The notes beneath the pieces were generated by a model. The model worked only from the letters and a program-made list of their open reading frames with translations, ran no database searches and was not told the DNA's origin. Of a DNA stretch of 38,722 nucleotides, positions 1 to 38,722 are shown in pieces. The stretch's first letter is position 1. Each line of letters starts with the position of its first letter. Source of the DNA: Plantactinospora alkalitolerans. GTDB lineage: Bacteria; Actinomycetota; Actinomycetes; Mycobacteriales; Micromonosporaceae. Location of the stretch: positions 1 through 38,722 of the forward strand of contig NZ_JADPUN010000137.1 of NCBI RefSeq assembly GCF_015690345.1, read 5' to 3'. Both the position numbers and the translations under genes were made by a program.

Positions 1-113
1 GTGATGGTGGCGGCGGCGGAGGCGGGGGCGGTGGGTCCGGCGACCATGCCGGCGACGAGCAGCACGAGACCGCTGACAGCGGCGAGCGTGCGGAGCGGGG
101 ACGGTCCGCTCAT
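1..113 (-). CDS. Secreted protein, N-terminal fragment (runs off the window)
   Basis: Only the first 37 codons are present. The ATG at 113-111 follows a GGAAGG-like ribosome binding site. The product starts MSGPSPLRTLAAVSGLVLLV and continues to an APASAAA-type signal peptidase I site, which is a clear Sec signal peptide. The gene lies 56 bp downstream of the galactanase on the same strand, so it is probably cotranscribed and may be another extracellular enzyme or binding protein of the galactan locus. The mature protein is outside the window, so its function cannot be read. Confidence 0.75.
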   Translation of the reverse strand, partial: MSGPSPLRTLAAVSGLVLLVAGMVAGPTAPASAAATI

Positions 114-169
114 GATTTCCTTCCTTCCGTCGGAGGGATCGGTCGCCGGCTCCCGGAGTGGTCGCCGGC

Positions 170-1786
170 CTACCGGTTCGGGCTCACCGAGTCGCCGAGC
201 ACCCGCAGCGCGGGCAGGGCCCGGCCGGAGTAGTCGAACAGGGCCTGGTTCTCCCAGCCGTCACCCGAGGCCGGGTCGGCCGGATCCCAGCCGGCGCCGT
301 CGACGGCGGTCCAGGTCGGTTCCCAGTAGAAGACGCCGAGCGCGCCCGGCACGGCGGCCACCGTGGTGACCATGTCCCGGATCGCGTCGGCCTGGCCGTC
401 CGGGGTCGCCGGGTAGCCACCGGTCTGTTGCAACGAGGCGGTGAAGATGTTCGCCTCGTGGTCGTTCTCGGCCAGCGTGAAGCCGTACCCGGTCTCCACC
501 ACCATCACCGGCTTGCCGTACGCGCTCGTCAGGTCGAAGAGGTTGGCCTGGAGGTAGCCGAGCGGGCCGTGCCAGTAGGTGTAGTGCGAGACGGCGATGA
601 CGTCGAACGGGACGCCCCGGCTGACCGCGTTGTCGAACCACCAGCGGTGGCCGCCGTTGTTGCCGCCCTCGGCCAGGTGCAGGGCCACCCTGCTCCGGGG
701 TGAGGCATCGGTGACCGCCGTACTGGCGGTGGTGAGCAGCGCGGCCAGCCCGTCCCAGTTGTCCCAGCGCCCGTCCGGCCAGAGCATCCCGCCGTTGATC
801 TCGTTGCCGATCTGGACCATGTCGGCCGGGGTGCCCTGCCGGCGCAGGCTGCCGATCACGTCGTAGGTGTGGTCGTAGACCGCCTGCCGGAGCTGGTCGA
901 ACGGCAGGTCCGCCCAGGCGGCCGGCTTGAACTGCTTGCCGGGGTCGGCCCAGGTGTCCGAGTAGTGGAAGTCGATCAGCAACCCCATGCCGAGCGCGTG
1001 CGCCCGCCGGGCCTTGACGAGTACGTCGTCCCTGTCGCTGAACCCGTCGGCCGGGTTGACCCAGACCTTCAGCCGGGCGTAGTTGACACCGTTGGCCCGC
1101 AGGATCCGCAACGCGTCCCGGGGCGGGCCGGTACGGTCCCGGTACACCGCGCCGTGGTGCTCGTTCTTGGTCAGGTGTGACACGTCGGCCCCGGCGATCC
1201 GCAGTGCCGGGCCGCCGGCCGGGCCGTCTGTGGGGATGAAGCTCAGGTCGTCGAAGTTGGCCCAGTCCCCGGCGTTGCCGTCGGAGACGAGGTCGATCGT
1301 GCACCGGCCGGAGCTGACCCGGGTGGTGAGGGCGACCTGGACCCACCATTCTGCTCCGGTGCGGGGCAGGTCCACGCGCTCCGGTGCTCCGCCGCAGCCG
1401 TTGAGGGCGACGTGCGCGTCCCGCTGTCCGCCGCTGGCCCGGACCGACACCCGCAGCGTGTGGTAGCCCGGTCGGAGCCCGGTGAGCCGCTGTGAGGTCG
1501 CCACCCGGTACGGCTGGTCGGCCCAGTGGGCTAGTCGGTTCTCGCCGGAGCGGCCACCCGGCTCGACGTAGCTGGCGGATCGCTGGCCGTGCTCCGACCA
1601 GCCGACGGGTGACCCGTCCGCACCGGTCTCCTCGAAACCGGGGTTTCGCAGGGTGCCCGTCGGTACGGGAACTTCGGCGCCGGTCCCGGCCGCCGCTGGC
1701 GCCGCCTGGGCCGCCTGGGCCGCCTGGGCCACGATGAGGGCGGCGACCAGTGCTACGGCTCCGGACCTGAGTCTTCTCTGCGGCAT
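170..1786 (-). CDS. Secreted endo-beta-1,4-galactanase (GH53) with N-terminal binding-type domain
   Basis: Predicted extracellular arabinogalactan endo-beta-1,4-galactosidase that cuts galactan side chains of pectin into oligosaccharides. The 538-residue product has an alanine-rich signal peptide (about residues 1-35) and a beta-rich module from about 46 to 185. That module starts NPGFEE and ends FDDLSFIP, typical of CBM-like jelly rolls. The GH53 domain starts near 199 at GADVSHL. The acid/base glutamate is E329 in VQIGNEINGG and the nucleophile is E431 in VMVVETGYG. The ATG at 1786 is chosen over an in-frame start 31 codons upstream because it has a GAGGAG site and leads straight into the signal peptide. 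The gene lies downstream of the GH42 gene, with two LacI-type operators in its leader. It corresponds functionally to Bacillus GanB. Confidence 0.92.
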   Translation of the reverse strand: MPQRRLRSGAVALVAALIVAQAAQAAQAAPAAAGTGAEVPVPTGTLRNPGFEETGADGSPVGWSEHGQRSASYVEPGGRSGENRLAHWADQPYRVATSQRLTGLRPGYHTLRVSVRASGGQRDAHVALNGCGGAPERVDLPRTGAEWWVQVALTTRVSSGRCTIDLVSDGNAGDWANFDDLSFIPTDGPAGGPALRIAGADVSHLTKNEHHGAVYRDRTGPPRDALRILRANGVNYARLKVWVNPADGFSDRDDVLVKARRAHALGMGLLIDFHYSDTWADPGKQFKPAAWADLPFDQLRQAVYDHTYDVIGSLRRQGTPADMVQIGNEINGGMLWPDGRWDNWDGLAALLTTASTAVTDASPRSRVALHLAEGGNNGGHRWWFDNAVSRGVPFDVIAVSHYTYWHGPLGYLQANLFDLTSAYGKPVMVVETGYGFTLAENDHEANIFTASLQQTGGYPATPDGQADAIRDMVTTVAAVPGALGVFYWEPTWTAVDGAGWDPADPASGDGWENQALFDYSGRALPALRVLGDSVSPNR

Positions 1787-1866
1787 CGACAACGCTCCTC
1801 GGTGGACGCGAACAGGTGCGTAGGCGGCTCTGCCGAGCCGCCAACCCCGCCCACCAGCGCCGGAAT

Positions 1867-1880
1867 TGGGAGCGCTCACA
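1867..1880. promoter_or_regulatory. LacI-type operator 1
   Basis: TGGGAGCGCTCACA, a palindrome with 12 of 14 positions symmetric, about 80 bp upstream of the galactanase ATG. It matches three other sites in this locus and fits a LacI-family regulator such as the one at 7599-8627. The assignment to that regulator is inferred. Confidence 0.75.
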
Positions 1881-1945
1881 CATCAAAAAGTGCCATTATT
1901 AGCTGCAAAGGCGCTAGTTTCGAGCGCATGGTGAGCGATTGATGC

Positions 1946-1959
1946 TGTGAGCGCTCACA
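1946..1959. promoter_or_regulatory. LacI-type operator 2 (perfect palindrome)
   Basis: TGTGAGCGCTCACA is perfectly symmetric. It extends to a 16-bp palindrome at 1945-1960 with a flanking C and G. It lies 79 bp from operator 1, upstream of the galactanase gene and just past the stop codon of the beta-galactosidase gene. The arrangement suggests that galactanase has its own regulated promoter between the two sites. Confidence 0.8.
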
Positions 1960-2001
1960 GAACCATTGGTGTCCAACGATGTCAAGAGGGTGCGCCGTCG
2001 A

Positions 2002-4116
2002 TCAGGTGCGCAGGGCCCGTACCCCGCCGGCCGGAATCCGGAGCACGCCGTCGTGGAACGTGCCGTCGATCAGGTCGGTGCCGGACGCCGGCAGCTCCGC
2101 GTCCCGCTCGCCGTGGTTGATCGCGATCAGGAACCGGCGGCCGTCGGTGCCCGCCCGGCGAATCAGCTCGACGCCGTCCGGAACGCCGCCCGGCGGTACC
2201 AGGCCCGCGTCCCGGTACGCGGCCCGGAGCACCCGGGCGAGCCCGTCGGCGGCCAACCGGGTGGAGACGTACCACGCGTGTCCGGCGCCGAGGCGGTGCC
2301 GGGTGACGGCCGGACCACCGGCGGCCGGACCGTCCAGATAGCTCAGTACCGGCTCGGCCCCGTGCGGCAGCACCGCCTCGGTCCAGACCTGCCCGGTCAG
2401 CGTTCCCGCCGTGGGATCGGCCGGATCCGCCGGCCATCCGTCGGGTACCGGGGCAGCGGCGACGACGCCGCCCGGCCGGCCGAGTCGTACCGTCTCGCCG
2501 GCCCGCAGCGGCAGGAACTCCTCGACCGTCAGTCCGAGCAGGTCCCGCAACGCACCCGGATAACCCCCCGGATGTACGGCGTCGTCCGCGTCCACGATCC
2601 CCGAGAAGTACGAGACCAGCAGGGTGCCGCCACCGGCGACGTACCGGCGGAGGTTCTCGGCGGCCGCCGGTGTGGTCAGGTAGAGGCTCGGTACGACCAC
2701 CAGCCGGTAGTCGCCCAACGCCCGTTCCGGATGGACGAAGTCGACGGTGAGCCGGTCCCGCCAGGCCCGCTCGTAGTACGCCGCGATCCGCTCGCGGTAG
2801 TCGAGGTCGACCGACGGGCGCCAGTCGAGTTCCAGGGCCCACCAGGACTCCCAGTCCCAGAGCATCGCGACGTCGGCCAGGACCCGGGTGCCGCGCAGCG
2901 GTTCGAGCGCGGGCAGGTCGGCGCCGAGATCCACCACCTCGCGCCAGACCCGGGTCCCGGTCCCACCGTGCGGCAGCATCGCGGAGTGGAACTTCTCCGC
3001 CCCGAACCGGGCGGCCCGCCACTGGAAGAACAGCACCGCCTCGGCGCCCCGGGCCAGGTGCCCCAGGCTGTTGCGGCGCAGTTCCCCCGGCCGCTTGGCG
3101 ATGTTGCGCGGCTGCCAGTTGACCGCCGAGGTCGAGTGTTCCATCAGCAGCCAGGGCCGGCCTCCGGCGACCGCCCGGGTGAGGTCGGCGCACATGGCCA
3201 GCTCGATGTGGTTCTCCGGCTCCTCGGCCCGCAGGTAGTGGTCGTTCGAGACCACGTCCACCTCGGCGGCCCACCGCCAGTAGTCGATCGTCTTGCAGTT
3301 GGCGAGCATGAAGTTGGTGGTCACCGGTACGCCGGGGGAGAGGCGGTGCAGGATGTCCCGCTCGCGCCGGAAGTTGGTCAGGTGCGCGTCGGAGGAGAAA
3401 CGCAGGAAGTCGAGTTGCTGGGCCGGGTTGACCGCGGTCGGTGCGGCGAGCGGCGCTTCGATCTCGGCCCAGTCGCCGTACCGCTGGCCCCAGAAGGTGG
3501 TGCCCCAGGCGTCGTTGAGTCGGGCCAGTTCGCCGTAGCGGTCGCGGAGCCAGTCGCGGAACGCCGCCGCCGAGGTCTCGCAGTAGCAGAGCGCGTTGAC
3601 CCCGCCGTACTCGTTGTGTGAGTGCCACAGCACCAGGGCCGGATGGTCGGCGTAGCGCCGGGCCAGTTGCCCGGTGATCCGGGCGCTCGCCCGCGCGTAC
3701 CCGGGCGAGGAGGGGCAGAACGACTGCCGGGCGCCGCCGCCGAGGATGTTCCCGTGCCGGTCGACCAGCCGGGCCTCGGGGTGGAGCCGTCGGAACCAGG
3801 CCGGTGGGGCGGCGGTCGGGGTGGCCAGGTCGACCGCGATCCCGCCGTCGTGCATCAGGTCGAGCAGCCGGTCCAGCCAGCCGAACTCGAAGTTGCCCTC
3901 CGTCGGCTCCAGCAGGGCCCAGGAGAAGATGCCGACGCTGACCAGGTTCACCCCGGCGGTACGCATCAACTCGACGTCCTCGATCCAGACGTGCTCCGGC
4001 CACTGTTCGGGGTTGTAGTCGCCGCCGTACGCCAGGCGGTCCAGCCGGGGCAGTGGCCCGGCCCGGCCCGGTGCGTCCGCTGCGGCTGCCACGAGATGCG
4101 GGGTCTGGCTACTCAT
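2002..4116 (-). CDS. Beta-galactosidase, GH42 family
   Basis: Predicted cytoplasmic exo-acting beta-galactosidase that releases galactose from imported galacto-oligosaccharides. There is no signal peptide. The 704-residue protein starts near the family signature LAYGGDYNPEQWP. The acid/base glutamate is E169 in LWHSHNEYGG and the nucleophile is E326 in WLLMEHSTSAVNW, both in expected contexts. A trimerisation-type domain and a C-terminal beta domain follow, so the length is normal for GH42. The ATG at 4116 has a GGAGA site 8 bp upstream. An in-frame start 17 codons earlier would place the coding region over operator 3, so it is rejected. Divergent from the transporter operon and upstream of the galactanase, it matches the GanA role in Bacillus. 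Confidence 0.95.
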   Translation of the reverse strand: MSSQTPHLVAAAADAPGRAGPLPRLDRLAYGGDYNPEQWPEHVWIEDVELMRTAGVNLVSVGIFSWALLEPTEGNFEFGWLDRLLDLMHDGGIAVDLATPTAAPPAWFRRLHPEARLVDRHGNILGGGARQSFCPSSPGYARASARITGQLARRYADHPALVLWHSHNEYGGVNALCYCETSAAAFRDWLRDRYGELARLNDAWGTTFWGQRYGDWAEIEAPLAAPTAVNPAQQLDFLRFSSDAHLTNFRRERDILHRLSPGVPVTTNFMLANCKTIDYWRWAAEVDVVSNDHYLRAEEPENHIELAMCADLTRAVAGGRPWLLMEHSTSAVNWQPRNIAKRPGELRRNSLGHLARGAEAVLFFQWRAARFGAEKFHSAMLPHGGTGTRVWREVVDLGADLPALEPLRGTRVLADVAMLWDWESWWALELDWRPSVDLDYRERIAAYYERAWRDRLTVDFVHPERALGDYRLVVVPSLYLTTPAAAENLRRYVAGGGTLLVSYFSGIVDADDAVHPGGYPGALRDLLGLTVEEFLPLRAGETVRLGRPGGVVAAAPVPDGWPADPADPTAGTLTGQVWTEAVLPHGAEPVLSYLDGPAAGGPAVTRHRLGAGHAWYVSTRLAADGLARVLRAAYRDAGLVPPGGVPDGVELIRRAGTDGRRFLIAINHGERDAELPASGTDLIDGTFHDGVLRIPAGGVRALRT

Positions 4117-4131
4117 GCGGGATCTCCGAAC

Positions 4132-4145
4132 TGTGCGCGCTCCCA
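4132..4145. promoter_or_regulatory. LacI-type operator 3
   Basis: TGTGCGCGCTCCCA, one base away from the locus consensus TGTGAGCGCTCCCA. It sits 16 bp upstream of the beta-galactosidase ATG, where a bound repressor would block transcription leftward. It is exactly 100 bp from operator 4. Confidence 0.7.
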
Positions 4146-4203
4146 ACGGTAGTGCGCATGATTGCACACCGATCTACAAGGAGAGCAAGCACGAGATCCT
4201 CCC

Positions 4204-4232
4204 TTGACATGATCGACCGGGAGTCCAAGACT
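4204..4232 (+). promoter_or_regulatory. Promoter of the sugar ABC transporter operon
   Basis: A consensus -35 hexamer TTGACA (4204-4209), a 17-bp spacer and AAGACT (4227-4232) as -10. This is a housekeeping sigma-type promoter about 65 bp upstream of the binding-protein ATG. The -10 box touches operator 4, so repressor binding would cover the transcription start. Confidence 0.65.
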
Positions 4233-4245
4233 GTGAGCGCTCCCA
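4232..4245. promoter_or_regulatory. LacI-type operator 4
   Basis: TGTGAGCGCTCCCA overlaps the end of the -10 box of the rightward promoter, a classic position for repression of the transporter operon. It is identical to operator 1 read on the opposite strand. Confidence 0.78.
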
Positions 4246-4298
4246 GTTGTTTCTGTCCGATCTACCGCAGATGACACAGTGGAAACTGAGAGGTTGAG

Positions 4299-5600
4299 AT
4301 GAGCCGTTCGCTCGGCGCGAAGGTCCTGGCGTTGGTAGTCGGCGCCAGTCTCGTCGCCGCCTGCACCTCGAACTCGGACGACGAACCGGAGGAGCCCACC
4401 GGGCCGGTCGAGCTGACCTTCTGGTCCTGGGCGCCCAACATGGAGAAACTCGTCGACCGGTGGAACGCCGACAACCCCGGTACGAAGGTGACGCTGAGCA
4501 AGCAGGCCGGCGGCGCGGACATCGTCACCAAACTGCTCACCGCGGCCAAGGCGGGCAACCCGCCGGACCTGGCGCAGGTGGAGTACCAGTCACTGCCCAC
4601 GCTGGTCAGCAACGACGTCCTCGCCGACATCGCCGAGCAGGCCAAGCCGCTCAAGGACAGGTTCGCCGAGGGCACCTGGCAGCAGGTGACCCTGGGCACC
4701 GAGGCGGTCTACGCCCTTCCACAGGACGCGGCCCCGATGATGCTCTACTACCGCACCGACCTGTTCCAGCAGTTCGGGCTGACGGTGCCGAAGACCTGGG
4801 AGGAGTTCGCCCAGACCGCCCGGACCCTGCGGGGCAAGAGCCGGAAGCACCACCTGACCACGTTCTCCGCCGCCGACCCCGGATGGTTCGCGGGGCTGGC
4901 CCAGCAGGCCGGGGCGAACTGGTGGGGAATCGACGGCGAGTCCTGGCGGGTGAGCGTCGACGACGCGGCCACCCGGAAGGTCGCGGACTACTGGGGTGGC
5001 CTGGTCACCGAGGGCGTGGTCGACGGAAAACCGATGTACACCCCGGAGTGGAACAAGGCGCTCAACGACGGAAGCCTGTTGGCCTGGCCGAGCGCCGTCT
5101 GGGCGCCCGGCGTACTGACCGGCAACGCCCCCGACACCAAGGGCAGGTGGGCGATGGCTCCGCTTCCACAGTGGAGTGCCGGGGAGAACCGGACCGGCAA
5201 CTGGGGTGGATCCTCCACCGGGGTCACCGCCGCGTCGAAGCACAGGACGGCGGCGGTCAAGTTCGCCAGCTGGCTGAACACCGACGCGACCGCCACGGCG
5301 ATGCTGGTCCGCGAGTGCGCCGTCTACCCGGCGGCCCGGGACGCCCAGGCCGGTCCGGGCCTGGCCCAGCCGCCGGACTTCTTCGCCAACCAGGCCGACT
5401 TCTACCCGATGGTCAAGCAGATCGCCGAGACTGCGGCCGGGGTCACCTGGGGACCCAACGTCAACGTCACCTACCAGGCCTACCAGGACGAGTTCGCCAA
5501 GGCGATCACGGCCCGTACGCCGTTCAGCGGTGCGATCGAGGCGATGCAGTCGGCGACCGTGGCCGACATGAAGAAGAACGGCTTCACCATCGCCGGCTGA
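4299..5600 (+). CDS. Sugar ABC transporter substrate-binding lipoprotein
   Basis: Extracellular solute-binding protein of the family-1 carbohydrate type, expected to capture galacto-oligosaccharides made by the neighbouring galactanase. The 433-residue precursor has a lipoprotein signal peptide with lipobox LVAAC (Cys22) and an acidic linker. The mature part begins with the usual VELTFWSWAPNMEKLVDRWN strand-helix pattern and carries family blocks such as YRTDLFQQFGLTVPKTWEEF and a C-terminal helical region. The ATG follows a GAGAGG site. It is the first gene of an operon with two permeases. Substrate specificity is inferred from the flanking GH53 and GH42 genes; it plays the part of GanS in Bacillus. 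Confidence 0.92.
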   Translation: MSRSLGAKVLALVVGASLVAACTSNSDDEPEEPTGPVELTFWSWAPNMEKLVDRWNADNPGTKVTLSKQAGGADIVTKLLTAAKAGNPPDLAQVEYQSLPTLVSNDVLADIAEQAKPLKDRFAEGTWQQVTLGTEAVYALPQDAAPMMLYYRTDLFQQFGLTVPKTWEEFAQTARTLRGKSRKHHLTTFSAADPGWFAGLAQQAGANWWGIDGESWRVSVDDAATRKVADYWGGLVTEGVVDGKPMYTPEWNKALNDGSLLAWPSAVWAPGVLTGNAPDTKGRWAMAPLPQWSAGENRTGNWGGSSTGVTAASKHRTAAVKFASWLNTDATATAMLVRECAVYPAARDAQAGPGLAQPPDFFANQADFYPMVKQIAETAAGVTWGPNVNVTYQAYQDEFAKAITARTPFSGAIEAMQSATVADMKKNGFTIAG

Positions 5601-5668
5601 GTGCCGCGAACCGGCCGAGCGCCGGGAGCCGCTGAGTGCCGGGTACCGGCTGACCGAACGGAGAGTCG

Positions 5669-6598
5669 ATGTCAACGGCCACCACCCGGGCCGGCCGCCG
5701 GGGAAGGCGTACGGCAGCCCCGTACGCCTTCCTCGCCCCGGCGGTGATCCTGTTCGTCCTGTTCGTTCTCGTGCCGATCGGCTACGCGGCGTACCTGAGC
5801 CTGCGGAAGGTCCGGGTGTCCGGGCTGGGGCTCGGCCGGGGCGCCCGGACCGAGGTCTTCGCCGGGCTGGAGAACTACCGCGCGGCGGTCACCGACTCCG
5901 AACTCTGGTCCGGCGGGCTGCGGGTGCTCGGCTACGGGGCGCTGCTGGTCCCGATCATGCTTGGCCTGGCCCTGCTCTTCGCGCTGCTGCTGGACCGGCC
6001 CCGGGCCCGGCTCGGCCGGTTCGCCCGGACCTCGATCTTCCTCCCGTACGCGGTGCCGGCGATCATCGCCAGCCTGCTCTGGGGATTCCTCTACCTGCCC
6101 GCGACCAGCCCGCTCAACTATCTGCTGGCCCGGTTCGGCCTGCCGGAACCGGACCTGCTGGGCGGAGGAGCGGTCTTCTTCGCGGTGGTCAACATCGCAC
6201 TCTGGGGCGGCGTCGGGTTCAACATGATCGTGCTCTACACCGCGCTGCGGGCGATCCCGGCCGAGCTGTACGAGTCGGCCCGGCTGGACGGCTGTTCCGA
6301 GGTGCAGATCGCGTTCCGGATCAAGATTCCGCTGTTGGCGCCGGCGCTCGTGATGACCACGGTCTTCAGCATGATCGCCACCTTGCAGGTGTTCGTCGAG
6401 CCGATGGCGCTGAGGCCACTGACGAACTCGATCTCGTCGACCTGGACGCCGCTGATGAAGGTCTACCGCGACGCCTTCGCCACCGACGACCGGTACGCGG
6501 CCGCCGCCACCTCCGTGCTGATCGCGGCCGTCACCCTGGTGCTCTCCTTCGGCTTCCTGCGACTGGTGCAGAACCGGGCCTTCGGACAGGAGCGCTGA
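5669..6598 (+). CDS. Sugar ABC transporter permease (MalF-like)
   Basis: Inner-membrane permease of 309 residues with six predicted membrane segments; the first (about 17-39) is AFLAPAVILFVLFVLVPIGY. The EAA loop, which docks the ATPase, is visible as ELYESARLDGCSEVQIAFRIKIPLL. It begins 68 bp after the binding-protein gene behind a CGGAGAG site and ends one base before the start of the second permease, so the two are translated together. No ABC ATPase gene follows. Such importers in actinobacteria commonly borrow a general MsiK-type ATPase, which is the likely arrangement here. Confidence 0.9.
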   Translation: MSTATTRAGRRGRRTAAPYAFLAPAVILFVLFVLVPIGYAAYLSLRKVRVSGLGLGRGARTEVFAGLENYRAAVTDSELWSGGLRVLGYGALLVPIMLGLALLFALLLDRPRARLGRFARTSIFLPYAVPAIIASLLWGFLYLPATSPLNYLLARFGLPEPDLLGGGAVFFAVVNIALWGGVGFNMIVLYTALRAIPAELYESARLDGCSEVQIAFRIKIPLLAPALVMTTVFSMIATLQVFVEPMALRPLTNSISSTWTPLMKVYRDAFATDDRYAAAATSVLIAAVTLVLSFGFLRLVQNRAFGQER

Positions 6599-6599
6599 G

Positions 6600-7538
6600 A
6601 TGGCGACCGGAAGCGCCGGGAGCACCGCCACGGGGTCGGTGCCGACCACCCGAGCCACCGCGAACGAGCGGCCGGATCGGCCGGATCGGCGGGGTCGGCC
6701 GGATCGGCCGGGTCGGGCCCAGTTGGTGCCCACCGCCGTACTGCTGATCGGCGCGCTGTACTGCCTGCTGCCGGTCGCCTGGGTGCTGGTCGCGTCGACC
6801 AAGAGCGGGTCGACGCTGTTCACCAGCTTCACCTTCGCCCCGAGCACCTCGCTGGTGGGCAACCTGACCGACCTGTCGACGTACGGCGACGGGATCTTCT
6901 GGCGGTGGATGCTCAACACCGCCCTGTACGCGGGGGTCGGCGCGGTGCTCTCCGCGGCGGTTTCCGGGCTCAGCGGTTACACCCTGGCCAAGTACCGGTT
7001 CGCGGGCCGGTCGGTGTTGTTCAACGTGCTCCTCGCCGGGGTGCTGGTGCCGGGGATCGTCCTGGCCGTGCCGCAGTACCTGCTGCTGGCCAAGGTCGGG
7101 CTCACCGACACGTACTGGTCGGTGCTGCTGCCCAGCATCGTCAGCCCGTACGGCATCTACCTGGCCCGGATCTACGCCGCCGCGGCGGTTCCGGACTCGG
7201 TGATCGAGGCCGCCCGGGTCGACGGGGCGAGCGAGTTCGGGATCTTCCGCCGGGTGGCGGCGCCGATGATGGTGCCCGGACTGATCACCGTCTTCCTGTT
7301 CCAGTTCGTCGCCATCTGGAACAACTTCCTGCTGCCGTTCATCATGCTCGCCGACGACGACCGGTTCCCGGTCACGGTCGGGCTCTTCACGCTGCTCAAC
7401 CAGGGTTCGGCCCAACCGGCGCTGTACCGGCTGGTGATCACCGGTGCGCTGCTGTCGATCATTCCGCTGGTGGCACTCTTCCTGTCGCTCCAGCGGTACT
7501 GGCGGGTGGACCTGATCTCCGGATCGGTCAAGGCGTAG
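6600..7538 (+). CDS. Sugar ABC transporter permease (MalG-like)
   Basis: Second membrane subunit of the importer, 312 residues. About 40 N-terminal residues are a hydrophilic tail rich in Arg, Pro and Asp, encoded by a GC-rich repeat (about 6671-6716). Six membrane segments follow. The EAA loop is VIEAARVDGASEFGIFRRVAAPMM, and the family block AIWNNFLLPFIMLADDDRFPV is present. The start codon is one base past the preceding stop (TGAGATG), indicating coupling. The repetitive N-terminal tail is longer than in most MalG-type subunits and looks like a recent local expansion; it precedes the first membrane helix and probably does not affect transport. Confidence 0.9.
   Translation: MATGSAGSTATGSVPTTRATANERPDRPDRRGRPDRPGRAQLVPTAVLLIGALYCLLPVAWVLVASTKSGSTLFTSFTFAPSTSLVGNLTDLSTYGDGIFWRWMLNTALYAGVGAVLSAAVSGLSGYTLAKYRFAGRSVLFNVLLAGVLVPGIVLAVPQYLLLAKVGLTDTYWSVLLPSIVSPYGIYLARIYAAAAVPDSVIEAARVDGASEFGIFRRVAAPMMVPGLITVFLFQFVAIWNNFLLPFIMLADDDRFPVTVGLFTLLNQGSAQPALYRLVITGALLSIIPLVALFLSLQRYWRVDLISGSVKA
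6671..6716 (+). repeat. Short GC-rich tandem repeat in permease N-terminus
   Basis: Variants of CGGATCGGC repeat about five times, encoding alternating Arg-Pro-Asp and Arg-Gly-Arg. A related motif forms the 25-bp repeat at 34659-34783. Confidence 0.6.
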
Positions 7539-7598
7539 GCGAGGTGTGTCACAACCGCCGGTACCGCTGCCACCGGCCGACCCGGGGACAATGGCAGC

Positions 7599-8627
7599 GT
7601 GACCGCGCCTGATCGAAGCCGCATCCGCCGTCTCCGGCCCCGCCCGACCATGGACGACGTGGCGGCGGTGGCCGGGGTCTCCCGGGGAACCGTGTCCCGG
7701 GTGCTCAACGGGGGACACAACGTCAGCGGCCCGGCGCTGGACGCGGTCCACCGGGCGATCCGCAAGACCGGGTACGTGGTCAACCAGCACGCCCGGAGCC
7801 TGGTGACCCAGCGCTCGGACTCGGTGGCGTTCATCCTGTCCGAGCCGCAGGACCGGCTCTTCGAGGATCCGAACTTCAACATCCTGCTCCGCGGCTGCAC
7901 CCAGGAACTCGCCGAGCACGACATCACGCTGCTGCTGACCATCGCCGGCACCCAGGAGGACCGCAAGCGGGTCGGCCGGTACGTCACCGCCGGCCATGTG
8001 GACGGGGCGCTGGTGATCTCCACCCACGCCGGCAGCCCGCTGCTGGACGAGTTGGAGGAGCGCGGCCTGCCCTTCGTGGCCTGCGGTCGGCCACTCGGGC
8101 GGGAGCGGGACGTCAGCTACGTGGCCGCCGACGACCGGGGCGGCGCCCGGCAGATGGTCAGCTACCTGCGGTCCCGGGGACACCGGACGATCGCCACCAT
8201 CACCGGTCCGCTCGACACCTCCGGCGGGGTGGACCGGCTCGCCGGCTACCACGACGTACTCGGGACGTCCGATCCGCGTCTGGTGGTGACCGGCGACTAC
8301 ACGCACGCGGCGGGCGAGGCGGCGATGGAGCAGTTGCTGCGCCAGGTACCCGACCTGGACGCGGTCTTCGTCGGTTCGGACCTGATGGCCACCGGAGCGA
8401 TCGCCGCGCTGCACCGCGCGGGCCGGCGGGTGCCGGACGACGTCGCGGTCGGCGGCTTCGACGACTCCAAGGTCGCCACCACCTCCGTGCCCCGGTTGAC
8501 CACCATCGCGCAGCCGTGGGGCCGGATCAGTGCCGAGATGGTCCGGCTGCTCCTCAATCACCTGGCCGGCGACTCGTACGCGGCGGTCATCCTCCCCACC
8601 GAGTTGGTGGTCCGCGAATCCGCCTGA
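7599..8627 (+). CDS. LacI-family transcriptional regulator
   Basis: 342-residue regulator. The N-terminal helix-turn-helix reads TMDDVAAVAGVSRGTVSRVLNG (residues 17-38), followed by the hinge helix and a periplasmic-binding-like sensor domain with typical blocks VDGALVIST, GHRTIATITGPLD and DAVFVGSDLMATGAIAAL. It lies 60 bp after the permease genes in the same direction. The four TGTGAGCGCTCACA-type palindromes in this locus are the expected kind of LacI-family target, so it probably represses the galactan genes until a galacto-oligosaccharide binds. GTG at 7599 is used here. An ATG 17 codons in (7650), just before the HTH, is an alternative; neither has a strong ribosome binding site. Equivalent in role to Bacillus GanR. 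Confidence 0.92.
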   Translation: MTAPDRSRIRRLRPRPTMDDVAAVAGVSRGTVSRVLNGGHNVSGPALDAVHRAIRKTGYVVNQHARSLVTQRSDSVAFILSEPQDRLFEDPNFNILLRGCTQELAEHDITLLLTIAGTQEDRKRVGRYVTAGHVDGALVISTHAGSPLLDELEERGLPFVACGRPLGRERDVSYVAADDRGGARQMVSYLRSRGHRTIATITGPLDTSGGVDRLAGYHDVLGTSDPRLVVTGDYTHAAGEAAMEQLLRQVPDLDAVFVGSDLMATGAIAALHRAGRRVPDDVAVGGFDDSKVATTSVPRLTTIAQPWGRISAEMVRLLLNHLAGDSYAAVILPTELVVRESA

Positions 8628-8683
8628 CCCGGTAACCGGGGGTGGTCGCGAGACGACGGCGGCTATGACCTGGACGACAACGA

Positions 8684-8713
8684 GTTAACAAACCGTACGT
8701 ACGTATTGTTGAC
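8684..8713. promoter_or_regulatory. 30-bp imperfect palindrome upstream of MFS gene, probable operator
   Basis: The core CGTACGTACG (8694-8703) is flanked by AACAA on the left and TTGTT on the right, then GT and AC. Twelve of fifteen base pairs are symmetric about 8698/8699. It ends 8 bp before the GTG of the MFS gene, so a bound dimer would block both promoter and start. The form suits a TetR- or MarR-type repressor, but none is encoded next to it. Confidence 0.65.
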
Positions 8714-8721
8714 TGAGTGGC

Positions 8722-9972
8722 GTGCAGCTCCTTCCCACACCGGGCGCGGCCCGGATCCTCACGCTCGCCGCCCTGGTGAACACCATCGGCCGGGGCGTCT
8801 GGCTGACCGCCACCGCCCTGTTCCTGACCCGCTCGGTCGGGCTGTCGGTGGCGCAGGTCGGCATCGGGCTCACCAGCACCGCCGCGATCGGCCTGCTCGC
8901 CAGCACACCGATGGGCTACCTCGCCGACCGGTACGGCCCGCGCGGCATCCAACTCGCCGCGCTGGTCGCCTCCGCCGGCTGCAGCGTGGCGCTGATCGGC
9001 GTCCGATCGTTCCCCGAGTTCCTGCTCGTCGGAGCCGGAACCGCGGTCGCCGACGCGGCGGCCCGGAGTTCCCGGGGTGCCCTGATCGCCGGGGCCGTCC
9101 CGCCCGACCAGCGGGTCCGCACCCGCGCCTACCTCCGGGCCACCACCAACGTCGGGATCTCGGTCGGCACGGTGCTCGCCGGGTTCGCCATCGCCGCCGA
9201 CAGCCGCACGGGATACGTCACGCTCATCCTGACCGACGCGGCCACCTACCTCGCGGCGGCGGCGATCACCACCCGACTGGTGCCGCTGCCGCCGACGCCG
9301 GCACCGGCACACGGTCCCCGGCTCATCGGGCTGCGGGACCGACCGTTCCTCGTCTTCACCGCGCTGGACGGCCTGATGTCGATGCACTTCGGCCTGCTCA
9401 ACATCGCGCTGCCGCTCTGGGTCGCCGGACACACCTCGGCGCCCCGGTGGCTCATCTCGGCGCTGTTCCTCGTCAACACCACGGCGGTGGTGCTCTTCCA
9501 GGTCCGGGCCTCCCGGGGTACCGACGGGGTGGCGGGTGCGGCCCGGGCCTCCCGCCGGGCCGGAGTGGCGATCGCGGCGGCGTGCCTGCTCTTCGCCGCC
9601 AGCGGAGCCGTACCGACCGCCGCCGCGGTCGCGCTGCTGGTGGCCGGCGCACTGGTGCACGTGATCGGCGAACTGTGGCACTCGGCGGCCGGCTGGGGAA
9701 TCTCGTTCGGGCTGGCTCCGGCCCACGCGCAAGGGCAGTACCAGGGCGTCTACGGGATGGGCCTGCAACTGGGCGGCATGGTCGCCCCGGTGGTGGTGAC
9801 CACCCTCGCGGTCGGCTGGGGAGTACCGGGCTGGCTGGTGCTCGGCGCGCTGTTCGTCGTACTCGGCGCGCTGGTGCCGCCGGTGGTGCGCTGGGCGGCC
9901 CGGACCCGGACAATGGACCCGGTAACGGACTCCGTAACGCAGCAGGTGCCGGACCCGGCCGCCGCAACCTGA
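8722..9972 (+). CDS. MFS transporter, probable drug or metabolite exporter
   Basis: 416 residues with about twelve predicted membrane helices. The loop between helices 2 and 3 has the MFS signature GYLADRYGPRGIQ (about residues 65-77), and the sequence opens with ARILTLAALVNTIGRGVW. The pattern matches single-component efflux permeases; the substrate cannot be read. The GTG at 8722 has no clear ribosome binding site and the palindrome ends only 8 bp upstream, so the mRNA is probably leaderless or nearly so. A repressor site without an adjacent regulator gene suggests control in trans. It stands alone between the galactan locus and the acetyltransferase gene. Confidence 0.88.
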   Translation: MQLLPTPGAARILTLAALVNTIGRGVWLTATALFLTRSVGLSVAQVGIGLTSTAAIGLLASTPMGYLADRYGPRGIQLAALVASAGCSVALIGVRSFPEFLLVGAGTAVADAAARSSRGALIAGAVPPDQRVRTRAYLRATTNVGISVGTVLAGFAIAADSRTGYVTLILTDAATYLAAAAITTRLVPLPPTPAPAHGPRLIGLRDRPFLVFTALDGLMSMHFGLLNIALPLWVAGHTSAPRWLISALFLVNTTAVVLFQVRASRGTDGVAGAARASRRAGVAIAAACLLFAASGAVPTAAAVALLVAGALVHVIGELWHSAAGWGISFGLAPAHAQGQYQGVYGMGLQLGGMVAPVVVTTLAVGWGVPGWLVLGALFVVLGALVPPVVRWAARTRTMDPVTDSVTQQVPDPAAAT

Positions 9973-10050
9973 CCCGGACCCCGACCCGGCCGCCTGACCC
10001 GGCTGCCTGACCCGGAACCTGACCCGGCAACCTGACGGAACCTGACCCGG
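9969..10050. repeat. Degenerate CCTGACCCGG direct repeats
   Basis: Six to seven copies of CCTGACCCGG with 2-5-bp spacers fill the gap after the MFS stop. No coding potential or clear terminator was seen in this stretch. Confidence 0.6.
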
Positions 10051-10134
10051 CTGCGGCACGCCGTCCGGCCCGACCCGGACGAGGGCCGGTGATCCGCCCC
10101 GCCGCACGGCCGATGATCTGGCAGGCTGGTAACT

Positions 10135-10974
10135 GTGCTGATGGTTCCGGTACGCCAGCTCGGCGAGGCCGAGCGTGGCGCGGTGGAGCGGATCCTCGAA
10201 CTCGACCCCTTCGCCGCCGCGCAGGTGGCCGAACGGGTCGCCGCGAACGGCCTGTCCTGGTGGCGGGCGGACGGCCGGGTGCTGGGCTACGGCTCCCGGA
10301 ACCACATCGAGTCGCTCTGCTGGCTGGGCGGCCAACTCACCCCCGTCTGTACCAGCCAACCGGCGATCGCGGCCTTCGCCGACGCGCTCGGCGCGGAGGA
10401 ACGGGGCTGCTCGTCGATCGTCGGGCGGGCCGACGGGGTGCTCGGGCTCTGGGAACGGCTCTCCGCCCGGTGGGGCCCGGCGCGGGACGTACGCCCCAAC
10501 CAACCGCTGCTGGCGACCGGCATGGTGCCGGAGGTGAAACCGGACCCGGACGTACATCCGGTCCGGGCCGGCGAGATCGAGCGGCTCTTTCCGGCGGCGG
10601 TGGCGATGTACACCGAGGAGGTGGGCGTCTCGCCGCTGGCCGAGGACGGCGGACGGGCGTACCGGCAGCGGGTCGCCGAGCTGGTCCGGGCCCGCCGGGC
10701 GTACGCCAGGTTCGTCGACGGGAAAGTGATCTTCAAGGCCGAACTGGCGGTCGTCACCCGGCGCACCGCGCAGATCCAGGGAGTCTGGGTCGACCCGGCC
10801 TGGCGCGGCCGGGGCATCGGCGCCGCCGCGATGGCCGCCGTGGTACGCGACGCGCTCGCCCGGGTCGCACCCACGGTCAGCCTCTACGTCAACGACTACA
10901 ACACCCCGGCCCGCCGGGTCTACGAACGGTGCGGCTTCCGCTCCGTCGGCACCTTCGCCACCGTCCTCTTCTGA
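10135..10974 (+). CDS. GNAT-family N-acetyltransferase with N-terminal DUF4081-like domain
   Basis: 279 residues. The C-terminal half (about 140-279) is a GNAT fold with the acetyl-CoA loop QGVWVDPAWRGRGIGAAAMAAV (R/Q-x-x-G-x-G/A) and the closing motif LYVNDYNTPARRVYERCGF. The N-terminal half resembles the DUF4081 domain that accompanies this GNAT in actinobacteria (for example Mycobacterium tuberculosis Rv2867c), usually next to ispG and the site-2 protease gene. The acceptor is unknown. GTG at 10135 is used; an ATG two codons later is equally possible. Those neighbours are not in this window, and the rimP-nusA block to which this region is usually close lies 25 kb away. Confidence 0.9.
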   Translation: MLMVPVRQLGEAERGAVERILELDPFAAAQVAERVAANGLSWWRADGRVLGYGSRNHIESLCWLGGQLTPVCTSQPAIAAFADALGAEERGCSSIVGRADGVLGLWERLSARWGPARDVRPNQPLLATGMVPEVKPDPDVHPVRAGEIERLFPAAVAMYTEEVGVSPLAEDGGRAYRQRVAELVRARRAYARFVDGKVIFKAELAVVTRRTAQIQGVWVDPAWRGRGIGAAAMAAVVRDALARVAPTVSLYVNDYNTPARRVYERCGFRSVGTFATVLF

Positions 10975-10987
10975 ACCTGCTGAGGGT

Positions 10988-11041
10988 GTAAGGAAGGGCC
11001 CCTTCTTATCGCTTTTAGTAGAAGAAGGGTCCCCTCCTAAC
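10988..11041. repeat. AGGAAGGGCCCCTTCTTAT palindromic repeat, copy 1
   Basis: Two imperfect arms (10988-11010 and about 11019-11041), each containing its own inner GGGNCCC palindrome, around a short loop. Between convergent genes it could end transcription from both sides. It is more diverged than copy 2. Dispersed elements with this core are, to my knowledge, common in Micromonospora and Salinispora. Confidence 0.8.
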
Positions 11042-11044
11042 AAC

Positions 11045-12195
<1,151 letters not shown>

Positions 12196-12196
12196 C

Positions 12197-13522
12197 TCAG
12201 GCTGGTTGCGGGGCCGGGGTGCGGTCCCGGGTGGTCGGGGATTCGGAGCTGTCGGTCGGCGGGTCGGCGTCGATCAGCTCGCGCCGACCGGCGTTGTCGT
12301 ACGCGGTGCGGTCCAGGACACCTTCGCGGGCGGCGACGATGGTGGGCACCAGCGCCTGGCCGGCGACGTTGGTCGCGGTCCGGATCATGTCCAGGATCGG
12401 GTCGATCGCGAGCAGCAGGCCGGCGCCGGCCAGCGGCAACCCCAGGGTGCTCAGGGTCAGGGTGAGCATCACCAGCGCGCCGGTCAGCCCGGCGGTCGCG
12501 GCGGAGCCGACCACCGAGACGAAGGCGATCAGCAGGTAGTCCAGCGGGCTGAGGCTCAGCCCGAACACCTGGGCGACGAAGATCGCGGCCAGCGCGGGGT
12601 AGATCGCGGCGCAACCGTCCATCTTGGTGGTCGCACCGAACGGTACGGCGAACGAGGCGTACTCACGCGGGACGCCGAGGCGTTCCACGGACTTCTGGGT
12701 CACCGGCATCGTGCCGACGGACGAGCGGGAGACGAAGGCCAACTCGATGGCGGGCCAGGTGCCGGCGTAGAAGCGCAGTGGGTTGAGCCGGCCGGCGAGG
12801 ATGAGCACCAGCGGGTAGACCACGAGCAGGACGATCGCGCAGCCGACGTACACCGCGGTGGTGAACTTGGCCAGCGGTGCCAGCAGGTCCCATCCGTACG
12901 CCTCGACGGCGTGGCCGATCAGGCCGAGGGTGCCGATCGGGGCGAGCCGGATCAGCCACCACAGCGCCTTCTGGGTGATCGCCAGCAGCGCCTTGTTGAA
13001 GTTGACGAACGGCTCGGCGGCGGCGCCGACCAGCAGCGAGGCGATTCCGGCGACCACGGCCAGGAAGACGATCTGGAGCACGTTGTTCTCGACGAACGCG
13101 CCGACCGGGTTCTCCGGCACGATGCCGGTCAGGAAGTCGGTCCAGGAACCGGTCCGCTCGGGCGCCTTGGCCGTGCCGACGTCGAGGTTGACGCCTCGGC
13201 CCGGGTTGGTCAGCAGGCCGAGCCCGATGCCGACGGCGACCGAGATCAGGGCGGTGACTCCGAACCAGAGCAGGGTCTTGAGCGCGAGCCGGGCGGCGTT
13301 GGCCACGCCGCGCAGGCTGACCACGCTGACCACCAGGGCGGTGAAGACCAGCGGGGGTACCGCGAGCCTGAGGAGTTGGACGAAGAGACCGCCGACGGTG
13401 TCCAGGGTGGTGCCGAGCCAGGAGATGTCGGCGGCCCGGGCCAGGTAACCCAGCGCGACGCCGAGCACGAGCCCGGCCAGAATTTGCACCGAGAATGGGA
13501 TCTTGCGAAGAGCAGAGGGCAT
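12197..13522 (-). CDS. Dicarboxylate/amino acid:cation symporter (DAACS), possible cystine symporter
   Basis: 441-residue secondary transporter of the GltP/DctA/TcyP family (glutamate transporter fold). The first hairpin serine-rich motif is seen as SSVGTMPVT (267-275) and the cation/substrate motif NMDGT is represented by GATTKMDGCA (296-305), with K in place of the usual N. Eight membrane helices plus two re-entrant loops fit the length. Family members carry glutamate, aspartate, C4-dicarboxylates, serine or cystine. The cysteine-containing leader peptide 95 bp upstream argues for cystine or another sulfur amino acid. The ATG at 13522 has no good ribosome binding site, which suits control by the leader. 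The 3' end abuts palindromic repeat copy 2. Confidence 0.9.
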   Translation of the reverse strand: MPSALRKIPFSVQILAGLVLGVALGYLARAADISWLGTTLDTVGGLFVQLLRLAVPPLVFTALVVSVVSLRGVANAARLALKTLLWFGVTALISVAVGIGLGLLTNPGRGVNLDVGTAKAPERTGSWTDFLTGIVPENPVGAFVENNVLQIVFLAVVAGIASLLVGAAAEPFVNFNKALLAITQKALWWLIRLAPIGTLGLIGHAVEAYGWDLLAPLAKFTTAVYVGCAIVLLVVYPLVLILAGRLNPLRFYAGTWPAIELAFVSRSSVGTMPVTQKSVERLGVPREYASFAVPFGATTKMDGCAAIYPALAAIFVAQVFGLSLSPLDYLLIAFVSVVGSAATAGLTGALVMLTLTLSTLGLPLAGAGLLLAIDPILDMIRTATNVAGQALVPTIVAAREGVLDRTAYDNAGRRELIDADPPTDSSESPTTRDRTPAPQPA

Positions 13523-13549
13523 CAGGAATCCAAGGTCTGGGTCCGGCGG

Positions 13550-13577
13550 GCGGATGTCCCGGTGTCAGCGGGTCCGC
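13550..13577 (-). promoter_or_regulatory. Possible attenuator hairpin between leader peptide and symporter
   Basis: In the minus-strand RNA, GCGGA-CCC pairs with GGG-(ACA)-UCCGC around a 9-nt loop. The 5' GCGG can also pair with the CCGC just upstream (CCGCGACCGCGG), so two exclusive folds are possible. There is no U-tract, so translational control or Rho-dependent termination is more likely than an intrinsic terminator. Confidence 0.35.
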
Positions 13578-13617
13578 GGTCGCGGCCGGAGGGTGGTCTG
13601 CGGTCCGGAGGGGCGCG

Positions 13618-13695
13618 TCAGCTCGGACAGCAGCCGCTGGCCTGCAGTCGGAGATCGACATACAGGCGGACAGTCAGGAACCAGACGTTGGTCAT
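13618..13695 (-). CDS. Putative cysteine-responsive leader peptide (25 residues)
   Basis: A short ORF with ATG at 13695-13693 and TGA at 13620-13618. The 25-residue product contains RLYVDLRLQASGCCPS at its end. The pattern R-x-(Y/H)-V-D-L-x-x-x-x-S-x-C matches the short 'putative leader peptides' found upstream of sulfur and cysteine genes in actinobacteria. Polycysteine leaders of mycobacteria act as cysteine-responsive attenuators. Two adjacent Cys codons lie just before the stop, where a starved ribosome would stall. A promoter (TTTCAC-17 bp-TATCGT) puts the RNA start within about 3 nt of the ATG. The DAACS symporter gene starts 95 bp downstream on the same strand. Confidence 0.72.
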   Translation of the reverse strand: MTNVWFLTVRLYVDLRLQASGCCPS

Positions 13696-13704
13696 CGCGG
13701 GATC

Positions 13705-13733
13705 ACGATACGGCGACGGAGAGGTTAGTGAAA
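13705..13733 (-). promoter_or_regulatory. Promoter for the leader peptide and symporter
   Basis: On the minus strand, TTTCAC (13733-13728), a 17-bp spacer and TATCGT (13710-13705). The predicted transcription start is about 3 nt from the leader ATG, giving an essentially leaderless leader-peptide mRNA. Confidence 0.5.
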
Positions 13734-13771
13734 GGACAGGAGTGCGTGAGGCACCTTACAAGCGACCGGCG

Positions 13772-14563
13772 TCACATTTCCGGACCGGTCGGCGGGTCGT
13801 CGGCACGGTCGGGGCGAAGTGGATCACCCGGGCCGCTGGTGGCGGAGGGGCGGAGGAGTCCGAGCGCGATCGCGGTGGCCACTCCCCAGGCGGCCAGGTC
13901 GAGCAGGAGCAGGCGTTCGACCGTACCCGTCAGGAGGCCCCGGCCGACCGCGAGCAGCGCGACCCCGGCGGCCAGCGACAGCGGCACGGCGAACACGGCG
14001 GCGACCGTGGCGAGCCGGCGCAGCGCCGGAGCCGCCCCGGGGGTCAGGGCCACCGCCAGGACGGCGAAGACGGTTCCGGCGACCGCCGCGATGCTCGCGC
14101 CGCCGTGCACCAGGTCCGCGAGGGTGGTCCGGTCGAAGGGGGGCAGCGGGCATCCGCTGCGGCAGCTCACCCCGGCGGACATCACGGTGGCCAGGCCGCT
14201 CGGGACCAGCAGCCCGGCCGCGAGTCGGAGCGCCGGGGGCAGCGCCACGGCGAGCAGCAACAGGCCGGCGGCGATCCCCAACAGACCCAGCCGGTACGTC
14301 CACACGCTCGGGCTGGTCGAGGCGCCGGCCTCGCTGACGTAGCCGGCGAAGCCCGGACTCGGTCCGGCGTCCACGGCGAGGATCACCGCCACCCCGCCCG
14401 CCAGCGTGCAGACCCCGGCGGCGAGCGCGGCCGTGCCACGTCGCGGTTCGGCCGTGCCACGTCGCGGTTCGGCCGCGCCGTCCGGCCACCCGGTCGATCG
14501 GTGCGCCGGTCGGGACGACCGGTCATCGACACCGGTCTCCCGGTTGAACTGGGCCCACGACAT
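13772..14563 (-). CDS. DUF998 family integral membrane protein
   Basis: 263 residues with about six hydrophobic helices after a 50-residue charged N-terminus. The family pattern is visible: GFAGYVSEAG near the first helix, then SAGVSCRSGCPLPPFDRTTLADLVHGGASIAAV around the central loop. The Cys pair in CRSGC and the HGG motif are typical of DUF998. The role is unknown; this family is found in many actinobacterial membranes. ATG at 14563 (MSWAQFNRETGVDD) is preferred to a start 84 codons upstream, which would run into the opposite-strand promoter. The N-terminal tail holds a perfect 21-bp duplication giving EPRRGTA twice. The 3' end is 76 bp from the leader-peptide ATG, on the same strand. Confidence 0.82.
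   Translation of the reverse strand: MSWAQFNRETGVDDRSSRPAHRSTGWPDGAAEPRRGTAEPRRGTAALAAGVCTLAGGVAVILAVDAGPSPGFAGYVSEAGASTSPSVWTYRLGLLGIAAGLLLLAVALPPALRLAAGLLVPSGLATVMSAGVSCRSGCPLPPFDRTTLADLVHGGASIAAVAGTVFAVLAVALTPGAAPALRRLATVAAVFAVPLSLAAGVALLAVGRGLLTGTVERLLLLDLAAWGVATAIALGLLRPSATSGPGDPLRPDRADDPPTGPEM
14430..14471. repeat. Perfect 21-bp tandem duplication inside DUF998 gene
   Basis: Two identical copies (14430-14450 and 14451-14471) encode EPRRGTA twice on the minus strand, in frame, in the cytoplasmic N-terminal tail. Confidence 0.85.
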
Positions 14564-14596
14564 GCGGCCAAACCTATCCCGCGGGTCAGCGGCCGG

Positions 14597-14625
14597 TGGA
14601 ACATCGGGTGCGCAGGCCCTAAAGT
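14597..14625 (+). promoter_or_regulatory. Promoter candidate for the 42-codon ORF and GGDEF-EAL gene
   Basis: TGGAAC (14597-14602), a 17-bp spacer and TAAAGT (14620-14625). It would give a leader of roughly 100 nt before the small ORF. The -10 is good and the -35 is weak. Confidence 0.4.
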
Positions 14626-14735
14626 GTTGGTCGATCACCACGACCCTTCCCCGGGGCTGCCGGCACCGTCTGCCCGCGCGCAGAGGTCGTGGCCGAGCAG
14701 CCCTGCGCGGGCCGGAGCGACGAGCTGAGGCCGAC

Positions 14736-14864
14736 ATGCAACTGCCGGACGGGCTACCCGCGGACGTCGACCTGACCCGGCCCAGCGCCGCCCGGGCCCA
14801 TGACCACGAGTACACCAGGGTCGTCCACGCGGACCTGGCCGAGCCGGACCGCGACGGAGGTTAG
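14736..14864 (+). CDS. Small 42-residue protein coupled to the c-di-GMP gene
   Basis: Short ORF with a TGAGG site 5 bp upstream of the ATG. It ends TAG two bases before the GTG of the GGDEF-EAL gene, and the strong GGAGG site of that gene lies inside its last codons. The middle reads DLTRPSAARAHDH. This resembles the N-terminal DLTRPSAAR-x-YDY segment of SAM-dependent methyltransferase-like proteins (DUF574 type) in actinobacteria, but the rest of that domain is missing. It may be a genuine small protein, a leader ORF for translational coupling, or a remnant of a lost upstream gene. No function can be assigned. Confidence 0.45.
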   Translation: MQLPDGLPADVDLTRPSAARAHDHEYTRVVHADLAEPDRDGG

Positions 14865-14866
14865 CC

Positions 14867-17074
14867 GTGTCGACCTCCGCCCCGGCCGGTGGCGGTGCCG
14901 CCGAGGAGTTGCGGCGGTGCCCTGGGGAGCGGTTCAGCGACTCCGGCGTGCACCGGTACGCGGCACGCTGGGCGCAGGCGGTGGCCCGGCCCGGGTGCGC
15001 TCCGGCGAGTGCGGCCGAGCGGCAGCGGCTGCTGCTGGTGCTCACCGTCCGGCTGGCTCGGGCGGCGGTCGCCGAGCCGTTCGTCGCCGAGCCGGCGTAC
15101 GCGGTGGGCCAGGCCATGGTCGACGGCGACCTCGTCGATCCGGGCGCCGTCGACTGGTCGGTGCGCAGCCTCGCCGACGAGTTCCCGGCGCTGGTACTGG
15201 AGCCGGCACCGCCGGAGTCGATGCTGACGTCGCGGATCCCGGCCCTGCAGGGTGCCCTGGCGGCCGGGTTCGCCCAGGCACTGCGGCAGCGGACATTCGA
15301 CGAGCAGGAGCGGGTCGCCCAGGCCGCGTGGACGGCGCGGGACCGGGTCGAGCTGGCGCTGCGGGAGAGCGAGACACGGTTCCGGGCGGTCTTCGTCGAC
15401 GTCGCGATCGGGATCGGGATCGCCGGCATCGACGGACAGATCATCGACGTGAACCGGTCCTTCGCGGAACTGCTCGGCTACCGGGTGCCGGAACTGCGCG
15501 AACTCAACGTCTCCTCGCTGTTCTACTCCGACGACGCGACGGGGATGTGGGAGCTGTACCAGGACCTCATCGCGGGCCGGAAGGACGCGGTACGGGTCGA
15601 GAAGCGCTACCGGCGCAAGGACGGAAGCGCGGTCTGGACGGATCTCGCGGTCTCGCTGGTCCGGCACGACGACGGACGACCCCGGTTCACGGTGGCGGTG
15701 GTGGAGGACATCACCGAGCGGCGCGAGTTGCAGCAGCGGCTGCGCCACCAGGCGTCCCATGATCCGTTGACCGGGCTGCCGAACCGGGCCCTCTTCTTCG
15801 ACCGGCTCGCCGAGGTCTTCGCCGGTGCGCAGCCCGACGACAGGGTCGGGCTCTGCTTCCTCGACCTCGACGGCTTCAAGGCGATCAACGACAGCCTCGG
15901 CCACGACCTCGGTGACCGCCTGCTGGTCGCCGTCGCCCGTCGCCTCGCCGACTGTGTGGCCGGGCAGGGACATCTGCTCGCCCGGATGGGCGGCGACGAG
16001 TTCGTGATCCTGATCACTCGGAACGCTGGATGCCGGGCCGTCCGGGCGGTGGCGGAGGCGGCGCTGGCGGTGGTCGCCGAGCCGGTACGGATCGGTGAAC
16101 ACGAACTGTCGGTGACGGCGAGCATCGGCATCGTGGCGGGCCCGATCGCGGCCACCGCCGCGTCCGAGCTGATCAAGGCCGCCGACGTCACCCTCTACTG
16201 GGCCAAGGCGGAGGGCCGGGGCCGGTGGGCGACGTACGACCCGGAGCGCCGGGCCCGGGAGCAGGCCAGGTCGGCCATGGTCGTCGCGCTGTCCGGGGCG
16301 CTGGAGCGCGACGAGTTCACCGTCGACTACCAGCCGATCGTCACCCTGGCCGACGGGCAGATCTGCGCGGCCGAGGCCCTGGTCCGCTGGCAGCATCCCG
16401 AGCGGGGACTGCTCGGCCCCGACGAGTTCATCGGCCTGTCCGAGGAGACCGGGCTGATCGTCGAACTCGGTCGGTGGGTGCTGACGCGGGCCTGCGAGGC
16501 GGCCAGTCGCTGGCTCCGGGACTTCCCCGACGCCCGGCTGGTGGTAAGCGTCAACCTGGCGGCCCGGCAGGCCGGCGATCCGAGCATCGTCGCCACGGTG
16601 TCCGAGGTGCTGCGCCGGACCGGACTGCCGGCGGAGCTGCTGCAACTCGAACTGACCGAGAGCGCGGTGATGGCCATCGGCGGAGAGCCGCTGCCCGCGC
16701 TGCGCCGGCTCGCCGCGCTGGGCGTACGGCTGGCGATCGACGACTTCGGCACCGGGTACTCCAACCTGGCGTACCTGCGCCGGCTGCCGATACACGGCCT
16801 GAAGCTCGCCGGTCCGTTCGTCGACGGCATCCGGTCGAGCGACCGACAGGGGCTGGTGGACGGCCGGATCGTCGACGCGTTGGTGCGGCTCGCACACGCG
16901 CTGGGCTTGTCGGTGACGGCGGAGGCGGTGGAGACGGTCGGGCAGGCCGACCAGCTCCGGGCGCTGGGCTGCGACGCCGCCCAGGGACGGTACTTCGGCG
17001 CACCGGCCCCGGAGAGTGAGATCACCCGGTACCTGACCACCCGGGCCGACGACCGGCGGAAACCGGTGGCCTGA
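14867..17074 (+). CDS. PAS-GGDEF-EAL cyclic-di-GMP protein
   Basis: 735-residue cytoplasmic signalling protein. An N-terminal alpha-helical region (1-160) with no named domain is followed by a PAS domain (about 163-285, closing VVEDITERREL). A GGDEF diguanylate cyclase domain has intact GGDEF at 375-379. The RxxD inhibitory site expected just before it is replaced by GQGH, so product inhibition is unlikely. The EAL phosphodiesterase domain has E503-A-L, N563, E597, D624-D625-FGTG, E686 and Q706, but the usual KID becomes K646-L-A648. The EAL half may be weakened. GTG at 14867 has GGAGG 6 bp upstream. No transmembrane segment is seen, so it senses a cytoplasmic signal. Confidence 0.95.
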   Translation: MSTSAPAGGGAAEELRRCPGERFSDSGVHRYAARWAQAVARPGCAPASAAERQRLLLVLTVRLARAAVAEPFVAEPAYAVGQAMVDGDLVDPGAVDWSVRSLADEFPALVLEPAPPESMLTSRIPALQGALAAGFAQALRQRTFDEQERVAQAAWTARDRVELALRESETRFRAVFVDVAIGIGIAGIDGQIIDVNRSFAELLGYRVPELRELNVSSLFYSDDATGMWELYQDLIAGRKDAVRVEKRYRRKDGSAVWTDLAVSLVRHDDGRPRFTVAVVEDITERRELQQRLRHQASHDPLTGLPNRALFFDRLAEVFAGAQPDDRVGLCFLDLDGFKAINDSLGHDLGDRLLVAVARRLADCVAGQGHLLARMGGDEFVILITRNAGCRAVRAVAEAALAVVAEPVRIGEHELSVTASIGIVAGPIAATAASELIKAADVTLYWAKAEGRGRWATYDPERRAREQARSAMVVALSGALERDEFTVDYQPIVTLADGQICAAEALVRWQHPERGLLGPDEFIGLSEETGLIVELGRWVLTRACEAASRWLRDFPDARLVVSVNLAARQAGDPSIVATVSEVLRRTGLPAELLQLELTESAVMAIGGEPLPALRRLAALGVRLAIDDFGTGYSNLAYLRRLPIHGLKLAGPFVDGIRSSDRQGLVDGRIVDALVRLAHALGLSVTAEAVETVGQADQLRALGCDAAQGRYFGAPAPESEITRYLTTRADDRRKPVA

Positions 17075-17130
17075 GCGGAACCGGTGGTTCGGTGCGGTTC
17101 GACGGGCGTCGGTAGGGCACCCTGTAGGGC

Positions 17131-17634
17131 GTGGACATGACCGACACCGACGGCGTGGTGACCCTCCTGTGTGGCGTGACGATCGTGGTCGGCGTCTGCG
17201 GGGTGATCGTGCCGATGGTGCCCGGACTGATCCTGTGCTGGCTGGGCGTGCTGGTCTGGGCGTTCTTCGGCGACGGCGCGGGCGTGGGCCGGTGGGTGGT
17301 GCTCGGCCTGGCCACCGTGATCACGCTGCTCGGGACCGTGGTCAAGTACCTCTGGCCGGGCCGCAACCTCAAACGCAGTGGCGTACCCACCCTCTCCCTG
17401 CTCGCCGGTGGCGTGCTCGGCATCGTCGGGTTCTTCGTCGTACCGGTGGTAGGGCTGGTCCTCGGGTTCGTTCTCGGACTGTGGCTCGCCGAACTGGCCC
17501 GGCTCGGCGAAGCCCGCCTCGCCTGGCCGTCGACGAAACACGCGCTCCAGGCGGTCGGGCTCGCCCTGCTGGTCGAGCTGGCCGCGGCGCTCAGCATCAC
17601 CGGCGTCTGGCTGGTCGGCCTCGTCCTCACCTGA
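17131..17634 (+). CDS. DUF456 family membrane protein
   Basis: 167 residues, almost entirely hydrophobic, with about four to five membrane helices. Typical DUF456 features are the opening GVCGVIVPMVPGLILCWLGVLVWA, the central KYLWPGRNLKRSGVP loop and the glycine-rich segments GGVLGIVGFFVVPVVGLVLGF. The function of the family is not established. GTG at 17131 gives MDMTDTDG; an ATG two codons later is an alternative. It follows the c-di-GMP gene by 56 bp in the same direction and may share its transcript. The 3' side opens into a 417-bp convergent gap with repeated hairpin-like sequence. Confidence 0.85.
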   Translation: MDMTDTDGVVTLLCGVTIVVGVCGVIVPMVPGLILCWLGVLVWAFFGDGAGVGRWVVLGLATVITLLGTVVKYLWPGRNLKRSGVPTLSLLAGGVLGIVGFFVVPVVGLVLGFVLGLWLAELARLGEARLAWPSTKHALQAVGLALLVELAAALSITGVWLVGLVLT

Positions 17635-17644
17635 GCGCCGCCCG

Positions 17645-17701
17645 TCCACTTCCGGAGGGGACCCTCCACTTCCGGAGGGGGACTGTCCATTCCCGGACGG
17701 G
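17645..17701. repeat. Triple repeat TCCACTTCCGGAGGGG in convergent gap
   Basis: Two exact copies (17645-17660 and 17665-17680) and a diverged third (17686-17701), each flanked by GTCC/GGAC-like arms able to form small hairpins. The position just after the DUF456 stop suggests a terminator region. The rest of the 17635-18051 gap shows no convincing gene. Confidence 0.6.
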
Positions 17702-18051
17702 ACCGGACGGCAGTGGTGCGGCGGCGCGGGGCGGGCGTTGGCACGGTTGCCGCCGTGCCCGGTGAGAGAGGTGACCGCGCCCCGCGCCGTCGCAGTGACC
17801 GGGTCGTCCGAGGACCCGGCTCCGGACCCCGCGTCGGGGCCCAGGTCCGGCCAGCCGGACCGGCGCGCCGAAATCGCGCGCGAAGTGGTCCGATCAGGCC
17901 AGGAAGCTGACGCGCCGCAGTCGGTAGCGGCACGCGGTGTAGAACTCCTGCCATGTCACGCCCAGAAGGATGCGCGTCACCGGGGGTGTCCGGCAAGGCA
18001 ATTACCCGCTGGCCGGGCAACGGGGGCGCCGGGTGGGACCGTGCGGTGGCG

Positions 18052-19164
18052 TCAGTCGGCCGTGAGGTCCAGCTCGGGGAGGCGCTCGGTGGCGGCGGCC
18101 ACGACGGTCCGCGCGAGCCCCTGCGGCAGTGCGGCCCAGGTGGCCAGGCTCTCGATCGGAACCTGCTGCTGGTCGAGCAGGTCCACGGCCTTGCCGAGCA
18201 GGGACGGCGTCTCCCGGGGCCCGAGGTCGCCGGGCTCGGGATAGCCCCACTGGGCGAGCAGGCCCATCCCGCGCCGGTACGTGTGCTCCCGGTAGACGCC
18301 CAGGTCGTGCCCCCGGTAGACCAGCGCCTTCAGACTGATTCCCCAGCGGCGCTTGAGCTCGTGCAGCCGGTCGAAGTCGAGCCGGGCGGGCAACTCGTCG
18401 CGCAGTACGGCACTCGGGGCCAGGAACTCGGAGGCGAACGCGGTGGCCTGGCGCTCCAGGAGCTGGCTGCCGGGTTCGGCGTCGTGGTGCATCAGCAGGT
18501 GGCCGAGCTCGTGCGCGGCGTCCATCCGGGACCGGGCCTTGTCGTCCTTCGCCGGGTTGAGGAAGACGAACGGGCGCTGGCCGTACCAGTGCGAGAACGC
18601 GTCCACCCGTTCCGAGACGTCGGGCAGGGCGAGGACGATCACCCCGGACGCCTCCAGCAGCCGGACCATGTGCGGCACCGGAGCCGCCGCGAGGCCGAAC
18701 GACTTCCGGGCGGTCGCGGCGGCCACCCGTACGTCGTCGGCACCGGCGGGCTCGGCCAGGTCCAGTTGCGGCAGCCGCAGTGGGGGCAGCCGCAGGTGAC
18801 GTTCGATCACCTCGACCACCCGCCAGGCGATCTCGCCGAACGCCTCCGCCTGGTCCCGTTCGGCCTGACTCGTCGTCCGCAGGCTGCGGAAGTGCGCCTG
18901 TCCCGGGGTGACCGGCGGCGGGAAACCGGCGGCGAAGAAGTCGACCGGCATCGACAGCGCCAGCGCCAGCCGGGCCAGTACCGCCGCCGACGGGCGTGCC
19001 TGGCCCAGCTCGTACTGGCTGACCGCCGCCGCCGTGACCCCGATCTGGCGGGCGAGTTCGTTCTTCCGCATCCGCCGCCACCGGCGGGCCAGCGCCAGGG
19101 TGTGCGGGGCGAACGCGGCGGCGGCCGCGGCAGCGGGTACGGGCGGTCGGAGCCGGCCCGTCAC
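18052..19164 (-). CDS. XRE-type HTH regulator fused to ImmA/IrrE metallopeptidase
   Basis: 370 residues. Residues about 22-76 form an XRE helix-turn-helix (RKNELARQIGVTAAAVSQYELG), and the rest is a COG2856/ImmA-IrrE zinc peptidase with HELGH at 218-222 (AAHELGHLLMHH), then QATAFASEFLAPS. Proteins of this build cleave or titrate partner repressors in phage immunity and stress response, and are predicted parts of toxin-antitoxin-like pairs. The GTG start overlaps the stop of the upstream unknown gene by 4 bp (GTGA), so the two are coupled. The usual target, a small repressor, is not adjacent; the upstream 233-residue protein is the obvious partner. Confidence 0.92.
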   Translation of the reverse strand: MTGRLRPPVPAAAAAAAFAPHTLALARRWRRMRKNELARQIGVTAAAVSQYELGQARPSAAVLARLALALSMPVDFFAAGFPPPVTPGQAHFRSLRTTSQAERDQAEAFGEIAWRVVEVIERHLRLPPLRLPQLDLAEPAGADDVRVAAATARKSFGLAAAPVPHMVRLLEASGVIVLALPDVSERVDAFSHWYGQRPFVFLNPAKDDKARSRMDAAHELGHLLMHHDAEPGSQLLERQATAFASEFLAPSAVLRDELPARLDFDRLHELKRRWGISLKALVYRGHDLGVYREHTYRRGMGLLAQWGYPEPGDLGPRETPSLLGKAVDLLDQQQVPIESLATWAALPQGLARTVVAAATERLPELDLTAD

Positions 19165-19862
19165 GCGGACCGTCGGGGCGTACGGCCGGACCGCGGTGCG
19201 AGATCGTGCTGTCCGCCGACGGGCAGGGTCCGAAGCTCCAACTCGGGAATCGGGAACTCGTCGTGCCGGGGTTGCGGCACCGTGCCCTCGACCACCGGCA
19301 GCGGCTGACCCGACGTGGTCGGCTCACCGAACCAGAGCAGCACCTCGAACCAGGGCGAGCCGCCGTCCCGGTTGTCCCGGGGCAGCCCGACGTAGGCGAC
19401 CGCCTCCCCGGTGACGATGTCCCCGGTGTGCGCGATCCGCACGTGTCTTTTCGGCGGCACCACCCCGGCGAACACCTCGGGAAACTGCCCCTCGTCGTCG
19501 AAGGCCAACTGCCGGTCGCGGCTGTTCTCCACCGCGCCGCCGAGCCGGGCCTCGCTGCCCTCCCAGCGGATCGACTCGACCCCGCCCTGGAGCGAGTAGA
19601 GCCGTACCACGTACCCGGCGCAGAGGATCTCCAGCGAGTTGTCCTCGACCCGGACCCGGACCCCGTCCACCCCGGTGAACTCGGCCTGGCCCAGGTGCAC
19701 GAGGTTGCGCCAGACGGTGGTGCCGAAGCTCATCGCGTCGTCACCGAGTTCCGGCTCGTGCCGGTCCGCCGCCCGGCGGTACACCTGCTGGATCAGCCGG
19801 CCCAACCGGTCCAGGACGCCTCGCTCGTTCAGCACCGTCACCGCGTCGTCCAGCAGTCCCAT
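19161..19862 (-). CDS. Hypothetical protein coupled to XRE/ImmA peptidase
   Basis: 233-residue protein that I do not recognise. The first 30 residues (LLDDAVTVLNERGVLDRLGRLI) are helical. The middle is beta-rich, with charged stretches such as GVRVRVEDNSLEILCAGYVVRLYSLQGG. The tail is Pro- and Arg-rich (APRSGRTPRRS). No signal peptide, membrane segment or catalytic motif is visible. ATG at 19862 is chosen because the longer reading adds only low-complexity residues. The stop overlaps the GTG of the peptidase gene. The beta-rich body could be a binding domain and its pairing with an ImmA-type protease suggests substrate, inhibitor or effector of that enzyme, an inference from context only. Confidence 0.75.
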   Translation of the reverse strand: MGLLDDAVTVLNERGVLDRLGRLIQQVYRRAADRHEPELGDDAMSFGTTVWRNLVHLGQAEFTGVDGVRVRVEDNSLEILCAGYVVRLYSLQGGVESIRWEGSEARLGGAVENSRDRQLAFDDEGQFPEVFAGVVPPKRHVRIAHTGDIVTGEAVAYVGLPRDNRDGGSPWFEVLLWFGEPTTSGQPLPVVEGTVPQPRHDEFPIPELELRTLPVGGQHDLAPRSGRTPRRSA

Positions 19863-19903
19863 GCGGGAAAACCTAGCCGATCCACCGGATGATATTGCCG
19901 AAA

Positions 19904-21142
19904 TCAAGTGCCGACACGCCCGGGACCCGGTGCGGCCGTGACAGCCGGTTGTGGGCGATCTGGCAGACCCGATCGGCAGGCTGCCGGCAAGGAGGTATTC
20001 GGGACATGATTTTTGTCGAACTCACCACTGCCAAGGGCAACCTGGATCCGGAGCAGCGTCTGCGGGTGGCCCAGCGGCTCGGGTCGATGCACGAACTGAG
20101 CGGTGGTGCCGAGGTCCAGCCCGGCACGGCGGAGGTATTCCGGTCGATGTTCCAGGTGGTGATCCACGAGCCGGAGGCGTGGGCGGTCGGCGAGGAACCC
20201 GTCGCGCCGGCGGATCCGCCCCGGTACGTCGTCCGGGCGTACGTGCCGGCGCCGTGGCGCAAGGACCTGAGCCAGCCGCTCATCGCACACGTGACGAAGG
20301 TGCTGTCGGAACTGGGTGCCGACGACGACGGGGCGGAGCCGGGGCGTGGACCCGCCGTGCTGGTGCTGGTGCTCGGCATTTCGGAGGGCGCCATCGGTCT
20401 CGACGGGGTACCCCGGACCTCCACTGATCTGGTGGAGATGCTCGGCGAGCTCCGGGCCGGGATCGTTGCCCAACTCGTCGGCGAGTATCTGCCGGTACGC
20501 CGCGTAGGCGGCCAGCGCCTCGGCCTGCCTGCCGTCGGTGTGCAGTGCCCGGACCAGCAGCCAGCGCAGCCGTTCCCGCAGCGGGTGCGCCGTGGTGAGC
20601 TGCTCCAGTTCGGCTATCGCCGGCCGTACGGCGTCGGTCGCCAGTTCCGCCGCGAGTCGGTCCTCGATGGCCACCAGCCGCAGTTCCTGGGGCCTCGCGA
20701 TCACCGCCCCGGCGTACCGGGCCTGCGCCACGTCCGCCAGCGGATCGCCCCGCCACAGCTCCAGCGCCTCCCGTAGATGTGCCGTGGCACGGGACGCGTC
20801 GCCGTCCTCCAGCGCCCGACGGCCCGCCCGGGCCAACTGCTCGAACCGGAAGGCGTCCACCGCCGTGCTGGGGAGGTCGAGACGGTAGCCGGTCGGTGCC
20901 GAGCGCAGCACCGAGCCGTCGGGGAGGACCTGCCGCAGCCGGGAGGTGAGCGAGTGCAGGGCGTGGCTCGGCCGCCGTGGCCCGCCGTCCGGCCACAGTG
21001 CCTCGATCAGGGCCGGAGCGCTGACCACCCGGCCGGGGTCGAGGGCGAGCCGGATCAGCAGCGCGCGCAGCCGTACGCCGCCGACGGGGACCGGCGTTCC
21101 GTCCGCCAGCACCTCCAGCGGGCCCAGTACCCCGATGCGCAT
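19904..21142 (-). CDS. SARP-type regulator (winged helix + BTAD), 3' end replaced
   Basis: Residues about 1-95 form an OmpR-type winged helix (MRIGVLGPLEVLADG, then VSAPALIEALWPDGGPRRPSHALHSLTSRLRQVL), and about 96-245 form the bacterial transcriptional activation domain, ending AYRQILADELGNDPGPELAEHLH. This is the build of pathway-specific antibiotic regulators. Past about 20405 the reading continues for ~165 codons through the complement of the tautomerase gene to 19904, with none of the ATPase or TPR domains of large SARPs. The native stop is missing, as in the opposing gene. It starts 21 bp after the SulP stop, so it may share the arsR-sulP transcript. Confidence 0.65.
   Translation of the reverse strand: MRIGVLGPLEVLADGTPVPVGGVRLRALLIRLALDPGRVVSAPALIEALWPDGGPRRPSHALHSLTSRLRQVLPDGSVLRSAPTGYRLDLPSTAVDAFRFEQLARAGRRALEDGDASRATAHLREALELWRGDPLADVAQARYAGAVIARPQELRLVAIEDRLAAELATDAVRPAIAELEQLTTAHPLRERLRWLLVRALHTDGRQAEALAAYAAYRQILADELGNDPGPELAEHLHQISGGPGYPVETDGALRNAEHQHQHGGSTPRLRPVVVGTQFRQHLRHVCDERLAQVLAPRRRHVRPDDVPGRIRRRDGFLADRPRLRLVDHHLEHRPEYLRRAGLDLGTTAQFVHRPEPLGHPQTLLRIQVALGSGEFDKNHVPNTSLPAACRSGLPDRPQPAVTAAPGPGRVGT
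20006..20776 (+). CDS. Tautomerase-like protein, 3' end replaced (truncated fusion)
   Basis: The first ~140 residues (MIFVELTTAKGNLDPEQR to RTSTDLVEMLGE) look like an actinobacterial tautomerase-family protein, with duplicated strand-helix units and the YVVRAYVPAPWRKDLSQ block. An excellent AAGGAGG site precedes the ATG at 20006. From about 20425 on, the frame is simply the complement of the SARP gene on the other strand, running to a TAG at 20776. The native C-terminus and stop therefore appear lost, and the last ~115 residues are a chance antisense tail. Whether the product folds is unknown. It is best treated as a damaged gene; see the findings. Confidence 0.6.
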   Translation: MIFVELTTAKGNLDPEQRLRVAQRLGSMHELSGGAEVQPGTAEVFRSMFQVVIHEPEAWAVGEEPVAPADPPRYVVRAYVPAPWRKDLSQPLIAHVTKVLSELGADDDGAEPGRGPAVLVLVLGISEGAIGLDGVPRTSTDLVEMLGELRAGIVAQLVGEYLPVRRVGGQRLGLPAVGVQCPDQQPAQPFPQRVRRGELLQFGYRRPYGVGRQFRRESVLDGHQPQFLGPRDHRPGVPGLRHVRQRIAPPQLQRLP

Positions 21143-21163
21143 GCCATCACTGTGCCATCCGGG

Positions 21164-22747
21164 CTATCCCGATCTCAGGGCGGCGATCGCGGTCGGGGCA
21201 TCGGTGTGCACCCGTTCCCGCAGCAGCGCCAGCACGCCCAGCGCCGCGAGGGCCCGGCGGTGCTCGGGCCGGATCCCGGACAGGTGCACCGCGATGTTCC
21301 GGTCGTGCAGGTCCTCGACCGCCTCCCGTAGCGCCAGCGCTCCGGAGGCGTCGATGGCGGTGACCCGGGACAGCCGGAGCAGCACCACCTCGACTCCCTC
21401 GACGGTGGAGAGACCCTGTCGAAGCTGGTCCGCGGCGGCGAAGAAGAGCGGGCCGCTCGGCCGGTACACGACGAGGTGCGGCATCGGCTCGTCGTGGGGT
21501 ACCTCGTCGACGCGCATGGAGCGCGCGACCGTACGCAGCGCCAGGCCCCCGGCGACGATCAGGCCGAGCAGGACGGCGGCCACGAGGTCCAGCAGGACCG
21601 TGGCGCCGGCGGTGAGTACCAGCACGAGCGCGTCGGACCGGCTGGCCCCGGCCATCGCGCGCAGCGTTTTCAGGTGCACCATCCGGACGGCGGTCGCCAG
21701 TAGCACTCCGGCGAGGGCGGCGATCGGGACGCCGGCCACCAGTGGGGCCGCGGCGAACATGATCACCGCGAGGATGAGGGCGTGCGACAGCGCGGCGAGC
21801 CGGGACACGGCCCCGGCACGTACGTTGACGGCGGTGCGGGCGATGGCGGCGGTGGCGGGTACGCCGCCGAAGAGGGGCGTGACGATGTTGGCGATGCCCT
21901 GGCCGAACAGTTCACGGTCGGGGTGGTGCCGCTCGCCGCGCCGCATCCCGTCGGCAACGGTGGCGGAGAGCAGCGATTCCAGCGCCGCCAGTGCCGCGAC
22001 GGCGACCGCCGAGGTGAGCAGGGTGGAGATGGCGTCCAGCCGGAGGAAAGTGAGCGACGGTTGGGGCAAGGTCGCCGGTAGCGCGCCGATGCGCGCGATG
22101 TCGACGCTCCACACGTGGGCGCAAACGGTCGCCGCGCCGACCGCGAGCAGTGACGCGGGCACCTGTGGTCGCCACCTCACGACGGCCAGCACCACGGCCG
22201 CGACGCCGAGCGAGAACGCCGCCGAGAGCCAGTGTGGACGGCCGACGAACTCGACCATCGCCTGCCAGGCGACCGGCAGCACCTTCTCGCCGTGTGCCTG
22301 CGTGCCGAGGGCTGACGGGACCTGCTGGAGAAAGATGATGACCGCGATGCCGGCGGTGAATCCCTCGACCACCGGGGCGGGCACGAACCTCGCGTACCGT
22401 CCGGCCCGGGCGATCGCGAGCCCGATGAGGATCAGGCCGGCGAGGAGGCCAACCGTGAGCACGCCGCCGGGGCCGTACTGCGCCACGATCGGGACCAGTA
22501 CGACCGTCATCGCTCCGGTCGGCCCGGACACCTGGAGGTTCGAGCCGCCGAAGACGGCTGCCAGCGCGCCGGCCACGATGGCGGTCGCCAGCCCGGCCGC
22601 CGCCCCGAGGCCGGAGGCGACGCCGAAGCCGAGCGCCAGCGGCAGCGCGACGACCGCCACGGTGAGCCCGGCCAACAGGTCGGCCCGGGGATTGCGCCGT
22701 ACGCCGGCCAGGTCGGCCCGGCCGGGCAGCAGGTCTGCGAACCTCAC
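21164..22747 (-). CDS. SulP-family anion transporter with STAS domain
   Basis: 527-residue membrane protein. The SulP core (about residues 10-400) carries the family blocks DLLAGLTVAVVALPLALGFG, SGPTGAMTVVLVPIV and GEKVLPVAWQ, and a segment with LESLLSATVADGM and GQGIANIVTPLFGGVPATAAIARTAVN. A C-terminal STAS domain (about 415-520) includes VTAIDASGALALREAVEDL. Substrates in the family are sulfate, bicarbonate or other anions; this one cannot be fixed from sequence. The GTG at 22747 overlaps the TGA of the ArsR gene (GTGA), so regulator and transporter are translated together. A few residues after the STAS core suggest a normal full-length protein. Confidence 0.92.
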   Translation of the reverse strand: MRFADLLPGRADLAGVRRNPRADLLAGLTVAVVALPLALGFGVASGLGAAAGLATAIVAGALAAVFGGSNLQVSGPTGAMTVVLVPIVAQYGPGGVLTVGLLAGLILIGLAIARAGRYARFVPAPVVEGFTAGIAVIIFLQQVPSALGTQAHGEKVLPVAWQAMVEFVGRPHWLSAAFSLGVAAVVLAVVRWRPQVPASLLAVGAATVCAHVWSVDIARIGALPATLPQPSLTFLRLDAISTLLTSAVAVAALAALESLLSATVADGMRRGERHHPDRELFGQGIANIVTPLFGGVPATAAIARTAVNVRAGAVSRLAALSHALILAVIMFAAAPLVAGVPIAALAGVLLATAVRMVHLKTLRAMAGASRSDALVLVLTAGATVLLDLVAAVLLGLIVAGGLALRTVARSMRVDEVPHDEPMPHLVVYRPSGPLFFAAADQLRQGLSTVEGVEVVLLRLSRVTAIDASGALALREAVEDLHDRNIAVHLSGIRPEHRRALAALGVLALLRERVHTDAPTAIAALRSG

Positions 22748-23076
22748 TCGCCTTCCACCGCCAGCGACGCCAGCAGTTCGGCCTGGCCCTGCAACATCTC
22801 GGTGAGGATGCGGCGGGCGGCCCGCATCAGGTCGGCCACGTCGGGGCCGGCGAGCGCGTAGACCACGTTGGCGCCGTCCCGGGTGGAGACCACGATCCCG
22901 GCCCGACGCAGCACGGCGAGCTGCTGGGACAGGTTGGACGCCTCCACCCCGGTCTCGGCCAGCAGGTCGCGTACGGGTACGGGGCCCTCGCCGAGCAGTT
23001 CGAGCACGCGGATCCGGACCGGATGGCCCAGCATCCGGAAGAACTCGGCCTTGGCCTGGTACAACGGAACCTGCAT
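22744..23076 (-). CDS. ArsR-family winged-helix repressor
   Basis: 110-residue regulator from ATG 23076: MQVPLYQAKAEFFRMLGHPVRIRVLELL, then the HTH VRDLLAETGVEASNLSQQLAVLRRAGIV and a short wing. There is no metal-binding Cys pair, so it is probably not a metal sensor. It belongs to the type that controls SulP transporters. An ATG 11 codons upstream (23109) also reads in frame, but it would put the palindrome TTGAAGACTTCTTCAA inside the gene, so the downstream ATG is preferred. Neither has a ribosome binding site, which points to a short or absent leader. It is translationally coupled to sulP and divergent from the APC permease operon. Confidence 0.88.
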   Translation of the reverse strand: MQVPLYQAKAEFFRMLGHPVRIRVLELLGEGPVPVRDLLAETGVEASNLSQQLAVLRRAGIVVSTRDGANVVYALAGPDVADLMRAARRILTEMLQGQAELLASLAVEGE

Positions 23077-23084
23077 GTGAGCAA

Positions 23085-23100
23085 TTGAAGACTTCTTCAA
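23085..23100. promoter_or_regulatory. ArsR-type operator at the arsR start
   Basis: TTGAAGACTTCTTCAA, a palindrome with seven perfect pairs around a CT centre, 8 bp upstream of the ArsR ATG. The spacing suits autorepression of the arsR-sulP unit. Confidence 0.65.
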
Positions 23101-23121
23101 GTTGACCATTGTCAGTCGGGT

Positions 23122-23138
23122 CGAGATCAGTGATCTCG
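23122..23138. promoter_or_regulatory. Second palindrome in the divergent region
   Basis: CGAGATCA-G-TGATCTCG is a perfect 8-bp inverted repeat around a central G, about 45 bp upstream of the ArsR start and 106 bp upstream of the permease start. It differs from the TTGAAGA site and probably binds another regulator, perhaps one for the amine operon. Confidence 0.55.
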
Positions 23139-23244
23139 GTCACCCTTGCGGCATCCATTGACGCGGATCTCCAGGCGGAGCACGATCTCCGCAGAGGCGT
23201 GGCGACGGTCACAGTTCCCATCCGCGCGGTTGAAGGAGACGCCG

Positions 23245-24900
23245 ATGAGCGCACCCACCCAGCCGACCGGTACGCCAGCGGCGCCGGCCATCGGTCTCGA
23301 CGAGGAACGCCTGGCCCAGCTCGGCTACCAGCAGGAATTGCGGCGGAAGCTCTCCGGCTTCTCCAACTTCGCCGTCTCGTTCTCGATCATCTCGATCCTG
23401 GCCGGTGCGATCACCTCGTACGGCATCGCGATGACGGCCGGCGGCCCGATGGCGATCACCCTGGGCTGGCTCTTCGTCGGCGGCATGGTCACCCTGGTGG
23501 CGCTCGCGATGGCGGAGATCTGCTCGGTCTACCCCACCGCCGGGGCGCTGTACTGGTGGGCGGCGGCGTTGGCCAAGCGGAACAAGGCCGCCTGGGCGTG
23601 GTTCATCGGCTGGTTCAACTTCCTCGGCGAGGTGGCGGTCACCGCGGCCATCGACTTCGGCGCGGCGATCACCACCTCGGCGTTCCTCAGCCTGACCTTC
23701 GGCCTCGAGGTGACGCCGGAGCGTACCTTCGTGGTCTTCCTCGTGATCATCATCGCGCACGGGCTGCTGAACACCTTCGGGGTCAACCTGGTCCGGGTGC
23801 TCTCCGACGTGAGCGCCTGGTGGCACCTGGTCGGTGTCGCGACGATCGTCGGCGTGCTGGCGCTGGTGCCCGACCAGCACAAGCCGATCTCGGAGGTCTT
23901 CTTCGAGGTCCGCAACGCCACCGGCTTCGACTTCGGCGGGGCGGCCGTCTACGCCGTACTGATCGGGCTGCTGATGGCCCAGTACACCTACACCGGCTAC
24001 GACGCGAGCGCGCACGTCGCCGAGGAGACCCACGACGCCAGCCGCGCCGCACCCCGGGGCATCGTGATGTCGGTGGTGGTCTCGGTGATCGCCGGATTCT
24101 TCCTGCTCTTCGCCATCACCTGGTCGATCGGGGACTACGACGCGCAGCGGCAGACCGTACTCGGACTGCCACCGGCACAGATCTTCATCGACGCGACCGG
24201 CGAGGAGACGGGAATCTTCCTGCTCTTCATCTGCGTGGTGGCGCAGTTCTTCTGCGGAATGGCCTCGGTCACCGCGAACTCCCGGATGACGTACGCCTTC
24301 AGCCGGGACGGTGCGCTGCCCGGTTCGCGGATCTGGCGCCGGGTCAACCCCCGGACCGGTACGCCGACCAACTCGATCTGGCTCTGCGTGGCCTGTTCGA
24401 CCCTGCTGGTGCTGCCGTCGCTGTGGAACACCACCGCGTACCTGGCCGCCACCTCGATCGCGGTGATCGGCCTCTACATCGCGTACGTCGGACCGGTGTT
24501 CCTCCGCCGCCGCAGCCCCGACTTCGTGCCGGGCCCGTGGAACCTGGGCCGGTGGAGTGCGCTGGTCGGCTGGCTGGCGATCGGCTGGGTGGGCGTGATC
24601 TGCGTCCTCTTCGTGCTGCCCACCTCGGGTCCGGTCACGGCGGAGACCTTCAACTACACGATCGTCGCCGTGGTTGTGGTGCTCGGCGCGGCCTGGTTGT
24701 GGTGGGTGCTCAGCGCCCGGCACTGGTTCACCGGCCCTCGGCAGAACATCGCGCCGGACATCCCGAAGAGCATCGCGCCGGACATCCCGGAGAGCATCGC
24801 GCCGGACATCCCGGAGAGCATCCCGGAGACCAGCTCGGGGAGCATCGCCTCGAGCGGCTCGGAGAGCATCCCGGCGAGCGGTTCGGAGGAGGGGCGTTGA
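23245..24900 (+). CDS. APC-family amino acid/polyamine permease
   Basis: 551-residue permease with about twelve membrane helices. It opens LGYQQELRRKLSGFSNFAVSFSIISILAG, the signature of the basic amino acid/polyamine branch (TC 2.A.3), with the loop FSRDGALPGSRIWRRVNPRTGTP. ATG at 23245 has AAGGAG 7 bp upstream. The last ~55 residues are a hydrophilic tail built from SIAPDIPE and SGSESIP-like repeats, not needed for transport in relatives. The gene overlaps or abuts the ligase gene next to it. With a glutamylating ligase and an aldehyde dehydrogenase behind it, it is probably an importer of putrescine or another amine, as PuuP is in E. coli. Confidence 0.9.
   Translation: MSAPTQPTGTPAAPAIGLDEERLAQLGYQQELRRKLSGFSNFAVSFSIISILAGAITSYGIAMTAGGPMAITLGWLFVGGMVTLVALAMAEICSVYPTAGALYWWAAALAKRNKAAWAWFIGWFNFLGEVAVTAAIDFGAAITTSAFLSLTFGLEVTPERTFVVFLVIIIAHGLLNTFGVNLVRVLSDVSAWWHLVGVATIVGVLALVPDQHKPISEVFFEVRNATGFDFGGAAVYAVLIGLLMAQYTYTGYDASAHVAEETHDASRAAPRGIVMSVVVSVIAGFFLLFAITWSIGDYDAQRQTVLGLPPAQIFIDATGEETGIFLLFICVVAQFFCGMASVTANSRMTYAFSRDGALPGSRIWRRVNPRTGTPTNSIWLCVACSTLLVLPSLWNTTAYLAATSIAVIGLYIAYVGPVFLRRRSPDFVPGPWNLGRWSALVGWLAIGWVGVICVLFVLPTSGPVTAETFNYTIVAVVVVLGAAWLWWVLSARHWFTGPRQNIAPDIPKSIAPDIPESIAPDIPESIPETSSGSIASSGSESIPASGSEEGR
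24745..24828 (+). repeat. 24-bp tandem repeat in permease C-terminus
   Basis: Three copies of an AGCATCGCGCCGGACATCCC-type unit (24745-24816) plus a half copy, encoding (S/N)IAPDIP(E/K) three times. In frame; differences between copies are few, so the expansion is recent. Confidence 0.85.
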
Positions 24901-24917
24901 CGGGCCGGAGCCCCGCG

Positions 24918-26285
24918 ATGCGGGTCGAGGAACTTCGGGTGGCGGTCGACGGCGGTGAGATCGACACCGTGGTGCTGGCCCTGGTCGACATGCAGGGCCG
25001 CCTCCAGGGCAAGCGGTTCCACGCGCCGTACTTCCTCGCCGAGGTACTCCAGCACGGTAGCGAGGGCTGCAACTACCTGCTGGCGGTGGACGTCGAGATG
25101 AACACCGTCGGCGGGTACGAGATGTCGAGCTGGGAACGCGGCTACGGGGACTTCGCGATGGTCCCCGACCTGGCCACGTTGCGCCGGGTCCCCTGGCAGC
25201 CCGGAACCGCGATGCTGCTGGCCGACCTGGCCTGGCTGGACGGCAGCGGGGAGGTGGTCGCCTCGCCCCGGCAGATCCTCCGCCGCCAGCTCGACCGGCT
25301 CCGCGGGCACGGGCTGACCGCGTACGCCGGGACCGAGCTGGAGTTCGTGCTGTACCGCGACTCGTACGAGGACGCCTGGCGCCGGGGCTACCGCGAACTG
25401 ACCCCGGCGAACCTGTACAACGTGGACTACTCGCTGCTGGGCACCGCCCGGGTCGAGCCGCTGCTGCGACGGATCCGGACCGAGATGGCCGGTGCGGGCC
25501 TGACCCCGGAGAGTGCCAAGGGCGAGTGCAACCTCGGCCAGCACGAGATCGCCTTCCGCTACACCGACGCGTTGACCTGTGCCGACAACCACGTGGTCTA
25601 CAAGAACGGGGCGAAGGAGATCGCCGCCCAGGAGGGCATGGCGATCACCTTCATGGCCAAGCCGAACGAGCGGGAGGGCAACTCCTGCCACATCCACTTC
25701 TCGCTCCGCGCGACCGACGGCTCCTCGGCGATGCTCGGCGACGGCGACGGCGACGGCGACGGCGCTGCCCGGCTCTCCGGCACCGGGCGGCGGGTGCTGG
25801 CCGGGCTGTTGGCGACGATGTGCGACTTCAGCCTGCTCTTCGCCCCGAACGTGAACTCCTACAAGCGTTATCAGCCCGGATCGTTCGCGCCGACGGCGCT
25901 GCGCTGGGGAACCGACAACCGGACCTGCGCGCTCCGGCTGGTCGGGCACGGCCAGGGGATGCGGGTGGAGAACCGGGTACCCGGGGCGGACGTGAACCCG
26001 TACCTGGCGATCGCGGCGCTGGTGGCGGGTGCCGTGCATGGGATCGAGGCCGAGCTGGACCTAGAGCCGGAGTTCACGGGCAACGCCTACGCCGACGCCT
26101 CCGCCGCCCGGATGCCGGCGACGCTGCGGGACGCGCTCGTCCACTGGGAGAATTCCGTGACCGCGGGGTCGGCGTTCGGTCCCGAGGTGGTCGCGCACTA
26201 CGCCAACCACGCGCGCGTCGAACTGGCCGCCTTCGACGCCGCGGTGACCGACTGGGAGCTGCGACGTGGCTTCGAACGGCTCTGA
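24918..26285 (+). CDS. Glutamine synthetase-family ligase (gamma-glutamyl-polyamine synthetase-like)
   Basis: 455-residue GSI-alpha-like ATP-grasp ligase. N-terminal beta-grasp region (DMQGRLQGKRFHAPYFL), then catalytic blocks GTELEFVLY, KGECNLGQHEIAFRY, NEREGNSCHIHFSL and NRTCALRLVG...RVENRVPGADVNPYLAIAA. It lacks the adenylylation loop of GlnA1 and is shaped like GlnA3/GlnA4/PuuA enzymes that glutamylate polyamines or ethanolamine. A TTG at 24897 overlapping the permease stop is an alternative start with a strong GGAGGAGG site; the ATG has GGAG 8 bp upstream. Residues GDGDGDGDG come from a GGCGAC microsatellite. The 3' end overlaps the aldehyde dehydrogenase gene by 20 bp. Confidence 0.9.
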   Translation: MRVEELRVAVDGGEIDTVVLALVDMQGRLQGKRFHAPYFLAEVLQHGSEGCNYLLAVDVEMNTVGGYEMSSWERGYGDFAMVPDLATLRRVPWQPGTAMLLADLAWLDGSGEVVASPRQILRRQLDRLRGHGLTAYAGTELEFVLYRDSYEDAWRRGYRELTPANLYNVDYSLLGTARVEPLLRRIRTEMAGAGLTPESAKGECNLGQHEIAFRYTDALTCADNHVVYKNGAKEIAAQEGMAITFMAKPNEREGNSCHIHFSLRATDGSSAMLGDGDGDGDGAARLSGTGRRVLAGLLATMCDFSLLFAPNVNSYKRYQPGSFAPTALRWGTDNRTCALRLVGHGQGMRVENRVPGADVNPYLAIAALVAGAVHGIEAELDLEPEFTGNAYADASAARMPATLRDALVHWENSVTAGSAFGPEVVAHYANHARVELAAFDAAVTDWELRRGFERL

Positions 26286-26337
26286 CGCCGTGGCTTCGAA
26301 CGGCTCTGACGCCGTGGCTTCGAACGGCTCTGATCCG
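26266..26337 (+). repeat. 24-bp tandem triplication across the ligase stop and dehydrogenase start
   Basis: Three copies of a GTGGCTTCGAACGGCTCTGA-led unit (26266-26289, 26290-26313, 26314-26337). The first copy encodes the end of the ligase in one frame and MASNGSDA of the dehydrogenase in another. Each copy carries a GTG and an in-frame copy of the ligase TGA context. Confidence 0.9.
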
Positions 26338-27723
26338 GCCACCGGCGCGTACGGCCGGTCGGCACCGGCCACCGACCTGGTCAATCCGGCGACCGGGCTG
26401 GTGGTGGCGACGGTGCCGGCGACCAGCGCCGCGCAGACCGACGCGGCGATCGACCGGGCGGCGCGGGCGTACGGGTCGTGGCGGCAGGTCGCGCCGGGGG
26501 ACCGGGCCCGGCTGCTGCGCCGGTTCGCCGCGCAGGTCGACGCGCACCTGGAGGAACTGGCCGAACTGGAGGTACGCAACTCCGGGCACACCATCGGCAA
26601 CGCCCGGTGGGAGGCGGGCAACGTCCGGGACGTCCTCGACTACTACGCCGGGGCGCCGGAGCGGCTGGTTGGCCGGCAGATCCCGGTGGCCGGCGGGCTG
26701 GACGTCACCTTCCACGAGCCGCTCGGCGTGGTCGGGGTGATCGTCCCGTGGAACTTCCCGATGCCGATCGCCGCCTGGGGGTTCGCCCCGGCGCTGGCCG
26801 CCGGCAACACGGTGGTGCTCAAACCGGCCGAACTGACCCCGCTGACCGCGATCCGCCTGGCCGAACTGGCGCTCGACGCCGGGCTGCCGCCGGACGTCCT
26901 CACCGTGCTGCCCGGCCGGGGCAGTGTGGTGGGCGAGGCGATCGTCGCGCACCCGGCGGTCCGGAAGATCTGCTTCACCGGCTCGACCGAGGTCGGCACC
27001 CGGATCATGGCCGGCTGCGCCGCGCAGGTGAAACGGCTGACCCTGGAACTCGGCGGCAAGAGCGCCAACCTCGTCTTCGCCGACGCCGCCCTGGAGCGGG
27101 CGGCGGCGACCGCGCCGTACGCGGTCTTCGACAACGCCGGCCAGGACTGCTGCGCACGGTCCCGGATCCTGGTCCAGCGCCCGGTGTACGACCGCTTCCT
27201 CGAACTGCTGGAGCCGGCCGTCCGCGCCTTCCGGGTGGAGGACCCGGCGCTGGAGACGGCCGAGATGGGTCCACTGATCTCGGCCGGTCATCGGACGTCG
27301 GTCTCGTCCTTCGTGGATGGTGCCGAGGTCGCCTTCACCGGATCCTGCCCCGAGGGCCCCGGCTTCTGGTACGCCCCGACGGTCCTGCTGGCCCGGTCGC
27401 CCGCCGAGCGGCACTGGCGGCAGGAGATCTTCGGGCCCGTCGTGTCGGTGCTGCCGTTCGACGACGAGGCCGAGGCGCTGGCGCTGGCCAACGACACCGA
27501 GTACGGCCTCTCCGGCTCGATCTGGACCCGGGACGTCGGCCGGGCGATCCGGGTGGCCCGGGGCGTGGAGTCGGGAAACCTGAGCGTCAACTCGCACTCG
27601 TCGGTGCGCTACTGGACGCCGTTCGGTGGGATGAAGCGGTCCGGCCTCGGCCGCGAACTCGGCCCGGACGCCCTGCACGCGTTCACCGACGTCAAGAACG
27701 TCTTCATCGGCACTGACGGGTAG
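26266..27723 (+). CDS. Aldehyde dehydrogenase (betaine/aminobutyraldehyde type)
   Basis: 485-residue NAD(P)-dependent aldehyde dehydrogenase. Visible motifs: VIVPWNFPMPIAAWGFAPAL (cofactor entry), FTGSTEVGTRI (Rossmann), LELGGKSANLVF with the general-base Glu, DNAGQDCCARSR with nucleophile Cys295, and EIFGPVVSVLPF and PFGGMKRSGLGRELG near the end. In a cluster with a glutamylating ligase and an amine permease it likely oxidises gamma-glutamyl-aminobutyraldehyde or a related aldehyde, as PuuC does. The first GTG (26266) has GGGAG 7 bp upstream; two more GTGs follow in the repeat (26290, 26314). The resulting VASNGSDA repeats precede the true domain. Confidence 0.93.
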   Translation: MASNGSDAVASNGSDAVASNGSDPATGAYGRSAPATDLVNPATGLVVATVPATSAAQTDAAIDRAARAYGSWRQVAPGDRARLLRRFAAQVDAHLEELAELEVRNSGHTIGNARWEAGNVRDVLDYYAGAPERLVGRQIPVAGGLDVTFHEPLGVVGVIVPWNFPMPIAAWGFAPALAAGNTVVLKPAELTPLTAIRLAELALDAGLPPDVLTVLPGRGSVVGEAIVAHPAVRKICFTGSTEVGTRIMAGCAAQVKRLTLELGGKSANLVFADAALERAAATAPYAVFDNAGQDCCARSRILVQRPVYDRFLELLEPAVRAFRVEDPALETAEMGPLISAGHRTSVSSFVDGAEVAFTGSCPEGPGFWYAPTVLLARSPAERHWRQEIFGPVVSVLPFDDEAEALALANDTEYGLSGSIWTRDVGRAIRVARGVESGNLSVNSHSSVRYWTPFGGMKRSGLGRELGPDALHAFTDVKNVFIGTDG

Positions 27724-27725
27724 AT

Positions 27726-27747
27726 GTCACCGCACGCTCTCGGTGAC
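27726..27747. terminator. Hairpin after aldehyde dehydrogenase
   Basis: A perfect 7-bp stem GTCACCG/CGGTGAC with an 8-nt loop, two bases after the TAG. There is no T-tract, as is usual in this GC-rich group, so its strength is uncertain. Confidence 0.55.
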
Positions 27748-27877
27748 CATCCGCAGCTGTCGGAATGCGGGTAGTCGTCTGCCGCTCCGCCCCGCCCACT
27801 CCTAGCCTGCTGTGCAAACAGCGGCATCAGCCGTGGACAGTGCCCCTGACCTCGGCGTACGGAAGGGATCGGTGGGA

Positions 27878-28972
27878 ATGAACGGCAGGAGAACGCTTGT
27901 CGGCGCGGTGGTCGGAGTGCTGTGCGCGCTGACGCTGGCCGTGCCGGCGGCCCAGGCGGGCCGGATGAACGAGCCCATCCACGGCGACATGAACGGCGAC
28001 GGACTGACCGACCGGATGACCCTGGGCGGCTCGGACGACAGTTGCGGCGTCTTCGTACGCCTCGGCAGGGCAGCAGGTGGCTACGGTCCGGTCATCCGGC
28101 ATTCGTACCTGCCGCCGAACGAGGTGGTACCGATCAGCTACTGCCCGGACATGGGGGTGTACCTGGACCTCGGCGGTGACGGAACCCCGGAGTTGGTGCT
28201 CGGCTACTTCCATGGCGCGTCCTGGAGTCCCGACCTGGTGATTCTGCGCGACTACCGCCCGGTCGGCGGCCTGTCCGCGATCAGCCGGCCGAGCGTGATC
28301 TACACCACCGACCTCAACGCCGACGGGCTGACCGACGTGTGGGAGATGACGGACGACTCGGACGGCTTCCAGAGCTGGCTCAACACCCGGGACGGGCGCC
28401 TGGTTCCCGGGCCGTTGCGCATCGGTGACATGAGCATCAACCCGGACAGGTTGCCGTCACTTGTGGACCTGGACGGCAACCGTCGACTGGACCTCGTGGT
28501 CGCCTACACCCAGGGCACGCCCGAGAACGGCGTGATCGTCGTCTTCGACGACGGCACCCGCCGGCAACTGCAGGGCGGCGACGAGACCGCCTGGTCGGCG
28601 GTCGTCGGCGACGTCAGTGGTGACGGCCGGCCGGACATCCGGACCGTGTCGGGTACCGGCGTCCGGGAGACCTTCCTCAACCTGGGCAACCGCAGCTTCG
28701 TCCTGCCCCCGGTGGCCAACGACGACCTGGCGTACGCCTATCGGGTCACGCCCAAGGTGATCAAGGTGCGGGACAACGACCACGCCAGCACCAACGCGAC
28801 GCTCAGCATCCCCACACCACCCCGCTACGGCCGGCTGACCAGGACCGATCCGCGCTACGAGGTGGTGTACGAGCGCACCGCCAGTCATGCACTGCCGGAC
28901 AGCTTCGTCTACCGGCTGAGCCAGCACGGCCGGAGCGACACCGCTACCGTCACGGTGCGGATGAAGGACTGA
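27878..28972 (+). CDS. Secreted FG-GAP/VCBS repeat protein with cadherin-like tail
   Basis: 364 residues, with signal peptide MNGRRTLVGAVVGVLCALTLAVPAAQA (shown by its hydrophobic core and AQA cleavage site). The mature part has FG-GAP-type calcium-binding repeats at HGDMNGDGLTDRM, LDLGGDGTPELVLGY, TTDLNADGLTDVWEM, LVDLDGNRRLDLVVAY and VVGDVSGDGRPDIRT, about five blades of a beta-propeller. The tail begins PPVANDDLAYAYRVTPK and ends FVYRLSQHGRSDTATVTV, which is the pattern of a cadherin-like Ig module seen in large adhesins. It may bind a surface or polysaccharide; the target is unknown. It stands between the amine operon and the ArsR gene and converges on the latter. Confidence 0.85.
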   Translation: MNGRRTLVGAVVGVLCALTLAVPAAQAGRMNEPIHGDMNGDGLTDRMTLGGSDDSCGVFVRLGRAAGGYGPVIRHSYLPPNEVVPISYCPDMGVYLDLGGDGTPELVLGYFHGASWSPDLVILRDYRPVGGLSAISRPSVIYTTDLNADGLTDVWEMTDDSDGFQSWLNTRDGRLVPGPLRIGDMSINPDRLPSLVDLDGNRRLDLVVAYTQGTPENGVIVVFDDGTRRQLQGGDETAWSAVVGDVSGDGRPDIRTVSGTGVRETFLNLGNRSFVLPPVANDDLAYAYRVTPKVIKVRDNDHASTNATLSIPTPPRYGRLTRTDPRYEVVYERTASHALPDSFVYRLSQHGRSDTATVTVRMKD

Positions 28973-28988
28973 ACGCGCGCCGTCCGGG

Positions 28989-29978
28989 TCACTCGTCGGG
29001 ATCGGGCGGGGCGGCGTCTCGGTGCTGGGCGCCGACCAGCAGGTCCCCACCGGGGGTGCGGAAGTAGAGCACGGAACGGCCGGACCGGCGGCGCCGGACG
29101 AGCTGGGCGTCCAGCAGGACCTGGAGATGACCGCCGACCGAGCCGTACCCGTGGCCGGTCAGTGCGACGAGTTGGGTGGGACTCTTCGGCGTCTCCAGCA
29201 GGGTGAGGATGCCTGCCCGGACCGGCCCGAGCAGCCGGCTCAATGCCCGGGTCGGCTGACGGTCGGCCGGGTCGGCCAGGCTTCCGGTGCAGGGATAGAA
29301 GACCGCGTGCCGGTCCGGCCCGGCCGAGCCCAGCCAGCCCCGGTGGGTGGTACTCGGGATGAACAGCAGTTCCGCCCCGGTCAGGTCCTCCGCGGGAAGG
29401 TCGTACGGGTTGACCTGCAACCGGCCGTCGCCGAGCCACCGCATCCCCGGCCGCATCCGGTCGAGGGTGGCGGCCCAGCCACCCGAGCTGAGCTGCTGAG
29501 TCCGGGACACGATGTCGGCCTCCAGGATGCGGCGGCGCCGCGACCAGTCCGGTTCCACCGTCCGGGTCCAGATCCAGCCGAGCAGTTCCACGGTCCGCTC
29601 CGGCAGGTCCGGCGCCGCCAGTTCCGCCGGTAGCGGTGCGTCCGGCCCGCCGGCGAGGTCGGCTCGGGCCGTACCGGGCGGGGTGGCCCGGATCCGGGCC
29701 AGCTCGTCGGCGATCGTCTCGTCGGGGCCGGCCGGCGGTCGGGTCAGGAGGTCGGCCATCCATCTCGGCCGGAACGCGGCCCGGACCAGTGCCCGGGCGA
29801 ACGGGTCGGCGGCGACCCGCTCCCGGTAGCCGGGGGTGTGCGCGGCCAGCCAGTCCCGCTGCCCGGGAGCGGCGATCCCGGTGTGCAGCGACTTGAGCGC
29901 CGCGACGGTCTCGGCGAGCGCGGATACGGTGAACCGGCTCCGCGCCAGCGAGTCCGTACCGATTCGCCAGATGCCCAC
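28989..29978 (-). CDS. ArsR-type winged-helix regulator with N-terminal DUF5937-like domain
   Basis: 329 residues from GTG 29978 (a GGGGG stretch lies 7 bp upstream). The N-terminal ~230 residues, starting IWRIGTDSLARSRFTVSALAETVAALKSLH, match the architecture commonly annotated as DUF5937. The C-terminal ~80 residues form an ArsR winged helix: VRAGILTLLETPKSPTQLVALTGHGYGSVGGHLQVLLDAQLVRRRRSGRSVLYF. The gene is divergent from an MFS exporter, with only 88 bp between them. This is the usual repressor-exporter layout, so it probably controls that transporter and itself. The ligand is unknown. Confidence 0.85.
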   Translation of the reverse strand: MGIWRIGTDSLARSRFTVSALAETVAALKSLHTGIAAPGQRDWLAAHTPGYRERVAADPFARALVRAAFRPRWMADLLTRPPAGPDETIADELARIRATPPGTARADLAGGPDAPLPAELAAPDLPERTVELLGWIWTRTVEPDWSRRRRILEADIVSRTQQLSSGGWAATLDRMRPGMRWLGDGRLQVNPYDLPAEDLTGAELLFIPSTTHRGWLGSAGPDRHAVFYPCTGSLADPADRQPTRALSRLLGPVRAGILTLLETPKSPTQLVALTGHGYGSVGGHLQVLLDAQLVRRRRSGRSVLYFRTPGGDLLVGAQHRDAAPPDPDE

Positions 29979-30066
29979 CGCATGCCCCCGGTTCCGCGTG
30001 CCGACGACCTCTCGTCTCCACGCGAAAAGGTATCTCGCCGACGCCGGGCTCCCCAGACTCCTGCGC

Positions 30067-31257
30067 ATGCACACGTATCGCGACTTGTTCCGGGTCCCCG
30101 AGTTCGGGCCGCTCTTCGCGGCGGTCTCGTTGCAGACCGCCGCGCGTACCGTGATGGGGCTGGCGCTCGGGACCCTGGTGTACGCGGCCACCGGGTCGCC
30201 GCTGCTCGCCGCGCTCAGCCTCTTCGGGTCGTACTTCGCCCAGGTGCTCGGCGCGGCGACCCTGCTCAGCGTGGCGGACCGGGTGCCGCCCCGGGCCGCC
30301 ATGGTCGCGCTCGCGGCGTTCGGCGGGCTGAGCACCCTGGCGTTGGCCCTGCCGGGCATGCCGGTCTGGGGGATCTTCTGCGTGATCGGTCTCCAGGGGC
30401 TGGTCGGTTCGGTCGCCGGCGGCGTCCGCTGGGGACTGCTCGGGGAGATCCTGCCCGGAAGCGGTTACGTCCTCGGTCGATCGGTCTTCAACATGTCGCT
30501 CGGGGTCACCCAGATCACCGGGTTCGCGGCCGGCGGGCTGCTGGTCGCGGTCACCTCGCCCCGTCAGGTGCTGGTTCTCGCCGCCGCGCTCTCCCTGGGC
30601 GGTGCGCTCACCGCCGGGCTGGGGCTGTCCCGGCGCCCGCCCCGGGCCACCGGCCGGCCCTCGGTGGGGCAGACCTGGCGGGTGAACGCCGAGCTCTGGT
30701 CGATGCCGGCCCGCCGGCACGCGTACCTGGCGATGTGGGTGCCGAACGGCCTCGTCGTCGGGTGCGAGGCGATCTTCATCCCGTACGCGCCGGGCGCGGC
30801 GGGCGTGCTCTTCGTGGCGGGAGCGGCGGGGATGCTCGCCGGCGACGTGCTGATGGGCCGCTTCCTGCCGGTCCGGTGGCGGACCCGGACGGTCACGCCG
30901 CTACAACTGCTGCTCGGGGTGCCGTACCTGCTCTTCGCCCTCTCGCTGCCGCTGCCCGTCGCGGCGGTCGCGGTCGCCGCCGCCTCGTTCGGGTTCGGCG
31001 GCGGGCTGCTGCTTCAGGAACGGCTGATCGCCCTGACCCCGGCGGAGCTGCGCGGGCAGGCACTCGGCCTGCATTCGGCCGGGCTGCTGACCTTCCAGGC
31101 GGTGGCGGCGTCGATCGCGGGCGCCGTCGCAGGCTGGCTGCCGGTCGGTCTGGCGATGGCGGTGATGGGCGCACTGTCGTTGCTGGCGACGCTCTATCTC
31201 GCACCTCGGCTGCGCCGCCGGGATCAGGTTCCCGCGCCCGAGCCGGTGCCGGCGTGA
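30067..31257 (+). CDS. MFS transporter, probable exporter
   Basis: 396 residues with about twelve hydrophobic helices. It starts MHTYRDLFRVPEFGPLFAAVSLQTAARTVMG and ends in a basic PAPEPVPA tail. The A-motif loop is degenerate (SVADRVPPRAAMVALA). The ATG at 30067 is preferred to far upstream in-frame starts, which would overlap the divergent regulator. No strong ribosome binding site is seen. The divergent ArsR-type gene suggests inducible export of a toxic or signal compound; the substrate cannot be read. It is the second MFS carrier in the window and is not closely similar to that at 8722. Confidence 0.86.
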   Translation: MHTYRDLFRVPEFGPLFAAVSLQTAARTVMGLALGTLVYAATGSPLLAALSLFGSYFAQVLGAATLLSVADRVPPRAAMVALAAFGGLSTLALALPGMPVWGIFCVIGLQGLVGSVAGGVRWGLLGEILPGSGYVLGRSVFNMSLGVTQITGFAAGGLLVAVTSPRQVLVLAAALSLGGALTAGLGLSRRPPRATGRPSVGQTWRVNAELWSMPARRHAYLAMWVPNGLVVGCEAIFIPYAPGAAGVLFVAGAAGMLAGDVLMGRFLPVRWRTRTVTPLQLLLGVPYLLFALSLPLPVAAVAVAAASFGFGGGLLLQERLIALTPAELRGQALGLHSAGLLTFQAVAASIAGAVAGWLPVGLAMAVMGALSLLATLYLAPRLRRRDQVPAPEPVPA

Positions 31258-31318
31258 CCTCCGCCGTCCCGAGCGCTTGGTGTGGCGGCCGGGTGCGGCG
31301 TCGGGGGCGTCAGCGGGC

Positions 31319-31597
31319 TCAGTCGCGGCGGGACAGCAGGTGCGGGGCGTGCTCGCGGACGGCCGCCAGCAGTTTACGGGCCGACGGGTTCACCATCGGT
31401 CGGCCCGCGACGGTCACCGTCGGCACGGTCTCGTTGCCGTCCGCCACGGAGCGGACGAACGCCGCCGCAGCCGGGTCCTTCCAGATGTTGACCTTCGTGT
31501 ACCGCAGCCGGCTGAAGAGCAACAGGAACATCAAGTTCATGCAGTACGGGCATCCGTGCCGCCAGTAGACGACGACGCCTTCCCGGTCCTCGGTCAT
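31319..31597 (-). CDS. Glutaredoxin-like protein (mycoredoxin type)
   Basis: 92 residues with a thioredoxin fold. The redox motif is CPYC in VVYWRHGCPYCMNLMF (about residues 17-20) and the cis-Pro loop is TVPTV (about 61-65). Actinobacteria use mycothiol, so this is probably a mycoredoxin-like dithiol/disulfide exchanger, although Mrx1 itself has CGYC. The ATG at 31597 has GGAGGAG 6 bp upstream; an upstream in-frame ATG is rejected because it lies in the promoter region of the divergent SDR gene. Divergent from an SDR and converging on nothing close; no obvious partner such as a reductase is nearby. Confidence 0.85.
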   Translation of the reverse strand: MTEDREGVVVYWRHGCPYCMNLMFLLLFSRLRYTKVNIWKDPAAAAFVRSVADGNETVPTVTVAGRPMVNPSARKLLAAVREHAPHLLSRRD

Positions 31598-31740
31598 GGC
31601 GCTCCTCCGCTGTCGGCCCCCGCTGGTCGGAGCGTAGCCGAGGACACCCGGATCCAGACCTGCCGATCTGGTCCTCGACCGCTGCCGACAGGTCGGCGAG
31701 GATGCCGGGGACGGTGCTGATCCGGAAGGGGAGTACGGCG

Positions 31741-32511
31741 ATGACAAGTGATCGACTGGCCGGACGGGTGGCCGTGGTGACCGGCGCCGGCAGCGGGATC
31801 GGGCTGGCCACCGTACGCCGGCTGGCCAGCGAGGGGGCCCGGGTGGTCTGCGTCGACATCGCGGCCGACGCCGGGCGGGCCGCTGCCGAAGAGGTGGACG
31901 GCGAGTTCGTCGAGTGCGACGTGGCCGACGAGGCGGCCGTACGCGATCTCTTCGATCGGGTCGCGGCCCGGCACGGACGGGTCGACATCGCGTTCAACAA
32001 CGCCGGCATCTCGCCGCCGGACGACGACTCGATCCTCGACACCGGCCTGGACGCCTGGGAACGGGTGCTCCGGGTCAACACCACAAGTGTCTACCTGTGC
32101 TGCAAGTACGTGATCCCGCACATGCTGCGCCAGGGCAAGGGGTCGATCATCAACACCGCGTCGTTCGTCGCGCTGATGGGGGCGGCGACCTCACAGATCG
32201 CCTACACCGCGAGCAAGGGCGGGGTGCTGGCACTGACCCGGGAACTCGGCGTCCAGTTCGCCCGGCAGGGGATCCGGGTCAACGCGCTCTGTCCGGGGCC
32301 GATCGGCACCCCGCTGCTCCGGGAACTCTTCGCCGCCGATCCGGAACGGGCGGCCCGCCGCCTGGTACACGTCCCGATGGGGCGGTTCGGCGAGCCGGCG
32401 GAGATCGCCGCCGCGGTGGCCTTCCTGGCCAGCGACGACGCCTCCTTCATGACCGCCGCCCAGTTCGTGGTCGACGGGGGGATCACCGGTGCGTACGTCA
32501 CCCCGCTGTGA
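31741..32511 (+). CDS. Short-chain dehydrogenase/reductase (classical SDR)
   Basis: 256-residue NAD(P)-dependent oxidoreductase: cofactor motif TGAGSGIG, acidic residue after the second strand (CVDIAA), NNAG, catalytic Ser in NTASF and YTASK (Tyr-x-x-x-Lys), ending FVVDGGITGAYV. The aspartate in CVDIA after strand 2 favours NAD over NADP. An AAGGGGAG site is 8 bp upstream. SDRs of this kind, annotated as 3-oxoacyl-ACP reductase, commonly sit with glutamylating ligase and aldehyde dehydrogenase genes in amine catabolism clusters; here it lies 4 kb from them, which suggests insertion of the intervening block or a separate role. Confidence 0.92.
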   Translation: MTSDRLAGRVAVVTGAGSGIGLATVRRLASEGARVVCVDIAADAGRAAAEEVDGEFVECDVADEAAVRDLFDRVAARHGRVDIAFNNAGISPPDDDSILDTGLDAWERVLRVNTTSVYLCCKYVIPHMLRQGKGSIINTASFVALMGAATSQIAYTASKGGVLALTRELGVQFARQGIRVNALCPGPIGTPLLRELFAADPERAARRLVHVPMGRFGEPAEIAAAVAFLASDDASFMTAAQFVVDGGITGAYVTPL

Positions 32512-32576
32512 GGTTGTCCGTGAAGTCCGGATGTCGTGCGGGTCACCGAAGCGTGAGCACTTCCGGGGGCCGAGGT

Positions 32577-32590
32577 TAGGCTGGAGGCCA
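32577..32590 (+). promoter_or_regulatory. -10 element for a leaderless map transcript
   Basis: TAGGCT (32577-32582) lies 7 bp before the ATG at 32590, so the RNA probably starts at the ATG. The GGAGG at 32583-32587 is too close to the ATG to serve as a ribosome binding site. Confidence 0.4.
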
Positions 32591-33447
32591 TGACCGTCCG
32601 TGCGCCGTTGACCCCCGGCACGCAGTCCCCGTGGCGCCAGGTGCCGCCGCAGATCGTCCGCCCCGAGTACGTCGGCAAGAAGCGGCCGAAGGAGTGGCGC
32701 GGGTCGCACGTCCAGTCCGCCGAGACGATCGAGAAGATGCGGGTTGCCGGCCGGATCGCGGCCCAGGCCACCCAACTGGCGGGGGAGCACTGCAAGCCGG
32801 GCGTCACCACCGACGAGATCGACCGGGTGGTGCACGAGTTCCTGATCGACCACGACGCCTACCCGTCCACGCTCGGCTACAAGGGCTTCCCGAAGTCCTG
32901 CTGCACGAGCCTGAACGAGGTGATCTGCCACGGCATCCCCGACTCCACCCTGCTGATGGACGGCGACATCATCAACGTCGACGTCACCGCGTACCTCGAC
33001 GGGGTGCACGGCGACACCGACGCCACGTTCTGCGTCGGCGAGGTGGCGGAGCCGGCGCGGCTGCTGGTGGAGCGGACCCACGAGGCGATGATGCGCGGCA
33101 TCCGCTCGGTCGTACCGGGTCGGCAGATCAACGTGATCGGCCGGGTCATCGAGTCGTACGCCAAGCGGTTCGGCTACGGCGTCGTCCGGGACTTCACCGG
33201 GCACGGCATCGGCGAGGCCTTCCACAGCGGCCTCTACGTGCCGCACTACGACAGCCCCCGGCCCACCGACATCATGGAACCGGGGATGACCTTCACCATC
33301 GAGCCGATGATCACCCTCGGCACCTACGAGTACGACATGTGGGACGACGGCTGGACCGTGGTCACCAAGGACCGCCGCTGGACGGCACAGTTCGAGCACA
33401 CCATCGTGGTCACCGACGACGGCCACGAGATCCTCACCCTGCCGTGA
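32590..33447 (+). CDS. map: Methionine aminopeptidase, type I
   Basis: 285 residues; removes the initiator methionine from new proteins. The first ~45 residues ([22 protein letters not shown] onward) are the actinobacterial extension of MetAP type 1c with a PxxP-rich linker. The dinuclear metal site is intact: [20 protein letters not shown] with two Asp, GHGIGEAFH with His, FTIEPMI with Glu and AQFEHTIVV with Glu. The substrate His is in CHGIPD. The gene is a core housekeeping locus and is usually found near ispG and rimP in this phylum. Its stop overlaps the GTG of the next gene (GTGA), so the two are coupled. Confidence 0.96.
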
Positions 33448-34154
33448 CCGACGCCTCCACCCCGGTCAGCGAACACCATCACGCGGACGTCTCCGGCGGC
33501 TGGCTGCGTCCCGCCGTGTTCGGGGCGATGGACGGTCTGGTCACCAACATCGCGCTGATCGCCGGCGTCGGCGGCGGTGGCGCCGAGCCCCGGAACATCG
33601 TGCTGACCGGATTCGCCGGCCTCGTCGCCGGGGCGATCTCGATGGGCCTGGGCGAGTACACCAGCGTGCAGTCCCAGAACGAGCAGGTCGCCGCCGAGGT
33701 CGCCAAGGAACGCCGCGAGCTGGAGCGGAATCCGGCCGGCGAGGCCCGGGAACTGGCCGACGCCTGGGTGGAGCGCGGGCTGCCCCGCGATCTGGCCGAG
33801 CAGGTGGCGGACGCGCTGCGGGGCAACCCGAAGGAGGCGCTCCGGGTGCACGTCCAGGAGGAGCTCGGCGTCGACGTGAACGAGCGGCCCAGCCCGTGGA
33901 CCGCTGCCTTCTCCTCGTTCCTGTGCTTCTCGGCGGGCGCACTCGTGCCGCTGGTGACGTACCTGCTGGGGTTCTCCAGCCTGTGGCTGGCGTTGGCGGT
34001 GGGCGGTCTCGGCCTGTTCGTCGCCGGTGCGCTGGTCGCCCGGTTCACCAACCGGAAGTGGTGGGTGAGCGGTGGCCGGCAGCTTCTGCTCGGCGCGGCG
34101 GCCACCGCCGCGACGTACCTGGTCGGCCGCCTGATCGGGGTCGGCGTCAGCTGA
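33444..34154 (+). CDS. VIT1/CCC1-family iron/manganese transporter
   Basis: 236 residues with five predicted membrane helices, two near the N-terminus and three after 150. The start is a histidine-containing tail ([20 protein letters not shown]), the first helix reads [19 protein letters not shown] and the family core is [23 protein letters not shown], followed by a charged helical loop (about 75-140) that in relatives binds metal. Such proteins export ferrous iron and manganese from the cytoplasm. The GTG start overlaps the map stop, so the two are translated together; the functional tie (MetAP is metal dependent) is suggestive only. The gene converges with the F420-type reductase, overlapping by 8 bp at the stops. 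Confidence 0.9.
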
Positions 34155-34653
34155 GCGGGGGCCCGGTCGGTGCGAGCCGGAAGATCCGGATGTGGCGACC
34201 ACCGGCCCGGCGCACATAGGTCTGGTACGCCGGCCACTCGGCCACCAGGAGCTGCCACAACCGGTCCCGTTCCGCGCCGTCGACCAGGTGGGCCCGGACC
34301 GGTACCCGGGTGCCGGCGACGGTCACCGTGGCGGACGGTTCGGCGATCAGGTTGAGGGCCCAGGCCGGGTGCTCCGTCCGACCCCAGTTCGACCCGATCA
34401 CCACGTAGCCGTCGCCGTCCTTCACGTAGAGCAACGGGTTGGTCCGCGGTTGGCCGGACCGGCGCCCGGTGGTGGTGATCAGCAACGACGGGATCAGTCC
34501 CAGCGCGACCACCCGACCCCGGGTCAGGCGTGCGACCAGGCGGTCGGCGGGGACCAGCAGCGGAGTGCAGGCGGCGAACCAGCGCCGGTGGCCGAGTCGG
34601 CGGACGAGTCTGCCCAGCGCGGACGCCGGCCTTCCCAGAGTGGACACCGACAC
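34147..34653 (-). CDS. Deazaflavin (F420)-dependent nitroreductase-family protein
   Basis: 168 residues of the DDN/FDOR-A split beta-barrel type. The signature is LLITTTGRRSGQPRTNPLLYVKDGDGYVVIGSNWGRTEHPAWALNL, followed by PVRAHLVDGAERDRLWQLLV and YQTYVRRAGGRHIRIFRL. Family members use coenzyme F420 to reduce quinones, nitroaromatics or related compounds; the natural substrate is unknown here. GTG at 34653 begins MSVSTLGRP just past a 25-bp tandem repeat array that fills the upstream space, so its promoter must lie in or beyond that array. The 3' end overlaps the stop of the VIT1 gene by 8 bp. Confidence 0.9.
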   Translation of the reverse strand: MSVSTLGRPASALGRLVRRLGHRRWFAACTPLLVPADRLVARLTRGRVVALGLIPSLLITTTGRRSGQPRTNPLLYVKDGDGYVVIGSNWGRTEHPAWALNLIAEPSATVTVAGTRVPVRAHLVDGAERDRLWQLLVAEWPAYQTYVRRAGGRHIRIFRLAPTGPPLS

Positions 34654-34658
34654 AGTGT

Positions 34659-34783
34659 GCCGGATCAGGCCGGTCGGCCGGTTGCCGGATCGGGCCGGTC
34701 GGCGGGTTGCCGGATCGGGCCGGTCGGCGGGTTGCCGGATCGGGCCGGTCGGCCGGTTGCCGGATCAGGCCGGTCGGCCGGGG
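34659..34783. repeat. 25-bp tandem repeat, five units
   Basis: Units of 25 bp, GCCGGATCRGGCCGGTCGGC followed by SGGTT, starting at 34659, 34684, 34709, 34734 and 34759. Copies 1 and 5 share A at base 9 and the middle copies have G; the last unit ends GGGG. The array fills the gap between two minus-strand genes and covers the last six codons of the DUF4439 gene. It is not a multiple of three, so it is non-coding for most of its length. No spacers, so not CRISPR. Confidence 0.95.
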
Positions 34784-35187
34784 AACGGCACCGTGGCCGG
34801 GGTGACCCCGGCCGCCCGCCGCCACCTGGTCGCGCGTACCGCCGCGTCGGTGAGCCCGTTCAGCGCACTGCCGCGTTGCGCTCCCTCGGTGGCCGGCAGG
34901 GCGGCTCGCCACACCGCGCCGGTCCGCTCCTCGACCTCGACCGCCAGCCGGAGCGCACTGGCCTCGTCGGTGACCGGAAACGGCAGGGCGTACGCCGGGG
35001 CGGCGACCGGAACCGTGCCGCCCTTGCCGGTCAGCAGCAGGATCAGGCTGTCCCGGCGGCTGCGGTGTGCGGCCTCGGCGGACCGGGCCTGGTCGGCCGC
35101 GTCGCCGTCCAGGTGCACCCCGATCGGCCCGTACGCGTAGATCGCCGCGTGCTCGGCGGCCAGCGCCGCAGCCAGTGCCTCGGACAT
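34765..35187 (-). CDS. DUF4439 ferritin-like domain protein
   Basis: 140 residues, mainly helical, opening SEALAAALAAEHAAIYAYGPIGVHLDGD and containing ERTGAVWRAALPA. Placement next to rimP and a lipoprotein gene matches Rv2844 in Mycobacterium tuberculosis, whose neighbour Rv2843 and rimP occur in the same order. The function is not established; ferritin-like folds bind metals. ATG at 35187 has only a weak ribosome site and overlaps the TGA of the upstream 35-residue repeat peptide (TGATG), so translation is probably coupled. The C-terminus is encoded inside the 25-bp repeat array. Confidence 0.85.
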   Translation of the reverse strand: MSEALAAALAAEHAAIYAYGPIGVHLDGDAADQARSAEAAHRSRRDSLILLLTGKGGTVPVAAPAYALPFPVTDEASALRLAVEVEERTGAVWRAALPATEGAQRGSALNGLTDAAVRATRWRRAAGVTPATVPFPGRPA

Positions 35188-35294
35188 CAGGCCACCCGTC
35201 CCGTCCGCCCGGCGGCGGTCGTCGTTCGGTAGCCGGTCGTCGTTCGGTAGCCGGTCGTCGTCTGGTAGCCGGTCGTCGTCTGGTAGCCGGTCAT
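35187..35294 (-). CDS. 35-residue TGYQTT-repeat peptide, coupled between two genes
   Basis: ATG at 35294-35292 overlaps the stop of the lipoprotein gene (ATGA), with GGAGG 7 bp upstream. Its TGA overlaps the ATG of the DUF4439 gene (TGATG). The product is M, then TGYQTT twice and TGYRTT twice, then TAAGRTGRVA. The sequence is produced by an 18-bp tandem repeat. It may be a true peptide, or an old start region of the DUF4439 gene stretched by slippage. The strong ribosome site and exact overlaps favour translation. Confidence 0.6.
   Translation of the reverse strand: MTGYQTTTGYQTTTGYRTTTGYRTTTAAGRTGRVA
35218..35289. repeat. 18-bp tandem repeat, four units
   Basis: GTCGTCGTTCGGTAGCCG twice (35218-35253) and GTCGTCGTCTGGTAGCCG twice (35254-35289), encoding the TGYRTT/TGYQTT peptide on the minus strand. 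In frame multiples keep the ORF open. Confidence 0.95.
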
Positions 35295-35809
35295 CGGAGC
35301 ACCTCCAGGTGGCTGGCTCGGGCCGCGGTGATCGACCCGACCAGCGCGGCCCGGTCGGCCGGGGCCTCGGTGCACACCTTCGCGGCGGCATCCCGGCCCT
35401 GCTGCTCGGCCTCCCGTAGCTGCTTCAGGGTCGCGGCGGCGGTGACGGCGCCGGAATCTCCGGCGGACGTCGAGGGCGCGACGGTGGCGGAGGGCAGCGT
35501 CGTCCTGGTGACCCGGGCCAGTTCGGCGGCGTGTGCCCGATGGGCTTCGGCGAGCGGGCGGAGCCGGTCCGCCAGCTCCGGGAACGCCGCGATCGTCGCC
35601 TCGTACCGGGCGGCGAGGTCGAGCGCCCCGCCGATCAGTGGCGCGAGTGGGTCCGGTGCGGGCGGCGGGTCGGGTTCGCCGTCGAAGAGACCGCATCCGG
35701 TCAGCGAGCCGGTGGTGCCGACCAGCGCCACCAGGGCGGCTGCTCGTACCACGTCGCGCCGGGACCGCCCCGCCGTCCCGTACTTCTGGTTCGTGTCTCC
35801 GGTCCGCAC
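35291..35809 (-). CDS. Putative Tat-type lipoprotein (Rv2843-like)
   Basis: 172 residues. The N-terminus has a twin-arginine-like motif (SRRDVV) followed by a hydrophobic stretch RAAALVALVGTTGSLTGC with lipobox LTGC. The mature part has a Pro-rich linker (PDPPPAPDPLAP), then helices rich in Ala (AELADRLRPLAEAHRAHAAELARV) and a second helical part. GTG at 35809 is the first start in frame after the divergent intergenic space. Divergent from rimP with a 187-bp gap and followed by a repeat peptide and DUF4439 gene, the same neighbourhood as Rv2843-Rv2844 in mycobacteria. The function is unknown. Confidence 0.8.
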   Translation of the reverse strand: MRTGDTNQKYGTAGRSRRDVVRAAALVALVGTTGSLTGCGLFDGEPDPPPAPDPLAPLIGGALDLAARYEATIAAFPELADRLRPLAEAHRAHAAELARVTRTTLPSATVAPSTSAGDSGAVTAAATLKQLREAEQQGRDAAAKVCTEAPADRAALVGSITAARASHLEVLR

Positions 35810-35996
35810 CGATCAAGTCAACACCATCGGTCGTCGGGACGGCGTTAGCACGGCGTCGTGGCCGCCTCGTCGGTGCGCCGATCGGGCTCCCGGCGGGCCA
35901 GCGCGTTACGCTCTGCGCAGCCGCCGGGCGTATCGGTCCGGTGGCACGCTGGTGTGGCTGCCGGGACGGGGCCGATGATCGCGAGAGGGGGCGGAG

Positions 35997-36707
35997 ATGA
36001 CGCAGCGTGGCCGTGCCACCGGCCGACCGAAGGCGGGTCCCCGCGCTCCGGGGCGCCCCCGTGACGACTCGTCCGCGCGCCGGCTCCGGCTCCGTGCCGT
36101 TATCGAACCCGTGGTGAACGCCGCCGGCTACGACCTCGAGGACCTTTCGGTGTCCCGGGCCGGTCGTCGGTACGTGGTCCGGGTGATCGTCGACGGTGAC
36201 GCGGGCGTCAGCCTGGACGCGGTGGCGGACGTCTCCCGGGCGCTGTCCAAGGCGCTCGACCAGGCGGAGGAGACCGGTGGCGATCTGGTCGCCGGTGAGT
36301 ACCAGCTCGAGGTGAGTTCGCCCGGTGTGGACCGGCCGTTGACCCTGCCCCGGCACTGGCGGCGCAATGTCGGCCGCCTGGTGAAGGTGACCGTGCGCGG
36401 TGCCGGCGAGCCGGTGGCGGCGGCCCCGGGCAGCCCGGGGACGGCGACCGGGTCGACCGGACGACCGACGACCGACCGGCAGGTGACCGTTCGGGTGGTC
36501 GCCGCCGACGAGCACCGGGTGGTGCTGGACACTGACGCCGGACCGACCGGATGGGCGTACGACGACCTGGGGCCCGGACGGGTCCAGGTGGAGTTCAACC
36601 GGTTGGACGAGATCGCGGAAGACGATCTGACCGACGCTGGCGATGATGACTATGACGACGACGTCGAAGACGGCGACGACGAAGATGTGGAGGGCGAGGA
36701 GCGGTGA
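35997..36707 (+). CDS. rimP: Ribosome maturation factor RimP
   Basis: 236 residues; helps mature the 30S subunit. The core runs [37 protein letters not shown], then [37 protein letters not shown] and the C-terminal SH3-like barrel [15 protein letters not shown] ~25-residue Ala/Gly/Thr insert ([18 protein letters not shown]) interrupts the barrel and a strongly acidic tail ([20 protein letters not shown]) ends it; both are extras typical of this phylum but longer than usual. ATG at 35997 has a GGAG site. The stop overlaps the GTG of nusA (GTGA), giving the conserved rimP-nusA-ylxR-infB unit. Confidence 0.97.
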
Positions 36708-37759
36708 ACATCGACCTCGCGGCGTTGCGGGCCCTTGAGCGCGAACGGGAGATCCCGTTCGACACGATTCTCGCGGCGATCGAGACCGCGTTGCTGACGG
36801 CGTACCGGCACACAGAGGGGGCCCAGGCGCTTGCCCGGGTCGAGATCGACCGTAAGACCGGCGCGGCCCTGGTGTACGCCCAGGAGCAGGACGCCGAGGG
36901 TGCGGTGCTCCGGGAATTCGACGACACTCCACACGATTTCGGTCGGATCGCTGCGATGACCGCGAAGCAGGTCATCCTGCAACGGCTTCGGGAGGCCACC
37001 GACGAGGTGCACTTCGGCGAGTACGCGGGCCGGGACGGTGACCTGGTCACCGGAGTGGTGCAGGCGCACGAGGCGCGCAGCGAGAAGGGCATCGTCTCGG
37101 TCGACCTCGGCAAGGTGGAGGCGGTACTGCCCCAGGCGGAGCAGGTTCCCGGCGAGCTGTACGAGCACGGGCAGCGGCTGCGGTGCGTGGTGGTGCACGT
37201 GGTGAAGGGCTTCCGAGGCCCGCAGATCACTCTGTCCCGTACGCATCCGAACCTGGTGAAGAAGCTGTTCGCCCTGGAGGTGCCGGAGATCGCCGACGGA
37301 ACGGTGGACATCGCGGCGATCGCCCGGGAGGCCGGTCACCGCACCAAGATCGCGGTTCGGTCCACCGTGTCCGGGGTCAACGCGAAGGGCGCCTGCATCG
37401 GCCCGATGGGTCAGCGGGTCCGTGCGGTGATGAGCGAGCTGCACGGTGAGAAGATCGACATTATCGACTGGTCGGACGACCCGGCGACGTTCGTGGGTAA
37501 CGCCCTGTCGCCGGCCAGGGCGCTCCGGGTCGAGGTCGTGGACGCTGCGACCCGGACGGCGCGGGTGACCGTACCTGATTTCCAGCTTTCGTTGGCTATC
37601 GGGCGAGAAGGACAGAATGCCCGTCTTGCCGCCCGCCTCACCGGCTGGCGGATCGACATCCATGCCGATACCGAGCAGGTTCCGAGCCCGGCTCCGGCCG
37701 GCCGGCAGGGCGGTGCTGATCACGCAGCCGAGGCGGACGGAGCGATCTCGAGCGGGTAG
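36704..37759 (+). CDS. nusA: Transcription termination/antitermination factor NusA
   Basis: 351 residues: N-terminal RNA-polymerase-binding domain (about 1-130; [18 protein letters not shown]), S1 domain (about 136-200; [24 protein letters not shown]), KH1 with the loop [15 protein letters not shown] and KH2 with [24 protein letters not shown], then a short tail. It lacks the C-terminal acidic repeats found in E. coli, as is normal for actinobacteria. The GTG overlaps the rimP stop. The following gene ylxR has its own leaderless promoter inside the gap. Confidence 0.97.
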
Positions 37760-37762
37760 GGG

Positions 37763-37775
37763 TAGACTTTCTCAG
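37763..37775 (+). promoter_or_regulatory. -10 element for leaderless ylxR
   Basis: TAGACT (37763-37768) matches the TANNNT consensus and sits 6 bp before the GTG at 37775, implying that the RNA starts at the start codon. It lies in the short gap after nusA and would give a second transcript for ylxR-infB. Confidence 0.55.
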
Positions 37776-38119
37776 TGGTACGACGCGTGTGGCCGGAGCG
37801 CACCTGTGTGGGCTGTCGGCAACGGGCGCCGTCTGGCCAGCTGCTGCGGATTGTCGCGGTCGGCGATGAGACTGGTCACAGCCTCCGACCCGATCCGACC
37901 CGTAGGCTGCCGGGACGGGGGGCGAACCTGCATCCCGACCCGGCCTGCTTCACGCTGGCGCTGCGACGTCGAGCTTTTGGGCGGGCGTTGCGTATCGCTG
38001 GCGTCCCAGACGCGAGTGAGTTGGCCGAGCACCTCCAAGGCGTCGACAAACACGACCGGTCACCCGGCCGGGCGGAATCGACGCAACGGAACCCAAGCAA
38101 GGTAGGACGACCGACATGA
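37775..38119 (+). CDS. ylxR: YlxR/DUF448 RNA-binding protein
   Basis: 114 residues with the diagnostic RTCVGCRQRAPSGQLLRIVA and the later LPGRGANLHPDPACFTLALRRRAFGRAL blocks. The family binds RNA; in some Firmicutes it modulates RNase P, hence the name RnpM there. It sits between nusA and infB, its conserved position. The tail after about residue 85 (KHDRSPGRAESTQRNPSKV) is low in conservation and may be disordered. GTG at 37775 fits the leaderless promoter directly upstream. Confidence 0.93.
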   Translation: MVRRVWPERTCVGCRQRAPSGQLLRIVAVGDETGHSLRPDPTRRLPGRGANLHPDPACFTLALRRRAFGRALRIAGVPDASELAEHLQGVDKHDRSPGRAESTQRNPSKVGRPT

Positions 38120-38173
38120 GCACACGATGAAGTCCCAGAAATGACCAGGCTTCAAGTGCACGAGTGAGGTTGC

Positions 38174-38190
38174 TGCGGGTGCTGCCCGCA
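38174..38190 (+). ncRNA. Small hairpin in the infB leader
   Basis: TGCGGG (38174-38179), a 5-nt loop TGCTG and CCCGCA (38185-38190): a perfect 6-bp stem, 13 nt upstream of the GAGGAG ribosome site of infB. It may influence infB translation or be the remnant of a terminator; no T-tract is present. Confidence 0.3.
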
Positions 38191-38212
38191 CGACCTCGGA
38201 GTGAGGAGTGCA

Positions 38213-38722
38213 GTGGCAGGCAAGGCCCGCGTACACGAGCTGGCTAAAGAGCTCGGGGTCGAAAGCAAGACCGTTCTCGCCAAGTTGAAAGAGATGGGCG
38301 AGTTCGTCAAGTCCGCGTCAAGCACCGTCGAGGCCCCGGTGGCCCGGCGGCTGCGTGGCGCCTTCGTGGCGTCTTCGGAGCCGGCGGCATCCGCCGCTCC
38401 GTCAGCGCCTCCGGCCCCCAAGGCGACCCCGACCCCGGGTCCCGGGGAGCCAAGAGTCTCCGCCAAGCCGGGACCGCCCCGTCGGGTGACGCCACCAGCG
38501 GCGAAGCCCAAGGGTCCGGTTCCGGGTCCGCCGCAGCCGGCGGCTCCGGTCGCCAAGCCGGCGAGCGCCCACGACATCGAGCTGGCCGCGGCCGAGGCTC
38601 GGGCCACGGCGCTGAAGGCCGAGCAGGAGGCGGCGGTCAAGGCCGCCCAGGCCGCTCGGCAGCAGCGCAGCGACACGGTCCGGCGGGAGCCGCCGGCCGA
38701 GGGTGGTCCCACGTCCCGGCCG
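38213..38722 (+). CDS. infB: Translation initiation factor IF-2, N-terminal part (runs off the window)
   Basis: The first 170 codons are present. The product starts [19 protein letters not shown], the conserved IF2-N helix-rich domain, then runs into the Ala/Pro/Lys-rich linker ([21 protein letters not shown]) and a charged helical segment ([21 protein letters not shown]) typical of actinobacterial IF-2. The GTPase and tRNA-binding domains lie outside. GTG at 38213 has GAGGAG 4 bp upstream. Between ylxR and this start lies a 93-bp leader with a hairpin. Confidence 0.96.

Follow-up and report, generated by a model that had tools for sequence, protein, structure and literature searches.

A widely conserved cysteine-type leader peptide ahead of a TcyP-like symporter gene in Plantactinospora alkalitolerans

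Canestrari et al. reportedly described, in 2020, polycysteine leaderless short ORFs (sORFs) that act as attenuators in mycobacteria. In Mycobacterium smegmatis, Cys-rich leaderless ORFs regulate the genes downstream of them, according to passages of one report (PMC9031893), and cysteine-responsive control in this species is also treated in passages of three further papers (PMC9094748, PMC13091356, PMC13236596), the last of which names the mycobacterial mode translation attenuation. Cys-rich leader peptides before cys genes had been noted in 2005 in a text that, in the part concerned, suggested Rho (PMC1262725), and a conserved Cys-rich sORF before cysA2 appears in part of a 2015 paper (PMC4633059). 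A 2021 list of Streptomyces lividans leaders gives, in the section that holds it, eight leaders, none of them assigned there to cysteine and none placed before a symporter (PMC8079986). Among the matches listed by the literature searches, no title or abstract opening describes such a leader ahead of a DAACS symporter gene, or a UGU codon that is invariant.

The window analysed here, a stretch of 38,722 nt from P. alkalitolerans (contig NZ_JADPUN010000137.1, positions 1 to 38,722), contains on its minus strand a gene for a DAACS symporter of 441 residues with TcyP-like motifs (12197..13522), the only PF00375 match found in the assembly. Upstream of it on the same strand lies an ORF (13618..13695) that a check of the sequence gave as 25 codons plus stop encoding MTNVWFLTVRLYVDLRLQASGCCPS, with 95 nt between its stop codon and the symporter ATG (13522). 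Like the mycobacterial polycysteine leaders, this is a short, putatively leaderless ORF with Cys near its stop, positioned ahead of a sulfur-type gene; those leaders carry a run of Cys, whereas this one has a single conserved Cys and no run, and it differs from them further in its TcyP-like symporter target and in a predicted helix (P1, below) to the ribosome site. Leaders of the form LTKRRAVDLCR[VI]AG-polyCys, with the same core as the window leader and TGT at D+9 (counted from the core Asp), occur in three genomes of the same order (L296, L298, L299), which are probably mycobacterial. We consider it probable that the ORF in the window is the sensor of a cysteine-responsive leader controlling a TcyP-like symporter for cystine or a related sulfur amino acid, which would add an importer class to the actinobacterial cysteine leaders.

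Distribution of the leader and its relatives

Up to 650 nt upstream were read for 170 orthologous symporters, among them 54 of 101 rows listed with an identity of at least 76% and 16 of 28 rows listed with 61–68%, and for 20 paralogues picked from rows at about 30% identity. A second batch took in 105 of 109 further rows (G389, G570, G643 and G563 were left out), five of which, having no symporter match in a short stretch, were dropped (L165, L167, L169, L185 and L188); one locus bearing a leader with TGT (L110, from G045) stands outside the counts. With a peptide model (E < 0.01) trained on these same leaders, which gave the same counts when type A, the window's own type, was left out of the training, a leader was found in 145 of the 170 orthologues, namely all 54 close ones and 91 of the 116 distant ones; 25 orthologues had no leader detectable by this model, and neither did any of the 20 paralogues or of 190 antisense stretches. 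The 25-codon ORF of an earlier, sequence-only reading of this DNA, which had itself named symporter homologues lacking the ORF as evidence against it, is thus confirmed as something beyond chance.

A pattern scan, which undercounts because it requires a start codon near the core, detected a leader in 133 of the 170 orthologues and in none of the 20 paralogues and 190 antisense stretches. By identity, the yield was 54/54 at 76–100%, 64/79 at 55–76%, 12/27 at 45–55%, 2/9 at 40–45% and 1/1 below 40%. The scan also matched 66 of a second set of 80 organism-named loci, a count that rose to 69 when the start-codon requirement was dropped; bearers include Micromonospora, Salinispora, Streptomyces, Embleya, Microbispora, Spongiactinospora and Phytomonospora. 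The 14 named loci with no scan match belong to Kitasatospora (five), Streptomyces (three, one of them with only 208 nt upstream), Nonomuraea (three), Pseudonocardia (two) and Solirubrobacter (one), and the leader of Nonomuraea gerenzanensis is detected by the peptide model. Judged from sequence, then, the leader is real, widely conserved and of cysteine type, and it stands before a TcyP-like symporter. Replicons of the alphaproteobacteria Ensifer and Phyllobacterium (L359, L360) carry symporter relatives with about 60% identity to that of the window, and these have no leader; their presence there possibly reflects transfer between phyla.

The leader core reads R-x-[HY]-[VIL]-D-x8-C. All 80 distinct cores have R(-4), D(0) and C(+9), an invariance that is part finding and part selection by the pattern, which restricted these positions (R/K/S/Q at -4, D/N at 0, Cys anywhere from D+8 to D+13). 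At D+6, 64 of the 80 have Ser and 11 have Thr, and L(-7) is kept in 78. The ratio pN/pS was 0.28 for codons 2–23 and 0.21 for codons 10–23 of 45 distinct type-A leaders, and 0.56 when 99 distinct cores of all types were compared from D-4 to D+9, which points to selection on the leader peptide.

The same core, as R-x-[HYA]-[VIL]-D-x8-C with terminal Cys, is common to the window leader and to NF042934, an NCBIfam model of class cis_reg_atten named 'putative leader peptide', yet the window peptide scores far below the curated cut-off of that model (11.4 bits, E 0.2, against 27) and is absent from the 18 matches listed at E ≤ 10 in a search of its own genome. The leaders of three type-B orthologous symporters (G340, G358, G374) exceed the cut-off (30.4, 30.4 and 29.2 bits), and a model of the other symporter leaders, made without type A, detects the window leader at E 1.3e-5 and type A in 54/54. 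When 42 distinct NF042934-type leaders alone were used to build a model, it found 17/54 close and 88/116 distant leaders and missed that of the window. We therefore take the window leader, on these profile comparisons, to be a divergent relative of NF042934 that falls under the curated cut-off. Its assignment in the sequence-only reading to an actinobacterial sulfur leader family with a VDL...S..C pattern is well supported by this conservation and by the related leaders of its own genome.

Matches to NF042934 (E 0.001) were found in 76 of 98 Actinomycetes genomes, in 50 of 61 from the window's family, and in none of 14 controls. The genome of P. alkalitolerans itself has four related leaders, three of them before sulfur-type gene families: one precedes a rhodanese gene and is the only one of the four over the NF042934 cut-off, another precedes a flavin reductase gene, after which an SsuA-like binding protein is encoded (below cut-off), and another a nitrite/sulfite reductase. 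The remaining one lies before a family-3 solute-binding protein, matched under cut-off by lysine/arginine, glutamine and cystine models. A TauE/SafE family protein (PF01925) is encoded on the opposite strand beside the leader of sulfonate-type genes (L073:3-944). Judged by eye, the other NF042934 loci lie mostly before rhodanese-type sulfurtransferases, and the rest before sulfite-reductase-like, binding-protein and cysteine-synthase-like genes. The link to cysteine drawn earlier is well supported by the conservation of the leader, by these four relatives and by the TcyP-type motifs of the symporter.

The TGT codon, its context and the hairpin within the leader

Two adjacent Cys codons lie near the end of the window leader, TGC at codon 22 (13630..13632, minus strand) and TGT at codon 23 (13627..13629, minus strand), the latter nine codons after the Asp codon of the V-D motif (13654..13656, minus strand). 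A conserved Cys pair had been proposed from the single sequence, but D+8 is Cys in only 6 of 39 distinct type-A cores, the TGC codon being kept in close relatives only, whereas D+9 is Cys in all 39; codon conservation, also anticipated there, applies to the second codon and fails for the first. Across six types, all 108 distinct symporter leaders have TGT at D+9, as do all 69 matches among the organism-named loci, 31 of which are core-identical to leaders of the first set. The codon is likewise TGT in 61/61 NF042934-type loci (45 distinct cores); these are the best-scoring loci plus the top four of the 18 listed own-genome matches, the other 14 (E 0.17 and above) being left out, and hence not a random sample, and they were tallied with a pattern widened after inspection of misses, since His/Tyr/Phe before V-D had given only 12.

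Other Cys codons of the same loci provide an internal control. In the symporter leaders, TGC outnumbers TGT by 49 to 2 at D+2 and by 5 to 1 at D+8, the 97 symporter ORFs of these loci contain 180 TGC and no TGT, and the remaining Cys codons of NF042934-type leaders are TGC in 118 cases and TGT in 16. The codon positions neighbouring TGT are variable, and the codon that follows it begins with G in 0/108 distinct leaders. In 110 of 112 distinct leaders the Cys is followed by P, R, C, S or H, compared with 22% in six window proteins; the following residue is never A, G, V, D or E in these 112 (45% in the six window proteins), nor in 43 distinct NF042934-type leaders. The invariance of TGT together with the bias in the following codon therefore suggests that codon identity and context matter, beyond the residue. 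UGU is read by tRNA-Cys through wobble. The single obligatory UGU appears to us the new and most testable point, as it provides a sharp signature: all leaders read have UGU as the candidate sensing codon, in GC-rich genomes that normally use UGC. Should the response differ between UGU and UGC, the leader would be a clear example of a sensor set by which of two synonymous codons is used.

A hairpin, P2, accounts for some of the nucleotide conservation seen in types A and B. Within the window leader it is formed by the codons for R-L-Y-V-D and R-L-Q-A (13639..13668, minus strand), and it is predicted to be stabler than synonymous-codon versions of the same segment. Over 10 codons, mean z relative to such versions is -2.67 in type A (n=39) and -2.38 in type B (n=12); it is weak in type C (-1.09, n=14), and no excess is seen in type D (+0.93, n=26), type E (+1.26, n=8) or the rest (+0.22, n=9). 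Since types D and E retain the peptide core, it is not a by-product of P2. It may then be asked whether the nascent R-x-[HY]-[VIL]-D-x8-C chain itself programmes the arrest, one UGU followed by Pro, Arg or Cys sufficing where mycobacterial leaders use Cys runs. The fixed spacing of D to C, the invariance of R, D and C, the retention of the core without hairpin excess and the restricted following residue all speak for such a composite arrest peptide, but a pure peptide sensor would have no need of TGT and P2 already accounts for some of the conservation, and we hold this reading to be possible though rather doubtful.

Promoter, ribosome site and the output step

A -10 element, TATCGT (13705..13710, minus strand), lies 9 nt before the leader ATG and is preceded by a weak -35-like TTTCAC (13728..13733, minus strand). 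The sequence TTTCAC-17-TATCGT that had been described as a good promoter is indeed present at 13733-13705, but its rating as good was not borne out: a sigma-70 scan of 13400-13850 found no promoter, leaving the -35-like element unmatched, and a strong sigma-70 promoter was accordingly rejected. A -10-like TA...T whose first base is 14–16 nt before the leader ATG is found in all 54 close orthologues (shuffle mean 0.9, maximum 4). This near-fixed spacing makes an RNA start at the leader ATG, or within a few nucleotides of it, likely, and the transcript may be of leaderless type. Ahead of the promoter is a box, TAAGGTGCCTCAC (TAAGG[AT]G..TCAC; 13746..13758, minus strand), which is partly conserved in type A and close relatives, with peaks of information content about 66 to 52 nt before the leader ATG.

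In other lineages a different element, GGAA[TC]-N16-20-GTT, stands upstream of the core at 10/12 type-B and 9/26 type-D loci (for example L155–L160 and L133; shuffle means 0.1 for type B and 0.3 for type D), at a highly variable distance from the core in type D. It was found in 0/39 loci of the window's type, 1/14 of type C, 0/8 of type E and 2/9 of the rest. This element, which we take to resemble the SigR (thiol-stress) promoter consensus, suggests disulfide-stress control of the leader in some lineages.

The statement that the symporter gene has no ribosome site did not hold. TTGGA is present at 13533-13529, and GGA or GGG occurs within 24 nt of the start in 50/54 close orthologues. This weak Shine–Dalgarno sequence forms part of CCAGACCTTGGA (13529..13540, minus strand), the 3' strand of a predicted helix, P1, whose 5' strand is leader nt 4–17, spanning the codons for T-N-V-W (13679..13692, minus strand). 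Measured by energy z-scores against shuffled spacers, in sequences that are related and hence not independent, pairing of leader nt 4–17 with the ribosome-site region has a mean z of -2.36, with 33 of 54 below -2. Four other leader segments show no pairing excess with that region (mean z -0.36 to +0.38), and pairing of the whole leader is weak in the same kind of test (mean z -0.62, 13% of 54 below -2). P1 is not seen in 33 TNxW leaders of other families (z +0.41) and seems confined to Micromonosporaceae-type leaders. An equilibrium fold model over 50 sequences did not free the site when a ribosome was stalled at Cys23 (unpaired 0.31 versus 0.30), covering the first 16 nt raised the value modestly to 0.41, and a queue of three ribosomes raised it to 0.39; release of the ribosome site by one stalled ribosome is therefore unsupported by the model.

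Two competing hairpins had been proposed in the 95 nt before the symporter start. As a conserved element these were rejected, the spacer being variable in length (27 to 172 nt in the 54 close orthologues, with a type-A median of 47 nt) and poorly alignable, and a MAFFT alignment of the 54 leader–spacer stretches misaligned the spacers because of those length differences; what is kept is the hairpin inside the leader and the complementarity between leader start and ribosome site. Attenuation by terminator hairpins, the output suggested at the same time, is not supported either: a scan of 13400-13850 gave a single terminator-like hit, which precedes the leader, and T runs in the typed spacers reach 5 at most. 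No Rfam element was found in the window, and a single match at E 3 (to the ST7-AS2 lncRNA model) in a further search was taken as chance. On these comparisons, masking of the ribosome site or the action of Rho fits better as the output step than terminator hairpins do.

The spacer of the window (13523..13617, minus strand) is C-rich and G-poor (C 0.48, G 0.27), and the same holds for the 145 leader loci (C 0.46, G 0.23) by comparison with the 25 leaderless orthologues (C 0.36, G 0.27) and the 20 paralogues (C 0.31, G 0.29). C minus G is +0.23, +0.08 and +0.01 in these three groups and -0.01 upstream of the leaders. Such a spacer, left naked after normal termination at the leader stop, might allow Rho to end transcription, which a ribosome stalled at UGU would block or prevent by keeping coupling. 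We regard this as a serious possibility, if somewhat short of an even chance. The composition of the spacers beside a balanced upstream flank agrees with it, as does the want of a T-run terminator between leader and gene in the window, and Rho was suggested for mycobacterial cys leaders in part of the 2005 text (PMC1262725); against this, type-A spacers are short, a high C content may serve to hold RNA unfolded to some other end, and the p-values for spacer composition ignore relatedness. In Escherichia coli, according to passages of the reports concerned, stalling in the upstream ORF of the toiL (PMC12121999) and tnaC (PMC3902921) leaders relieves Rho termination or masking of a ribosome site, the role of Rho for tnaC being given in PMC1262725. 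The mechanism proposed here is alike in that an upstream-ORF stall would relieve a downstream block, and unlike in its peptide and signal, the signals being free tryptophan for TnaC and antibiotics for toiL.

Computation supports the conservation of the ORF, its peptide core, its TGT codon and the -10, the two helices, the composition of the spacer and the sulfur-type setting; we infer the stalling, the direction of control, the output step and the substrate, and our working hypothesis is the following. Transcription would probably start at the leader AUG or within a few nucleotides of it and, to judge from the promoter position, the ribosome would load directly on that AUG. When Cys-tRNA is ample, it would pass the single UGU, terminate and leave, and symporter expression would be low; when Cys-tRNA is scarce, it would stall at UGU, aided by the conserved nascent peptide, and the symporter would be expressed. 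The output in this lineage would most likely consist of exposure of a ribosome site otherwise paired with leader nt 4–17, together with shielding of the C-rich spacer from Rho. With type-A spacers being short and the ribosome site weak, re-initiation would also be permitted, so that the leader might do no more than load ribosomes, or let them re-initiate, on a leaderless transcript, with no sensing of cysteine; this leaves the invariant TGT, the peptide core and the sharing of the leader with sulfur-type genes unexplained, and we think it very improbable. A broader extension of the cysteine-sensing hypothesis is offered tentatively, as one that may well prove wrong: that the leaders form an actinobacteria-wide family with one obligatory UGU in the nascent-chain context R-x-[HY]-[VIL]-D-x8-C followed by Pro, Arg or Cys, in which the peptide primes the ribosome and a codon run is replaced by one wobble-decoded codon whose 3' context is weak. 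The regulon of such a family would comprise sulfur enzymes, ABC importers and the TcyP-like symporter, and its output, by Shine–Dalgarno helix or Rho spacer, would have been rewired between lineages.

The symporter, its substrate and neighbouring repeats

The symporter resembles the L-cystine symporter TcyP (YdjN) of E. coli in being a PF00375-type protein and in sharing with it three motifs, SRSS, GCA..YPA and the stretch [DE]P..DM.RT..N, although overall identity to TcyP, at 29%, is no higher than that to GltP (31%; DctA 25%). All three motifs are found in a Paracoccus protein annotated as an L-cystine transporter, and SRSS and GCA..YPA in the stretch read of a homologue from an E. coli plasmid. 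SRSS and GCA..YPA are absent from GltP, DctA and three displayed paralogues; SstT has TRSS, and GltP has the third stretch in part. In a tree, the node that would decide whether TcyP is the nearest relative has a support of only 0.164.

Glutamate, aspartate or dicarboxylates could be the substrate instead, with the leader tying uptake to sulfur status indirectly. The best NCBIfam scores of the window symporter are indeed to the DctA and GltP models (all under cut-off), its best PDB matches bear the names of aspartate or glutamate transporters, and its MxRTxxN motif retains the R and T. E. coli TcyP itself, however, scores best against the GltP model of the same library, and the SRSS and GCA..YPA motifs that the window protein has in common with TcyP are those missing from GltP and DctA, so that we consider this alternative unlikely and cystine, from the motifs, the likeliest substrate. 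If so, the leader would predict substrates for vaguely annotated 'dicarboxylate' symporters.

A palindromic repeat lies over the symporter stop codon (12139..12207, minus strand) and may mark the transcript end. The repeat belongs to a 69-nt palindromic element, AAGGGCCCCTTCTTAT..., of which a second copy, inverted relative to the first, is at 10974-11042, and its core recurs in two other loci of the same genome (L072 and L074); the element looks like a mobile bidirectional terminator. Short-period tandem repeats are also present in the window, at 24719-24886 (12/24 nt), 34658-34782 (25 nt) and 35198-35305 (18 nt).
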